Positions 1 to 36,992 of a stretch of DNA of 36,992 bases are shown here, one piece after another (the first letter of the stretch is position 1; every line of letters starts with the position of its first letter). Both the position numbers and the translations under genes were made by a program. The DNA is from Rickettsiales bacterium (GTDB lineage: Bacteria; Pseudomonadota; Alphaproteobacteria; Rickettsiales; UBA8987). The notes below the pieces were generated by a model, which ran no database searches, was not told where the DNA came from, and saw only the letters and a list, made by a program, of their open reading frames with translations. The DNA is taken from positions 1 to 36,992 of the forward strand of contig JANRLM010000094.1 in assembly GCA_033762595.1 (NCBI GenBank), in the 5' to 3' direction.

Positions 1-417
1 ACAATATTTGCAAGTTTACTTGGCTTTTTAGGTTCTGCTTTTCCTGAATTTATAAAAATCTGGAAAGATAGATCTGATAAACAACACGAGCTTATTCTGC
101 TTAAAATGCAGATGGAGCATCAAAAGCAAGGACACACCGAACGCCTTGCAGAAATTAACGCCAACGCTGATATTGCCGAAAGTGCCGCGATATACAAAAC
201 CTATTTAACAAACATCACTTGGGTTGATGCGCTAAATGGAACTGTTCGCCCTGTTATCGCTTACAGCTTTTTCTTGCTTTATGCTGGCGTTAAAATTCTG
301 CAATATAACGCCAATATGCCTTGGTTATTATGGACTGAAGAAGACCAAGCCATCTTCGCTGGCATCATCAGCTTTTACTATGGTCAACGGGCAATGAATA
401 AGATTAGGGGGAAATAG
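1..417 (+). CDS. Three-TM holin-like protein of phage/GTA lysis cassette (5' end cut off)
   Basis: The reading frame is open from base 1, so the start codon lies outside the window; 138 codons are visible. A short hydrophobic start (FASLLGFLG) is followed by a charged stretch with KHELxxLKMQMEH-like spacing (QHELILLKMQMEH), then two hydrophobic segments near the C-terminus (around VRPVIAYSFFLLYAG and AIFAGIISFYYG). This order, and the 'WVDALNGTVRPVIAY' block, match what I recall of the holin family with three membrane segments found in gene transfer agents and prophages (Pfam GTA_holin_3TM). Its role would be to make the inner-membrane lesion that lets the downstream lysozyme (912-1352) reach the wall. 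The family assignment is from memory of the motif, not from a search. Confidence 0.7.
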   Translation, partial: TIFASLLGFLGSAFPEFIKIWKDRSDKQHELILLKMQMEHQKQGHTERLAEINANADIAESAAIYKTYLTNITWVDALNGTVRPVIAYSFFLLYAGVKILQYNANMPWLLWTEEDQAIFAGIISFYYGQRAMNKIRGK

Positions 418-420
418 CCC

Positions 421-444
421 TACGCAGTAGTGCCATACGCAGTA
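421..444 (+). repeat. Direct repeat TACGCAGTA x2
   Basis: The 9-mer TACGCAGTA occurs at 421-429 and again at 436-444, a 15-nt period, just after the holin-like stop codon. The first copy also sits in a CTAC/GTAG inverted repeat (420-430). It could be a small operator or chance; no function is assigned. Confidence 0.35.
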
Positions 445-493
445 TCAATAATGAGACTGGTTAAAACATAAGCAAACTAGCTCTTTTATAAGG

Positions 494-522
494 TTGATAA
501 GCATCAAGATTGAAGCATTCAT
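494..522 (+). promoter_or_regulatory. Promoter-like element, copy 1 (TTGATA-N17-ATTCAT)
   Basis: TTGATA at 494-499 is followed after exactly 17 nt by ATTCAT at 517-522, and the 14 nt ATTGAAGCATTCAT (509-522) recur before the gene at 1430 (1390-1403) with the same spacing to TGGATA. The shared spacing suggests a promoter, though the -10 box is poor for sigma-70. Directly after it come GGTG/CACC arms (523-526/530-533), and the same CACC can also pair with GGTG at 539-542, so two hairpins compete before the ribosome-binding site of the gene at 566. Confidence 0.45.
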
Positions 523-565
523 GGTGGTACACCGCTTTGGTGCTAACAACAAAAAAGGTAAAATT

Positions 566-859
566 ATGAGCAAGTTATTTTATGAATGCAAAATTTTAAA
601 TATCGATAACAGCAACTGCAGCAAGGAAGAGCAAAATGTGTTTTTAAACATATTTTTTAGCGCAGTAAAAACTCTTGCAGCTACTTTGGCAAGAAGTGCA
701 GAATTTAAACTTTGTGATTTTGATGATGCAAAAAAAGCTGGTTTGGGTGACTTCACCTTAACACTTAGCAAATCATCAGCAAAGCAAGATTACTGGAAAG
801 GCACTTTTGAAAATGGTGAGCAAGTTTTAGAAATCTACGCTCACCTAGAAAAATGCTAA
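566..859 (+). CDS. Small unknown protein of the prophage-like region
   Basis: This is a 97-residue protein of unknown function. I start it at ATG 566 because AAGGT lies about 7 nt upstream; the longer frame from 494 would run through the promoter-like element and hairpins. No membrane segment or known motif is visible. The C-terminal half (LTLSKSSAKQ, then WKGTFENG) resembles in order the C-terminal half of the protein at 1935-2243 (ILIEKKDIAK, then WIGTFKTK), so the two may be distant paralogues. It lies between the holin-like gene and the lysozyme, and a strong terminator follows. A role in phage biology is inferred from position only. Confidence 0.6.
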   Translation: MSKLFYECKILNIDNSNCSKEEQNVFLNIFFSAVKTLAATLARSAEFKLCDFDDAKKAGLGDFTLTLSKSSAKQDYWKGTFENGEQVLEIYAHLEKC

Positions 860-882
860 TATCAACAACATCAAAAACCTCA

Positions 883-905
883 AGCCCCTTTATAGGGGCT
901 TTTTT
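883..905 (+). terminator. Rho-independent terminator after the 97-aa gene
   Basis: Arms AGCCCCT (883-889) and AGGGGCT (894-900) enclose the loop TTAT and are followed by a T run to 905. It ends the transcript of the gene at 566-859 and lies only 7 nt before the lysozyme start, so the lysozyme must rely on read-through or be expressed weakly. Confidence 0.85.
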
Positions 906-911
906 ATTCCT

Positions 912-1352
912 ATGCGAAAAATTACCAATCAAGGTTTAGAGCTTATAAAATCTTTTGAGAGCTTTGCGCCATTAATTTACATCTGCCCAGCTGGATATCC
1001 AACTATCGGCTATGGTCATGTAGTATTGGAAAATGAGCGAGAAAAATTTGCCAAAGGTATCAATCAAGCTCAGGCTCTAAATTTGCTAGAAGCAGATGTT
1101 GCCAGCGCCAGTAAATCGGTTTTAAGGCTTATCAATATTCCATTAACTGATGGGCAATTTGATGCACTGGTTTCATTTACCTTTAACCTTGGTGGTGGTG
1201 CACTCCAACGCTCAACCCTTCGCAGGAAAATCAACCGCTATGAGCACGAAGAAGCCGCTGATGAATTCCTAAAATGGGTATGGGCCAACGGCAAGAAACT
1301 TGGCGGGCTTATCAGGCGTAGAGCGGCAGAAAGGTCGCTATACTTATTATAA
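912..1352 (+). CDS. Phage lysozyme (GH24 endolysin)
   Basis: A 146-residue muramidase that would cut the MurNAc-GlcNAc bond of peptidoglycan at lysis. The N-terminus carries the GH24 signature: E16 in KSFESF, then CPAGYPTIGYGH with T31. In this family the triad is written E-8aa-D/C-5aa-T; here the middle residue is C25, the cysteine variant. The C-terminal 'FDALVSFTFNLG' and 'LxxLIRRRAAER' blocks are also typical. Length is usual for a single-domain T4-type enzyme. There is no signal peptide, so export must depend on a holin such as the product of 1-417. No clear Shine-Dalgarno is seen at the ATG, which follows a terminator directly. Confidence 0.92.
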   Translation: MRKITNQGLELIKSFESFAPLIYICPAGYPTIGYGHVVLENEREKFAKGINQAQALNLLEADVASASKSVLRLINIPLTDGQFDALVSFTFNLGGGALQRSTLRRKINRYEHEEAADEFLKWVWANGKKLGGLIRRRAAERSLYLL

Positions 1353-1374
1353 TAAAAACATCGCTCTAATTAAC

Positions 1375-1403
1375 TGGATAACCTCTGAAATTGAAGCATT
1401 CAT
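1375..1403 (+). promoter_or_regulatory. Promoter-like element, copy 2 (TGGATA-N17-ATTCAT)
   Basis: TGGATA at 1375-1380 and ATTCAT at 1398-1403 are 17 nt apart, and the last 14 nt are identical to the element at 509-522. A short hairpin again follows (ATTGG at 1402-1406 pairing with CCAAT at 1414-1418), then AGGAG (1420-1424) and ATG 1430. Confidence 0.45.
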
Positions 1404-1429
1404 TGGGTTGTAACCAATTAGGAGAACTT

Positions 1430-1924
1430 ATGAAAAACAAACCAATAACAAGCAACAACAAAGAATGGGGATTTTGGGGAACAAGCGAACGCAACGGATA
1501 TGATGTTGAATTAACTTGGAACGAAACCTCAAAATTTTTGAGTCAACATTTTGGTTTAACACCAGAGCAAGCCAGAGATGTTTTAGATGCTCGCTTTGGC
1601 AGACACCTTGCAGATGAACTTAGCTTTATGAAAGAAGGCATCACAAAACAAAGCATCAGCAAGCACTTGAAAAAATTGGTGGCTGACAAAGGTTGGAATG
1701 ATTGCTTTAGAAACGCCATCAAAGATGCGACAGGCATCGTTTGCAAAAGCACACTACCAACCAAGGCTGAAATTTTTACCCAAATTGCACAAGACCACCT
1801 TGGAATTGAAACTTTAGTTGAAAGAAAATCAGATAGTCTAGACTTCCACAGCGTTGGGGTTTTGAATATCCAAGCGGCACTTGAGGCGGCTTACCAAGCT
1901 GGCTTAGCAAACGCAAAAAACTAA
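1430..1924 (+). CDS. DUF6900-like unknown protein, phage/plasmid type
   Basis: A soluble 164-residue protein. ATG 1430 is chosen because AGGAG sits at 1420-1424; a TTG at 1391 would start inside the promoter-like repeat. The C-terminal part (about 125-164: IAQDHLGIETL, then SDSLDFHSVGVLNIQAALEAAY) strongly resembles a short domain I know as DUF6900, common on plasmids and phages. The N-terminal part (WGFWGTSERNGYDVELTW, then LDARFGRHLADEL) resembles a block that often accompanies such proteins. Function is unknown. The gene at 1935 follows by 10 nt and is probably cotranscribed. Confidence 0.6.
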   Translation: MKNKPITSNNKEWGFWGTSERNGYDVELTWNETSKFLSQHFGLTPEQARDVLDARFGRHLADELSFMKEGITKQSISKHLKKLVADKGWNDCFRNAIKDATGIVCKSTLPTKAEIFTQIAQDHLGIETLVERKSDSLDFHSVGVLNIQAALEAAYQAGLANAKN

Positions 1925-1934
1925 GGGGGACAGC

Positions 1935-2243
1935 ATGGAAAATACAAAAATTATTTATAAAGGTTTTGCTGAAGATAACACCAAGGCTGGTAAAATCAGG
2001 GCGGCACAGATTGAGGCGTTGCTCTGCATTTTTGAGGAATCAATTTCAAAATGCCGCTCTGAAAATTTGAACGAAGTTAAAATGAAAACCTCAGAATTTA
2101 AACAGCTTACAAAACTAACAAAACTGCCAAACTACGATATTTTAATTGAGAAAAAAGACATCGCAAAATCAGTTTTATGGATTGGCACTTTCAAAACAAA
2201 AAAACGAAAATTCATGGTTTGTGCAGAACAAAGGGATAGTTAA
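1935..2243 (+). CDS. Small unknown protein, possible paralogue of the 566-859 product
   Basis: A 102-residue, Lys-rich soluble protein with no recognised domain. AGGGGGAC lies 6-12 nt before the ATG and is a good ribosome-binding site. The region SEFKQLTKL...YDILIEKKDIAK...WIGTFKTKKRKFMV aligns in order with the C-terminal half of the 97-residue protein at 566-859, including the W-x-GTF core. It is the last gene of the prophage-like block and runs tail to tail against the DUF3147 gene of the metal operon, with only 10 nt between stops. Confidence 0.6.
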   Translation: MENTKIIYKGFAEDNTKAGKIRAAQIEALLCIFEESISKCRSENLNEVKMKTSEFKQLTKLTKLPNYDILIEKKDIAKSVLWIGTFKTKKRKFMVCAEQRDS

Positions 2244-2253
2244 CTTATATTTA

Positions 2254-2592
2254 TCAAATTTTAATACCAGTTATTTTTATAAATAAGAGGTACGATAATC
2301 CCGTAATTAAACAAGATGTAAAAAGACTTAAGTAAAAATTAATTCCGTAATTTAATAAAACTGGCAATAATAAGAAAAATATTAGAGATGGAATAACTAA
2401 ATATAATATTGAGGTTACATATGTCGCTACTTCTTTCAGGCTTCCAGATTGATTATAATAAAAGCAAATTGCAATTATTGATGATATAGGCAAACTAATA
2501 ATTAAAGCTGATAAAATATCAGATTTTTTAGACACCTCTGATGCTAAGGCAATTACCAAGGCACTAACTATCACTTTAATTGTAAATTCCAT
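2254..2592 (-). CDS. DUF3147 family inner-membrane protein
   Basis: A 112-residue protein with four likely membrane helices and almost no soluble part. The opening (KVIVSALVIALASEVSKKSD) and the later 'YLVIPSLIFFLLLPVLL' block fit the DUF3147 family, whose biochemical function is not established. It is the last gene of the metal-efflux operon and starts 2 nt after the stop of the CDF transporter, which points to cotranscription and possibly a helper role in cation handling; that role is inference from position only. Confidence 0.75.
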   Translation of the reverse strand: MEFTIKVIVSALVIALASEVSKKSDILSALIISLPISSIIAICFYYNQSGSLKEVATYVTSILYLVIPSLIFFLLLPVLLNYGINFYLSLFTSCLITGLSYLLFIKITGIKI

Positions 2593-2594
2593 AT

Positions 2595-3227
2595 CTACTT
2601 TTCGTTTTTAGATTTACTTGTTGAGTCTTTTAATTCCTTTCTTGCGGAAACAATAATCTGCCAAGACGCAGAGAGTGCTAGCCAAGCAAGAATAGTAGCT
2701 ACAATAATATCGGGATAGGCGCTATCTAGAGAGAATACCCCTAATGCTGCCACCATAACAGCAATATTGCCTATCGCATCATTTCTACTACAAAGCCATA
2801 CAGATTTAGTATTGCTATCTCCCTTACGAAAGCGATATAATAGAACAGCACATATAACATTTACTATTAAAGCTATAACACTGATATAAGCCATAATATC
2901 GGCTTTAGGAATATTGGGCTCTAACCCATGATGGACTGTCTCAAAAGCTGTCCATAACCCTACTAACCCAAGGGAAACTCCTTTAAATATAGATGCTTTG
3001 GCTTTTTCATTCAATGCCTTATTAAGCACAAAAATACTGATACCATAATTGACTGCATCAGATAAAAAATCCAAAGAGTTTGCCAATAACGAAACCGAGC
3101 CTGCAATATAGCTTGCTATTATCTGCACAACAAACATTACTGCATTAGCAATAAGGCACATCCATAATATACTAAGGTATTTGTTATCTTGATTTTGCTT
3201 TTCGATATCACAACAATGAACGCTCAT
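2595..3227 (-). CDS. Cation diffusion facilitator (CDF) family transporter
   Basis: A 210-residue secondary transporter that would exchange a cytoplasmic divalent cation (Zn, Co, Cd, Ni or Fe) for protons. Six hydrophobic segments are visible. The second has the D-x3-D metal pair of the family (D53 and D57 in SLDFLSDA), and the fifth has the family's SRNDxxGN form (D150, N154) in place of the classical H-x3-D. The protein is short: the usual cytoplasmic C-terminal domain is missing and only a charged tail (KDSTSKSKNEK) remains. An N-terminal HCCD cluster (residues 4-7) could bind metal. Its place behind the RND pump suggests it feeds metal from the cytoplasm to the periplasm for the pump. Confidence 0.9.
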   Translation of the reverse strand: MSVHCCDIEKQNQDNKYLSILWMCLIANAVMFVVQIIASYIAGSVSLLANSLDFLSDAVNYGISIFVLNKALNEKAKASIFKGVSLGLVGLWTAFETVHHGLEPNIPKADIMAYISVIALIVNVICAVLLYRFRKGDSNTKSVWLCSRNDAIGNIAVMVAALGVFSLDSAYPDIIVATILAWLALSASWQIIVSARKELKDSTSKSKNEK

Positions 3228-3270
3228 AATTAAATCTCCAATGACATCAAGCTTTAGAAATTGATTTTTG

Positions 3271-4101
3271 TTATTTTACCTCAACCCCGAAAGGGGCGAA
3301 GATTTCTTTGCCGTTGATTTTCACTTGTGCATAAAGTTTCATAAAACCAGATGTTTTTGGTATAGCATGGAATAAAAGTTCTGGTCCGCCACGCTCTGAT
3401 TGTTTTTCTGGCTCTTTACCCATTGGGTGAATATGCACAATAGATTTAAAATCATCACTAAACCCAACAATATGAGCAAAAGCACCCATAATAGGTTCTA
3501 GGTTAGTAACTGGTTTGCCGTTTGCATCTTCAATTAAGATTTTACCCATTGTTGCAGAGGTTGAATTTACATCACCTTCAAATGATAATTTGAACTTATA
3601 GCCATCAACATTTGCTTCGTTTGTAAGAGTTTTGTCAATCGCTACTGCTTGCTCTGGCTCACTTCCCATCGTTGCAACAGCATATTCCTGAGTATTTGTT
3701 TTAATTGGTAGAACATCACCCCAAACCTTATAAAAAGTTGAATTGGTTGGTATAAAATTAAAAGTCCACTCACCAGCATTTTCAGTTGGTGTTGGGTGAA
3801 TATGCTGGTAACCGCCAAGTGATGGATCATTGATTAAAAGATGTAATTTTTTAGTATGAGCAATCTTTAAATCATCCGCACCTACTGGTTTGCCACCATC
3901 AATTTCAGCAAGTTTAACAAGAATTTCAGTTGGTTTACCAATTTCAAGTTTATCTTGAGGTTCCAGCTTCATTGAAATGCTATTTTTTTGCACTTCATGC
4001 TGCATCTGCATTTTTGAATGATTCATTTTCATTTCTTGAGCATTTGCTTGAAATGAAGTGAGTGCGGTTGCAGCTAGTAATGCTATTGTAAGTTTTTTCA
4101 T
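3271..4101 (-). CDS. Exported metal-handling-like protein with two beta domains
   Basis: A 276-residue protein with a clear signal peptide (MKKLTIALLAATALTSFQANA, cut near residue 21-22) and then a Met/His-rich stretch (MKMNHSKMQMQH) of the kind that binds copper or other soft metals. Two similar beta-rich parts follow, roughly 38-150 and 160-276, each with paired His (YQHIHPTP and VHIHPMG) and an aromatic end (FAPFGVEV). Such proteins are common beside RND metal pumps; I relate them to YtkA/FixH-like domains from memory. A periplasmic chaperone or buffer role is inferred. It sits between czcA and the CDF gene in the same operon. Confidence 0.6.
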   Translation of the reverse strand: MKKLTIALLAATALTSFQANAQEMKMNHSKMQMQHEVQKNSISMKLEPQDKLEIGKPTEILVKLAEIDGGKPVGADDLKIAHTKKLHLLINDPSLGGYQHIHPTPTENAGEWTFNFIPTNSTFYKVWGDVLPIKTNTQEYAVATMGSEPEQAVAIDKTLTNEANVDGYKFKLSFEGDVNSTSATMGKILIEDANGKPVTNLEPIMGAFAHIVGFSDDFKSIVHIHPMGKEPEKQSERGGPELLFHAIPKTSGFMKLYAQVKINGKEIFAPFGVEVK

Positions 4102-4139
4102 GGTCTCTATTGATTTAGTTGTTGATAATTTTATAGCGA

Positions 4140-7100
4140 TTAATCCTCTTCATTCGTATTCAAAATGGATTTCCCTAGATTGAATCTTTTGTAGATGGCA
4201 GGTAATACAAATAGGGTCAGGATTGTTGCAGTTATTAATCCACCTATCACTACTGTTGCCAGAGGTTTTTGGACTTCTGCACCTGAACCTGTCGCAATTG
4301 CCATTGGTACAAAACCAAGCGAGGCAACAAGGGCTGTCATCATTACTGGTCTCAGGCGTGATATAGCCCCATCAAAGATTGCCTTAGTTTCTTCAATACC
4401 TTCTTTTACAAGTTGGTTGATCTTTGTTATCATTACCAGACCATTAAGAACCGCCACACCTGAAAGCGCAATAAAGCCAACAGCGGCTGATATTGAAAAT
4501 GGCATACCACGCAGGAACAAAGCTAAAATTCCGCCTGTGAGTGCCAAAGGAACTCCACTAAATACTAACAAAGCCTGTTTTACTGATGAAAGAGCAGAAT
4601 AAAGCAGTAAGAAAATTAAAAAGAAACAGGCAGGAACAACAATTGACAATGTTTTAGTAGCTGTTTCCAGATTTTTGAATTGTCCGCCCCACTCAATCCA
4701 GTAACCAGCAGGGATTTTGAATTGTTTATCAAGTTTTTCCTGAGCCTCTTCAACAAAAGAGCCTATATCTCGGTTTCTGATATTTGCCTGAATAACGATA
4801 CGGCGTTTACCGTTTTCCCTGCTTATCTGATTCAGACCTTTAGTAACCTTGATTTCAGCAACTTCTTTAAGAGGAATAAAATTAGGGCGTTGATGGCTTA
4901 CAATTCCAAAACCTTCATCATTATCATCTTTTGGAAGCATTACAGGAAGATTGCCAATAGCCGCAATATCGTTTCTAAGGTTTTCAGGCAATCTGACCAT
5001 AATATCAAACCTTCTGTCACCTTGAAAAACAATACCGGCTTCCTTTCCACCAATTGCAATTGATATAACATCAAGGACATCAGAAGGATTTAAACTATAT
5101 TGCGAAATTGCTTTTTTATCCAGATTGATTTCCAGCATTGGTAAGCCTGATGTCTGCTCTACTTTAGCATCTTCAGCCCCTTCAATCTTACTGATTATAT
5201 TCAGGATTTTTTCAGCACTTGGCTCAAGAATTTCAAACTCATCACCATAAATTTTTATGGCAATATCACTACGAACACCAGAAATAAGCTCATTGAATCG
5301 CATTTGTATAGGCTGGGTAAATTCATAATTGTTAGCAGGAATTTGCTTCACTACTTTTTGAATTTTTTTAATTATCTTATTTTTAGGCATGGATGGGTCT
5401 TGCCATTCATCTTTAGGTTTTAGAATTATAAATGTATCAGAAACATTTACTGGCATTGGGTCTGCTGCCATTTCTGCCGTTCCTGTCTTTGAAAATACAA
5501 AAGCTACTTCTGGAACTTTGCTGATTACTTTTTCAACTTCAAACTGCAATTCTTGCGATTGCGTTAACGAAGTGCTAGGGATACGCATTGCGTGCATTGC
5601 TATATCTTTCTCATCAAGGGTTGGGATAAATTCCCTGCCCATAAAAGAAAATACAATCAATGAAACAAAGAAGGCCCCGAATGATATTATGATGGTTTTA
5701 ATTGGGTTCTGTAACGATTGCCTTAACCATTTTGAATAATGGTCTTTTGACCTTTCAATTATCTTACTATCTTTTTCTTCAACTTTACCTGTTACAAAAA
5801 TTGCTATCATTGCTGGAATAAAAGTTAAAGAAAGTATGAAGGCAGCAATTAATGCAATAATTACTGTTAGTGCCATAGGCTCAAACATTTTGCCTTCAAC
5901 ACCTGTAAAAGTAAGTAGCGGTATATAAACCATTATGATTATCGCCTGACCAAATACAGATGGCTTTATCATCTCACGACTTGCAACCATTACCTCGTTC
6001 AACCTTTCAGATAATCTCAGGTTTCTGTTTAATTCATGTTGTTTTCCAGCAAGCCTTTGCAGGCAATTTTCAGTTATAATAACTGCACCATCAACTATTA
6101 AACCAAAATCCAAAGCACCCAAACTCATCAGGTTTCCACTGATCTTTAGCTTAACCATCCCTATCGAGGTCATTAACATTGAAATAGGTATAACAAGGGC
6201 GGTAATTAATGCCGCCCTTATGTTACCGAGTAGCAAGAATAGAATTACTATCACAAGCAAAGCACCTTCAGCCAGATTCTTTTGAACTGTGCTTATAGTT
6301 GCATCTACAAGTTTTGTTCTGTTAAGAACAGTTTTTGCTACTATACCTTCTGGTAATGATTTATTAATTTGGGTGATTTTTTCATCAACTCCCTGTGAGA
6401 CAGTTCTGCTGTTTTCTCCTATAAGCATCAAAGCAGTTCCAACAACCACTTCCTCGCCATTTTCACTTGCCGATCCTGTTCTAAGTTCTTTACCTATTAA
6501 AATATCCGCAATATTTCTTAAATAAACTGGTGAACCTTTATGTGAGGCAATAACGATATTACCAATTTGTTCAATATTCTGTATCCTTCCGTCTGAGCGA
6601 ACAACATAAGCCTCACCGTTATTTTCAATATAATTAGCACCAATACTGAGATTGTTCTTTTCAAGTGCATTAACTATATCTGCAAATGAAAGCCCCAAGG
6701 CAATCAGTTTTTCAGGTGATGGATGTATATGATATTGTTTTGCATATCCGCCTATCGTATCAATTCCAGCCACACCCTTAACTGATTTTAACTGTGGCTT
6801 GATTATCCAATCCTGAACTGTTCTCAAGTATGAAGCCCGTTCTAAATCAGATTTTAACTTAGAACCCTCTGGGGTTAAATAACTCCCATCTTTTTGCCAG
6901 CCAACTTTACCTTCTTTTATTTTAGCACCTTTGCCTTTTGGATTTTTATATTCAACAGTCCACATATAAATTTCGCCAAGCCCTGTGCTTATTGCTCCCA
7001 TTTTAGGTTCAACATTTTGCGGTAATGATTCTTTTGCTTCCGAAAGCCTTTCATTTACCTGCGCTCTGGCAAAGTAAATATCTATACTCTCTTCAAATAT

Positions 7101-7385
7101 AGCCGTTACTTGTGAAAATCCATTTCTGGAAATTGACCTTGTGCTTTCTAATCCAGGTATTCCAGCTAAAGCGTTTTCTATTGGAAATGTAACCTGTTTT
7201 TCAATTTCAACAGGTGATAAAGCAGTGGCTACCGTATTAACCTGAATTTGCTTGTTGGTAATATCTGGTACTGCATCTATGGGTAGATTACCAAGTGAAT
7301 AAACGCCCAAGCCAGCAACAGCAGCCGTTATTAATGCAATCAGATACCTGTTTTGCAGTGAAAATTTTAGGATTTTTTCTATCAT
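4140..7385 (-). CDS. czcA: CzcA-type heavy-metal RND efflux pump
   Basis: A 1081-residue inner-membrane proton/metal antiporter, the core of a tripartite pump. The N-terminus (first helix, then DAVPDITNKQIQ) and two blocks of helices around large periplasmic loops are typical of the HME-RND family. The fourth helix carries the DFG-x3-DGA-x4-EN motif (D426, D432, E439), which marks pumps for divalent cations (Zn, Co, Cd, Ni) rather than the Cu/Ag pumps, whose motif is A-x-x-G-x3-DA. About 30 extra residues lie near 145-180 of the first periplasmic loop. It works with the adaptor encoded 35 nt upstream and the outer-membrane factor at 8735-10027. Metal choice is inferred from the motif. Confidence 0.95.
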   Translation of the reverse strand: MIEKILKFSLQNRYLIALITAAVAGLGVYSLGNLPIDAVPDITNKQIQVNTVATALSPVEIEKQVTFPIENALAGIPGLESTRSISRNGFSQVTAIFEESIDIYFARAQVNERLSEAKESLPQNVEPKMGAISTGLGEIYMWTVEYKNPKGKGAKIKEGKVGWQKDGSYLTPEGSKLKSDLERASYLRTVQDWIIKPQLKSVKGVAGIDTIGGYAKQYHIHPSPEKLIALGLSFADIVNALEKNNLSIGANYIENNGEAYVVRSDGRIQNIEQIGNIVIASHKGSPVYLRNIADILIGKELRTGSASENGEEVVVGTALMLIGENSRTVSQGVDEKITQINKSLPEGIVAKTVLNRTKLVDATISTVQKNLAEGALLVIVILFLLLGNIRAALITALVIPISMLMTSIGMVKLKISGNLMSLGALDFGLIVDGAVIITENCLQRLAGKQHELNRNLRLSERLNEVMVASREMIKPSVFGQAIIIMVYIPLLTFTGVEGKMFEPMALTVIIALIAAFILSLTFIPAMIAIFVTGKVEEKDSKIIERSKDHYSKWLRQSLQNPIKTIIISFGAFFVSLIVFSFMGREFIPTLDEKDIAMHAMRIPSTSLTQSQELQFEVEKVISKVPEVAFVFSKTGTAEMAADPMPVNVSDTFIILKPKDEWQDPSMPKNKIIKKIQKVVKQIPANNYEFTQPIQMRFNELISGVRSDIAIKIYGDEFEILEPSAEKILNIISKIEGAEDAKVEQTSGLPMLEINLDKKAISQYSLNPSDVLDVISIAIGGKEAGIVFQGDRRFDIMVRLPENLRNDIAAIGNLPVMLPKDDNDEGFGIVSHQRPNFIPLKEVAEIKVTKGLNQISRENGKRRIVIQANIRNRDIGSFVEEAQEKLDKQFKIPAGYWIEWGGQFKNLETATKTLSIVVPACFFLIFLLLYSALSSVKQALLVFSGVPLALTGGILALFLRGMPFSISAAVGFIALSGVAVLNGLVMITKINQLVKEGIEETKAIFDGAISRLRPVMMTALVASLGFVPMAIATGSGAEVQKPLATVVIGGLITATILTLFVLPAIYKRFNLGKSILNTNEED

Positions 7386-7420
7386 AAAAATATTTTTAAG
7401 GTTTTAAATGGTTTGATGGC

Positions 7421-8713
7421 TTAATGGTCATGGCTTGCACCAGCTTTTTCAATATCAGCCTTTATTACAAAGCTGTTTTTACTGACATAATCATCGCCGC
7501 TTTCAATACCTTCTAAAACTTCCACATAATTATTACCTCTTTCTCCAAGCTCAAGCATTCTGACTTCATAGGTTTCACCTACTTTGGCAAATACTACATC
7601 CATATCTCTAAACTTCTGTAATGCCGAAATCTTGACTGCTAAAGGCACTTCTTTTTCATCAATAATAACTTGCGCCTTAACGCTCATTCCACTTCTGAAA
7701 AAATTTTGAGTGTTATCAATAAAAGCTCTAGCAACTACTGTTTGACTTGATGCTTCGGTTGTTTGTAAGATTGCTGTAATAGTTGATTCAGCATTGTATT
7801 TTTTATTCTTACTTTGAATGGAAATTTTTTGCCCTTTTTTTATTGACTCAACATCTTTTGAAAAAACGCTAAATTCAGCCATCATTGAAGATAAATTTGC
7901 TACTACAAAGAGTGGTGAGTCGTTGGTTACTTCGCCAACACTAGCATTTCTTTCAATAATAACTCCGTCAATAGGTGCAGTAACAGGATAAATCTGCAAG
8001 CTATCATTACCCTCAACCATCGCTAAAACATCACCTTTCTTTACAGGTTCATTCAGGTCTTTCTTTATTTCTTTTACAACACCTGAAAATCTTGCTTTTA
8101 TCTGCGCTGATTTGTTGGGATCAAGATTAATTATCCCATATAAAGGAATAGTTTTTTCTATTTTTACAGGGGCAACCTTCTCAATTTCAATTCCAAGATT
8201 TTTAGCTGCTTCCTCGGTTATTTTAACCCTGCCTTCGTGTGAGTCATATTTCCATTCGTAAGTTTCCCCATCATATTTTGCGGTTACTTTTACATCAAAT
8301 GAATGAGGTTCTTTTACTTCCTCATTACTCTTGAAAAATTTCTTATCCTTCAAGAAAGTAAAATTATCTTTTTTCCCACCAAGCCTTGTAAGCTCAACAT
8401 TTAACTCAACATCTTTCGGGTTTAGCAACTGCCCATCATCATAAGCGTAAAACCTAAATTCAGGTGGAATACCATCTTCAAATATAGTTGCCTCAATCGC
8501 AAAATCATCTTTTTCAAGTAACCTTCCGCCATGAACTCCCTTTTCAAATTCCTTTTCACCCCCTTCTTCGCCATGCTCGTCATGACCGCCCCCATGTTCA
8601 TCGTGATGACCAGATTCCGAATGCGATTCTTTATGATGAGCTAAATAATCATAGGTAATGTAACCACCAGCTAAAGTTAGTGCTATTGATAGTAATAAAA
8701 TTTTATTTTTCAT
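7421..8713 (-). CDS. czcB: RND efflux periplasmic adaptor (CzcB-type)
   Basis: A 430-residue membrane-fusion protein that would link the pump to the outer-membrane factor and may pass on metal. It starts with a single helix or uncleaved signal (residues 5-24). Next is a strongly His/Glu/Gly-rich stretch (about 26-62, many HxxH and HDEHG units), likely a metal-binding region. The lipoyl/barrel-sandwich halves (IKARFSGVVKEI and YPVTAPIDGVI) surround a short hairpin, and a beta-barrel and membrane-proximal domain follow. The last residues are again metal-binding in look (ASHDH). The stop-to-start gap to czcA is 35 nt, consistent with one operon. Confidence 0.93.
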   Translation of the reverse strand: MKNKILLLSIALTLAGGYITYDYLAHHKESHSESGHHDEHGGGHDEHGEEGGEKEFEKGVHGGRLLEKDDFAIEATIFEDGIPPEFRFYAYDDGQLLNPKDVELNVELTRLGGKKDNFTFLKDKKFFKSNEEVKEPHSFDVKVTAKYDGETYEWKYDSHEGRVKITEEAAKNLGIEIEKVAPVKIEKTIPLYGIINLDPNKSAQIKARFSGVVKEIKKDLNEPVKKGDVLAMVEGNDSLQIYPVTAPIDGVIIERNASVGEVTNDSPLFVVANLSSMMAEFSVFSKDVESIKKGQKISIQSKNKKYNAESTITAILQTTEASSQTVVARAFIDNTQNFFRSGMSVKAQVIIDEKEVPLAVKISALQKFRDMDVVFAKVGETYEVRMLELGERGNNYVEVLEGIESGDDYVSKNSFVIKADIEKAGASHDH

Positions 8714-8734
8714 ATATCCTCTAGTTTTTGTAAT

Positions 8735-10027
8735 TTATTTTGTTAAAAATCTTTCAATATTTGCTTTTTGAATATGATATTCTTTCAAAGCAGAATTATA
8801 ACTATACCTTGCTTCAAAAAGGGTTCTTTGAGCATCTAAAACTTCTAAATACGGAAATTTTCCTGCGTTATAGCCGTCTCTGGTTTGATTAAAGGCTTTT
8901 TCTGCAGAGGGTAAAACTTGATTCTTAAAATTTTGAATTTGTAAATTTGCAACCTCAAGCAAATTAAGAGAATTGATAAACTCATTTTTTAAACTTACCA
9001 AAGTTGCTTCATTAGACTTATTCGTTTGCTCTAACTGACTTTCTGCTTTGATAATATTTCCCTTATTCTGATTAAAAATAGGTATGGGAATTGATAAGCC
9101 AGCAATAAAAGCCTGATTATCTGTTTGCTGGAATTGCCTAATACCCAAGCTTATTGTAGGATCTGGAATTGCATTTGCTTTCTCCAGCTGGTAATTGGCT
9201 TTTGCTTGCTTTGAAGAATTTTCTAAAGCTATATTATACGGAGTTTTTTCAATAATACTTAAAACTTCCTCTGGGTTAATTTTCTCTATCTCATCATAAT
9301 TCCAAAAATCGTTATCAGATAATTCAAAGTCAATTTGGTTTTTCCCCCATAAATTTGCCAAGTTATTTTTTGTAATTTTAGCTTCTTGTTCTGCTTTTTG
9401 CAGCTGAATATTTGCATTTGCTAAGGCAACTTCAGCCTTGCTTTTCTGAAATGCTGGTTCAGCAGCAGCATTCACTCTTTTAGTAACATTTGCCAAAACC
9501 TGCTCAGCTAATTTTTTTTGCTCTATTGCAATCTTTAAGTTTTCACTTGCAAATATAGCTTCTGCATAAGCGGTTTTAGTAGCCTTTATCAACTCTAGTT
9601 TTGTAATTTCAAACTTATTATATGCTAGTTTTACAGCCTGTTTTGAAGCATCAATTCTAGCTCCATACTTTCCGCCAACTAAAACTTGTTGCGAAATTCC
9701 ATAGGTGGTTTGTGCAGAATCATACCCACTATAAACACCATCTCCACTAAAATCCTCAGCTTCAATGGTAACTTGTGGGTTAACATAATTTTTAGATTGC
9801 TTATAATCACCTTCGCTTGCTAAAGCTTCAAATCTAACAGACTCTAATGCAGGAGAATTGTTTAAAACCTTTTCAACAATTTGTTTTAAGCCAAGGTGGT
9901 TAGTTTTTACCTGTTCTGATTTTGTATTTTTAGTTGACTTTGCAAGTACATTAACATCAATATTGCCAACGAGGCTAGTAGTGCAGGTAAAAACCAATGC
10001 ACTAAGTAATAATTTTGTATTTTTCAT
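8735..10027 (-). CDS. czcC: TolC-family outer-membrane factor (CzcC-type)
   Basis: A 430-residue outer-membrane channel with signal peptide (to about residue 30) and two repeats of the OEP family rich in long helices (for example AEQVLANVTKRVNAAAEPAF, and QTRDGYNAGKFPYLEVLDAQ near the end, the latter a hallmark block). It gives the exit duct for the pump encoded by the next two genes. Its ATG (10027) has no good Shine-Dalgarno, and the 12 nt ending 7 nt before the ATG can pair with the 3' end of the preceding Cys/His-rich gene, so translation may depend on that gene being read. Confidence 0.93.
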   Translation of the reverse strand: MKNTKLLLSALVFTCTTSLVGNIDVNVLAKSTKNTKSEQVKTNHLGLKQIVEKVLNNSPALESVRFEALASEGDYKQSKNYVNPQVTIEAEDFSGDGVYSGYDSAQTTYGISQQVLVGGKYGARIDASKQAVKLAYNKFEITKLELIKATKTAYAEAIFASENLKIAIEQKKLAEQVLANVTKRVNAAAEPAFQKSKAEVALANANIQLQKAEQEAKITKNNLANLWGKNQIDFELSDNDFWNYDEIEKINPEEVLSIIEKTPYNIALENSSKQAKANYQLEKANAIPDPTISLGIRQFQQTDNQAFIAGLSIPIPIFNQNKGNIIKAESQLEQTNKSNEATLVSLKNEFINSLNLLEVANLQIQNFKNQVLPSAEKAFNQTRDGYNAGKFPYLEVLDAQRTLFEARYSYNSALKEYHIQKANIERFLTK

Positions 10028-10089
10028 TTAGATAATTTCTTAAAGCTAATAATAGAATTGAAAAAACAACACAAAAGTAATGCCTCCAT
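10024..10089 (-). CDS. Possible 21-codon ORF coupled to czcC
   Basis: From ATG at 10089 an uninterrupted hydrophobic 21-codon frame with a Cys-Cys pair (MEALLLCC...) ends in a TGA that overlaps the czcC start as ATGA. Such an overlap is typical of translational coupling, but no ribosome-binding site is seen before it, so it may be chance. Confidence 0.2.
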   Translation of the reverse strand: MEALLLCCFFNSIISFKKLSK

Positions 10090-10129
10090 AGGAGGATATA
10101 AAAGGCTGTTTTATTTTGCTTTAAGAAAT
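10035..10129 (-). promoter_or_regulatory. Long-range stem covering the czcC translation start region
   Basis: On the mRNA strand, ATTTCTTAAAGC (10129-10118) is a perfect 12-bp match to GCTTTAAGAAAT (10046-10035). The first arm includes the last two codons and the TAA stop of the Cys/His-rich gene; the second ends 7 nt before the czcC ATG. The 71-nt loop contains a smaller inverted repeat, CCTCC/GGAGG (10083-10095). A ribosome terminating on the first gene would open the stem, so the layout suggests translational coupling. Pairing is seen; regulation is inferred. Confidence 0.5.
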
Positions 10130-10489
10130 AGAAGGTGGCTCAAGAAGGGGAGATGATTTAAACTTTGTAATTTGTGAAGATTGGTAAATTACAAATTTAG
10201 CGTCTAAAAAACTAAAATTTAACGCATTCAAATTATTGAAAGAAAGAACGGAATGCGAATGATGACAACAATGACAATTTTGGTCGCAACAATCATCAGA
10301 TTTACTATGCTTGTGATGGTTTGAAGTGGTTTTTAAATTATCAGAATACTTATTTTTTTGTGTTTTTTCAGAATGATGACAATTTTTACAAGGAGATTTA
10401 AAAGCCTCAAAATAACCTTGAGTGCTGGTTAACACAAGTGCAACCAAGGCAATGTAAAAAATTGACTTTATGTATTTTTTAAAATTCAT
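10121..10489 (-). CDS. Cys/His-rich exported small protein, first gene of metal operon
   Basis: A 122-residue protein from ATG 10489 (a GTG at 10504 would add five residues). After a hydrophobic segment (about residues 8-24, a signal peptide or anchor) come CKNCHH and, further on, a dense cluster CCDQNCHCCHHSHS within a Lys/Ser/His-rich stretch: seven Cys and many His in all. It probably binds metal in the periplasm. The last third has no such residues. It leads the efflux operon, similar in position to small CopL-like or DUF2946-like leader proteins, though I do not recognise it as a member of either. Its stop codon lies in a stem that covers the czcC start region. Confidence 0.6.
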   Translation of the reverse strand: MNFKKYIKSIFYIALVALVLTSTQGYFEAFKSPCKNCHHSEKTQKNKYSDNLKTTSNHHKHSKSDDCCDQNCHCCHHSHSVLSFNNLNALNFSFLDAKFVIYQSSQITKFKSSPLLEPPSIS

Positions 10490-10541
10490 ATAACCAATCA
10501 ACACTACATATTATCAGATATGTCAACTTTTTTAATATTAA

Positions 10542-10571
10542 ATTATAACTGGATGAAGTTATAAATATCAA
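10542..10571 (-). promoter_or_regulatory. Promoter and operator of the metal-efflux operon
   Basis: Read on the - strand, TTGATA (10571-10566) and TATAAT (10547-10542) are 18 nt apart and lie about 50 nt before the first gene. A perfect inverted repeat, TTATAACT (10543-10550) and AGTTATAA (10557-10564) with a 6-nt centre, fills the spacer and overlaps the -10 box. This is the usual place for a repressor or MerR-type activator site. No regulator gene is present in the window, so the binding protein is unknown. Confidence 0.65.
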
Positions 10572-10592
10572 AACTGTAGTTAAAACATCTTC

Positions 10593-11567
10593 CTAATCAG
10601 GATATTCAAGATTTTTAATTCGGTTTCTAAATGCTGAATCAAACTTTTCTAAAGTGTCTTTCAGCCATTTAAACTGACTGTTCCAATTTGACTCATCTGA
10701 TGGGTTCATATCAGATATTAAAATGATTCTAGAAGCTCTTTTTTCAGGAAGCTCTTTCCAATCTAACGCAGAACCAATTTCCGCTTCAATTTTCTCTTTC
10801 TCTTCCTTTAAAACATTAAAGAAATGCTTGGCATATTCAGGCTCACTTAAATACAAATCAACGCCAATTCTTTCCTCTCTGGTGCTCAATAGAGCATTGA
10901 TATGGAAGTGGCTTCTACCGATGGTAAAAGTCAACCAGTGCTGGTAACCAGGGCGTTGAGGCTTCATTTTTGAGCCTGTTTCTTTTAAATATTCTGAAAA
11001 CTTCGTCCAATATCTAAATTGCATCTGTTTGGTTTCAGAATTTTCAGCATTACTAATATTTCTAGCCGCTGAACTTACATATTTTGACCAATCATTCGGC
11101 TGAGAAACGATGTTAAATTTCGGAGCTGGTGCTGAATCATCAATTTGCCAAAGCTCAACTTCCAAGCCAAAGAATCTAAAATTTTCGCTGGTTATTCCGT
11201 TAAGCCAATCAAGAGCAGCGCGATGTTCTTCAGTGAACTTTGAAGCAACCCATATGATGGTTACAGTTTGCAAACCTGCGGCATAAGTTAAAAGCTGGCC
11301 AAGATGTTTATGATCAGTTTTCTCGATCTGATTTTCAATCAAAACAAAAGAATCGTCCGCAATATTGCGGCATAAAATATCTGCCCTGAACGGACCAACA
11401 TCTTTTTCTTGAGCTTCAACTTCTAGCTCAATACCAATTGCATCACCAAGAATTTCAATATTTTCTTTTTTCGCAAGCCAAGGGGTGAAGTCACCATCTT
11501 CGGTGCTCCATATATTACGCAACTCAACCCTTTCTAATTTTCCCAGCTTTTTATTCACATTAATCAA
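10593..11567 (-). CDS. DUF4268 protein with PD-(D/E)XK nuclease-like domain
   Basis: A 324-residue soluble protein. The N-terminal 150 residues look like a PD-(D/E)XK nuclease fold: D63 in FRADILCR and E78-x-Q80 in LIENQIEKTDH, the second strand being the E-x-Q variant of E-x-K. Residues from about 185 on (RYWTKFSEYLKE, then IGVDLYLS) match the DUF4268 domain. The start is TTG 11567 or GTG 11558; neither has a clear ribosome-binding site. It is divergent from the ABC-3C operon and shares its 107-nt spacer and operator. Proteins of this kind are often found in defence islands; target and activity are unknown. Confidence 0.8.
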   Translation of the reverse strand: MINVNKKLGKLERVELRNIWSTEDGDFTPWLAKKENIEILGDAIGIELEVEAQEKDVGPFRADILCRNIADDSFVLIENQIEKTDHKHLGQLLTYAAGLQTVTIIWVASKFTEEHRAALDWLNGITSENFRFFGLEVELWQIDDSAPAPKFNIVSQPNDWSKYVSSAARNISNAENSETKQMQFRYWTKFSEYLKETGSKMKPQRPGYQHWLTFTIGRSHFHINALLSTREERIGVDLYLSEPEYAKHFFNVLKEEKEKIEAEIGSALDWKELPEKRASRIILISDMNPSDESNWNSQFKWLKDTLEKFDSAFRNRIKNLEYPD

Positions 11568-11593
11568 GATAAATTAATAGATTGCATAAAATA

Positions 11594-11623
11594 TTGTAAA
11601 TAAATATTTACATTCATTATAAA
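11594..11623 (+). promoter_or_regulatory. Divergent promoter region with 18-bp palindromic operator
   Basis: TGTAAATAAATATTTACA (11595-11612) is a perfect inverted repeat of 8-bp arms with a 2-bp centre. On the + strand its left arm overlaps a -35-like TTGTAA (11594-11599), with TATAAA 18 nt further (11618-11623) serving the ABC-3C operon. On the - strand the TTTACA at 11600-11595 could be the -35 of the DUF4268 gene (TTAATT 17 nt on). One dimeric regulator could thus control both directions. No such regulator is encoded next to it. Confidence 0.55.
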
Positions 11624-11674
11624 TATTGGCTACATTATATCTTTAACAAATTACTCATCAATTTATTTTTTATA

Positions 11675-12415
11675 ATGAGTGCTTCTTACTCAACCAAACT
11701 TCTTCTTGCGATGAGAAGCGGGGAACGCTGTGCTCTTCCTGAATGCAGAGCCAATCTTACGTGCGATGGTGTTAAAAGTGCCGCTGTAGTAATTGGCGAG
11801 GCGGCTCATATTTACGGTGAAAAAGAAAGTTCTGCCCGTTACAAAAATGAAATGACGGATGATAGCAGAAATCACTATGACAATTTGATGTATCTATGCC
11901 CAACATGTCATACAAAAATTGATAAGCAGATTGCTGATTATCCCGCAGAAAAATTAATAGAAATAAAAAAATCTCACGAGGCATGGGTTTCAGAACGGCT
12001 TGATGAGAGCATGTCAGAAGTAAGTTTTTCAGAGCTTGAGATTTCTGCAAAAGCGATTGCTTCAGGGCAGCATTTTGTGAGTGGGGATTTTCACGTTATC
12101 AGTCCAGAAGAGAAAATTCAGAAGAATGGGTTAACCCAAGAAGTCCGAGCACTAATATCCACGGGTCTCAGTAGAAGCTCTGAGGTTAGTGATTATTTAG
12201 TAAAGGCATCACAACTGGATGCTAAATTTCCAGAGCGACTCAAAGATGGATTTAAGGAGAAGTATTCAGAGCTAAGGCAATCTTTCTCTGGCGACGCCCT
12301 CTTTATGGCAATGTTTGAATTTGCAAAGTCAGGACAGCAAGATTTCAAACAGCAGGCGGCGAGCCTAGCGATACTGACGTATTTGTTCCATTTATGTGAG
12401 GTGTTTGAAAAATGA
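11675..12415 (+). CDS. ABC-3C system HNH nuclease effector
   Basis: A 246-residue two-part protein. Residues 1-90 form an HNH/treble-clef nuclease: zinc ligands C19, C24, C75 and C78, catalytic His in EAAH (H45), N70 in HYDNLMYLCPTCH, and H79. Residues about 105-160 are a linker (SPEEKIQKNGL). From about 165 the helical C-terminal domain (ERLKDGFKEKYSELRQ, then SLAILTYLFHLCEVFEK) matches the CTD that defines effectors of ABC three-component systems. It would cut nucleic acid when the partner ATPase signals. The gene overlaps the next by 4 nt (ATGA). No Shine-Dalgarno is seen at the ATG. GC content and codon use look higher than in the flanking genes. Confidence 0.88.
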   Translation: MSASYSTKLLLAMRSGERCALPECRANLTCDGVKSAAVVIGEAAHIYGEKESSARYKNEMTDDSRNHYDNLMYLCPTCHTKIDKQIADYPAEKLIEIKKSHEAWVSERLDESMSEVSFSELEISAKAIASGQHFVSGDFHVISPEEKIQKNGLTQEVRALISTGLSRSSEVSDYLVKASQLDAKFPERLKDGFKEKYSELRQSFSGDALFMAMFEFAKSGQQDFKQQAASLAILTYLFHLCEVFEK

Positions 12416-12639
12416 TTCTTCCAAACAAATACCTTCGTGAACATGAAACACTTATCGGTGTGGGTTCTTTGTTGCTGAAACATTTAACTGTTGAGAAAAC
12501 TTTGTCTAGTCTCTGGGATGAAGTGAAATCCGCTTCGAATATCGGAAATTTTGAAAGATTCGTGTTGGGCTTGGACTTACTGTTTCTGCTTGGGCTTGTT
12601 GAAACTAAAAGCGACAAAATAGCGAGGGTGGCAGCATGA
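12412..12639 (+). CDS. ABC-3C middle component (MC6-like)
   Basis: A 75-residue protein that begins MILPNKYLREHETLIGVG and continues with 'LWDEV' and 'FERFVLGLDLLFLLGLVE'. I recognise this as a middle component of ABC three-component systems, closest to the type called MC6. It is probably a small winged-helix-like adaptor linking ATPase and effector. Both ends overlap the neighbours by ATGA, so the three products are translationally coupled and likely made in fixed ratio. The small size makes it easy to miss; identification rests on the opening block and the context. Confidence 0.82.
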   Translation: MILPNKYLREHETLIGVGSLLLKHLTVEKTLSSLWDEVKSASNIGNFERFVLGLDLLFLLGLVETKSDKIARVAA

Positions 12640-14378
12640 TTTATCGCATATATGCAAGTGACCCTAGGTTCAAAGCCGTTGAGTTTCAGAGCGGCTTAAA
12701 CATTATACTGGCGGATAAAAAAAGTGAGTCTGATAAAAAGGATTCCAGAAACGGGCTGGGCAAAACAACCCTCATCAACATCATTCATTTTTGCTTGGGA
12801 GCTGATTTTAATAAAAGAAGTAAAAAGATTCTTCCATTGGACACAATAAAAGATTGGACATTTTTTATTGAAATGGATGTGTGTGGTGAGAAAATTACTG
12901 CCTCAAGAAGCATAGAAAATCATGGAATTATCAAGGTTAATGGTAAATTGGAGAGACTCCCAATAGCTCCAGAAAAAGATAAAGACCAAGGATTTGATTT
13001 TTACAAGTTGGAAGACTGGAGACGTTTGTTGGGTATAAGTCATTTTGGTTTGTCGAGCACTAGCCGAACAAAATATGCCCCTTCTTTTAGAAGTTTGGTC
13101 TCCTATTTCATAAGAACAGGAATAGATGCTTACAGCACACCCTTTAATTATTTTAGATCACAAAAAACTTGGAACACGCAAGTATGTAATGCATTTCTGC
13201 TTGGTCTAAATTGGGAACATGCATCTGATGTCCAGATAATAAAAGATAAGGATAGCGCCGCAAATTCTTTAAACACCGCTGTCAAAACTGGCATTGTCTC
13301 TTCTAAGGGCGAACTTGAAGCGGAGCGTGTTAGATTACAGATAGAATTCGATAGAGAGAGATTCGCACTTTCTGAGTTTAAAGTGCATCCGCAATATCAG
13401 CGGCTACAAGAGCAAGCAAACATAATAACTCGCAGCATTCACGATGTCTCTAATAAGAACCTCATGCTTCGTAGAAAGCTAGAGCGCTATCAGGAGTCCG
13501 TTCACTCTGAGCAAGCTCCAGATCTTTCTGATGTTGAAATACTCTATCAGGAAGCGGGGCTAACATTTGGGGATACCGTTAAAAAAACTCTCGCGGAAGC
13601 CAAGAAGTTTCATAACGATATAGTACAAAACAGAAAACATTTTCTACAGGTTGAGATTGAAGAACTAAAAAATCAAATCACACAAAATGATAATGCCGTT
13701 AAATCTGATACTTCTAAACGAGCGGAAATAATGTCCGTTTTGAGCACTCATGGCGCATTGGAAGAATTTACTCTTCTGCAAGAGCAGCTTCTAGTAAAGA
13801 AGGCAAGGCTTGAGAATATACGTCAGCGAATTTCAGATATCCAAGAGATGTCGTCTCGGAAGAAAGAAATTAAAGCCGAGAAAATTGAACTAGAAACCAA
13901 ACTTCAGAGAGATTACGAACAATCAAGATCAGATTGGGAAAAAGCGGTTGTAGGTTTTAATGAAAATTCGCAGGCTCTTTATAACGAATCTGGGAATCTG
14001 ATCATTAACGTATCAGATAATGGCTATAGCTTTGATGTTGAGATACCTCGTAGTAGTAGCGAAGGCGTCGGCAAAATGAAAATCTTCTGCTATGATCTAA
14101 TGTTGGTAAACTTATTTGCTAAACGTGGTCTGATTAATTTTTTGGTACATGATAGCACCATCTTTGATGGCGTGGACTCAAGACAAACTGCACAGGCTTT
14201 GGAGCATGTACATCGGAAAGCATGTGAAAGTGGTTTCCAATATATTTGTACCTTTAACTCGGACGCACTACCTAGGGGTGATTTCAGTAGCGAGTTTGAT
14301 GTTAATAGCTTTATTCGTTTAACACTTAAAGACCAAGACCCCAAAGACAGCCTTATGGGGTTCAGGTTCAATGAGTAA
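12636..14378 (+). CDS. ABC-3C system SMC/Rad50-like ATPase (DUF2326-type)
   Basis: A 580-residue ATPase that would bind DNA or a nucleoprotein and switch on the HNH partner. Walker A is RNGLGKTTL (residues 38-46). The middle, about 210-450, is long charged helix (coiled coil; for example residues 220-300 and 330-440). The C-terminal half holds a degenerate signature block (SSSEGVGKMKIFCYDL, about 473-488) and Walker B 'NFLVHDSTIFDGVD', where D506 is followed by Ser507 instead of the catalytic Glu. This H-D-S form is what I recall as usual for DUF2326-type ABC-3C ATPases. It is the last gene of the three-gene operon. Confidence 0.88.
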   Translation: MIYRIYASDPRFKAVEFQSGLNIILADKKSESDKKDSRNGLGKTTLINIIHFCLGADFNKRSKKILPLDTIKDWTFFIEMDVCGEKITASRSIENHGIIKVNGKLERLPIAPEKDKDQGFDFYKLEDWRRLLGISHFGLSSTSRTKYAPSFRSLVSYFIRTGIDAYSTPFNYFRSQKTWNTQVCNAFLLGLNWEHASDVQIIKDKDSAANSLNTAVKTGIVSSKGELEAERVRLQIEFDRERFALSEFKVHPQYQRLQEQANIITRSIHDVSNKNLMLRRKLERYQESVHSEQAPDLSDVEILYQEAGLTFGDTVKKTLAEAKKFHNDIVQNRKHFLQVEIEELKNQITQNDNAVKSDTSKRAEIMSVLSTHGALEEFTLLQEQLLVKKARLENIRQRISDIQEMSSRKKEIKAEKIELETKLQRDYEQSRSDWEKAVVGFNENSQALYNESGNLIINVSDNGYSFDVEIPRSSSEGVGKMKIFCYDLMLVNLFAKRGLINFLVHDSTIFDGVDSRQTAQALEHVHRKACESGFQYICTFNSDALPRGDFSSEFDVNSFIRLTLKDQDPKDSLMGFRFNE

Positions 14379-14786
14379 AAATAATTTGATATTCTTCCGA
14401 GATAAGTTAACAATCCACCACCATTTTATATTTTTCTAGTAAATCTCAGTTTGTTGTTGTGCCGTGTGAGTGGCAGGTTTAGCCTTGTTTGTGGCATTTT
14501 GAAGTTTCTTAAATTTGGTTCTAAATTTCTATTATTGCCTAATTTCTTATAAAAACCTCTAATCCTCTAAATGGGTTGCGTGAGTAATTTTCAAATCATT
14601 CCCTCGATAATATCTTTAATCTACAGGGGTTTTGAAGGTTTTTTGACTTCAATAGTTAGGTCAAGGGTAATACTTGAGGAAAGGAAATACAGAAAATTCT
14701 TATTTTGAAAATATAATAATTATGAATATAGGAAGAACGAAGTCTTATTATTGATTTTTTAATAAAAATGCTATTTTATATGTACT
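14379..14786 (+). other. 408-nt spacer without recognisable gene
   Basis: This stretch follows the ABC-3C operon. No ORF above about 25 codons with a start and no RNA gene were recognised. On the - strand a short frame around 14445-14515 could be read but has no start codon. The only supported element is the promoter just before the gene at 14787. The base composition is mixed, so it may hold decayed accessory DNA. Confidence 0.5.
14751..14780 (+). promoter_or_regulatory. Promoter-like site giving a near-leaderless mRNA
   Basis: TTGATT (14751-14756) and TTTATA (14775-14780) are 18 nt apart, and the ATG at 14787 begins 7 nt after the -10 box, about where transcription would start. No Shine-Dalgarno fits between, so the mRNA may be leaderless. 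Confidence 0.4.
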
Positions 14787-15566
14787 ATGAATCGCTTAGA
14801 ATTAAATAAATGGTATTTCAAATCTTACGAAGATTTTGATAACTCAGTAAAAAAGGCAATAATAACTTCTAAATCTGTGGCGGGAATTCTTGAAACACCT
14901 CGCAGAGCATATGCTACTGTGCTTTTTACAAGAATTACTGTGCTAGCAACAAGCCTTTTAAAGCTTGCACCAAAAGAACTATCACCCCATGAACATTATG
15001 ATTTTGCTTCTATAGCAAGTATTGCTAGGAATATTTTAGAGTGTTATTTATTTATGTATTATTTTTCTGTTGAAGAAATTTCTGACGATGAATGGCAGGC
15101 AAGATTATTTTTAACACAATTACATGATTGCATATCAAGAATTGAGCTTTTTCAAACGCTGGAAAAAATAGAGCAAAAACCCAATAATGATATTTTTGAA
15201 TTTAGAGAGCAAGCTAATGAAATAAAGAAGAATTTGTTAAAAAACAACTTTTTTAATACATTTACAGAAAAACAAAAAACAGATTTTTTTAAAGGAAAAA
15301 AGGTTCTATATTGTAGTCAGGATTCTATTGTTGAAAAGCTAGGTGCAAGTGTTTCTGATTATAGATTGCATTATCAAATTTTTTCTCGTTATCTACATAC
15401 GTTACCCTTTTCTTTTTATAGGTCGCCAGAAGATTTGAATAATACTGGAGGAAAGAATGACAAAGATATTGGTTATACTGCTATGACCTTTGAATATATT
15501 CAAGGAGTAATAGAAAACGCAAACAAAGATATTATAAAAATGTTTCCAACTTCATTCAAAAAATAG
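14787..15566 (+). CDS. Unknown all-helical protein (DUF5677-like in look)
   Basis: A 259-residue soluble protein, mostly helical. I do not recognise it with certainty. The block 'ASIARNILECYLFMYYF' (about residues 73-89) and 'YRLHYQIFSRYLHTLPFSFYR' (about 192-212) are reminiscent of DUF5677-like proteins, in which an R-x-x-x-E motif and a late Tyr/His stretch recur. Codon use is very AT-rich, unlike the ABC-3C genes to the left, so it probably has a separate origin. Its stop is 5 nt from the stop of the convergent gene at 15572. Position suggests the accessory island continues to here. Confidence 0.55.
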   Translation: MNRLELNKWYFKSYEDFDNSVKKAIITSKSVAGILETPRRAYATVLFTRITVLATSLLKLAPKELSPHEHYDFASIASIARNILECYLFMYYFSVEEISDDEWQARLFLTQLHDCISRIELFQTLEKIEQKPNNDIFEFREQANEIKKNLLKNNFFNTFTEKQKTDFFKGKKVLYCSQDSIVEKLGASVSDYRLHYQIFSRYLHTLPFSFYRSPEDLNNTGGKNDKDIGYTAMTFEYIQGVIENANKDIIKMFPTSFKK

Positions 15567-15571
15567 TAACA

Positions 15572-15844
15572 TTATGCATTTATTAATTCATTCACGAAAT
15601 TTTTTATATAGGGCAATCTTTGTTTAAAATTATTTGTATCAAGCTCAAAATTTTTTGCCCATATTAATGAGATAAGGCTTAAAACCGCTTCGTAATTATG
15701 GTTTTCTTGAGTTAATTCGTTTAACCCTTGATGAATTTGATTAGCTTCATTTGAATATTCATCATCTGGAGCGCCAGCTTCAATCAAACCCTCTATATCA
15801 TATTTAATTAATAAATTTTCTGTTTGTTTTAATGATATGTTCAT
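15572..15844 (-). CDS. Small DUF1871-like protein
   Basis: A 90-residue acidic protein. 'KYDIEGLIEAGAPDDEYSNEANQIHQGL' resembles the 'WDPIGLxxxGAPxDEYDxEI' block that I associate with DUF1871, a small family of unknown function sometimes found near toxin-immunity loci. Convergent with the gene at 14787 with almost no spacer. Just upstream of its ATG lies ATTCAA/TTGAAT (15846-15858), a short palindrome that may be regulatory. No Shine-Dalgarno is obvious. Confidence 0.5.
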   Translation of the reverse strand: MNISLKQTENLLIKYDIEGLIEAGAPDDEYSNEANQIHQGLNELTQENHNYEAVLSLISLIWAKNFELDTNNFKQRLPYIKNFVNELINA

Positions 15845-15891
15845 AATTCAAATTGAATAATATTATATTCCAGAAAAAAACTAAAAAAAAC

Positions 15892-16686
15892 CTATCTAAA
15901 ACCATGATTAATTGGGTTGTGGCCACTTCCGATTTTAGGGGCAGAGATTATTCCATCTCTAACATATTTATGGGCTTTTTTGATTGCATCAACAATGCTT
16001 TGCCCTTTTGCTAGATTTGAAGTTATCGCACTTGCATAAGAACAACCAGTGCCGTGCGTATTAATAGTTTGAATTTTAGAATCTGAGATTTCTAAAGTAA
16101 TTCCTTTGCCCTTTTCAGCGAGAATATCAGTTAAAATATCGCCCTCTAAATGCCCCCCTTTAAGTAAAACCGCATTACAACCTATTTTTTCTAGAATAGA
16201 TTGCGAAGCATTTTTCATATCATTGATATTACTAATCGTAAAACCGCACAAAAATTCAGCTTCTGGAATATTCGGTGTAATTAAAAAAGCCTTTGATAAA
16301 ATATATTTTTTAAGAGCATCTATTGCATTTTCCTCAAGCAATTTATAGCCGCCTTTTGCAACCATTACAGGGTCTGCAACTATCGGAATATTATAATTTT
16401 CAAGGGTTTTACTGACTATTTTTATTATCCTTTCATTTGCAAGCATTCCAGTTTTTATATAATCTGCTGAAATATCACTTAAAACTGAGGTTATTTGGGC
16501 TGAAATTATTCCATCTGAAAGATGTTCAACCGATTGAACGCCAAGCGTATTCTGTGCTGTAACGGAAGTAATTGCGGTTGAGGCATAAACACCATTCGCA
16601 AAAGCAGTTTTGATATCCGCTTGAATACCCGCCCCCGCCCCTGAATCCGAGCCTGCTATAATAAGTATTTTTGAAATTTTATTCAT
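15892..16686 (-). CDS. thiD: Hydroxymethylpyrimidine/phosphomethylpyrimidine kinase
   Basis: A 264-residue ribokinase-fold enzyme that phosphorylates HMP and then HMP-P to HMP-PP for thiamine synthesis or salvage. The N-terminal 'IAGSDSGAGAGIQADIK' and 'AITSVTAQNTLGV', the middle 'DPVMVAKGG', and the C-terminal 'NTHGTGCSYASAI' (anion hole and catalytic region) are all as expected. I start at ATG 16686 (MNKISKIL); the ATG at 16713 lies inside a palindromic repeat and would add nine poorly conserved residues. No other thiamine gene is near, and no TPP riboswitch was found upstream. Confidence 0.95.
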   Translation of the reverse strand: MNKISKILIIAGSDSGAGAGIQADIKTAFANGVYASTAITSVTAQNTLGVQSVEHLSDGIISAQITSVLSDISADYIKTGMLANERIIKIVSKTLENYNIPIVADPVMVAKGGYKLLEENAIDALKKYILSKAFLITPNIPEAEFLCGFTISNINDMKNASQSILEKIGCNAVLLKGGHLEGDILTDILAEKGKGITLEISDSKIQTINTHGTGCSYASAITSNLAKGQSIVDAIKKAHKYVRDGIISAPKIGSGHNPINHGFR

Positions 16687-16700
16687 CTTTTCTTTATTAG

Positions 16701-16801
16701 TGTCACCCCGCATTTAGTGCGTGGTTAAACATAAAACAAGCTCAAAACTTAGGTTTGGAAATACTTTCAAAAATTAACCCCGCAACAAGTGCGGGGTGAC
16801 A
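16701..16801. repeat. 101-bp palindromic repeat with 12-bp perfect terminal inverted repeats
   Basis: TGTCACCCCGCA (16701-16712) and TGCGGGGTGACA (16790-16801) are perfect inverted repeats; extending inward to about 28 nt the arms still agree at roughly 24 positions. The right arm is itself a hairpin (CCCCGCA 16778-16784, loop of 5, TGCGGGG 16790-16796), and the left is a weaker copy. This looks like a MITE or dispersed palindromic element inserted between thiD and the helicase gene. Confidence 0.7.
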
Positions 16802-17140
16802 TTTTGAGGTTAAAGCACTTAAACCTATCTTTATCTAACAATACTAATAATAAAATTCACTTGCCCCTTGACATATCAATAAAAATAGAGTAATTGCACC
16901 TTGAGTTTAAGAAACTCAATGACAATTTCATACATTCTATTTAAGATTATTATAGTTAGTATTGTATTTTTTTAAGCAGATATAGGGTAATTTTTTCTCT
17001 TTCGCAACTTCCCGAATTTCTTCTTATTGTTTTGGCTTTGAGTTCTAGTTTTATCTTACTTTGAAATAAATCAGTAAGCCTAAAAATTTGCGTTTTTCAC
17101 GAACGCGATAGCTCATTTTACAAAACCTAAAAAGGAATTT
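16802..17140 (+). other. Spacer and probable long 5' leader of the DEAD-box helicase gene
   Basis: No ORF is seen. TTGACA at 16868-16873 may be a -35 box (-10 unclear, TAATTG 17 nt on). A perfect small hairpin follows (TTGAGTTT 16901-16908, AAACTCAA 16912-16919) and another is near the gene (GCGTT 17090-17094, AACGC 17102-17106). If transcription starts near 16900 the leader would be about 240 nt, which would fit a cold-induced RNA helicase gene; this is inference. Confidence 0.4.
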
Positions 17141-18781
17141 ATGCCTAATCAAAACCAAGCTCTAAACTTAGTTCAAGAACAATTATTTGATACAACCACT
17201 ACAACAACTCCATCTGAAGAAACTAAAATTGAAATCAAGCAAGAAGCAACTTCTGGCTTTGATAAATTTCCACTTCCACTAGCGATTAAAAAATCTTTAG
17301 AAGCTCTAAATTTTACAACCCCAACTGAAATCCAAGCAAAATCTATCCCAGTTGCATTAAACGGCAGGGATATTTTGGGTTCTTCCCAAACGGGCTCTGG
17401 CAAAACTGGTGCATTTGGTATTCCACTAGTTGCGAGATTAATGCTAAACCCTAATGAAAGTGCCTTAGTGATGGCACCAACTCGTGAGCTTGCAACCCAA
17501 GTTGCTGATGTTCTTTCAAAAATTATTCCGCAAAATAATAACATTAGAAGGGCATTGCTTATCGGCGGTGATTCAATGTTTAAGCAAATCCAGCAATTAA
17601 AAAGAGCCCCAAGAATTATTATCGGCACACCGGGTAGGATAATGGATCACATCAAGCGTAAGATGATAAATCTTTCGCAAATTAAATATCTCGTTCTTGA
17701 TGAAACTGACAGAATGCTTGATATTGGAATGGGTGAACAGATTGAAGAAATTGTTGCGAGAATCCCAGAAGATAGACAAACCCTTTTATTTTCTGCAACT
17801 TTTTCACCTGAAATTATTAAAATTTCTCAAAGATATCTTAAAAATCCTGAGAGAATTTCAGTTGGTGAATCAAACCAAGTAGCAAAAAAAATCAAGCAAG
17901 AATCACTTGAAATTAGAAATTCTGAAAAATATTCTGAGCTTACAAAACAACTTTCTGCTAGAGATGGCTCAGTTATCATTTTCGTTAAAACTAAAATTGG
18001 TGCTGATGATTTATCTGATAGGCTTAATGCTGATGGCTTCAAAGCTGATGCAATTCACGGCGATTTACAGCAAAGAAAAAGAGAAAGAGTTATCACTTCT
18101 TTCCGTAATAAAAATTGCAGAATTTTAGTTGCAACGGATGTTGCGGCTAGAGGCCTTGATATTCCTCACATTGAGCATGTTATAAATTTTGATTTGCCGC
18201 AATGCCCTGAAGATTATATCCATAGAATAGGCAGAACTGCTAGAGCTGGTGCGGAAGGCAATGCTTTAAGTTTCATCTCACCTGATGAAAGAAAAAGATG
18301 GTATGCAATCCAAGCCCTGATTGACCCTGAATCTGCAAAGAATCGCAAAGTTGCTAATTATGATGATGTAAGCCGCAGAAGATTCTCTAATAAAAATAGA
18401 GGTAGTTTTGGTGGTGGAAGGCGTTCTAATGATAGATTCCAAGATAGAAATCAAGACAGAAACTTTGACAGAAACCCTGAAAGATCTCAAAATAGAGAGT
18501 TTAATAATAACTATAATGATAGCCCTAGAAAACCTAGAGGTGAAAATAGGGATTTTAGAGAAAATAGAGAATTTAGAGATTATAATTCTTCTTCTGAAGG
18601 CGGAAGGAATGAAGGAAATTCAGGCTTTAGAAGGTCTGAAAATTCTCCAAGAAGATCAAGAGATGATAATTTCTCAAACCCTTCTAACTCTTACAGCCCA
18701 AGAAAACCTAGAGGTTTCAGAGATAACAACAGAAGAGATGAATTTTCTAGCAGAAGAGATATTGGCAATAAGCCATTTTAA
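17141..18781 (+). CDS. DEAD-box ATP-dependent RNA helicase with RGG/RN-rich tail
   Basis: A 546-residue RNA helicase for unwinding structured RNA in ribosome assembly, decay or cold shock. Motifs in order: Q motif (FDKFPLPLAIKKSL...PTEIQ), I (SSQTGSGKT), Ia (PTRELA), Ib (TPGR), II (LDETD), III (SAT), V (ATDVAARGLD), VI (HRIGRTARAG). Motif II is DETD rather than DEAD. After about residue 405 comes a 140-residue low-complexity tail rich in Arg, Asn, Asp, Gly and Ser (GSFGGGRR, PRKPRGF), as in RhlE/CsdA-like proteins that bind RNA or condense. AAGGA lies just before ATG 17141, a good ribosome-binding site. Confidence 0.95.
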   Translation: MPNQNQALNLVQEQLFDTTTTTTPSEETKIEIKQEATSGFDKFPLPLAIKKSLEALNFTTPTEIQAKSIPVALNGRDILGSSQTGSGKTGAFGIPLVARLMLNPNESALVMAPTRELATQVADVLSKIIPQNNNIRRALLIGGDSMFKQIQQLKRAPRIIIGTPGRIMDHIKRKMINLSQIKYLVLDETDRMLDIGMGEQIEEIVARIPEDRQTLLFSATFSPEIIKISQRYLKNPERISVGESNQVAKKIKQESLEIRNSEKYSELTKQLSARDGSVIIFVKTKIGADDLSDRLNADGFKADAIHGDLQQRKRERVITSFRNKNCRILVATDVAARGLDIPHIEHVINFDLPQCPEDYIHRIGRTARAGAEGNALSFISPDERKRWYAIQALIDPESAKNRKVANYDDVSRRRFSNKNRGSFGGGRRSNDRFQDRNQDRNFDRNPERSQNREFNNNYNDSPRKPRGENRDFRENREFRDYNSSSEGGRNEGNSGFRRSENSPRRSRDDNFSNPSNSYSPRKPRGFRDNNRRDEFSSRRDIGNKPF

Positions 18782-18801
18782 TTTTGCTTCAAATGCTTCA
18801 G

Positions 18802-18829
18802 CTTCATTCCCGCCCCCGCGGGAATGAAG
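18802..18829. repeat. Perfect 12-bp hairpin between convergent genes
   Basis: CTTCATTCCCGC (18802-18813), loop CCCC, GCGGGAATGAAG (18818-18829). It lies between the stops of the helicase gene and the convergent outer-membrane factor gene. It has no T run on either side, so it fits a REP-like palindrome better than a classical terminator, though it may still stabilise 3' ends or help termination. Confidence 0.7.
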
Positions 18830-18841
18830 TTAATAAACAAA

Positions 18842-20221
18842 CTAAATCCAGCCGCCACCTAGAGCCTTATACAATTTTACTGATTGTTTTAGGCTTTCAA
18901 AATTTGCATTATCTAATTTAACTTGATTATCTAGCTCAATAATTTTCGCGTCAGCAACAGCAACATAATTTGTAAGCCCTTTATTAAATTTTTCTTGCTC
19001 AAGTAAAACTCTAGATTTTGAACTATTAAACGCTGATTTATTGCTGATTAAATTATCCAAAGAGGCTTTATAACTAACAAAACCGCCCTCAACATCAATT
19101 AAGGCATTGTTTAGAGTTTTTTCATAGTTTATTAATGCTTCCTTCGCTTTTGCATCAGCTTCCATTATGTTTGATTTAATGCGATTATAATTGAAAATAG
19201 GAGCGATTAAACCACCTGATAATCTAAAAACTTCGCTTTTAGGGTCAATCAACAACGATTCCCTTCCAGATTCATAACCCAAAACTCCACCAATAGAAAT
19301 TCTTGGAAATAAATCAGTAATCGCAACATCTTTAAGTGCGTTTGAGTAAGCTAGCTCCCTTTCTGCAAGCCTAACATCAGGGCGATTAGAGAGGATTTCC
19401 GCAGGCGCAGAAACTAAAATTTTTGGAGAGATTGCAATATTATTCTGCTTTTCAGAAAGCAAATCTTTTAAGCTATTTGGCTTAACGCCAACCAAAGATT
19501 CAAGAGTAAATTGCTGTTGCTTTAAGTTATTATTTATATTTGTAAGGTTAGTTTTTGTATCAGCAATTCTAATTCTTGCATCTTCAATTTGTGATGCATC
19601 AACCCTGCCAGCCCTTTCTAAATCAAGCAAGAGAGAAAGTTTTTTATTTAACTCTGCTAATTTTCTATTTTCAATTTCGCTTTGCTTTTCAAATTTTCTG
19701 TAATCAAAATAATTATTTGCAACATCACCAAATAACGCAATTTGAACTGAGCTTAAATTCTCTTTATTTTTTGCAATGTCAGCCTCTGAAGCTCTTATCG
19801 CTGGCTCAATGCCGAAAATATCAACCTCCCAAGTTGCATCTAATTCAGAGCGATAATTATTACTGAATTTTCTTAAAATAGGCCTATCTGCTAGAGTTGT
19901 TGAATCCTTTCTTCTATTAGCGTTGTTGATTAAATCAATATTTGGAAGGTTATCACCAATAACTTTATTTGCATTAGCACGAGATTGCACAATTCTTGTT
20001 TTGGCAATTTTAATATCAAAATTATTCTCTTTAGCTTTTTCTATTAATTTTTTTAGAGTGCTATCATTATAATTATTCCACCACTCAATATCCGCCCTGC
20101 CCTTTGCGTTGATTTCCGCCTCAGCCCATTTTTCATAATCAGCTTTTGGAGATTTTTCTTCTGAATAAAGCGAGCAAGAAGAAAGCAAAACTATTAAAGA
20201 AATATTGATAATTTTTTTCAT
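18842..20221 (-). CDS. NodT-family outer-membrane efflux lipoprotein
   Basis: A 459-residue outer-membrane factor. A lipobox LLSSC near residue 16 follows the charged start and hydrophobic core, so the mature protein should be a lipoprotein. Typical NodT/OprM features: 'DIEWWNNYNDSTLKKLIEKA' near the N-terminus, and 'LSNRPDVRLAERELAYSNAL' in the middle. It is the last gene of an operon with an ABC permease, ATPase and adaptor and would be their exit duct. It is a different subfamily from the TolC-type protein of the metal operon. Confidence 0.93.
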   Translation of the reverse strand: MKKIINISLIVLLSSCSLYSEEKSPKADYEKWAEAEINAKGRADIEWWNNYNDSTLKKLIEKAKENNFDIKIAKTRIVQSRANANKVIGDNLPNIDLINNANRRKDSTTLADRPILRKFSNNYRSELDATWEVDIFGIEPAIRASEADIAKNKENLSSVQIALFGDVANNYFDYRKFEKQSEIENRKLAELNKKLSLLLDLERAGRVDASQIEDARIRIADTKTNLTNINNNLKQQQFTLESLVGVKPNSLKDLLSEKQNNIAISPKILVSAPAEILSNRPDVRLAERELAYSNALKDVAITDLFPRISIGGVLGYESGRESLLIDPKSEVFRLSGGLIAPIFNYNRIKSNIMEADAKAKEALINYEKTLNNALIDVEGGFVSYKASLDNLISNKSAFNSSKSRVLLEQEKFNKGLTNYVAVADAKIIELDNQVKLDNANFESLKQSVKLYKALGGGWI

Positions 20222-20261
20222 TTTTTTGTGTGTAATTTAAGGTATCTAAATTTGTTTTTTG

Positions 20262-20287
20262 GTTTCCCACTTTCGCGGGAATGAAAC
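20262..20287. repeat. Degenerate copy of the TTCATTCCCGC palindrome
   Basis: GTTTC...GAAAC arms with CCC/GGG inside (GTTTCCCAC and GCGGGAATGAAAC). The right arm shares GCGGGAATGAA with the hairpin at 18818-18829, so the two are related. It lies in the short spacer between the adaptor and outer-membrane factor genes. Confidence 0.5.
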
Positions 20288-20288
20288 A

Positions 20289-21137
20289 TTAATTAATCTC
20301 TTCAATATAAATATCCATCTGCTGGCCGGCGAAGATTGGTTTTTCTTTTGGTTCAAATTTATAAATCACTTGTAAAACCCTTGTATCAACCCTTTCTAAA
20401 CTATCACCTGTCAGAGATTTTTTAGGGCGAACAAATGGTTCAATCCTAACGAATTGTAAATCCGCTTTAATGTCATTATTACCCCTAACATACGCAATAG
20501 CTTGAGCATTATTTTTGAATCGCCACGCATCATTTTCATCAATATCAACACGCACAAACATTGGTGAAATATTGCCTAAACGCATTAATGGCTCAGAAAC
20601 TATTCCAGCCGGTGCAAACTCCCCTACCCTCGCATTTGAGGTAAGCAACACGCCATCAATTGGGGATCTGATATTATATAATTCAAGATTTACTTCCGCT
20701 GATTTTAATTTTGCTTTAGCAAGATCAAGATTATTTGCCCTCTGGTTTCTTTCCTCCAAACTAACCGCTCTTTTATCCTTAATGCCTGCGATAATATTAT
20801 AATTATCCTGCGCAATTTTGAGTTCAACTTTTGCCTGTTCAAGATTTGCTTCAGCTTCAGAATTTTCAATTACAAAAAGAATTTCACCTTTGCTAACCGT
20901 TTGGCCGATAGATGCATTTATTGATTTTATAATCCCTGCCCTATTTGTTCCAATGCTTATACTTTCAGTGTTTGGCTCAGTAATTCCAGCACCTGCTAAA
21001 TATGATTCAAAAGGAACAATTGAAGGCATAACTAATGGCTCAGCCACCATTGAAGTTGTGTTTGCGTTAGTAACATAGAATATCATAAATAATATTCCAA
21101 TCACACTTGCCGCCGGAAATGACCATCTAAAATCCAT
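20289..21137 (-). CDS. HlyD/DevB-type periplasmic adaptor of ABC exporter
   Basis: A 282-residue membrane-fusion protein with one N-terminal membrane helix (about residues 9-23). The split lipoyl domain is clear: 'NRAGIIKSINASIGQTVSKG' before, and 'NIRSPIDGVLLTSNARVGEF' after, a helical hairpin of about 65 residues. A beta-barrel part follows (MFVRVDIDENDAWRF). It is shorter than CzcB and lacks His-rich regions. It would join the FtsX-type permease encoded upstream to the NodT-type channel encoded downstream. A 260-nt repeat-rich spacer separates it from the ATPase gene. Confidence 0.9.
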   Translation of the reverse strand: MDFRWSFPAASVIGILFMIFYVTNANTTSMVAEPLVMPSIVPFESYLAGAGITEPNTESISIGTNRAGIIKSINASIGQTVSKGEILFVIENSEAEANLEQAKVELKIAQDNYNIIAGIKDKRAVSLEERNQRANNLDLAKAKLKSAEVNLELYNIRSPIDGVLLTSNARVGEFAPAGIVSEPLMRLGNISPMFVRVDIDENDAWRFKNNAQAIAYVRGNNDIKADLQFVRIEPFVRPKKSLTGDSLERVDTRVLQVIYKFEPKEKPIFAGQQMDIYIEEIN

Positions 21138-21188
21138 AATATTATTTTATATTTTGTTTATAAATTTTTTACTTTTTAGTGAGTTTTG

Positions 21189-21339
21189 TCATACCCCGAA
21201 TTTTTTCAGTAGAAAAAATTCTAGGGGTATCCATATATAAAAAGTTTAGTAAAACTTTTTATAATAAAATTATTCTACTGAATAATTTTATATAGATTAC
21301 CTTAGAATTTCTTCTTGCTGAAGAAATTCAGGTAATGAC
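21189..21339. repeat. Composite array of four hairpins, 151 bp, inside the exporter operon
   Basis: Four adjacent palindromes fill this stretch: 21191-21230 (ATACCCC + G + AATTTTTTC arms, loop AGTA), 21236-21263 (12-bp perfect arms, loop AGTA), 21264-21291 (12-bp perfect arms, loop TACT, the complement of AGTA), and 21296-21336 (GAATTTCTTC/GAAGAAATTC core). The outer ends GTCATACC and GGTAATGAC are themselves inverted repeats. This structure looks like a MITE-like or REP-cluster element sitting between the ATPase and adaptor genes. Confidence 0.7.
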
Positions 21340-21360
21340 AAGTTTTTTGTCCTCACCCTT

Positions 21361-21381
21361 CCCTCTCCCAGAGGGAGAGGG
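21361..21381. repeat. CCCTCTCCC/GGGAGAGGG hairpin
   Basis: A perfect 9-bp stem (21361-21369 and 21373-21381) with loop AGA, just 3' of the ABC ATPase gene in the direction of transcription. It has a T run only on the + strand, where no gene needs it, so it is probably another palindromic repeat or a 3' stabiliser. Confidence 0.6.
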
Positions 21382-21399
21382 TTTTAATATCAATCCTTC

Positions 21400-22086
21400 C
21401 TACTCAATACTAATAATTTTGCCATCGTCCATATGGGCGATTCTATCAGCATATTTGTAAATTCTGCTATCGTGGGTAACAACTAACATTGTGTTACCAA
21501 ATTTTTTGCAGATATCCTGCATTAGCTCTATAACTTTTTGACCAGTAACATTATCTAACGCACTTGTAGGCTCATCACATACAATTATTTTTGGGTTATG
21601 AATTAACGCCCTTGCAATTGCAACCCTTTGTTGTTGACCACCAGAGAGCTGATTTGGCAGGCTGTTTTCCTTACCTTCCAACCCAACTTGCCTGAGAATT
21701 TCTTTTGCCTTTTTTACAGCTGATTCTCTATCCAAGCCATTTATTAATAACGGCACTGCAACATTCTCAGCTGATGTTAACGCTGGAAGCAAATTAAAAG
21801 ATTGAAACACAAAACCAATATTTTTCGCTCTGAATTCTAATAATTCTCTTTGCGATAAATTATTCAAGTTTTTTGATAGAACTTCACACTTACCAGATGA
21901 AGAATTTAATATGCCAGCTATTACAGAAATTAAAGTTGTTTTTCCGCAACCTGAAGGGCCAACAAGCATAAAAAGTTCACCTTTATAAACCTCAAGATTT
22001 ATGCCAGAGAGAGCCACAACTGGGTTTTTGGAATTATTTCCATAAACCTTTTTTACATCTACGCAATTTACAACAATTTCATTCAT
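21400..22086 (-). CDS. ABC transporter ATP-binding protein (LolD/MacB/DevA-type)
   Basis: A 228-residue ATPase of the FtsE/LolD class. Walker A is GPSGCGKTT (43-51), the Q loop is in FVFQSFNLLP, the signature is LSGGQQQRVAIARAL, Walker B is IIVCDEPTSALD, and the H loop is VVTHDSR. It powers the permease whose gene overlaps its start (TAATG, 1 nt shared). Together with the adaptor and NodT-like channel it makes a DevBCA/MacAB-type exporter, which uses ATP to drive the periplasmic relay rather than to move substrate across the inner membrane. Substrate unknown. Confidence 0.94.
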   Translation of the reverse strand: MNEIVVNCVDVKKVYGNNSKNPVVALSGINLEVYKGELFMLVGPSGCGKTTLISVIAGILNSSSGKCEVLSKNLNNLSQRELLEFRAKNIGFVFQSFNLLPALTSAENVAVPLLINGLDRESAVKKAKEILRQVGLEGKENSLPNQLSGGQQQRVAIARALIHNPKIIVCDEPTSALDNVTGQKVIELMQDICKKFGNTMLVVTHDSRIYKYADRIAHMDDGKIISIE

Positions 22087-23234
22087 TACTTAAAAACTAT
22101 TGCGGGTTCAAGGCGGATAACTTTTATCATACTTATTAGTGAAGCAACTATCACAATAATAACAACACCAGTGGCACTTAAAGCTGGCACTTGCCATATC
22201 ATTTTGAAGGCAAGCACGCTGCCTGTCATTAAATATCCGAATAAACTTGCAAGCCCAACACCAAGCCCCCAGCCAGTTACGCCTGCAAGGCTTGCTTGCA
22301 GAACAATCATTTTTACTAATTGCATATTGGAAGTTCCCATTGCTTTTAATGCACCAAATTGTTTAATATTATCGTGTGTAAAATTATAAAACATCTGCCC
22401 TGCGATTGCAGTTCCAACCAAAAAACCAAGCAGGACGGCAATTCCAAAATTGATTGGAATACCAGTATTTTTCATAAAATAATTGAAGGTTAAATCTTTG
22501 AATTCCTCTGCGGTATAAGCCATTAACCCTACATTATTTTGAATTTGAGCTTTTACTTTGGTAAGATTTGCCCCTTCCTTCAAACCCGCAATTATAAAAG
22601 ATAGTTTTAGCCTTTCTGCTGGTGCAAAATTTGTTGCACGAGAATAAGTTGTATAAACCATAGGCTGAGATTGAAACGGCCTAATAGTTTTTGCAATACC
22701 AACTATTACAGCTCGCTTATCGTTGATTTCTAAAACATCACCAACATCGGCCGGAATTATAGTTCCATCTTTAGCTTTGCGACCAAGTTTTTCAGCACCT
22801 TCATTATTAATAATTACCGCATCAGCTTTTCGTAAATCCGCTAAATTTCCTTTGAGAATTTCAGCTGGAGCACCTATTAAAGTTGCATCATCTAGGCCAA
22901 TAATTATTGAATTTTGAAATGAACCATCAGCAATTTTCACCTTGAGCATTCCTTTATATAAAGGCACTGCCCACTTAATTCCATCAACGCCTCTAACCCT
23001 TAAAAGTTTAGTATCTTGCATTGGTTTTATATCATCAACATACCTAACTTTTGGATCAGTAATCCACAAATCTGGGTAAGAAGTATCTGAGATAAAACTA
23101 TAAGTTCTTGTCATTAGCCCTACGAAAATTGAGGGCTGTTGCGTCATAATTAGGGCAGCAAAAGTTATGCCAAATATAATACCAATATACTTAGCAGTAT
23201 CACCCATCAACATTCTTAACGCGATATAATTCAT
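22086..23234 (-). CDS. FtsX/DevC-type ABC transporter permease
   Basis: A 382-residue permease with one N-terminal helix (about 15-33), a large periplasmic domain (about 35-260) and three helices in the C-terminal third (around 265-290, 315-340, 350-370), the MacB/DevC plan. 'NFGIAVLLGFLVGTAIAGQMFYNFTHDNIKQFGALKAMG' is characteristic of the FtsX fold. It is the first gene of the leftward exporter operon (permease, ATPase, adaptor, channel). Cyanobacterial DevBCA exports glycolipids; other relatives move lipids, peptides or macrolides, so the substrate here stays open. Confidence 0.92.
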   Translation of the reverse strand: MNYIALRMLMGDTAKYIGIIFGITFAALIMTQQPSIFVGLMTRTYSFISDTSYPDLWITDPKVRYVDDIKPMQDTKLLRVRGVDGIKWAVPLYKGMLKVKIADGSFQNSIIIGLDDATLIGAPAEILKGNLADLRKADAVIINNEGAEKLGRKAKDGTIIPADVGDVLEINDKRAVIVGIAKTIRPFQSQPMVYTTYSRATNFAPAERLKLSFIIAGLKEGANLTKVKAQIQNNVGLMAYTAEEFKDLTFNYFMKNTGIPINFGIAVLLGFLVGTAIAGQMFYNFTHDNIKQFGALKAMGTSNMQLVKMIVLQASLAGVTGWGLGVGLASLFGYLMTGSVLAFKMIWQVPALSATGVVIIVIVASLISMIKVIRLEPAIVFK

Positions 23235-23310
23235 TTTATTTTATAGATTTCAGTATCAAAATTTAATAGTGTTTTAAGTTACTCTGAAAAGAAAAAAATT
23301 TAATTATTAT

Positions 23311-23337
23311 TCACAAAGTTTGATTGACAAATTGTGA
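23311..23337. promoter_or_regulatory. Imperfect inverted repeat over a TTGACA box upstream of the permease gene
   Basis: TCACAAAGTTTG (23311-23322) and CAAATTGTGA (23328-23337) form an inverted repeat with a 2-nt bulge. TTGACA (23324-23329) lies in its centre and could be the -35 box of the amino-acid permease gene, although no good -10 box follows. A regulatory site is possible but weakly supported. Confidence 0.3.
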
Positions 23338-23402
23338 TTGAGAATTTCTCTAGTAAGGTTAAATATTGTTAATATTATTTTTTCACCTCAAAAAATATTT
23401 TT

Positions 23403-24848
23403 ATGAATCTCAAAAAATTTTTTGTTAAAAAACCAATCGCAAAAATCATTGAGGAGTCAGAATCTAAAACCTTAGCAAGAACCTTAAACGGATATAGCCT
23501 TGTAATGCTTGGCGTGGGTGCAATTATTGGTGCTGGTATATTCGTTTTAACAGGTCAAGCAGCGGCCGAATATGCAGGGCCTGCAATTTTAATCTCATTC
23601 ATTTTAGCTGGAATTGCTTGTGGGCTTGCTGCTTTTTGTTATGCAGAACTTGCCTCAACTTTGCCAGTTGCAGGTAGTGCCTACACTTATGCTTATGCAA
23701 CTTTAGGGGAATTTGCCGCTTGGTGTATGGCTTGGCTTTTACTGCTTGAATTTGGTCTATCTGCTGCAACCGTTGCAGTTGGTTGGAGTGGCTATTTAGT
23801 TAGCTTCCTAAAAGATTTTGGAATTCATATTCCAGCAGAATATGCAATGGCTTATGGCTCAACAACTACACTTGAAAATGGTGAAAAAGTTACTGGAATT
23901 TTTAATCTACCAGCCTTCCTTGCAATTTTAGCAGTTACAGGACTTCTTGTGAAGGGTATTAAAGAATCTGCAACTGCAAATAACATAATTGTATATATTA
24001 AAGTTGGCGTGATTTTAACCTTTATTGCGTTTGGTTTTTTCTATGTTGACACTGCAAATTGGTATCCATTTATTCCTGAAAGTGAAGGCGGAAATAAATT
24101 CGGCTATGATGGAATTTTGAAAGCGGCTGGAGTGATTTTCTTTGCTTATATAGGTTTTGAAACCGTTGCAACTGCATCGCAAGAAACTATTAACCCGCAA
24201 AAAAATGTTCCGATTGGAATTTTAGGATCACTTATAATTTGCACGATATTATATATATTAGTTTCTTTGGTTTTAACTGGCGTTGCGAATTATAAAGATC
24301 TTAATGTGCCTGATCCTATAGCGGTTGCGGTTGATAAAATGAATATCGGTTGGCTTGCATTTTTAGTAAAGATCGGTGCTTTGATGGGGTTAAGTTCGGT
24401 AATGCTAACGCAAGTTTATGGGCAAACCAGAGTTTTCTATATGGTATCTCATGATGGCTTACTGCCCGAAGTTTTCTCTAGAATTCACAGCAAATTCCAA
24501 ACTCCACATTTGAATACTATGCTAGTTGGTTTACTAGTTGCTCTTGGTGCAGGCTTAACACCACTAAGCACCTTGGGTGATTTAGTGAGTATGGGAACAT
24601 TGTTCGCATTTGCGATAGTTTGTTTATCAGTAATAGTGCTAAGAAAAATCGCACCTGATATTAAAAGAGGGTTTTACTGCCCGCTTGTACCTTATGTTCC
24701 AATTGCTGGGGTGCTTGCTTGCCTCTATTTAATTTATGGAATTGGTTGGAAAGTTTTTGTTACGCTAAAAATCTATTTCATTGCTGGAATTTTAATATAT
24801 TTATTATACGGACAATTTAAGAGTAAGCTAAGAAACAATGACAAATAG
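23403..24848 (+). CDS. APC-family amino acid permease
   Basis: A 481-residue transporter with about 12 membrane helices. The first helix has the family motif [15 protein letters not shown], and '[29 protein letters not shown]' is the classical next block. Overall it looks like the cationic-amino-acid (CAT/YfnA) branch: '[28 protein letters not shown]' matches the substrate-cavity helix and its exit. Uptake of an amino acid is likely; the substrate cannot be told. The 3' end overlaps aroC by 11 nt, so both are cotranscribed. Confidence 0.93.
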
Positions 24849-25935
24849 TTTTGGGGATATATTTAGAGTTACAACTTGGGGTGAAAGCCACGGCAAGGCA
24901 ATTGGTTGCGTAGTTGATGGTTGCCCACCTTTAATACCGCTTTCAGAAGCCGATATTCAGCCATTTCTTGATGAAAGAAAACCCGGTCAAAGCAAGTTTA
25001 CAACTCAAAGAAATGAAGAAGATAAAGTTGAAATTCTCTCTGGCGTTTTTGAAGGCAAAACCACTGGTTGCCCAATCTCTCTCATAATTTACAATCAAGA
25101 TCAGAGAAGTAAAGATTACGGCAATATTGCGGAGCAATTCCGCCCCGGACACGCTGATTATACCTATCAAGAAAAATACGGAATTCGTGATTATCGTGGT
25201 GGCGGGCGTTCTTCCGCAAGGGAAACCGCAATGAGGGTTGCAGCTGGTGCGATTGCTCGTAAAATACTCGGTGAAAAAATCAAAATTCGTGGAGCACTAG
25301 TGCAGATGGGTGAGGTTTCAATCAATCGTGATAATTGGGATTGGGCGGAAACTAGAAATAATCCGTTTTTCTCACCTGATAAAAACTCTACTGAAATAAT
25401 GGCGGAATATCTTGCTAAAATCCGCAAGGAAGGTTCGTCAGTTGGGGCGGTTTTAGAAATTGTCGCCTCAAATGTTCCAGTTGGATTAGGTGAGCCAATT
25501 TATGGCAAGCTAGATTCTGAGCTTGCAAAAGCAATGATGAGCATTAACGCCGTTAAAGGTGTTGAAATCGGCTTGGGGTTTGCCTCAGCGAAAATTCGTG
25601 GTGAGGAAAATGGTGACAAAATCCGTATTAATGATGAAGGCAAGCCAGAATTTCTCTCAAATAATGCGGGGGGTTCTCTCGGCGGCATTTCCTCTGGGCA
25701 AGATGTGGTTGTTCGCTTTGCTGTGAAGCCAACAAGCTCTATTCTAACGCCAATGCAAAGCATTAATAAGAACAATGAAGAAATTGAAGTTATCACCAAA
25801 GGCCGCCATGACCCTTGCGTTGGCATTCGTGCCGTGCCAGTTGGTGAGGCAATGATGGCTTGCGTTTTGGCAGATTTATTCTTAAAAAATTCTATTATTC
25901 AAAATTTTAAGCAAAATTTAGAAAGTGGAAAATAA
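24838..25935 (+). CDS. aroC: Chorismate synthase
   Basis: A 365-residue enzyme that turns EPSP into chorismate using reduced FMN, the last common step to aromatic amino acids and folate. Signatures: [17 protein letters not shown] (start, with catalytic His), [37 protein letters not shown], and [20 protein letters not shown] near the end. Length is normal. It overlaps the permease gene by 11 nt at its start and the pseudouridine synthase gene by 11 nt at its end. Confidence 0.97.
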
Positions 25936-26647
25936 AATCAGAATAGCAAAATATATCGCAAATGCGGGTTATGCTTCTCGCAGAGAAGCGGAAAAACTTA
26001 TTGAGGAAGGCAAAGTTTCAGTTAATGGCAAGATAATTTCTGAGTTTGCAATATTTGTTTCAAGTGAGGATGAAATTCTGCTTAATGGTAAAAAAATTTC
26101 TGATAATAACAGCGAAAAAAGATTATGGCTTTTTCATAAACCCAAAGGAATTGTTTGCACAAGAAAAGATGAGCTTGGCAGAAAAACCATCTATGATTTA
26201 ATGCCACCAGAATTCAAAAACCATCATTATATCGGTAGGTTAGATATAAATTCTGAAGGCTTGCTTTTAATTACAAATAATGCTGAAGTTAAGCAATTTT
26301 ATGAACACCCTTCAAATAATATAAAAAGGGTTTATGAAGCAAAGGTTTATGGCGAATTATGGGGCGATAAACTCAACAAATTATTCTCAAAAGAATTTCG
26401 TCAATATCGCATAAAAGATGCAGAATCTGGCAAGGAAATGATATATTTTGCCAAAATTGAGCCGATAAAAATCTCTAATGATAGCAAAAATCACTGGGTA
26501 AGATTTACACTTAAAGAAGGTAAAAATCGCGAAATTAGGAAGATTTGCGAGCATTTTGGCTTAACAGTTTCAAAATTAAAAAGAATCTCATTCGGAGAAT
26601 TTTTCCTAGGGCAAATCAAACTTGGGGCAATTATAGAAGTTGAGTAA
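25925..26647 (+). CDS. rluB: RluB/RsuA-family rRNA pseudouridine synthase
   Basis: A 240-residue enzyme that isomerises a uridine in rRNA. Residues 5-50 are an S4 RNA-binding domain ([21 protein letters not shown]), followed by the catalytic domain with [12 protein letters not shown], where D107 is the catalytic Asp. '[24 protein letters not shown]' is the late family block. The start is GTG at 25925, 11 nt inside aroC. RluB and RsuA differ in target (23S versus 16S rRNA) and cannot be separated with certainty here; RluB is my preference because of length and sequence feel. Confidence 0.88.
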
Positions 26648-26714
26648 AATTTACTATTGTAATTAAAGCACAAATAGTTATAAGCCTTTATAATATAGAA
26701 TAAAGTGTAAAAAT

Positions 26715-28577
26715 ATGTTTTCAAACAAGTTCAAATTTGCCTCGGTAGCCCTTACAACTATTAGCTTACTTGCATTTTCAAGCTTTGCTCAAGTTGAGTA
26801 TAATTTTGATGAAACCTCAGCGAATGCTCAAAATGCTAGTAAAGCTCCGGCAAATCCTAAATGCGACCCTTACGCACCTGAAGACCAGTCTAGATTCCCT
26901 ATTTCTGGAATTAATGACCCTAAATTCAATGTAAATTATCATAATGGTGAGCCAGTTATTGAAACTAAAGTTTGTGGCGTAAAAGTTAAGCCAAAAACTG
27001 CTCCACGCTTAAAAGGCATTCTTATTACAACACCTTGGTATTATAAAAATAAGTTAAATAGCTACTTCGGAACGCCGGGCTTCTTCATTAGAGATTTGAA
27101 TATTCTTACGCAAGACCCTGAAGTTAAACAAAGGCTTTACTCGTATAAAGATGATGAAATCACGGAAAATATGCTTAACGGTATTATCCGAGATGTAATT
27201 GTTATGATGAGGGATAAAAACCAACCAGTGGTTGATGTCTATTTCCCTGAGCAAGATGTTACTGATGGCTATGTTGTAGGCCTTGTTGAGAGGGCTATTC
27301 TTGATAAAATTATCGTTAATGGCAACCAATATTACTCTGATGAAGAAATTTCAGATAATATCCGCTTAAAATCAGGTGATTATGTTTGGTCTGATATTCT
27401 TTCAGAAGATATGCGTTGGATTAACTCATATCCTTATCGCCAAGTTGATGCTATTTTCAAACCGGGTGCTAAACCAAGAACAACTGATTTAATCTTGGAA
27501 ACTGCAGATATGACACCTTACAGAATTTTTGGTGGTTATGATAATTATGGCCCATCTGTAACCAACCAAGATCAAGTTTATGCAGGCTTCAGCTACGGCG
27601 ATTTATTTGGTGCTGATCACGAGGCAATTTATACTTATGGTGCAAGTGCTGATTTCGCAAATTTTAGTTCGCACACACTTCAATATATTATGCCTTTTGC
27701 AAGCATCAGAAATAGGCTTTCACTAACAGGTTCAATTTCAACCTCTGAGCCAATTGCAGATAATCAATTTTTCACTACTGAAGGTGAAAATATTTTCTTA
27801 AATGCTGATTATGAAATTCCACTTCACGATTATGGCGTTAGAGGTTTTGTTCAAGGCTTAAGATTCGGTGCAGATTACAAAAAACTTGAGAACAGCATTG
27901 ATTTTGGTGGCACGCAAGTTTTCAACTCAGCACCTGAAATTGTTCAAGGTTATGTTACTTATGAAGGCTCTGAAACATCTTCAATTGCATCAAATATATT
28001 TAGGTTAACTGCTATCGGCTCACCGGGAGATTTAGCTGGAAATAATAACGATACTGAGTTTAATCTCGCATCACCAGGTGCAGAAGCTCAATATGCTTAC
28101 TTCAGAGGCTTATATGATACAAGATATACTTTTGCTGACTTAGAAGGGTTTTCATTAGGTGGTTTATTTAGAGGTCAATATTCACCAGTTACAACCCTTA
28201 TAGCTTCTGAGCAAGCTGCAATCAGTGGGCCTGGTGCTGTAAGAGGTTTCCAAACAAATAATATCCGTCGTGATAATGCTTTCTTATCTACTATTGAAGT
28301 TGCTTCACCTTATATTCCAGTGTTTGATGAAATTCTTCAAACTACTATCAGGGATAGGATTCAAGGCTTTGTATTCTATGATAGAGGTTATGGTGCGAAT
28401 GAAAATGTTGCAAATCAAGGCTCTCAAACGGTTAACTTGCAATCAGCGGGTGTTGGTGCAAGGTTTGGCTTAGGCAGAAACCTAAACGGCGTTGTTGAAT
28501 ATGCCAGAGAAATTGACGATGAATTCAATGATGGCACTGATGACCAAGTGCATGTTAGGGTTAATGCATCGTATTAA
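26715..28577 (+). CDS. TpsB/FhaC-type two-partner secretion transporter
   Basis: A 620-residue outer-membrane protein of the Omp85 superfamily, with signal peptide (to about residue 25). After about 75 residues of linker come POTRA-like parts (about 95-190, 'DGYVVGLVERAILDKIIVNGN', and about 190-260, 'YYSDEEISDNIRLKSGDYVW'), then a 16-strand-type barrel with 'GGYDNYGPSVTNQDQVYAG' as first strands and 'AAISGPGAVRGFQTN', which includes the conserved [V/I]RGF tip of loop 6. The last residues are 'VHVRVNASY', an aromatic barrel end. No TpsA exoprotein gene adjoins it: upstream is rluB and downstream an MntA/HepT pair. A strong terminator follows. Confidence 0.88.
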   Translation: MFSNKFKFASVALTTISLLAFSSFAQVEYNFDETSANAQNASKAPANPKCDPYAPEDQSRFPISGINDPKFNVNYHNGEPVIETKVCGVKVKPKTAPRLKGILITTPWYYKNKLNSYFGTPGFFIRDLNILTQDPEVKQRLYSYKDDEITENMLNGIIRDVIVMMRDKNQPVVDVYFPEQDVTDGYVVGLVERAILDKIIVNGNQYYSDEEISDNIRLKSGDYVWSDILSEDMRWINSYPYRQVDAIFKPGAKPRTTDLILETADMTPYRIFGGYDNYGPSVTNQDQVYAGFSYGDLFGADHEAIYTYGASADFANFSSHTLQYIMPFASIRNRLSLTGSISTSEPIADNQFFTTEGENIFLNADYEIPLHDYGVRGFVQGLRFGADYKKLENSIDFGGTQVFNSAPEIVQGYVTYEGSETSSIASNIFRLTAIGSPGDLAGNNNDTEFNLASPGAEAQYAYFRGLYDTRYTFADLEGFSLGGLFRGQYSPVTTLIASEQAAISGPGAVRGFQTNNIRRDNAFLSTIEVASPYIPVFDEILQTTIRDRIQGFVFYDRGYGANENVANQGSQTVNLQSAGVGARFGLGRNLNGVVEYAREIDDEFNDGTDDQVHVRVNASY

Positions 28578-28600
28578 TTTTGTAATACATTATTCTTAAT

Positions 28601-28623
28601 AGGGGGCTTCCGCCCCCTTTTTT
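28601..28623 (+). terminator. Rho-independent terminator after the TpsB gene
   Basis: AGGGGGC (28601-28607), loop TTCC, GCCCCCT (28612-28618), then a T run to 28623. It separates the TpsB gene from the MntA/HepT-icd-pyrF operon, which therefore needs its own promoter in the next 70 nt. Confidence 0.9.
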
Positions 28624-28652
28624 ATTCTGCTATTATTGATTTTGCAGAAACT

Positions 28653-28680
28653 ACGATTAACGATTAACCATAAACGATAT
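28653..28680 (+). repeat. Four tandem heptamers upstream of mntA
   Basis: ACGATTA, ACGATTA, ACCATAA and ACGATAT follow one another without gap (7-bp period). Read in another register the unit is AT(T/A)AAC(G/C), the same form as the heptamers inside pyrF at 31049-31076 (ATCAACC/ATCAACT). It ends 11 nt before the mntA ATG, so it may be an operator for toxin-antitoxin autoregulation or simply a copy of a dispersed heptamer repeat. Confidence 0.6.
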
Positions 28681-28691
28681 AAGAAAACAAA

Positions 28692-28979
28692 ATGCTTAAT
28701 AGCTTCAAAAATATTAATACAAAAAAAATTTTAGAAATTGCCAATAAATATGGCGTTTCTAATTTAAGAGTATTCGGTTCCTATGCTAAAGGAACTAATA
28801 AAAAAGGAAGCGACCTAGATTTACTATATACCTCAAAGAGAAATTTCAGCTTATTAAAGCATGCAGCTCTTGAGCTTGAGTTAACAAGACTTCTGAAGAT
28901 TAAGGTTCAATTGGTTTCTGATAAAGCTTTAAGTTCTCTTATAAAAAAGGAAGTTATAAATTCATCAATAAAATTATGA
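28692..28979 (+). CDS. mntA: MntA-type antitoxin (nucleotidyltransferase)
   Basis: A 95-residue minimal nucleotidyltransferase. The motif GS-x10-D-x-D is complete: G29-S30 in FGSYAKG and D41, D43 in SDLDLL. In the studied MntA/HepT pairs this enzyme adds AMP to the Tyr of the HepT R-x4-H-x-Y motif and so silences the toxin. Its stop overlaps the hepT start (ATGA), as usual for the pair. Length and motif fit family standards. A variant heptamer repeat directly upstream may be the autoregulatory site. Confidence 0.9.
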   Translation: MLNSFKNINTKKILEIANKYGVSNLRVFGSYAKGTNKKGSDLDLLYTSKRNFSLLKHAALELELTRLLKIKVQLVSDKALSSLIKKEVINSSIKL

Positions 28980-29308
28980 ATCAAGATTTAACTCACTTAA
29001 AATATATTTTGGGGCAGATAAAAAATCTTAAAAAAATTTCTATTAGGGATAGAAATGATATTGCAATAGAGTTAGCTTGCCAAAAGTTATTAGAAAATAT
29101 TGGTGAGTCTTGTTCAAAAATTTCTAAAGAACTTAAAAAGCAATTTCCAGAAATTATGTGGAAAGAAATTGTTGGTATGAGAAATATTTTAATTCATAAC
29201 TACTTTGGTGTAGATTCTTCAGAAGTATGGGAAGCTGTAGATAACGATATAGTAACCCTTGAAAAGCAGATTAAAAATATAATTAAAACAATAAAACAAA
29301 ATGCCTAA
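28976..29308 (+). CDS. hepT: HepT-type toxin (HEPN ribonuclease, DUF86)
   Basis: A 110-residue helical HEPN RNase. The active motif R-x4-H-x-Y is intact (R69, H74, Y76 in RNILIHNYFGVD), so the toxin appears functional and Y76 is the predicted AMPylation site. It overlaps mntA by 4 nt at its start. Unusually, its last 8 nt overlap the start of icd, a TCA-cycle gene, so toxin and icd are coupled in one transcript. Confidence 0.9.
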   Translation: MNQDLTHLKYILGQIKNLKKISIRDRNDIAIELACQKLLENIGESCSKISKELKKQFPEIMWKEIVGMRNILIHNYFGVDSSEVWEAVDNDIVTLEKQIKNIIKTIKQNA

Positions 29309-30506
29309 AATCAAAGCCCCAAAAATGTTATATGTAGCTGGTGAGGAGATGACTCACTATGCGATGGATTTAATCTTAAAAAAATGGATTGAGCCAAATT
29401 TTGATATTTCAAACTGGCAGTTCTTTGATTTATCTTGCAAGCACCGCGATAAAACTGGCGATCAAGTTTTGAAGGATATAATTTCCGCAGGCAAGCAAAC
29501 CAAAGTTATCTTCAAAGAGCCAACAATTACCCCAACGGAAGATCAAAAAAAAGAAATGGGGCTTTCAAAGGCTTGGGGTAGCCCAAATGGCGCTATGCGA
29601 AAAGGCTGGAATGGCATTACAATAAGCCGTGATACAATCCACATTGAAGGTATAAAACTCGGCTATGAAAACCAAGTATTATTTGATAGGCACGCAGTTG
29701 GCGGCGAATATTTCGCTGGATATAAAATTGTAGGCAAGGGCAAAGTTGAAACCAAATTTTACCCTGAAAATGGCGGTGAACCTATTATTATTGATGAAAG
29801 GCAAATCAAGGATAATCAAACGGCTGCCGTTTTTTATGATAACCCATATGATAATGTTTACCACCTCGCAAAATATTTTTTTGAGCGTTCGCTGAAAGCA
29901 AAAACTATTCCATATATTGTTACAAAAAAAACCGTTTTCAAATGGCAAGAGCCAATGTGGCAAATAATGAAAGAGGTTTTTGATAGAGATTTTAAGCAGA
30001 AATTTATCTCTGCAAATTTATTACCAAAAGGAGAGCTTGAGCATCTAATTTCTGATTCCGCAACAATGCAAATTATTAAATGGGTAAAAGGCGGCTTTTC
30101 AATGGTTGCCCATAATTATGATGGCGATATGCTGACTGATGAAATTTCTCAAGTTCATAAATCCCCAGGTTTTATATCTTCAAGTTTAATTGGTGTGCAT
30201 GAAGATGGATCAATAATTAAGGAGTTTGAGGCTTCTCACGGAACGGTTTCAGATATGTATCAGAAGCATTTGAAGGGTGAGGAAACTTCTCTAAATCCAC
30301 TAGGCTTAGTTTATGCGTTAAAAGAGGCAATGGATTATTCTGAGGAGCTGGAGAAGGACAAAGCTGGCGAGATAAAAAACTTCACCGATAAAATGTATAA
30401 AGCCATTTGTAAATTAATGGTTGAAGGCAAAGGAACTCGTGATCTCTGCGGTGCATCTGGTGCAACCACTGAGCAATTCATTGATTTAGTGGCTGAGAAG
30501 TTATGA
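29301..30506 (+). CDS. icd: Isocitrate dehydrogenase, type II, predicted NAD-dependent
   Basis: A 401-residue TCA-cycle enzyme that turns isocitrate into 2-oxoglutarate. Family marks: 'GLSKAWGSPNGAMRKG' (substrate Ser/Asn/Arg), 'HNYDGDMLTDEISQ' (metal-binding Asp), and 'EASHGTV' at 310-316. In NADP enzymes of this type the next residues are T-R-H and the Arg-His pair binds the 2'-phosphate; here they are S317-D318-M319. Asp at this place repels that phosphate, and Asp-Met is what I recall for the NAD-specific algal type II enzymes. So EC 1.1.1.41 is likelier than 1.1.1.42. It overlaps hepT by 8 nt and pyrF by 4 nt. Confidence 0.92.
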   Translation: MPKIKAPKMLYVAGEEMTHYAMDLILKKWIEPNFDISNWQFFDLSCKHRDKTGDQVLKDIISAGKQTKVIFKEPTITPTEDQKKEMGLSKAWGSPNGAMRKGWNGITISRDTIHIEGIKLGYENQVLFDRHAVGGEYFAGYKIVGKGKVETKFYPENGGEPIIIDERQIKDNQTAAVFYDNPYDNVYHLAKYFFERSLKAKTIPYIVTKKTVFKWQEPMWQIMKEVFDRDFKQKFISANLLPKGELEHLISDSATMQIIKWVKGGFSMVAHNYDGDMLTDEISQVHKSPGFISSSLIGVHEDGSIIKEFEASHGTVSDMYQKHLKGEETSLNPLGLVYALKEAMDYSEELEKDKAGEIKNFTDKMYKAICKLMVEGKGTRDLCGASGATTEQFIDLVAEKL

Positions 30507-31222
30507 ATTACAATCCTATCATACTAGCGCTAGATTCTGATAATTTAGAAAATTCTTGGCGAATTTTTAACGAAGTTAAGCAAAATATTGGAATGCTGAA
30601 ACTCGGGCTGGAGTTTGTATATAATTTTGGCTTTGAGGAAGTTAAAAAATTCCAATCTGAAATTGATATTTTTTTGGATCTCAAACTGCACGATATTCCA
30701 AACACTACAAAATCTGCGTTAAAACCAATCGCAAAATTAAACACCGCACTCACAACAATTCATTTGCTGGGTGGCTCTGAAATGGTGAAGGAAAGCAAGA
30801 AAATCTTGCAAGAACATAATTCCAAAACAAAATTACTTGGTGTTACAATTCTAACTTCGCATAAAGATATTTCAGAAATTGGAATTAATAATTCAATCAC
30901 ATCGCAAGTTTTGAAATTAGCTGAAATGGGCTTAAAGGCTGGGGTTGATGGCTTGGTTTGCTCCCCACATGAAATTGAAATCATCAGAAAAGAGTTTGGT
31001 TTTGCACCAATTTTAGTAGTTCCTGGAATAAGGTTAGATAATGATACAATCAACCATCAACTATCAACTATCATCTGTAATGATGACCAATCAAGAATTG
31101 CAACGCCAAAAGAGGCAATTTTAAGCGGTGCAAATTATCTAGTTATCGGAAGACCGATTACAAAATCACACACCCCCAAAGAAGAATGCATGAAAATATT
31201 AAAAAATATTAGTTCTACTTGA
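30503..31222 (+). CDS. pyrF: Orotidine 5'-phosphate decarboxylase
   Basis: A 239-residue TIM-barrel enzyme that turns OMP into UMP. The catalytic block is DLKLHDIPNTT (Lys and both Asp present); 'VPGIR' and 'DQSRIATPKEAI...NYLVIGRPIT' give the phosphate-binding end. Between GIR and DQ this protein has 17 residues where about 7 are usual, and the extra stretch (about residues 183-192, INHQLSTII) is encoded by four tandem heptamers. The ATG overlaps the icd stop by 4 nt. Confidence 0.95.
   Translation: MNYNPIILALDSDNLENSWRIFNEVKQNIGMLKLGLEFVYNFGFEEVKKFQSEIDIFLDLKLHDIPNTTKSALKPIAKLNTALTTIHLLGGSEMVKESKKILQEHNSKTKLLGVTILTSHKDISEIGINNSITSQVLKLAEMGLKAGVDGLVCSPHEIEIIRKEFGFAPILVVPGIRLDNDTINHQLSTIICNDDQSRIATPKEAILSGANYLVIGRPITKSHTPKEECMKILKNISST
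31049..31076 (+). repeat. Four tandem heptamers inside pyrF
   Basis: ATCAACC, ATCAACT, ATCAACT and ATCATCT follow without gap in the pyrF coding frame. As 28 is not a multiple of 3, the units are read in three frames. They match the extra loop of the protein between the GIR and DQ motifs and resemble the heptamers at 28653-28680. Confidence 0.65.
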
Positions 31223-31274
31223 AAAAAAACTCAATCCATGTGAGATTTTATTATAAACAAATTTCTGTATCATA

Positions 31275-32543
31275 ATGAAAAAAAGCTTTTTTGGCAGTAT
31301 CGCATTTAAGGTTCAAATATCCTTAATTTTACTATCTTTAGTTGGCGTTGGCTTTTCCGTTTACACTTATGTTGATGTTAAAGATTATGTAAATGATGAG
31401 CTTAGAGATGAAGTTTACTCCCACATTATACTTCAAATTTTGGTTGCATTCTTCTTTAACAGCGTTCTTGGAATGATTATTTTTAACTCTATCACAAACC
31501 CAGTTAGAAACCTTAATGAAGTTCTAAACAGAATCGCAAATGGTGAGCTAGAAACTGAAGTTCCTTATACTTCCTACCAAAGTGAGATTGGAAATATTGC
31601 TGTTAATATCAAGCATTTCAAAGAAAAAATGAAGGAAACCCTTAATTCTGAAAAAATCATTGCAGAACTTAAAACTAAAGGTGAAGCCGAGAAAAGAAAA
31701 ATATTTGGTGAAACCGTTGCTAAAAATTTTAATGATAAGATTGTTTCTATTGCCCACAAATTCAAATCAGTGGCGGAAGAATTGCAGAAAAATTCTGAAA
31801 ACCTTACTTCCTCAACTAAAGTTAGTGGAAAATATATCAATGATTTATATAAATCTGCTGCTTATGCTAATGAGAATGTGAATTCAGTAGCAATGGCTGC
31901 GGAAGAATTAACTTCTTCAATTTCTGAAATTTCTGGTCAAACTAATAAATCAGCTCAAATTGCTGAGGAAGCAACAATTAGGGTTAATAATACTAACAAT
32001 GAAATTCATAATCTTGCGGAAGGTGCTGAAAAAATTGGTCATGTAATTGAATTAATTAATGATATTGCAGAGCAAATCAACTTGCTTGCTCTTAACGCAA
32101 CCATTGAAGCAGCAAGAGCTGGTGAGGCAGGTAAAGGCTTTGCGGTTGTTGCAACTGAAGTTAAAAATTTAGCTGAGCAAACAGCAAATGCCACCCAAGA
32201 GATTTCAGCATTAATTGGTGATATACAAAATAAAACTGATAACGCAGTTGGTTCAATCAAAGAAATTAATCATACAATTTCTCAAATTAACCAAATCTCC
32301 AAAAATATTGCTGATGCAATTGAAGAACAAAGTGCAGCAACAAAAGAAATCGCTAGAAATATTCAAGAGGCAGCCTCTCATACAGCAGGTGTTAAGCAAA
32401 ATGTTGATGAAGCAGTTAATAGCTATGCTTCTGTTGAAGGTTATTCTAACCAAATCAGCAGTAATAGTAGTGCTATTGATCAAGCCTGCACAAACCTTGA
32501 TGGTGAAGTTAAAAACTTTATTAATTCAATCAAAGAAAGCTAG
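31275..32543 (+). CDS. Methyl-accepting chemotaxis protein with minimal periplasmic loop
   Basis: A 422-residue chemoreceptor. Two membrane helices (about 13-33 and 51-71) enclose only some 17 residues, so there is no periplasmic ligand domain. A HAMP domain follows ([23 protein letters not shown], about 75-125), then the long signalling coiled coil whose tip '[29 protein letters not shown]' binds CheA/CheW. The input may come from the membrane, the loop, or partners. No che or flagellar genes are in the window, but the gene implies them elsewhere. gapR follows 51 nt downstream, possibly on the same strand unit. Confidence 0.94.
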
Positions 32544-32594
32544 TAATTTGAAAATTACTTTGCTATAAATTTTTCTTAAACAAAAAAAATATAT

Positions 32595-32942
32595 ATGGTT
32601 AAATTTGGTGGAATATCTGGCGAACAACTTCGTCAATTAGTTGCAAGAATTGAGAAATTAGAAGAAGAAAAAAAAGAAGTTTCTGAATTTATAAGTGATG
32701 CATATAAAGAAGCAAAGGCCAATGGCTTTGATGTTAAGGTTCTTAGAAAAATTATCTCACTTAGAAAGAGAGACCAATCTCAAATCGCTGAAGAAGAGGA
32801 AATTATGGATCTCTACAAGCACGCACTTGGAATGATTAAAATCTCAGAAGATAATTCAAATGAAGATGATTCTGAAATTTCAAGTGAAGCAGAAGATCTT
32901 GAAGAAAATTCCCAAAAAACAAAGGCAAAAAAAGTTGCCTAG
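32595..32942 (+). CDS. gapR: GapR-like nucleoid protein (DUF2312)
   Basis: A 115-residue helical protein. The first 80 residues match the DUF2312/UPF0335 family (EQLRQLVARIEKLEEEKKEV, then DVKVLRKIISLRKRDQSQIAEEE). In Caulobacter the family member GapR clamps overtwisted DNA ahead of forks and polymerases. Here an additional acidic Ser/Glu/Asp-rich tail of about 33 residues follows (EDNSNEDDSEISSEAEDLEE), ending in Lys. The family is typical of Alphaproteobacteria and is the best taxonomic marker in the window. The stop shares the palindrome CTAG (32939-32942) with the stop of the convergent gene. Confidence 0.92.
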   Translation: MVKFGGISGEQLRQLVARIEKLEEEKKEVSEFISDAYKEAKANGFDVKVLRKIISLRKRDQSQIAEEEEIMDLYKHALGMIKISEDNSNEDDSEISSEAEDLEENSQKTKAKKVA

Positions 32943-33985
32943 TTATTGATTGAGTTAAAAATTTTATTTATTTCTTCACTTGAACTAAAAATTGTATTGT
33001 TTTTTAGCTTTATAATTTCTTTTAATATTTCTAGTTCCTCAATAGAAAAAGTTGCTGATTTGTAGCTCTCCCTTTTTTTACCATATATGCTTGGGTAAGG
33101 GTTTATGAATAAACTTTCCTTACCAAATTGGTTTGCTAAAAGATTTTCTTTCTCAAGGTTTTTATCAGTAAAATCCTTTATATCTTCATCTGTTAAAGTA
33201 TCTATAGCTTTAGGTTGAGCCAAAAATTTTTGACTATAAAAAAGTTTAGACGCTTTATGGGAATCATTATAATTAAGTTTTAGCTCATTAATTATTCTAA
33301 ATAATTCACAAATATTTCTATTAAACCCCTCATTTTCATTAGGTACTCTAATAAAATCATCTGAATTTTCTATATCAAAAATATTTAAGAAGTCTGAATA
33401 TAAATTTTTATTATGCCATTGTTCTTTTTCAAATGGTCTTAGAATAACATTATCAGCACCGAATTTATTAATATAATCCATCAAAAGCCCGTAAGGGAAA
33501 ATATCATCTTGTAAAAATTCTTGTAAACTCATTCTACCTTTTGGGTGTCTTAAAATAGGCTTTACAGTTTCAGACCACATTGAACACATATATTCAACAT
33601 ATTTCCTTACGTATACAATAATTTTAACATCAAAAACACTGAAAGCTGGATCATCAAAAATTGCTAAATCTTCTTGATATGAAAGAACTTCCTCAGATAG
33701 TAAAATCTTATCGCAGTTACTATTTATGATTTGTGGATAATATTTATCAATCCACATTGTTTGATTTATTCTACTTTTTCTATCATCAAAATTTAAGAAT
33801 AATGGTCTAAAATTTGTATATTCAGAAAAATAGTGAGACTCCTTATAAGCATCAGAAAATTCAATTTTAGGATAAAACAAACCCTTTGATTTTAATAAAT
33901 CTGCATTTTTATATAAAAAAGATTGCAAAGAGGTTGTGCCAGTTTTGCAAGTTCCAATATGAATATATAAAGTCTTTTTTGTCAT
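32939..33985 (-). CDS. Sulfotransferase-like protein of surface glycan cluster
   Basis: A 348-residue protein from ATG 33985 (an ATG four codons earlier, at 33997, would overlap the upstream gene). The N-terminal 'LYIHIGTCKTGTTSLQSFL' has the strand and P-loop form that binds the 5'-phosphosulfate of PAPS in sulfotransferases (G11-T18). Later, 'KIIVYVRKYVEYMCSMW' gives the Arg that usually contacts the 3'-phosphate (VYVRxxxEY). It probably adds sulfate to a surface glycan or is a relative with changed role. It is the last gene of the leftward sugar cluster. Confidence 0.8.
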   Translation of the reverse strand: MTKKTLYIHIGTCKTGTTSLQSFLYKNADLLKSKGLFYPKIEFSDAYKESHYFSEYTNFRPLFLNFDDRKSRINQTMWIDKYYPQIINSNCDKILLSEEVLSYQEDLAIFDDPAFSVFDVKIIVYVRKYVEYMCSMWSETVKPILRHPKGRMSLQEFLQDDIFPYGLLMDYINKFGADNVILRPFEKEQWHNKNLYSDFLNIFDIENSDDFIRVPNENEGFNRNICELFRIINELKLNYNDSHKASKLFYSQKFLAQPKAIDTLTDEDIKDFTDKNLEKENLLANQFGKESLFINPYPSIYGKKRESYKSATFSIEELEILKEIIKLKNNTIFSSSEEINKIFNSINN

Positions 33986-33986
33986 T

Positions 33987-35072
33987 CTAAAACTCATTTA
34001 TTTTATTAATAATATATTCAACTTCAGATTTTTTCATCACTGGTGAAATTGGAAGGCTAAGAACTTCTCTATGAATTTTTTCTGCAATAGGTAATTTCTT
34101 TTTTTTGAACTCTTTTAAGGCCTCCTGCTTGTGCGGAGGGATAGGATAATGGATTAGAGTTTCAATTCCGTTTTCTAAAAGATATTTTTGTAATTCATTT
34201 CTATTTTTTGTTCTAATTACATATAAATGCCAAACATTTGAATTATCATTTTGAAATATTGGTTTGATAATTTTTTTATTATTTATGCCCTCATTATAAA
34301 GTTTAGCAATCTTAATTCTGGCTTTATTATCTTCATCTAGAGCTTTAAGTTTAGTTCTCAAAACACCTGCTTGGAATTCATCTAAACGAGAATTATAGCC
34401 TTTGTAAATATTCTCATATTTTACATGAGAGCCATAATTTCTAAGGGCTTTGAGCTTATTATATAATTCTTTATTGTTAGTTGTAACAGCCCCGCCATCA
34501 CCTAATGCACCAAGGTTTTTACCCGGATAAAAACTAAAGCCAGAAGCAACGCCAAACGCCCCTGCCCTTTTGCCATTAAAAATTGCACCATGTGCTTGTG
34601 CAGAATCTTCAATTAAATATAAATTATGCTTTTTGGCAATCGCAGAAATTTTATCAATATCAGAAACCAACCCATAAAGATGAACCGCTAATATTGCTTT
34701 AGTTCTCTTGGTGATTTTTTTCTCTATTAAATCAGGGCTTAGATTAAAAGTTTCAAGTTTTGGTTCAACAAAAACAGGCTTTGCACCATTTGCAACCACT
34801 GCCAAGATTGTTGCAATATAAGTATTTGCTGGAACTATAACCTCATCACCTTTGCCGATATTTAATCCTTTAAGAATTAAAATTAATGCATCAAGCCCAT
34901 TAGCAACACCTATTGCATATTTAGTGCCACAATATTTTGCAAATTCTTCCTCAAACTCTGCAACATTTTTTCCAAGAATATACCAACCAGAATCTAATAT
35001 CTTAGCCGAAGTTTTAAGAAAATCTTTTTTGTAGCGATCATTTATTTTTTTAAGATCAAGAAATTTTATCAT
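33987..35072 (-). CDS. fdtB: DegT/DnrJ/EryC1 sugar aminotransferase (FdtB-like)
   Basis: A 361-residue PLP enzyme that moves an amino group from glutamate to a dTDP-ketosugar. I choose ATG 35072, one nt past the stop of the preceding gene, since it begins the conserved '[11 protein letters not shown]' start; 35132 would add 20 residues inside that gene. The internal Schiff-base Lys is K185 in [17 protein letters not shown]156 in EDSAQAHG contacts the PLP ring. Beside an FdtA-type isomerase it most likely makes dTDP-3-amino-3,6-dideoxygalactose (or the gluco form). The exact sugar is inferred. Confidence 0.88.
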
Positions 35073-35073
35073 G

Positions 35074-35484
35074 TTATATTGATTTCTTATATTCACAAAA
35101 TTGTTTGTAATCTCTAATGTAATCGTTTTCATAATAGGGTTGAGAAGCTAAAACTAAGCAAGTGCAACCTGATGTAAAATCAGTAAGTTCTCGCCAGTAA
35201 CCTTTTGGAACAAAAACCCCTTCGTAAGGATATTTCAAATTAAAATTGAAGATATTGCCCAATCCATCATCAAGTTTTAGATTAAAACTTCCTGATAGAG
35301 ATATAAAAAATTGAGTTAATTCTTTATGAGCGTGAGCCCCCCTATATTCACCAGATGGAACATCATAAATATAATAAACTCTTTTTACACTAAAACCTAT
35401 TTCCTTTTCTTCAAGAAAGGAAATACTGCCCGAAGAAGAACTAACCTTATTTATATTAACTAATTTGGGAATGTTTATGGTCAT
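35074..35484 (-). CDS. fdtA: dTDP-4-keto-6-deoxyglucose 3,4-ketoisomerase (FdtA/QdtA-like)
   Basis: A 136-residue cupin (WxcM/FdtA family). '[21 protein letters not shown]' with H51 and H53 is the family's active-site block, followed by '[16 protein letters not shown]'. The enzyme shifts the keto group from C4 to C3, giving the substrate for the 3-aminotransferase encoded just downstream. FdtA (galacto) and QdtA (gluco) products cannot be told apart by eye. Its start overlaps the stop of the upstream acetyltransferase gene by 1 nt (TAATG). Confidence 0.85.
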
Positions 35485-36011
35485 TAAATAAACTTTTTGT
35501 ATTTAGGCATAATCCCAATAAAATCTTCTTTAGTAAAGATATAATAATAATTTAATTCATCTTCATCATAAATTTTAGAACCCATTCTTTGATGAAATTC
35601 ATTAACTCTAAAATTTTCTTTTCTAACATCAAATTTTGTTAAGGAAAAGTTTTTAATAAAAAATGCAAACTTATAAATTAATAAAGCTGATTCAATAGCA
35701 GTAAAAATTGGGGCATTTGGAATTGTTATCCAGCTTCCCCAGCAAAATTGTTGCCCTTCTATATTGTATATTCTAACCGTTCCAAGATTATTGTTATTCT
35801 TATCTTCAATAATAAAGTAAAAATCTTTATTTTCTTGTTTGTATTTTTTTATAAAATCTATTTGCTTAGTAATATCGGCCTCAATTTTAGAAATAAATCT
35901 TGATTTTCCATAGTTTAGTCTAAGATTATAAATAAATTCTGCATCCTCTAATTCAATATCTCTTAGGTTGATATTCTTACCTGAAATAAATTTTCTACCA
36001 ATAAAATTCAT
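35484..36011 (-). CDS. GNAT-family N-acetyltransferase of the amino-sugar cluster
   Basis: A 175-residue GNAT enzyme: 'INLRDIELEDAEFIYNLRLN' start, 'FIIEDKNNNNLGTVRIYNIE' central strands and a late 'KFDVRKENFRVNEFHQRMG' helix where acetyl-CoA binds, as in RimJ/PseH-like members. Next to FdtA and FdtB it probably acetylates the 3-amino group of the dTDP-sugar; the classical FdtC is a left-handed beta-helix enzyme, so this would be a different solution to the same step. First gene of the leftward operon. No clear Shine-Dalgarno. Very AT-rich. Confidence 0.75.
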   Translation of the reverse strand: MNFIGRKFISGKNINLRDIELEDAEFIYNLRLNYGKSRFISKIEADITKQIDFIKKYKQENKDFYFIIEDKNNNNLGTVRIYNIEGQQFCWGSWITIPNAPIFTAIESALLIYKFAFFIKNFSLTKFDVRKENFRVNEFHQRMGSKIYDEDELNYYYIFTKEDFIGIMPKYKKFI

Positions 36012-36020
36012 AAATTAAAC

Positions 36021-36050
36021 TTGACAATAAAATATAATTAAAACTAATTA
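36021..36050 (+). promoter_or_regulatory. Possible promoter of the glycosyltransferase gene
   Basis: TTGACA (36021-36026) and TAATTA (36045-36050) are 18 nt apart and lie upstream of ATG 36095, in the spacer to the divergent acetyltransferase gene. In such AT-rich DNA the -10 box is weak evidence. A TATAAA just before the ATG would be an alternative -10 for a leaderless mRNA. Confidence 0.35.
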
Positions 36051-36094
36051 ATGTTTTTTAATCTCTTTAATTTACTAAAACAAGTATAAACTAA

Positions 36095-36992
36095 ATGAAA
36101 AAAATTAATGTTTTATATATCACTGAAGTTTATATTCAAAGCGACTACTGGGGGCCTTTCCATAGAGGGTTTTCAGACTACTTTAACTCCGTTGAAAATG
36201 TTAATTTTTTTGGAATTAATGTTAGGCTTCATAAGTTAGAGGATGTTGTAAATAAAATAGAAAAGCATAAGCCTGACTTTGTATTTTTTGTAAATTACAT
36301 AAGCAATACTAATATGTATTGTGATTTTATTCAAAAAAGATTTCCAAAATGCAAGCTAGCCCTGTGGTTTGTGGATTCATTCGAGCGATTTGCCTACAGC
36401 TCTTATGAGTCTTTACAAGTTTTTGATAAAATTTTTCTTTCTGGAAATGATGAATATATAAATAGGTTAATTCAATATTTTCCTTACCTAGATAAAAAAG
36501 TTAAATTTTTACCATTTGCAACTGACTTAAGCAAATTTAACGATCAAGAGATAGCTAGAGATATTGATGTCTCATTCGTTGGTACATTATTTTATAACTA
36601 TGAATTCAAAAGGCTTATTGCTGGCAATTCTGAAATATCAAATCATCATAAACTTTTAACAAATCTTCTAGAAAATCATAGCAAAAGATACTCATTTAAT
36701 CTAATTGAAAAACTAAAATCAACAGGCTTCCAATTCTCAGAGCTCGAAAATATGGCTCTACTTGATACCCCAAATAAAATTCAAACTATTTTTGATGACC
36801 AGCTTTCTAAAGAAAAAAGATTAAGATATCTAGCTAGACTTCATGAATTTAATTTATCAATTCATGGAGAACCAATATCAGAATGGATTTTTAGTATATG
36901 TGATGTGGACACTAGGTTATTAAAACATTTTAAGGTAAAAGAACCTATAGGAGATAGTGAATCTCTAGCTAAATTATATAATAGATCAAAAA
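36095..36992 (+). CDS. CgeB-like glycosyltransferase (3' end cut off)
   Basis: A frame open from ATG 36095 to the window end (299 codons seen, no stop). The start 'MKKINVLYITEVYIQSDYWGPFHRGF' and the region 'KKVKFLPFATDLSKF...RDIDVSFVGTLF' match the CgeB/DUF3880 type of GT-B glycosyltransferase, in which the FLPFAxD and D(V/I)xFVG blocks begin the donor-binding half. It would transfer a sugar, perhaps the acetylated aminodeoxyhexose made by the divergent genes, to a surface glycan or flagellin. Assignment is by motif memory; the donor-binding end is missing. Confidence 0.7.
   Translation, partial: MKKINVLYITEVYIQSDYWGPFHRGFSDYFNSVENVNFFGINVRLHKLEDVVNKIEKHKPDFVFFVNYISNTNMYCDFIQKRFPKCKLALWFVDSFERFAYSSYESLQVFDKIFLSGNDEYINRLIQYFPYLDKKVKFLPFATDLSKFNDQEIARDIDVSFVGTLFYNYEFKRLIAGNSEISNHHKLLTNLLENHSKRYSFNLIEKLKSTGFQFSELENMALLDTPNKIQTIFDDQLSKEKRLRYLARLHEFNLSIHGEPISEWIFSICDVDTRLLKHFKVKEPIGDSESLAKLYNRSK

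What the first reader, a model, noticed from the sequence alone, without database searches (positions are those of the whole stretch)
10024..10489. Cys/His-rich first gene may act as a metal-sensing leader for czcC translation
The stop region of the Cys/His-rich gene forms one arm of a perfect 12-bp stem whose other arm ends 7 nt before the czcC start. Ribosomes that reach the stop would open the stem; metal-dependent stalling or folding of the Cys/His-rich nascent chain could therefore set pump production. The loop holds a second palindrome with a CCTCC segment and a 21-codon frame that overlaps czcC as ATGA.
Basis: partly seen in the sequence, partly recalled or inferred. Interest (0 to 1): 0.6.

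Follow-up and report, generated by a model that had tools for sequence, protein, structure and literature searches.

The report
Metal-sensing leader gene gating efflux pump
A small cysteine/histidine-rich gene in front of a heavy-metal pump operon carries, across its own stop codon, one arm of an RNA stem that covers the pump's translation start; different bacterial lineages rebuild this stem with different letters, so it is very probably a working switch of the kind known from the copper sensor CutF.

Summary
On the minus strand a 122-codon Cys/His-rich leader (10489-10121) precedes czcCBA. Its stop codon lies inside one arm of a perfect 12-bp stem (10129-10118 with 10046-10035) that ends 7 nt before czcC. 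In the nearest relative both arms are identical while the loop is unrelated. A CzcC search across the order found 24 loci; 23 have such a leader, with PP a few codons before the stop. Over 21 sequence clusters, leader-stop regions pair with the start region of their own next gene far better than with each other's (mean -17.2 vs -10.5 kcal/mol; 0 of 200,000 permutations as low). Pairing peaks at stop and start, is absent from 52 ordinary gene pairs, and uses different letters in different lineages (covariation). The parts match the experimentally established CutF system of Rhodobacter (leader with Cys motif, PP motif, stem covering the next start), here before a CzcA-type, probably divalent-metal, pump. 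Stalling, metal dependence and the metal are inferred, not shown. The inner palindrome and the 21-codon frame exist but are not conserved. Verdict: real and functionally constrained; a new member of a known kind.

The parts
10542..10571 (-). sigma-70-like promoter TTGATA-18-TATAAT, 52 nt before the leader ATG
   Evidence: 11 of 12 consensus letters; consensus match only
10121..10489 (-). CutF-like Cys/His-rich leader gene, 122 codons plus TAA: hydrophobic N-terminus, CKNC and CCDQNCHCCHHSH cluster, C-terminus SSPLLEPPSIS
   Evidence: 84% identical relative under purifying selection, last 29 residues unchanged; leaders with a terminal PP before czcC in 23 of 24 loci of the order
10130..10138 (-). 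codons CCA CCT (PP) followed by TCT: motif EPPS, candidate ribosome pause site, 3 sense codons before the stop
   Evidence: PP is the only invariant feature of the leader alignment; PP lies 1-4 codons before the stop at 27 of 27 loci
10118..10129 (-). 5' arm of the stem, ATTTCTTAAAGC, spanning the leader stop codon
   Evidence: identical in G001; pairing shown by covariation over 21 clusters
10047..10117 (-). 71-nt loop, not conserved (52% identity to the relative's 55-nt loop, shuffled 49%)
10083..10095 (-). inner palindrome CCTCCTATGGAGG, terminator-like by pattern; not conserved
10024..10089 (-). 21-codon frame overlapping czcC as ATGA; not conserved, probably chance
10035..10046 (-). 3' arm of the stem, GCTTTAAGAAAT, in the czcC translation start region
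8735..10027 (-). czcC (outer membrane factor, closest NCBIfam model IhpA), the gated gene
   Evidence: PF02321 E 7e-44; NF045679 E 1.6e-52, below its cut-off
7421..8713 (-). czcB (membrane fusion protein, closest NCBIfam model IhpB)
4140..7385 (-). czcA (CusA/CzcA family RND pump, motif DFGLIVDGAVIITEN)
   Evidence: TIGR00914 1532 bits, above cut-off

Best explanation
The Cys/His-rich gene is a CutF-like regulatory leader. In the free mRNA its stop region pairs with the czcC start region and keeps czcC translation low. A ribosome held near the PP motif or at the stop codon covers the 5' arm and frees the czcC start. The nascent chain is exported while being made, and metal binding to its Cys/His cluster changes how long the ribosome stays at EPP, so pump synthesis follows metal outside the cytoplasm, most likely rising with excess metal. 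Shown here: the leader, the stem, evolutionary constraint on the stem, and the conserved PP-stop-arm geometry. Inferred: translational control in vivo, stalling, metal dependence, direction and the metal.
For: Arms identical in the relative while the loop is randomised. 23 of 24 czcC loci in the order have a PP-ended Cys/His leader, and leaders also precede czcC in other orders. Own arms pair far better than swapped arms. Pairing is restricted to the stop and start positions and absent from 52 ordinary gene pairs. Several pair types per position between lineages. PP lies 1-4 codons before the stop at all loci, and a ribosome footprint there raises openness of the next start (0.31 to 0.50 in the window). 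In CutF, leader translation in cis, the Cys motif, the PP end and the stem were each shown to matter (PMC9973294). Arrest at a C-terminal PP motif was shown in vitro for the related CruR (PMC12992588).
Against: No expression data. The window's motif is EPP, not the RAPP shown to arrest; even for CutF a strong arrest was not seen in the LepB-SecM test. The signal peptide could not be scored. Two distant clusters show no stem (L079, L082). L025 has czcC without a leader. The change in predicted openness is moderate and reversed at a few loci.
Confidence: 0.68

Rival explanations
1. Plain translational coupling: the stem only ties czcC translation to translation of the first gene (ribosomes ending at the TAA open it). 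The first gene's product is an ordinary periplasmic metal-binding protein such as CzcI, with no metal-dependent pausing.
For: The stem spans the stop codon, so any terminating ribosome would open it. CzcI of Cupriavidus acts on the pump as a protein (PMC10127602).
Against: Ordinary neighbouring genes in the same genomes show no such stems. The invariant part of the leaders is the PP next to the stop, not a protein fold. The unchanging C-terminus suits a tunnel-interacting segment. In CutF the protein does not act in trans (PMC9973294).
Confidence: 0.2
2. Transcription attenuation of the CruR type: leader translation controls Rho access in the gap, and the stem is only secondary.
For: CruR is a related PP-ended Cys leader working through Rho (PMC9426467).
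Against: CruR's gap is 162 nt (PMC9973294) and its Rho-loading stretch is C-rich and unstructured; here the gap is AU-rich (sequence) and the conserved element is a start-covering stem.
Confidence: 0.08
3. The inverted repeat is incidental: an insertion element's ends, an invertible segment, or a terminator.
For: 12-bp inverted repeats occur elsewhere in the window; one terminator-like hairpin lies in the loop.
Against: No other genomic copy. Loops of window and G001 are simply unrelated. The outer stem is AU-rich with a 71-nt loop, and the inner hairpin is not conserved. The pairing recurs with other letters in other lineages.
Confidence: 0.03

Closest known systems
CutF leader of Rhodobacter capsulatus cutFOG (PMC9973294, PMC8456105)
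   Same: Small Cys-motif leader with a C-terminal proline motif as first gene; stem in the gap covering the next gene's start; downstream metal-resistance gene. CutF-like genes were reported to lie most often before OEP (CzcC/CusC type) genes.
   Different: CutF senses copper and controls a multicopper oxidase, with a proline-rich end PEPEGPPPRL; here EPPSIS, a CxxC plus Cys/His cluster, and a CzcA-type pump. In the window the stem covers an AU-rich start region rather than a clear Shine-Dalgarno sequence.
CruR / DUF2946 (Bordetella pertussis; PMC9426467, PMC12992588)
   Same: Cys-motif leader, terminal PP motif, metal-responsive control of the next gene.
   Different: RAPP motif, arrest relieved by copper, Rho-dependent termination, longer C-rich gap; DUF2946 profile not matched by the window protein.
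CopL (Xanthomonas copLAB; NF033807)
   Same: Cys/His-rich gene before a metal-resistance operon, reported not to act in trans; weak profile match E 0.003.
   Different: Score 18 against a cut-off of 40; copper oxidase downstream.
CzcI (Cupriavidus metallidurans czcICBA)
   Same: First gene before czcCBA, small periplasmic metal-related protein.
   Different: Reported to lack the terminal PP motif and to quench the pump as a protein (PMC9973294, PMC10127602).

Membership tests
CutF-like leaders (rules of PMC9973294) | shorter than 150 aa with PP within the last 15 residues | tested here: met
   122 aa, PP at 118-119
CutF-like leaders (rules of PMC9973294) | N-terminal signal peptide | tested here: inconclusive
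   Lys-rich N-terminus followed by a hydrophobic stretch (MNFKKYIKSIFYIALVALVL) seen by eye; no signal-peptide predictor available
CutF-like leaders (rules of PMC9973294) | Cys/His metal-binding motif such as CxxxC | tested here: met
   CKNC (CxxC) and CDQNC (CxxxC) within CCDQNCHCCHHSH; metal binding itself not tested
[quoted passage not shown]
   czcC 93 nt downstream
CutF-type switch (mechanism) | stem in the gap covering the next gene's translation start | tested here: met
CutF-type switch (mechanism) | downstream translation depends on leader translation, Cys motif, PP motif and metal | not testable with these tools
   needs reporter experiments
DUF2946 (PF11162) | profile match above gathering score | tested here: not met
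   no match for the window protein; 6 of 16 leaders of the order match weakly, best E 6e-5
CopL family (NF033807) | profile score above 40 bits | tested here: not met
   18.1 bits
CruR-type Rho attenuation | C-terminal RAPP motif | tested here: not met
   the motif is LEPP
CruR-type Rho attenuation | Rho-dependent termination between leader and next gene | not testable with these tools
   needs transcription assays
CzcI | first gene of czcICBA, without a C-terminal proline motif (PMC9973294) | tested here: not met
   position fits, but PP is present; no CzcI profile or sequence comparison was made

The most novel reading that the evidence does not exclude
A nascent-chain sensor for divalent metals (Zn, Cd, Co or Ni) that opens a stop-codon/start-region stem to switch on czcCBA translation, conserved as a general post-transcriptional control of RND metal pumps in Alphaproteobacteria: a non-copper member of the CutF type whose RNA switch is supported by covariation across lineages.
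Probability: 0.4. Interest if true: 0.75.

Novelty: new member of a known kind. Interest (0 to 1): 0.58.

Why it matters
Czc-type metal pumps are usually explained by transcription factors. Here comparative evidence points to a translation-level gate in front of them in many alphaproteobacterial lineages. It gives the CutF model, so far tested in one operon for copper, an evolutionary test, and points to probably divalent-metal pumps as further targets. It turns many 'hypothetical' first genes of metal operons into testable sensors.

Tried and rejected
Dispersed repeat or MITE: no second copy in the genome. Known riboswitch: no Rfam match in the window. Invertible loop or mobile insert: window and G001 loops unrelated. 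Intrinsic terminator: only a 5-bp hairpin with a poor U-run in the loop, not conserved. The 21-codon frame overlapping czcC: absent in G001 and nearly all other loci, treated as chance. Membership in DUF2946 or CopL by profile: below cut-offs. Plasmid search for the leader: none. Base composition as the cause of own-pair preference: excluded with shuffles, shifted windows of the same locus and ordinary gene pairs. Complementarity of PP codons (CCN CCN) with SD sequences as the cause: unlikely, since swapped arms keep it yet pair worse, and the pairing extends past the stop into non-coding bases. One alignable group of 8 sequences shows conserved arms but almost no covariation within the group; the covariation is between groups. 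The organism could not be named beyond an alphaproteobacterial MAG lineage.

Full report
Observation. On the minus strand the window carries a czc-type operon: leader (10489-10121), czcC (10027-8735), czcB (8713-7421), czcA (7385-4140), then a putative periplasmic protein, a short CDF-type protein and a small membrane protein. The loop is 71 nt, and 7 nt separate the stem from the czcC ATG. The minimum-energy fold of the region contains it (-22.9 kcal/mol, z -2.3). The palindrome CCTCCTATGGAGG and the 21-codon frame ending in ATGA also exist. Taken alone, a 12-bp inverted repeat in a 34% GC window is only mildly unusual, so comparative evidence decides.

Nearest relative. One genome of the same family (G001; named record DQGZ01000182.1, MAG UBA8987) has the same leader (84% identical) before czcC. 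Both arms are identical, in the coding and in the non-coding part. The loop between them (55 vs 71 nt) is 52% identical, no better than shuffled (49%), and the start of czcC has diverged too. Neither the palindrome nor the 21-codon frame survives. The leader is under purifying selection (dN 0.075, dS 0.46), and its last 29 residues (FLDAKFVIYQSSQITKFKSSPLLEPPSIS) do not change.

Wider survey. A CzcC search over 263 genomes of the order gave 24 loci. Twenty-three have, directly upstream, a 100-130-aa ORF with a hydrophobic N-terminus, a Cys/His cluster and a terminal PP: LLEPPSHA, PPLKPPSHA, PPSKPPKA, RPPIA and similar. One of these, L027, has an extra base inside the 5' arm that shifts the frame just after PPSH. 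L025 has no leader. Beyond PP almost nothing is invariant. CzcC hits in other orders of the class mostly have such leaders as well (L075, L076, L077, L079-L083, L085; not recognised in L078 and L084). Other leader-profile hits lie before other metal- or envelope-related genes, and several show the same kind of stem by inspection, for example ATATTTCCTAA with TTAGGAGATAT in L109.

The stem is general. In most loci the predicted fold pairs the leader stop region with the start region of the next gene, using different letters: CACACGCTTAATTCC/GGAATTAAGTGTG, CCAAAGCTTAGTTTG/CGAACTAACTTTGG, TCCGATTGCTTAA/TTTAATCGGA, CTTAATTTCTG/CAGAAATTAAG. Where a small lipoprotein-like gene sits between leader and czcC (L033, L037, L038), the stem precedes that gene. 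Four controls were run. (i) Swapping arms between 21 sequence clusters: own mean -17.2, swapped -10.5 with sd 0.72 kcal/mol, 0 of 200,000 permutations as low. (ii) Sliding the 5' window along the leader: -15.2 at the stop, about -10.5 elsewhere; sliding the 3' window into the next gene loses it as well. (iii) Dinucleotide shuffles: 12 of 21 clusters at p<=0.01, combined P 1.7e-18. (iv) Fifty-two ordinary same-strand gene pairs with 40-150-nt gaps from four of these genomes: mean z 0.07, none at p<=0.01, against mean z -2.94 for the leaders (P 1.3e-8). The first base of the stop codon is paired in 17 of 21 clusters; at positions just past the stop, where there is no coding constraint, three to five pair types occur. 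This is covariation between lineages; within one alignable group the arms are simply conserved. Two distant clusters (L079, L082) show no significant stem.

Mechanism. PP lies 1-4 codons before the stop at all 27 loci examined. A ribosome with the second Pro in the P-site, or one at the stop codon, would cover most of the 5' arm. Masking such a footprint raises the mean unpaired probability of the next gene's start region from 0.41 to 0.51 overall, and from 0.31 to 0.50 in the window, though a few loci go the other way. The genome makes little use of Shine-Dalgarno sequences (14% of long genes vs 8% in shuffled), so in the window the stem probably hides an AU-rich start region rather than an SD. 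A long dwell at PP would open czcC; a quick finish would let the stem close. The same parts constitute the CutF system, where leader translation in cis, Cys motif, PP end and stem were each shown to be needed (PMC9973294): copper bound to the exporting nascent chain is thought to delay the ribosome and switch the next gene on. I infer the same logic here. The pump is CzcA-like (DFGLIVDGAVIITEN), and the nearest CzcC/CzcB models are those of a divalent-metal exporter, so the metal is more likely Zn, Cd, Co or Ni than Cu; this rests on established knowledge of RND families and on analogy.

Relation to what is known. The leader meets the published CutF-like rules that could be tested (length, PP end, Cys motif, downstream metal gene); its signal peptide could not be scored with a predictor. 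Profile membership in DUF2946 or CopL is not met. CutF-like proteins were already reported to lie most often before OEP genes (PMC9973294), so the kind is known. In the sections read, that paper reports gap lengths but no covariation test of the stem, and none of the papers found applies this mechanism to a divalent-metal pump. I therefore call it a new member of a known kind, with new evolutionary evidence for its RNA half.

Limits. All evidence is comparative. Metal binding, stalling, direction and metal identity are untested. Cluster definitions and next-gene starts were assigned by hand, and several genomes are incomplete.

Noticed in passing
window 10506-10523 (minus strand ACATATCTGATAATATGT): Imperfect dyad between the promoter-like site and the leader ATG, largely kept in G001; could be an operator for a transcriptional repressor of the whole operon.
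   Followed up: no
L033, L037, L038 (between leader and czcC): A small lipoprotein-like gene (about 77 aa, MKTISLLIALFGLSACFATNN...) is inserted between leader and czcC, and the stem precedes that gene instead of czcC.
   Followed up: partly
L068, L069, L109: Similar leaders precede a different, unidentified gene family (proteins beginning ...ARPVSYPGGWTVMQ...), with the stop/start stem visible in L068 and L109.
   Followed up: partly
L027 about 1240-1246: One extra G in the 5' arm shifts the leader frame just after PPSH, so the leader loses its normal stop codon; real or an assembly error.
   Followed up: no
L116: A leader-like protein ending NPRAPPVLFI (RAPP type) before a porin-like gene, with a long perfect stem TTCTTTTTATCTAAA / TTTAGATAAGAAAGGA around its stop codon and the next start.
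   Followed up: no
window 2254-4101 (minus strand): Downstream of czcA lie a putative periplasmic His/Met-rich protein, a short CDF-like transporter (210 aa) starting MSVHCC, and a small membrane protein, probably in the same operon.
   Followed up: no
window 912-1352 (plus strand): An ORF that by eye resembles a phage-type lysozyme lies near the left end of the contig; not searched.
   Followed up: no

What the first reader, a model, noticed from the sequence alone, without database searches (positions are those of the whole stretch)
11675..14378. Complete three-gene ABC-3C conflict system with an HNH effector
Three genes joined by two ATGA overlaps encode an HNH nuclease with a CTD tail, a 75-aa middle component and a DUF2326-type SMC/Rad50-like ATPase. 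ABC three-component systems were defined computationally as conflict systems; for most subtypes trigger and target are, to my knowledge, untested. All HNH metal and catalytic residues (C19, C24, H45, N70, C75, C78, H79) and Walker A are intact, so it looks active. Codon use differs from the neighbours, which suggests recent transfer.
Basis: partly seen in the sequence, partly recalled or inferred. Interest (0 to 1): 0.75.

Follow-up and report, generated by a model that had tools for sequence, protein, structure and literature searches.

The report
HNH-type ABC-3C defence operon
Three overlapping bacterial genes encode a known but little-tested kind of anti-phage alarm: a Rad50-like DNA sensor, a small adaptor and a DNA-cutting enzyme; the set is an ordinary member of its family, although stray phage copies that lack the cutting enzyme are worth testing.

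Summary
Window 11675-14378 (+) carries an HNH effector (246 aa), a 75-aa middle component and a 580-aa DUF2326 ATPase, joined by two ATGA overlaps. The middle component is Pfam MC6, above its cut-off. The effector tail belongs with CTD10: weak by itself, clear with relatives. PADLOC already lists effector and ATPase as candidate defence system PDC-M68. Of the 80 nearest relatives fetched from named genomes, 73 of 76 evaluable loci have all three genes. Closest modelled relative: YydD-YydB (PDB 9a6c); Lamassu LmuACB is more distant.

Verdict: new member of a known kind, probably a DNA-structure alarm that unleashes an HNH nuclease; the mechanism is inferred. Unlooked-for: two unrelated phage lineages carry middle component and ATPase with the effector reduced to its last 19 and about 9 codons. 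They could be counter-defence decoys, co-opted recombination parts or partial captures; base composition suggests that one capture is recent. Activity of the window's system was not tested.

The parts
11675..12415 (+). effector gene (PDC-M68A): HNH nuclease + CTD10-type tail, 246 aa
11687..12013 (+). HNH nuclease domain, residues 5-113; C19 C24 C75 C78 metal knuckle, H45 N70 H79 active site (role of residues by general knowledge of HNH enzymes)
   Evidence: Pfam HNH_2 23.7 bits, cut-off 21; fold match Cap5 8fmf_C Z 17.0, rmsd 2.4, 108 aligned; residue conservation
12026..12412 (+). helical C-terminal domain (CTD10 family), residues 118-246, likely docking/oligomerisation part
   Evidence: YydB 324-473 in 9a6c_B Z 11.4, rmsd 2.9, 138 aligned
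12398..12403 (+). GAGGTG, likely ribosome-binding site of the middle component, inside the codons of the effector end CEVFEK
   Evidence: read directly from sequence; same or similar motif kept in both effector-less phage copies; function inferred
12412..12639 (+). middle component, MC6 family, 75 aa; overlaps both neighbours by ATGA
12636..14378 (+). ABC ATPase of SMC/Rad50 type with DUF2326 (PDC-M68B), 580 aa
12744..12770 (+). Walker A, SRNGLGKTT, residues 37-45 (K43)
13260..13985 (+). short coiled-coil arm and hinge, residues about 209-450; no CxxC zinc hook
   Evidence: predicted helices; no CxxC
14058..14066 (+). ABC signature region SEG, residues 475-477
   Evidence: motif assignment from general knowledge of ABC ATPases
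14139..14156 (+). degenerate Walker B, FLVHDS (residues 502-507): D506 kept, catalytic Glu replaced by Ser507
   Evidence: Ser in 43 and Thr in 3 of 46 sequences; motif assignment from general knowledge

Best explanation
It is an ABC three-component (ABC-3C) defence operon of the PDC-M68 / MC6-CTD10 subtype. Shown: three overlapping genes, intact HNH residues, an SMC/Rad50-type ATPase fold by prediction, and conservation of the trio. Inferred: at rest two ATPase subunits and the middle component hold the HNH effector by its C-terminal domain, so that its nuclease domains cannot pair. The ATPase heads recognise an unusual DNA end or secondary structure made during phage or plasmid replication. 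ATP binding, rather than fast hydrolysis (Walker-B Glu is Ser/Thr in all aligned relatives), closes the heads. The change frees the effector, its C-terminal domains bring HNH domains together as in activated Cap5, and DNA is cut without sequence choice, which stops the phage or kills the cell. Confidence in 'ABC-3C defence operon' alone is about 0.9; for the release-and-oligomerise mechanism about 0.5.
For: MC6, DUF2326 and HNH_2 above curated cut-offs. PDC-M68A/B at 286/645 bits. Trio in 73 of 76 evaluable of 80 fetched loci, with the middle component confirmed by model in all 73. In 68 automatically called trios the 4-base overlap is kept at effector-MC in 60 and at MC-ATPase in 52. Related MC/ATPase pairs go with HNH, REase-like or other N-termini while the tail stays CTD10, as expected if the tail docks and the head acts. 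The tail resembles the YydB C-terminus and the ATPase resembles YydD, the two proteins of one cross-link-based model (9a6c: tail Z 11.4, ATPase Z 35.7). The HNH fold is closest to Cap5, whose activated form is a tetramer by the entry titles. PMC12409362 (passages) reports in an addendum, from preprints, that LmuA is liberated and forms a homotetramer on activation; PMC10586767 (section 8) reports that LmuB generally carries a Walker-B Glu-to-Gln change and may be poor at hydrolysis; PMC12904381 (passages) lists DNA-end and hairpin sensing for Lamassu. Neighbouring gene 10593-11567 matches another candidate defence family, PDC-S11, at 431 bits.
Against: No function of any PDC-M68 system was found in print. 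The Pfam CTD10 score of this effector alone is below cut-off. The tail's fold match (Z 11.4) lies under the level of about 13 that the tool gives as reachable by chance for helical bundles, although the next non-HNH helical row is at Z 3.0. Profile searches of PDB sequences with the ATPase and MC alignments found no credible relative, so the link to YydD and Lamassu rests on predicted folds. Chains of Lamassu entries (Z 19.7-23.6) stand little above general Rad50/SMC chains (Z 19-23), so Lamassu-specific steps are analogy. No oligomer was modelled. Three relatives keep MC and ATPase without a whole effector gene, so the pair may have some use, or at least no cost, without it.
Confidence: 0.6

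Rival explanations
1. Same family, but the nuclease is not released: it stays on the ATPase complex, as Mre11 does on Rad50, and cuts only the DNA end that is being sensed, so it spares the cell.
For: The ATPase is Rad50-like (Rad50 and SbcC chains among the 50 best rows, Z 19-22); the HNH domain is small and fused to a likely docking tail.
Against: The nearest functionally described systems are reported to release and tetramerise the effector (PMC12409362 addendum, passages). Effector heads in this clade are exchangeable (HNH, REase-like, and short heads with no nuclease recognised), which fits general toxicity better than precise end processing.
Confidence: 0.22
2. A toxin-antitoxin-like or selfish stabilising module, with MC-ATPase as antitoxin, not selected for phage defence.
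For: Present on plasmids: the ATPase is found in 66 of 72,556 plasmid records, 59 over at least 80% of its length; a likely toxic nuclease lies beside its likely keeper; codon use points to transfer.
Against: Two conserved sensor-type proteins are a costly antitoxin; the Rad50-type fold suggests DNA sensing; a neighbouring candidate defence gene. Not exclusive of defence.
Confidence: 0.1
3. Inactive relic in this genome.
For: Composition is not adapted to the host; some relatives have lost or broken effectors (L065, L095, L101; L114).
Against: All three ORFs are open, and the active-site and Walker-A residues that are invariant in relatives are kept.
Confidence: 0.06

Closest known systems
PADLOC candidate system PDC-M68 (PDC-M68A, PDC-M68B)
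   Same: Effector and ATPase match over nearly full length at 286 and 645 bits.
   Different: PADLOC-DB returned no match for the middle component; candidate status only, no paper found.
YydB-YydD (PDB 9a6c; Bacillus subtilis proteins by recall)
   Same: ATPase fold Z 35.7 over 548 residues; effector tail fold Z 11.4 over 138 residues; B. subtilis was the one of 14 control genomes that rang for PDC-M68B.
   Different: The YydB chain has 481 residues and only its residues 324-473 were aligned to this effector; identity 18% in the ATPase and 11% in the tail.
Lamassu / DdmABC (LmuACB; PDB 9hqx, 9uxh, 9nyg, 9ux7)
   Same: Three-part plan: effector, small protein, short-armed Rad50-like ATPase without the normal Walker-B Glu.
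   Different: ATPase fold match much weaker (Z 19.7-23.6); PADLOC gave only weak LmuB hits (best 39.9 bits) and listed no LmuA or LmuC hit; Ser/Thr instead of the Gln reported for LmuB; no zinc hook, which LmuB has in many but not all cases (PMC10586767); HNH instead of the Cap4 domain of the Vibrio system.
CBASS Cap5 (HNH-SAVED)
   Same: HNH domain, Z 17.0 over 108 residues.
   Different: No SAVED domain recognised: the tail is a CTD10-type helical domain.
PDB 9om4, 'HNH endonuclease', 435 aa
   Same: Closest PDB sequence to the HNH domain: positions 5-115 of the effector profile, E 2.5e-35; window alone E 2.8e-16.
   Different: Match covers the HNH part only; the entry was not examined further.

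Membership tests
ABC-3C system (as summarised in PMC10586767; the 2020 defining paper is not held) | SMC/Rad50-like ABC ATPase (DUF2326 in this subtype) | tested here: met
   DUF2326 131.2 bits, cut-off 28.7; fold matches
ABC-3C system (as summarised in PMC10586767; the 2020 defining paper is not held) | small middle component of an MC family between effector and ATPase | tested here: met
   MC6 46.7 bits, cut-off 27.2
ABC-3C system (as summarised in PMC10586767; the 2020 defining paper is not held) | effector with catalytic head and ABC-3C C-terminal domain | tested here: met
   HNH_2 23.7 bits, cut-off 21. CTD10: own Pfam score 19.3 below cut-off 28.1, but six-sequence REase-tail model 62.9 bits. 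Of five HNH relatives scanned with Pfam, L011 scored 29.0 (above cut-off), L003, L020 and L024 16-24, and L006 showed no CTD10 hit. Fold match to YydB tail, Z 11.4
ABC-3C system (as summarised in PMC10586767; the 2020 defining paper is not held) | three-gene operon conserved in relatives | tested here: met
   73 of 76 evaluable loci (80 fetched, 4 at contig edges)
ABC-3C system (as summarised in PMC10586767; the 2020 defining paper is not held) | function in defence or conflict | not testable with these tools
   needs experiment
PDC-M68 (PADLOC-DB 2.0.0) | matches to PDC-M68A and PDC-M68B | tested here: met
   286.1 and 645.5 bits over nearly full length
Lamassu (LmuACB) | LmuB-type ATPase | tested here: inconclusive
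   weak PADLOC LmuB hits, best 39.9 bits; fold Z 19.7-23.6, near the Rad50/SMC rows at 19-23
Lamassu (LmuACB) | LmuA and LmuC families | tested here: inconclusive
   no LmuA or LmuC model listed at E up to 1 in PADLOC-DB; structural relation of the small subunit not tested
Lamassu (LmuACB) | Walker-B Glu replaced (Gln in LmuB per PMC10586767) | tested here: inconclusive
   Glu is replaced, but by Ser (43) or Thr (3) in 46 sequences
Lamassu (LmuACB) | effector release and tetramerisation | not testable with these tools
   needs biochemistry or structures
CBASS type with Cap5 | SAVED ligand-binding domain behind HNH | tested here: not met
   tail is CTD10-type; no SAVED family listed for the effector in Pfam at E up to 1. 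PADLOC's SAVED-HNH and endonuclease effector models match the HNH part (most end by residue 119), but one, PDLC00746, aligns through residue 196 at 81 bits

The most novel reading that the evidence does not exclude
Phages carry the sensor half of this system on purpose. Two unrelated phage lineages (G828/G829 and G831/G832) keep intact middle component and ATPase genes while the effector gene is cut back to its last 19 and about 9 codons, a stub that keeps the likely ribosome-binding site and start overlap of the middle component. Such an effector-less pair could act as a counter-defence decoy: it would soak up the host's effector by its tail, or occupy the triggering DNA structures, and so hold the alarm off. 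If so, it would be a phage counter to the ABC-3C/Lamassu group, for which a February 2026 review table lists no inhibitor (PMC12904381, passages read; listings showed no such report).
Probability: 0.15. Interest if true: 0.75.

Novelty: new member of a known kind. Interest (0 to 1): 0.36.

Why it matters
The window's operon adds one clean, complete example to an untested subtype of ABC-3C, and the comparison gives that subtype firmer definition: invariant HNH residues, loss of the Walker-B glutamate in all aligned ATPases, and an exchangeable effector head on a conserved tail. The likeness to YydB-YydD means the subtype could be tested in a standard laboratory Bacillus. If the effector-less phage copies prove to be decoys, they would open phage counter-defence against SMC-type alarms to direct test.

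Tried and rejected
Shared domain between effector and ATPase: Pfam CTD10 also hits the arm of the ATPase (window 32.3 bits, above the 28.1 cut-off; 4 of 5 other ATPases hit, 3 of them above cut-off). Not accepted as homology: BLASTP of L008 effector against L008 ATPase had best E 0.48; of all effector-ATPase BLASTP pairs the best E was 0.006; hhalign probability 0.7%, E 0.085; tail models reach at most 10.1 bits on 23 ATPases (E 0.001 for the best, HNH-tail model on L023). The best pairs share a register (effector about 141-195, ATPase about 249-304), not the Pfam one (286-394), so a remote relation is not excluded. A mixed Pfam model is the likeliest reason.

Empty site: five of six same-family genomes have a ThiD-like match; in the stretches taken from three of them (6-16 kb) only ThiD itself matched among 21 window proteins, so insertion could not be shown. 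Direct repeats around the operon are not convincing.

Host link of phage 1: its terminase has a relative in 1 of 71 genomes searched (G014, same order, 40% identity) and none in the window's genome, which is among the 71; this neither supports nor excludes a shared host.

Selection on phage 1 ATPase: a first polarisation with L044 as outgroup was flawed, because L044 has an in-frame stop; it was redone with L045-L047. Against the decoy reading: phage 1 MC+ATPase has GC 0.397 and GC3 0.355 in a phage of about 0.51 GC whose six tested genes have GC3 0.54-0.64, so capture looks recent, and the low dN/dS (0.053 with dS 1.57) may come from its bacterial past. The fragment also ends in a truncated HsdR, as a chance capture would. 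Phage 2 has the pair between ERF and YqaJ recombination genes, so a recombination role is as likely. Effector loss is not clearly commoner in viral contigs: 2 of 12 distinct evaluable against 3 of 76 bacterial, Fisher p 0.14; p 0.011 if truncated or frameshifted effectors are added on both sides (4 of 12 against 4 of 76), a choice made after seeing the data.

A viral scan with the phage 2 ATPase found only its own two records. No match to three of these ATPases in 50,697 phage records. Fold searches listed no LmuA chain for the effector tail; absence is not evidence.
Full report
What is there. The effector has an HNH domain (HNH_2, 23.7 bits, cut-off 21) and a tail with a sub-threshold CTD10 hit (19.3 against 28.1). 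The 75-aa protein is MC6 (46.7 against 27.2). The ATPase carries DUF2326 (131.2 against 28.7). PADLOC matches effector and ATPase to PDC-M68A (286 bits) and PDC-M68B (645 bits) and the divergent upstream gene 10593-11567 to PDC-S11 (431 bits); NCBIfam gave nothing near its cut-offs. In 54 aligned effectors six of the seven are invariant and position 78 is Cys or His.

The tail. Five of the six REase-type effectors of the same clade were scanned and score 44-63 bits to Pfam CTD10; of five HNH relatives scanned, L011 passes (29.0), L003, L020 and L024 fall short (16-24) and L006 shows no CTD10 hit. A model from the six REase-type tails finds all nine HNH-type tails at 47-76 bits, the window's at 62.9, and a model from the nine HNH tails finds all six REase tails at 40-75 bits. 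The AlphaFold model of the effector (mean pLDDT 87.9) shows an HNH domain followed by a helical domain. By VIA-align residues 1-111 match Cap5 (8fmf_C, Z 17.0, rmsd 2.4, 108 aligned) and residues 101-246 match YydB in 9a6c (Z 11.4, rmsd 2.9, 138 aligned). The tool warns that helical bundles can reach about 13 by chance; here the next row that aligns to the tail is at 3.0, and the partner in the same entry is the best match of the ATPase. By sequence the closest PDB entry to the HNH part is 9om4 (E 2.5e-35), not examined further.

The ATPase. The model (mean pLDDT 87.6) has the head split around a short coiled-coil arm. The best match is YydD in 9a6c, Z 35.7 over 548 residues; chains of Lamassu entries follow at Z 19.7-23.6 among Rad50/SMC heads at Z 19-23. 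It has no CxxC, so no zinc hook. K43 is invariant, as are H505 and D506, while the place of the catalytic glutamate is Ser in 43 and Thr in 3 of 46 sequences. PMC10586767 (section 8 read) reports a Glu-to-Gln change there in LmuB and suggests low or no hydrolysis; the parallel is functional, not proof of membership.

Spread and neighbourhood. PDC-M68B matches at E up to 1e-3, the window's own genome counted in each: 3 of 88 genomes of the order (of the other two, G018 is full length at 624 bits and G046 weak at 135 bits), 14 of 385 of the class and 28 of 398 of the phylum, the last two including many weak partial hits. In named genomes 491 relatives were found and the best 80 fetched, from Rickettsiales and Nitrospirales to cyanobacteria and methanogens. 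An automatic rule called 68 trios; all 68 effectors carry the tail by model (at least 71.9 bits) and 67 of the 68 middle-component ORFs match the middle-component model; in L079 the rule had picked a wrong ORF and the real one lies beside it (95 bits). Of the 12 loci that the rule missed, 4 lie at contig edges, 5 have the trio (L071, L072, L074, L086, L102), and 3 have lost or broken the effector (L065, L095, L101): 73 of 76 evaluable. Among the 73, I count 62 HNH heads (55 by pattern; 7 by eye), 1 frameshifted HNH (L114), 1 cut by a contig edge (L115), 6 short heads in cyanobacteria and 3 REase-like heads. These 80 are the nearest to the window, so HNH is probably over-represented. 66 of 72,556 plasmid records hold the ATPase, 59 over at least 80% of it; most of the 40 rows shown are already annotated with an ABC-three component system middle component 6.

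Transfer. GC3 and codon use set the trio apart from other window genes. In a FastTree of the ATPases the window groups with phage copy L124 (support 0.998), then with a Rickettsiales MAG (0.994) and an alphaproteobacterial MAG (0.927).

Phage copies. The viral scan with the ATPase gave 12 contigs and the scan with the middle component added 4. L124 and L125 are identical over 11.7 kb and belong to a phage whose two overlapping records hold terminase, portal, head, endolysin and RecE-type exonuclease genes. The window's homology to it starts 55 bases before the middle component, with 2 mismatches in those 55 bases. The effector is reduced to its last 19 codons. The ATPase is 85% and the middle component 91% identical to the window's. 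L127 and L128 (their records are 99.97% identical over 8.6 kb) belong to another phage with tail, ThyX, ERF, YqaJ and SSB genes, where only the effector ending FEECEVFEH remains, at the end of a small ORF. No effector match was found elsewhere in these four records at E up to 1; the records may be fragments. Of 12 distinct evaluable viral lineages, 2 lack the effector, L131 has a truncated HNH head, L132 has a tail without recognised nuclease, and 8 look intact; L133 and L152 are at contig edges. Only the two effector-less lineages were checked for phage genes; for the others 'viral' is the label of IMG/VR.

How to read the phage copies. With L045 as outgroup the phage 1 branch of the ATPase has 88 synonymous and 34 replacement changes against a neutral expectation of about 3.2 replacement per synonymous change; the window branch has 64 and 42. 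This shows constraint, but the copy is far from the phage's base composition, so much of that branch may be bacterial. The phage 2 ATPase stands on a long branch of its own, open over 582 codons, with GC 0.347 in a 0.277 GC record. Decoy, recombination part and chance capture all stay open; I give the decoy 0.15.

Mechanism. Shown: gene order, overlaps, domain make-up, conserved residues, folds by prediction. From the literature on relatives (PMC12409362, PMC10586767 and PMC12904381, passages or one section read): sensing of DNA ends or hairpins, and release and tetramerisation of LmuA. Inferred: that this HNH effector is held by its tail and is activated by bringing HNH domains together, as Cap5 is. 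The review PMC10586767 counts ABC-3C within the Lamassu superfamily; my tests support 'works like Lamassu' as an analogy and leave 'is Lamassu' inconclusive.

Verdict. An ordinary but well-defined member of a known, little-tested kind.

Noticed in passing
L124 4722-7200 and L127 1143-3348: Two unrelated phage lineages carry the middle component and ATPase with only a stub of the effector gene; phage 1 also has a truncated HsdR N-terminus right behind the ATPase.
   Followed up: partly
window 10593-11567 (-): Divergent neighbour is a DUF4268 protein matching PADLOC candidate PDC-S11 at 431 bits, so the trio lies beside another candidate defence gene.
   Followed up: no
window 14787-15566 (+): DUF5677 protein downstream of the trio, with very different codon use from it (GC3 0.196), possibly of separate origin.
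   Followed up: no
window 13491-13817, ATPase residues 286-394: Pfam CTD10 scores above cut-off inside the ATPase arm as well as on effector tails of related operons; direct comparisons show no clear homology, so the Pfam model may mix two regions.
   Followed up: partly
L060, L081, L084, L087, L089, L098: Cyanobacterial versions replace the nuclease by a short head (L060: weak EAD9 hit, 15.6 bits, cut-off 25) on a CTD10 tail, perhaps an adaptor to a separate effector.
   Followed up: partly
L065, L095, L101: Bacterial relatives in which the effector is deleted or broken while a middle component and ATPase remain; in L095 (Magnetococcales) almost the whole effector gene is gone.
   Followed up: partly
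window 12357-12411 vs L124 4722-4776: The 55 bases before the middle component differ at only 2 places between window and phage 1, although the middle component differs at about 15%; perhaps a translation-coupling element (binomial P about 0.009 at that rate).
   Followed up: partly
L044: The Nitrospirales ATPase span, one of the closest to the window, contains an in-frame stop.
   Followed up: no
window 4140-10027 (-): Three consecutive genes that look like a CzcCBA-type metal efflux set (my reading of size and translations, no family search).
   Followed up: no
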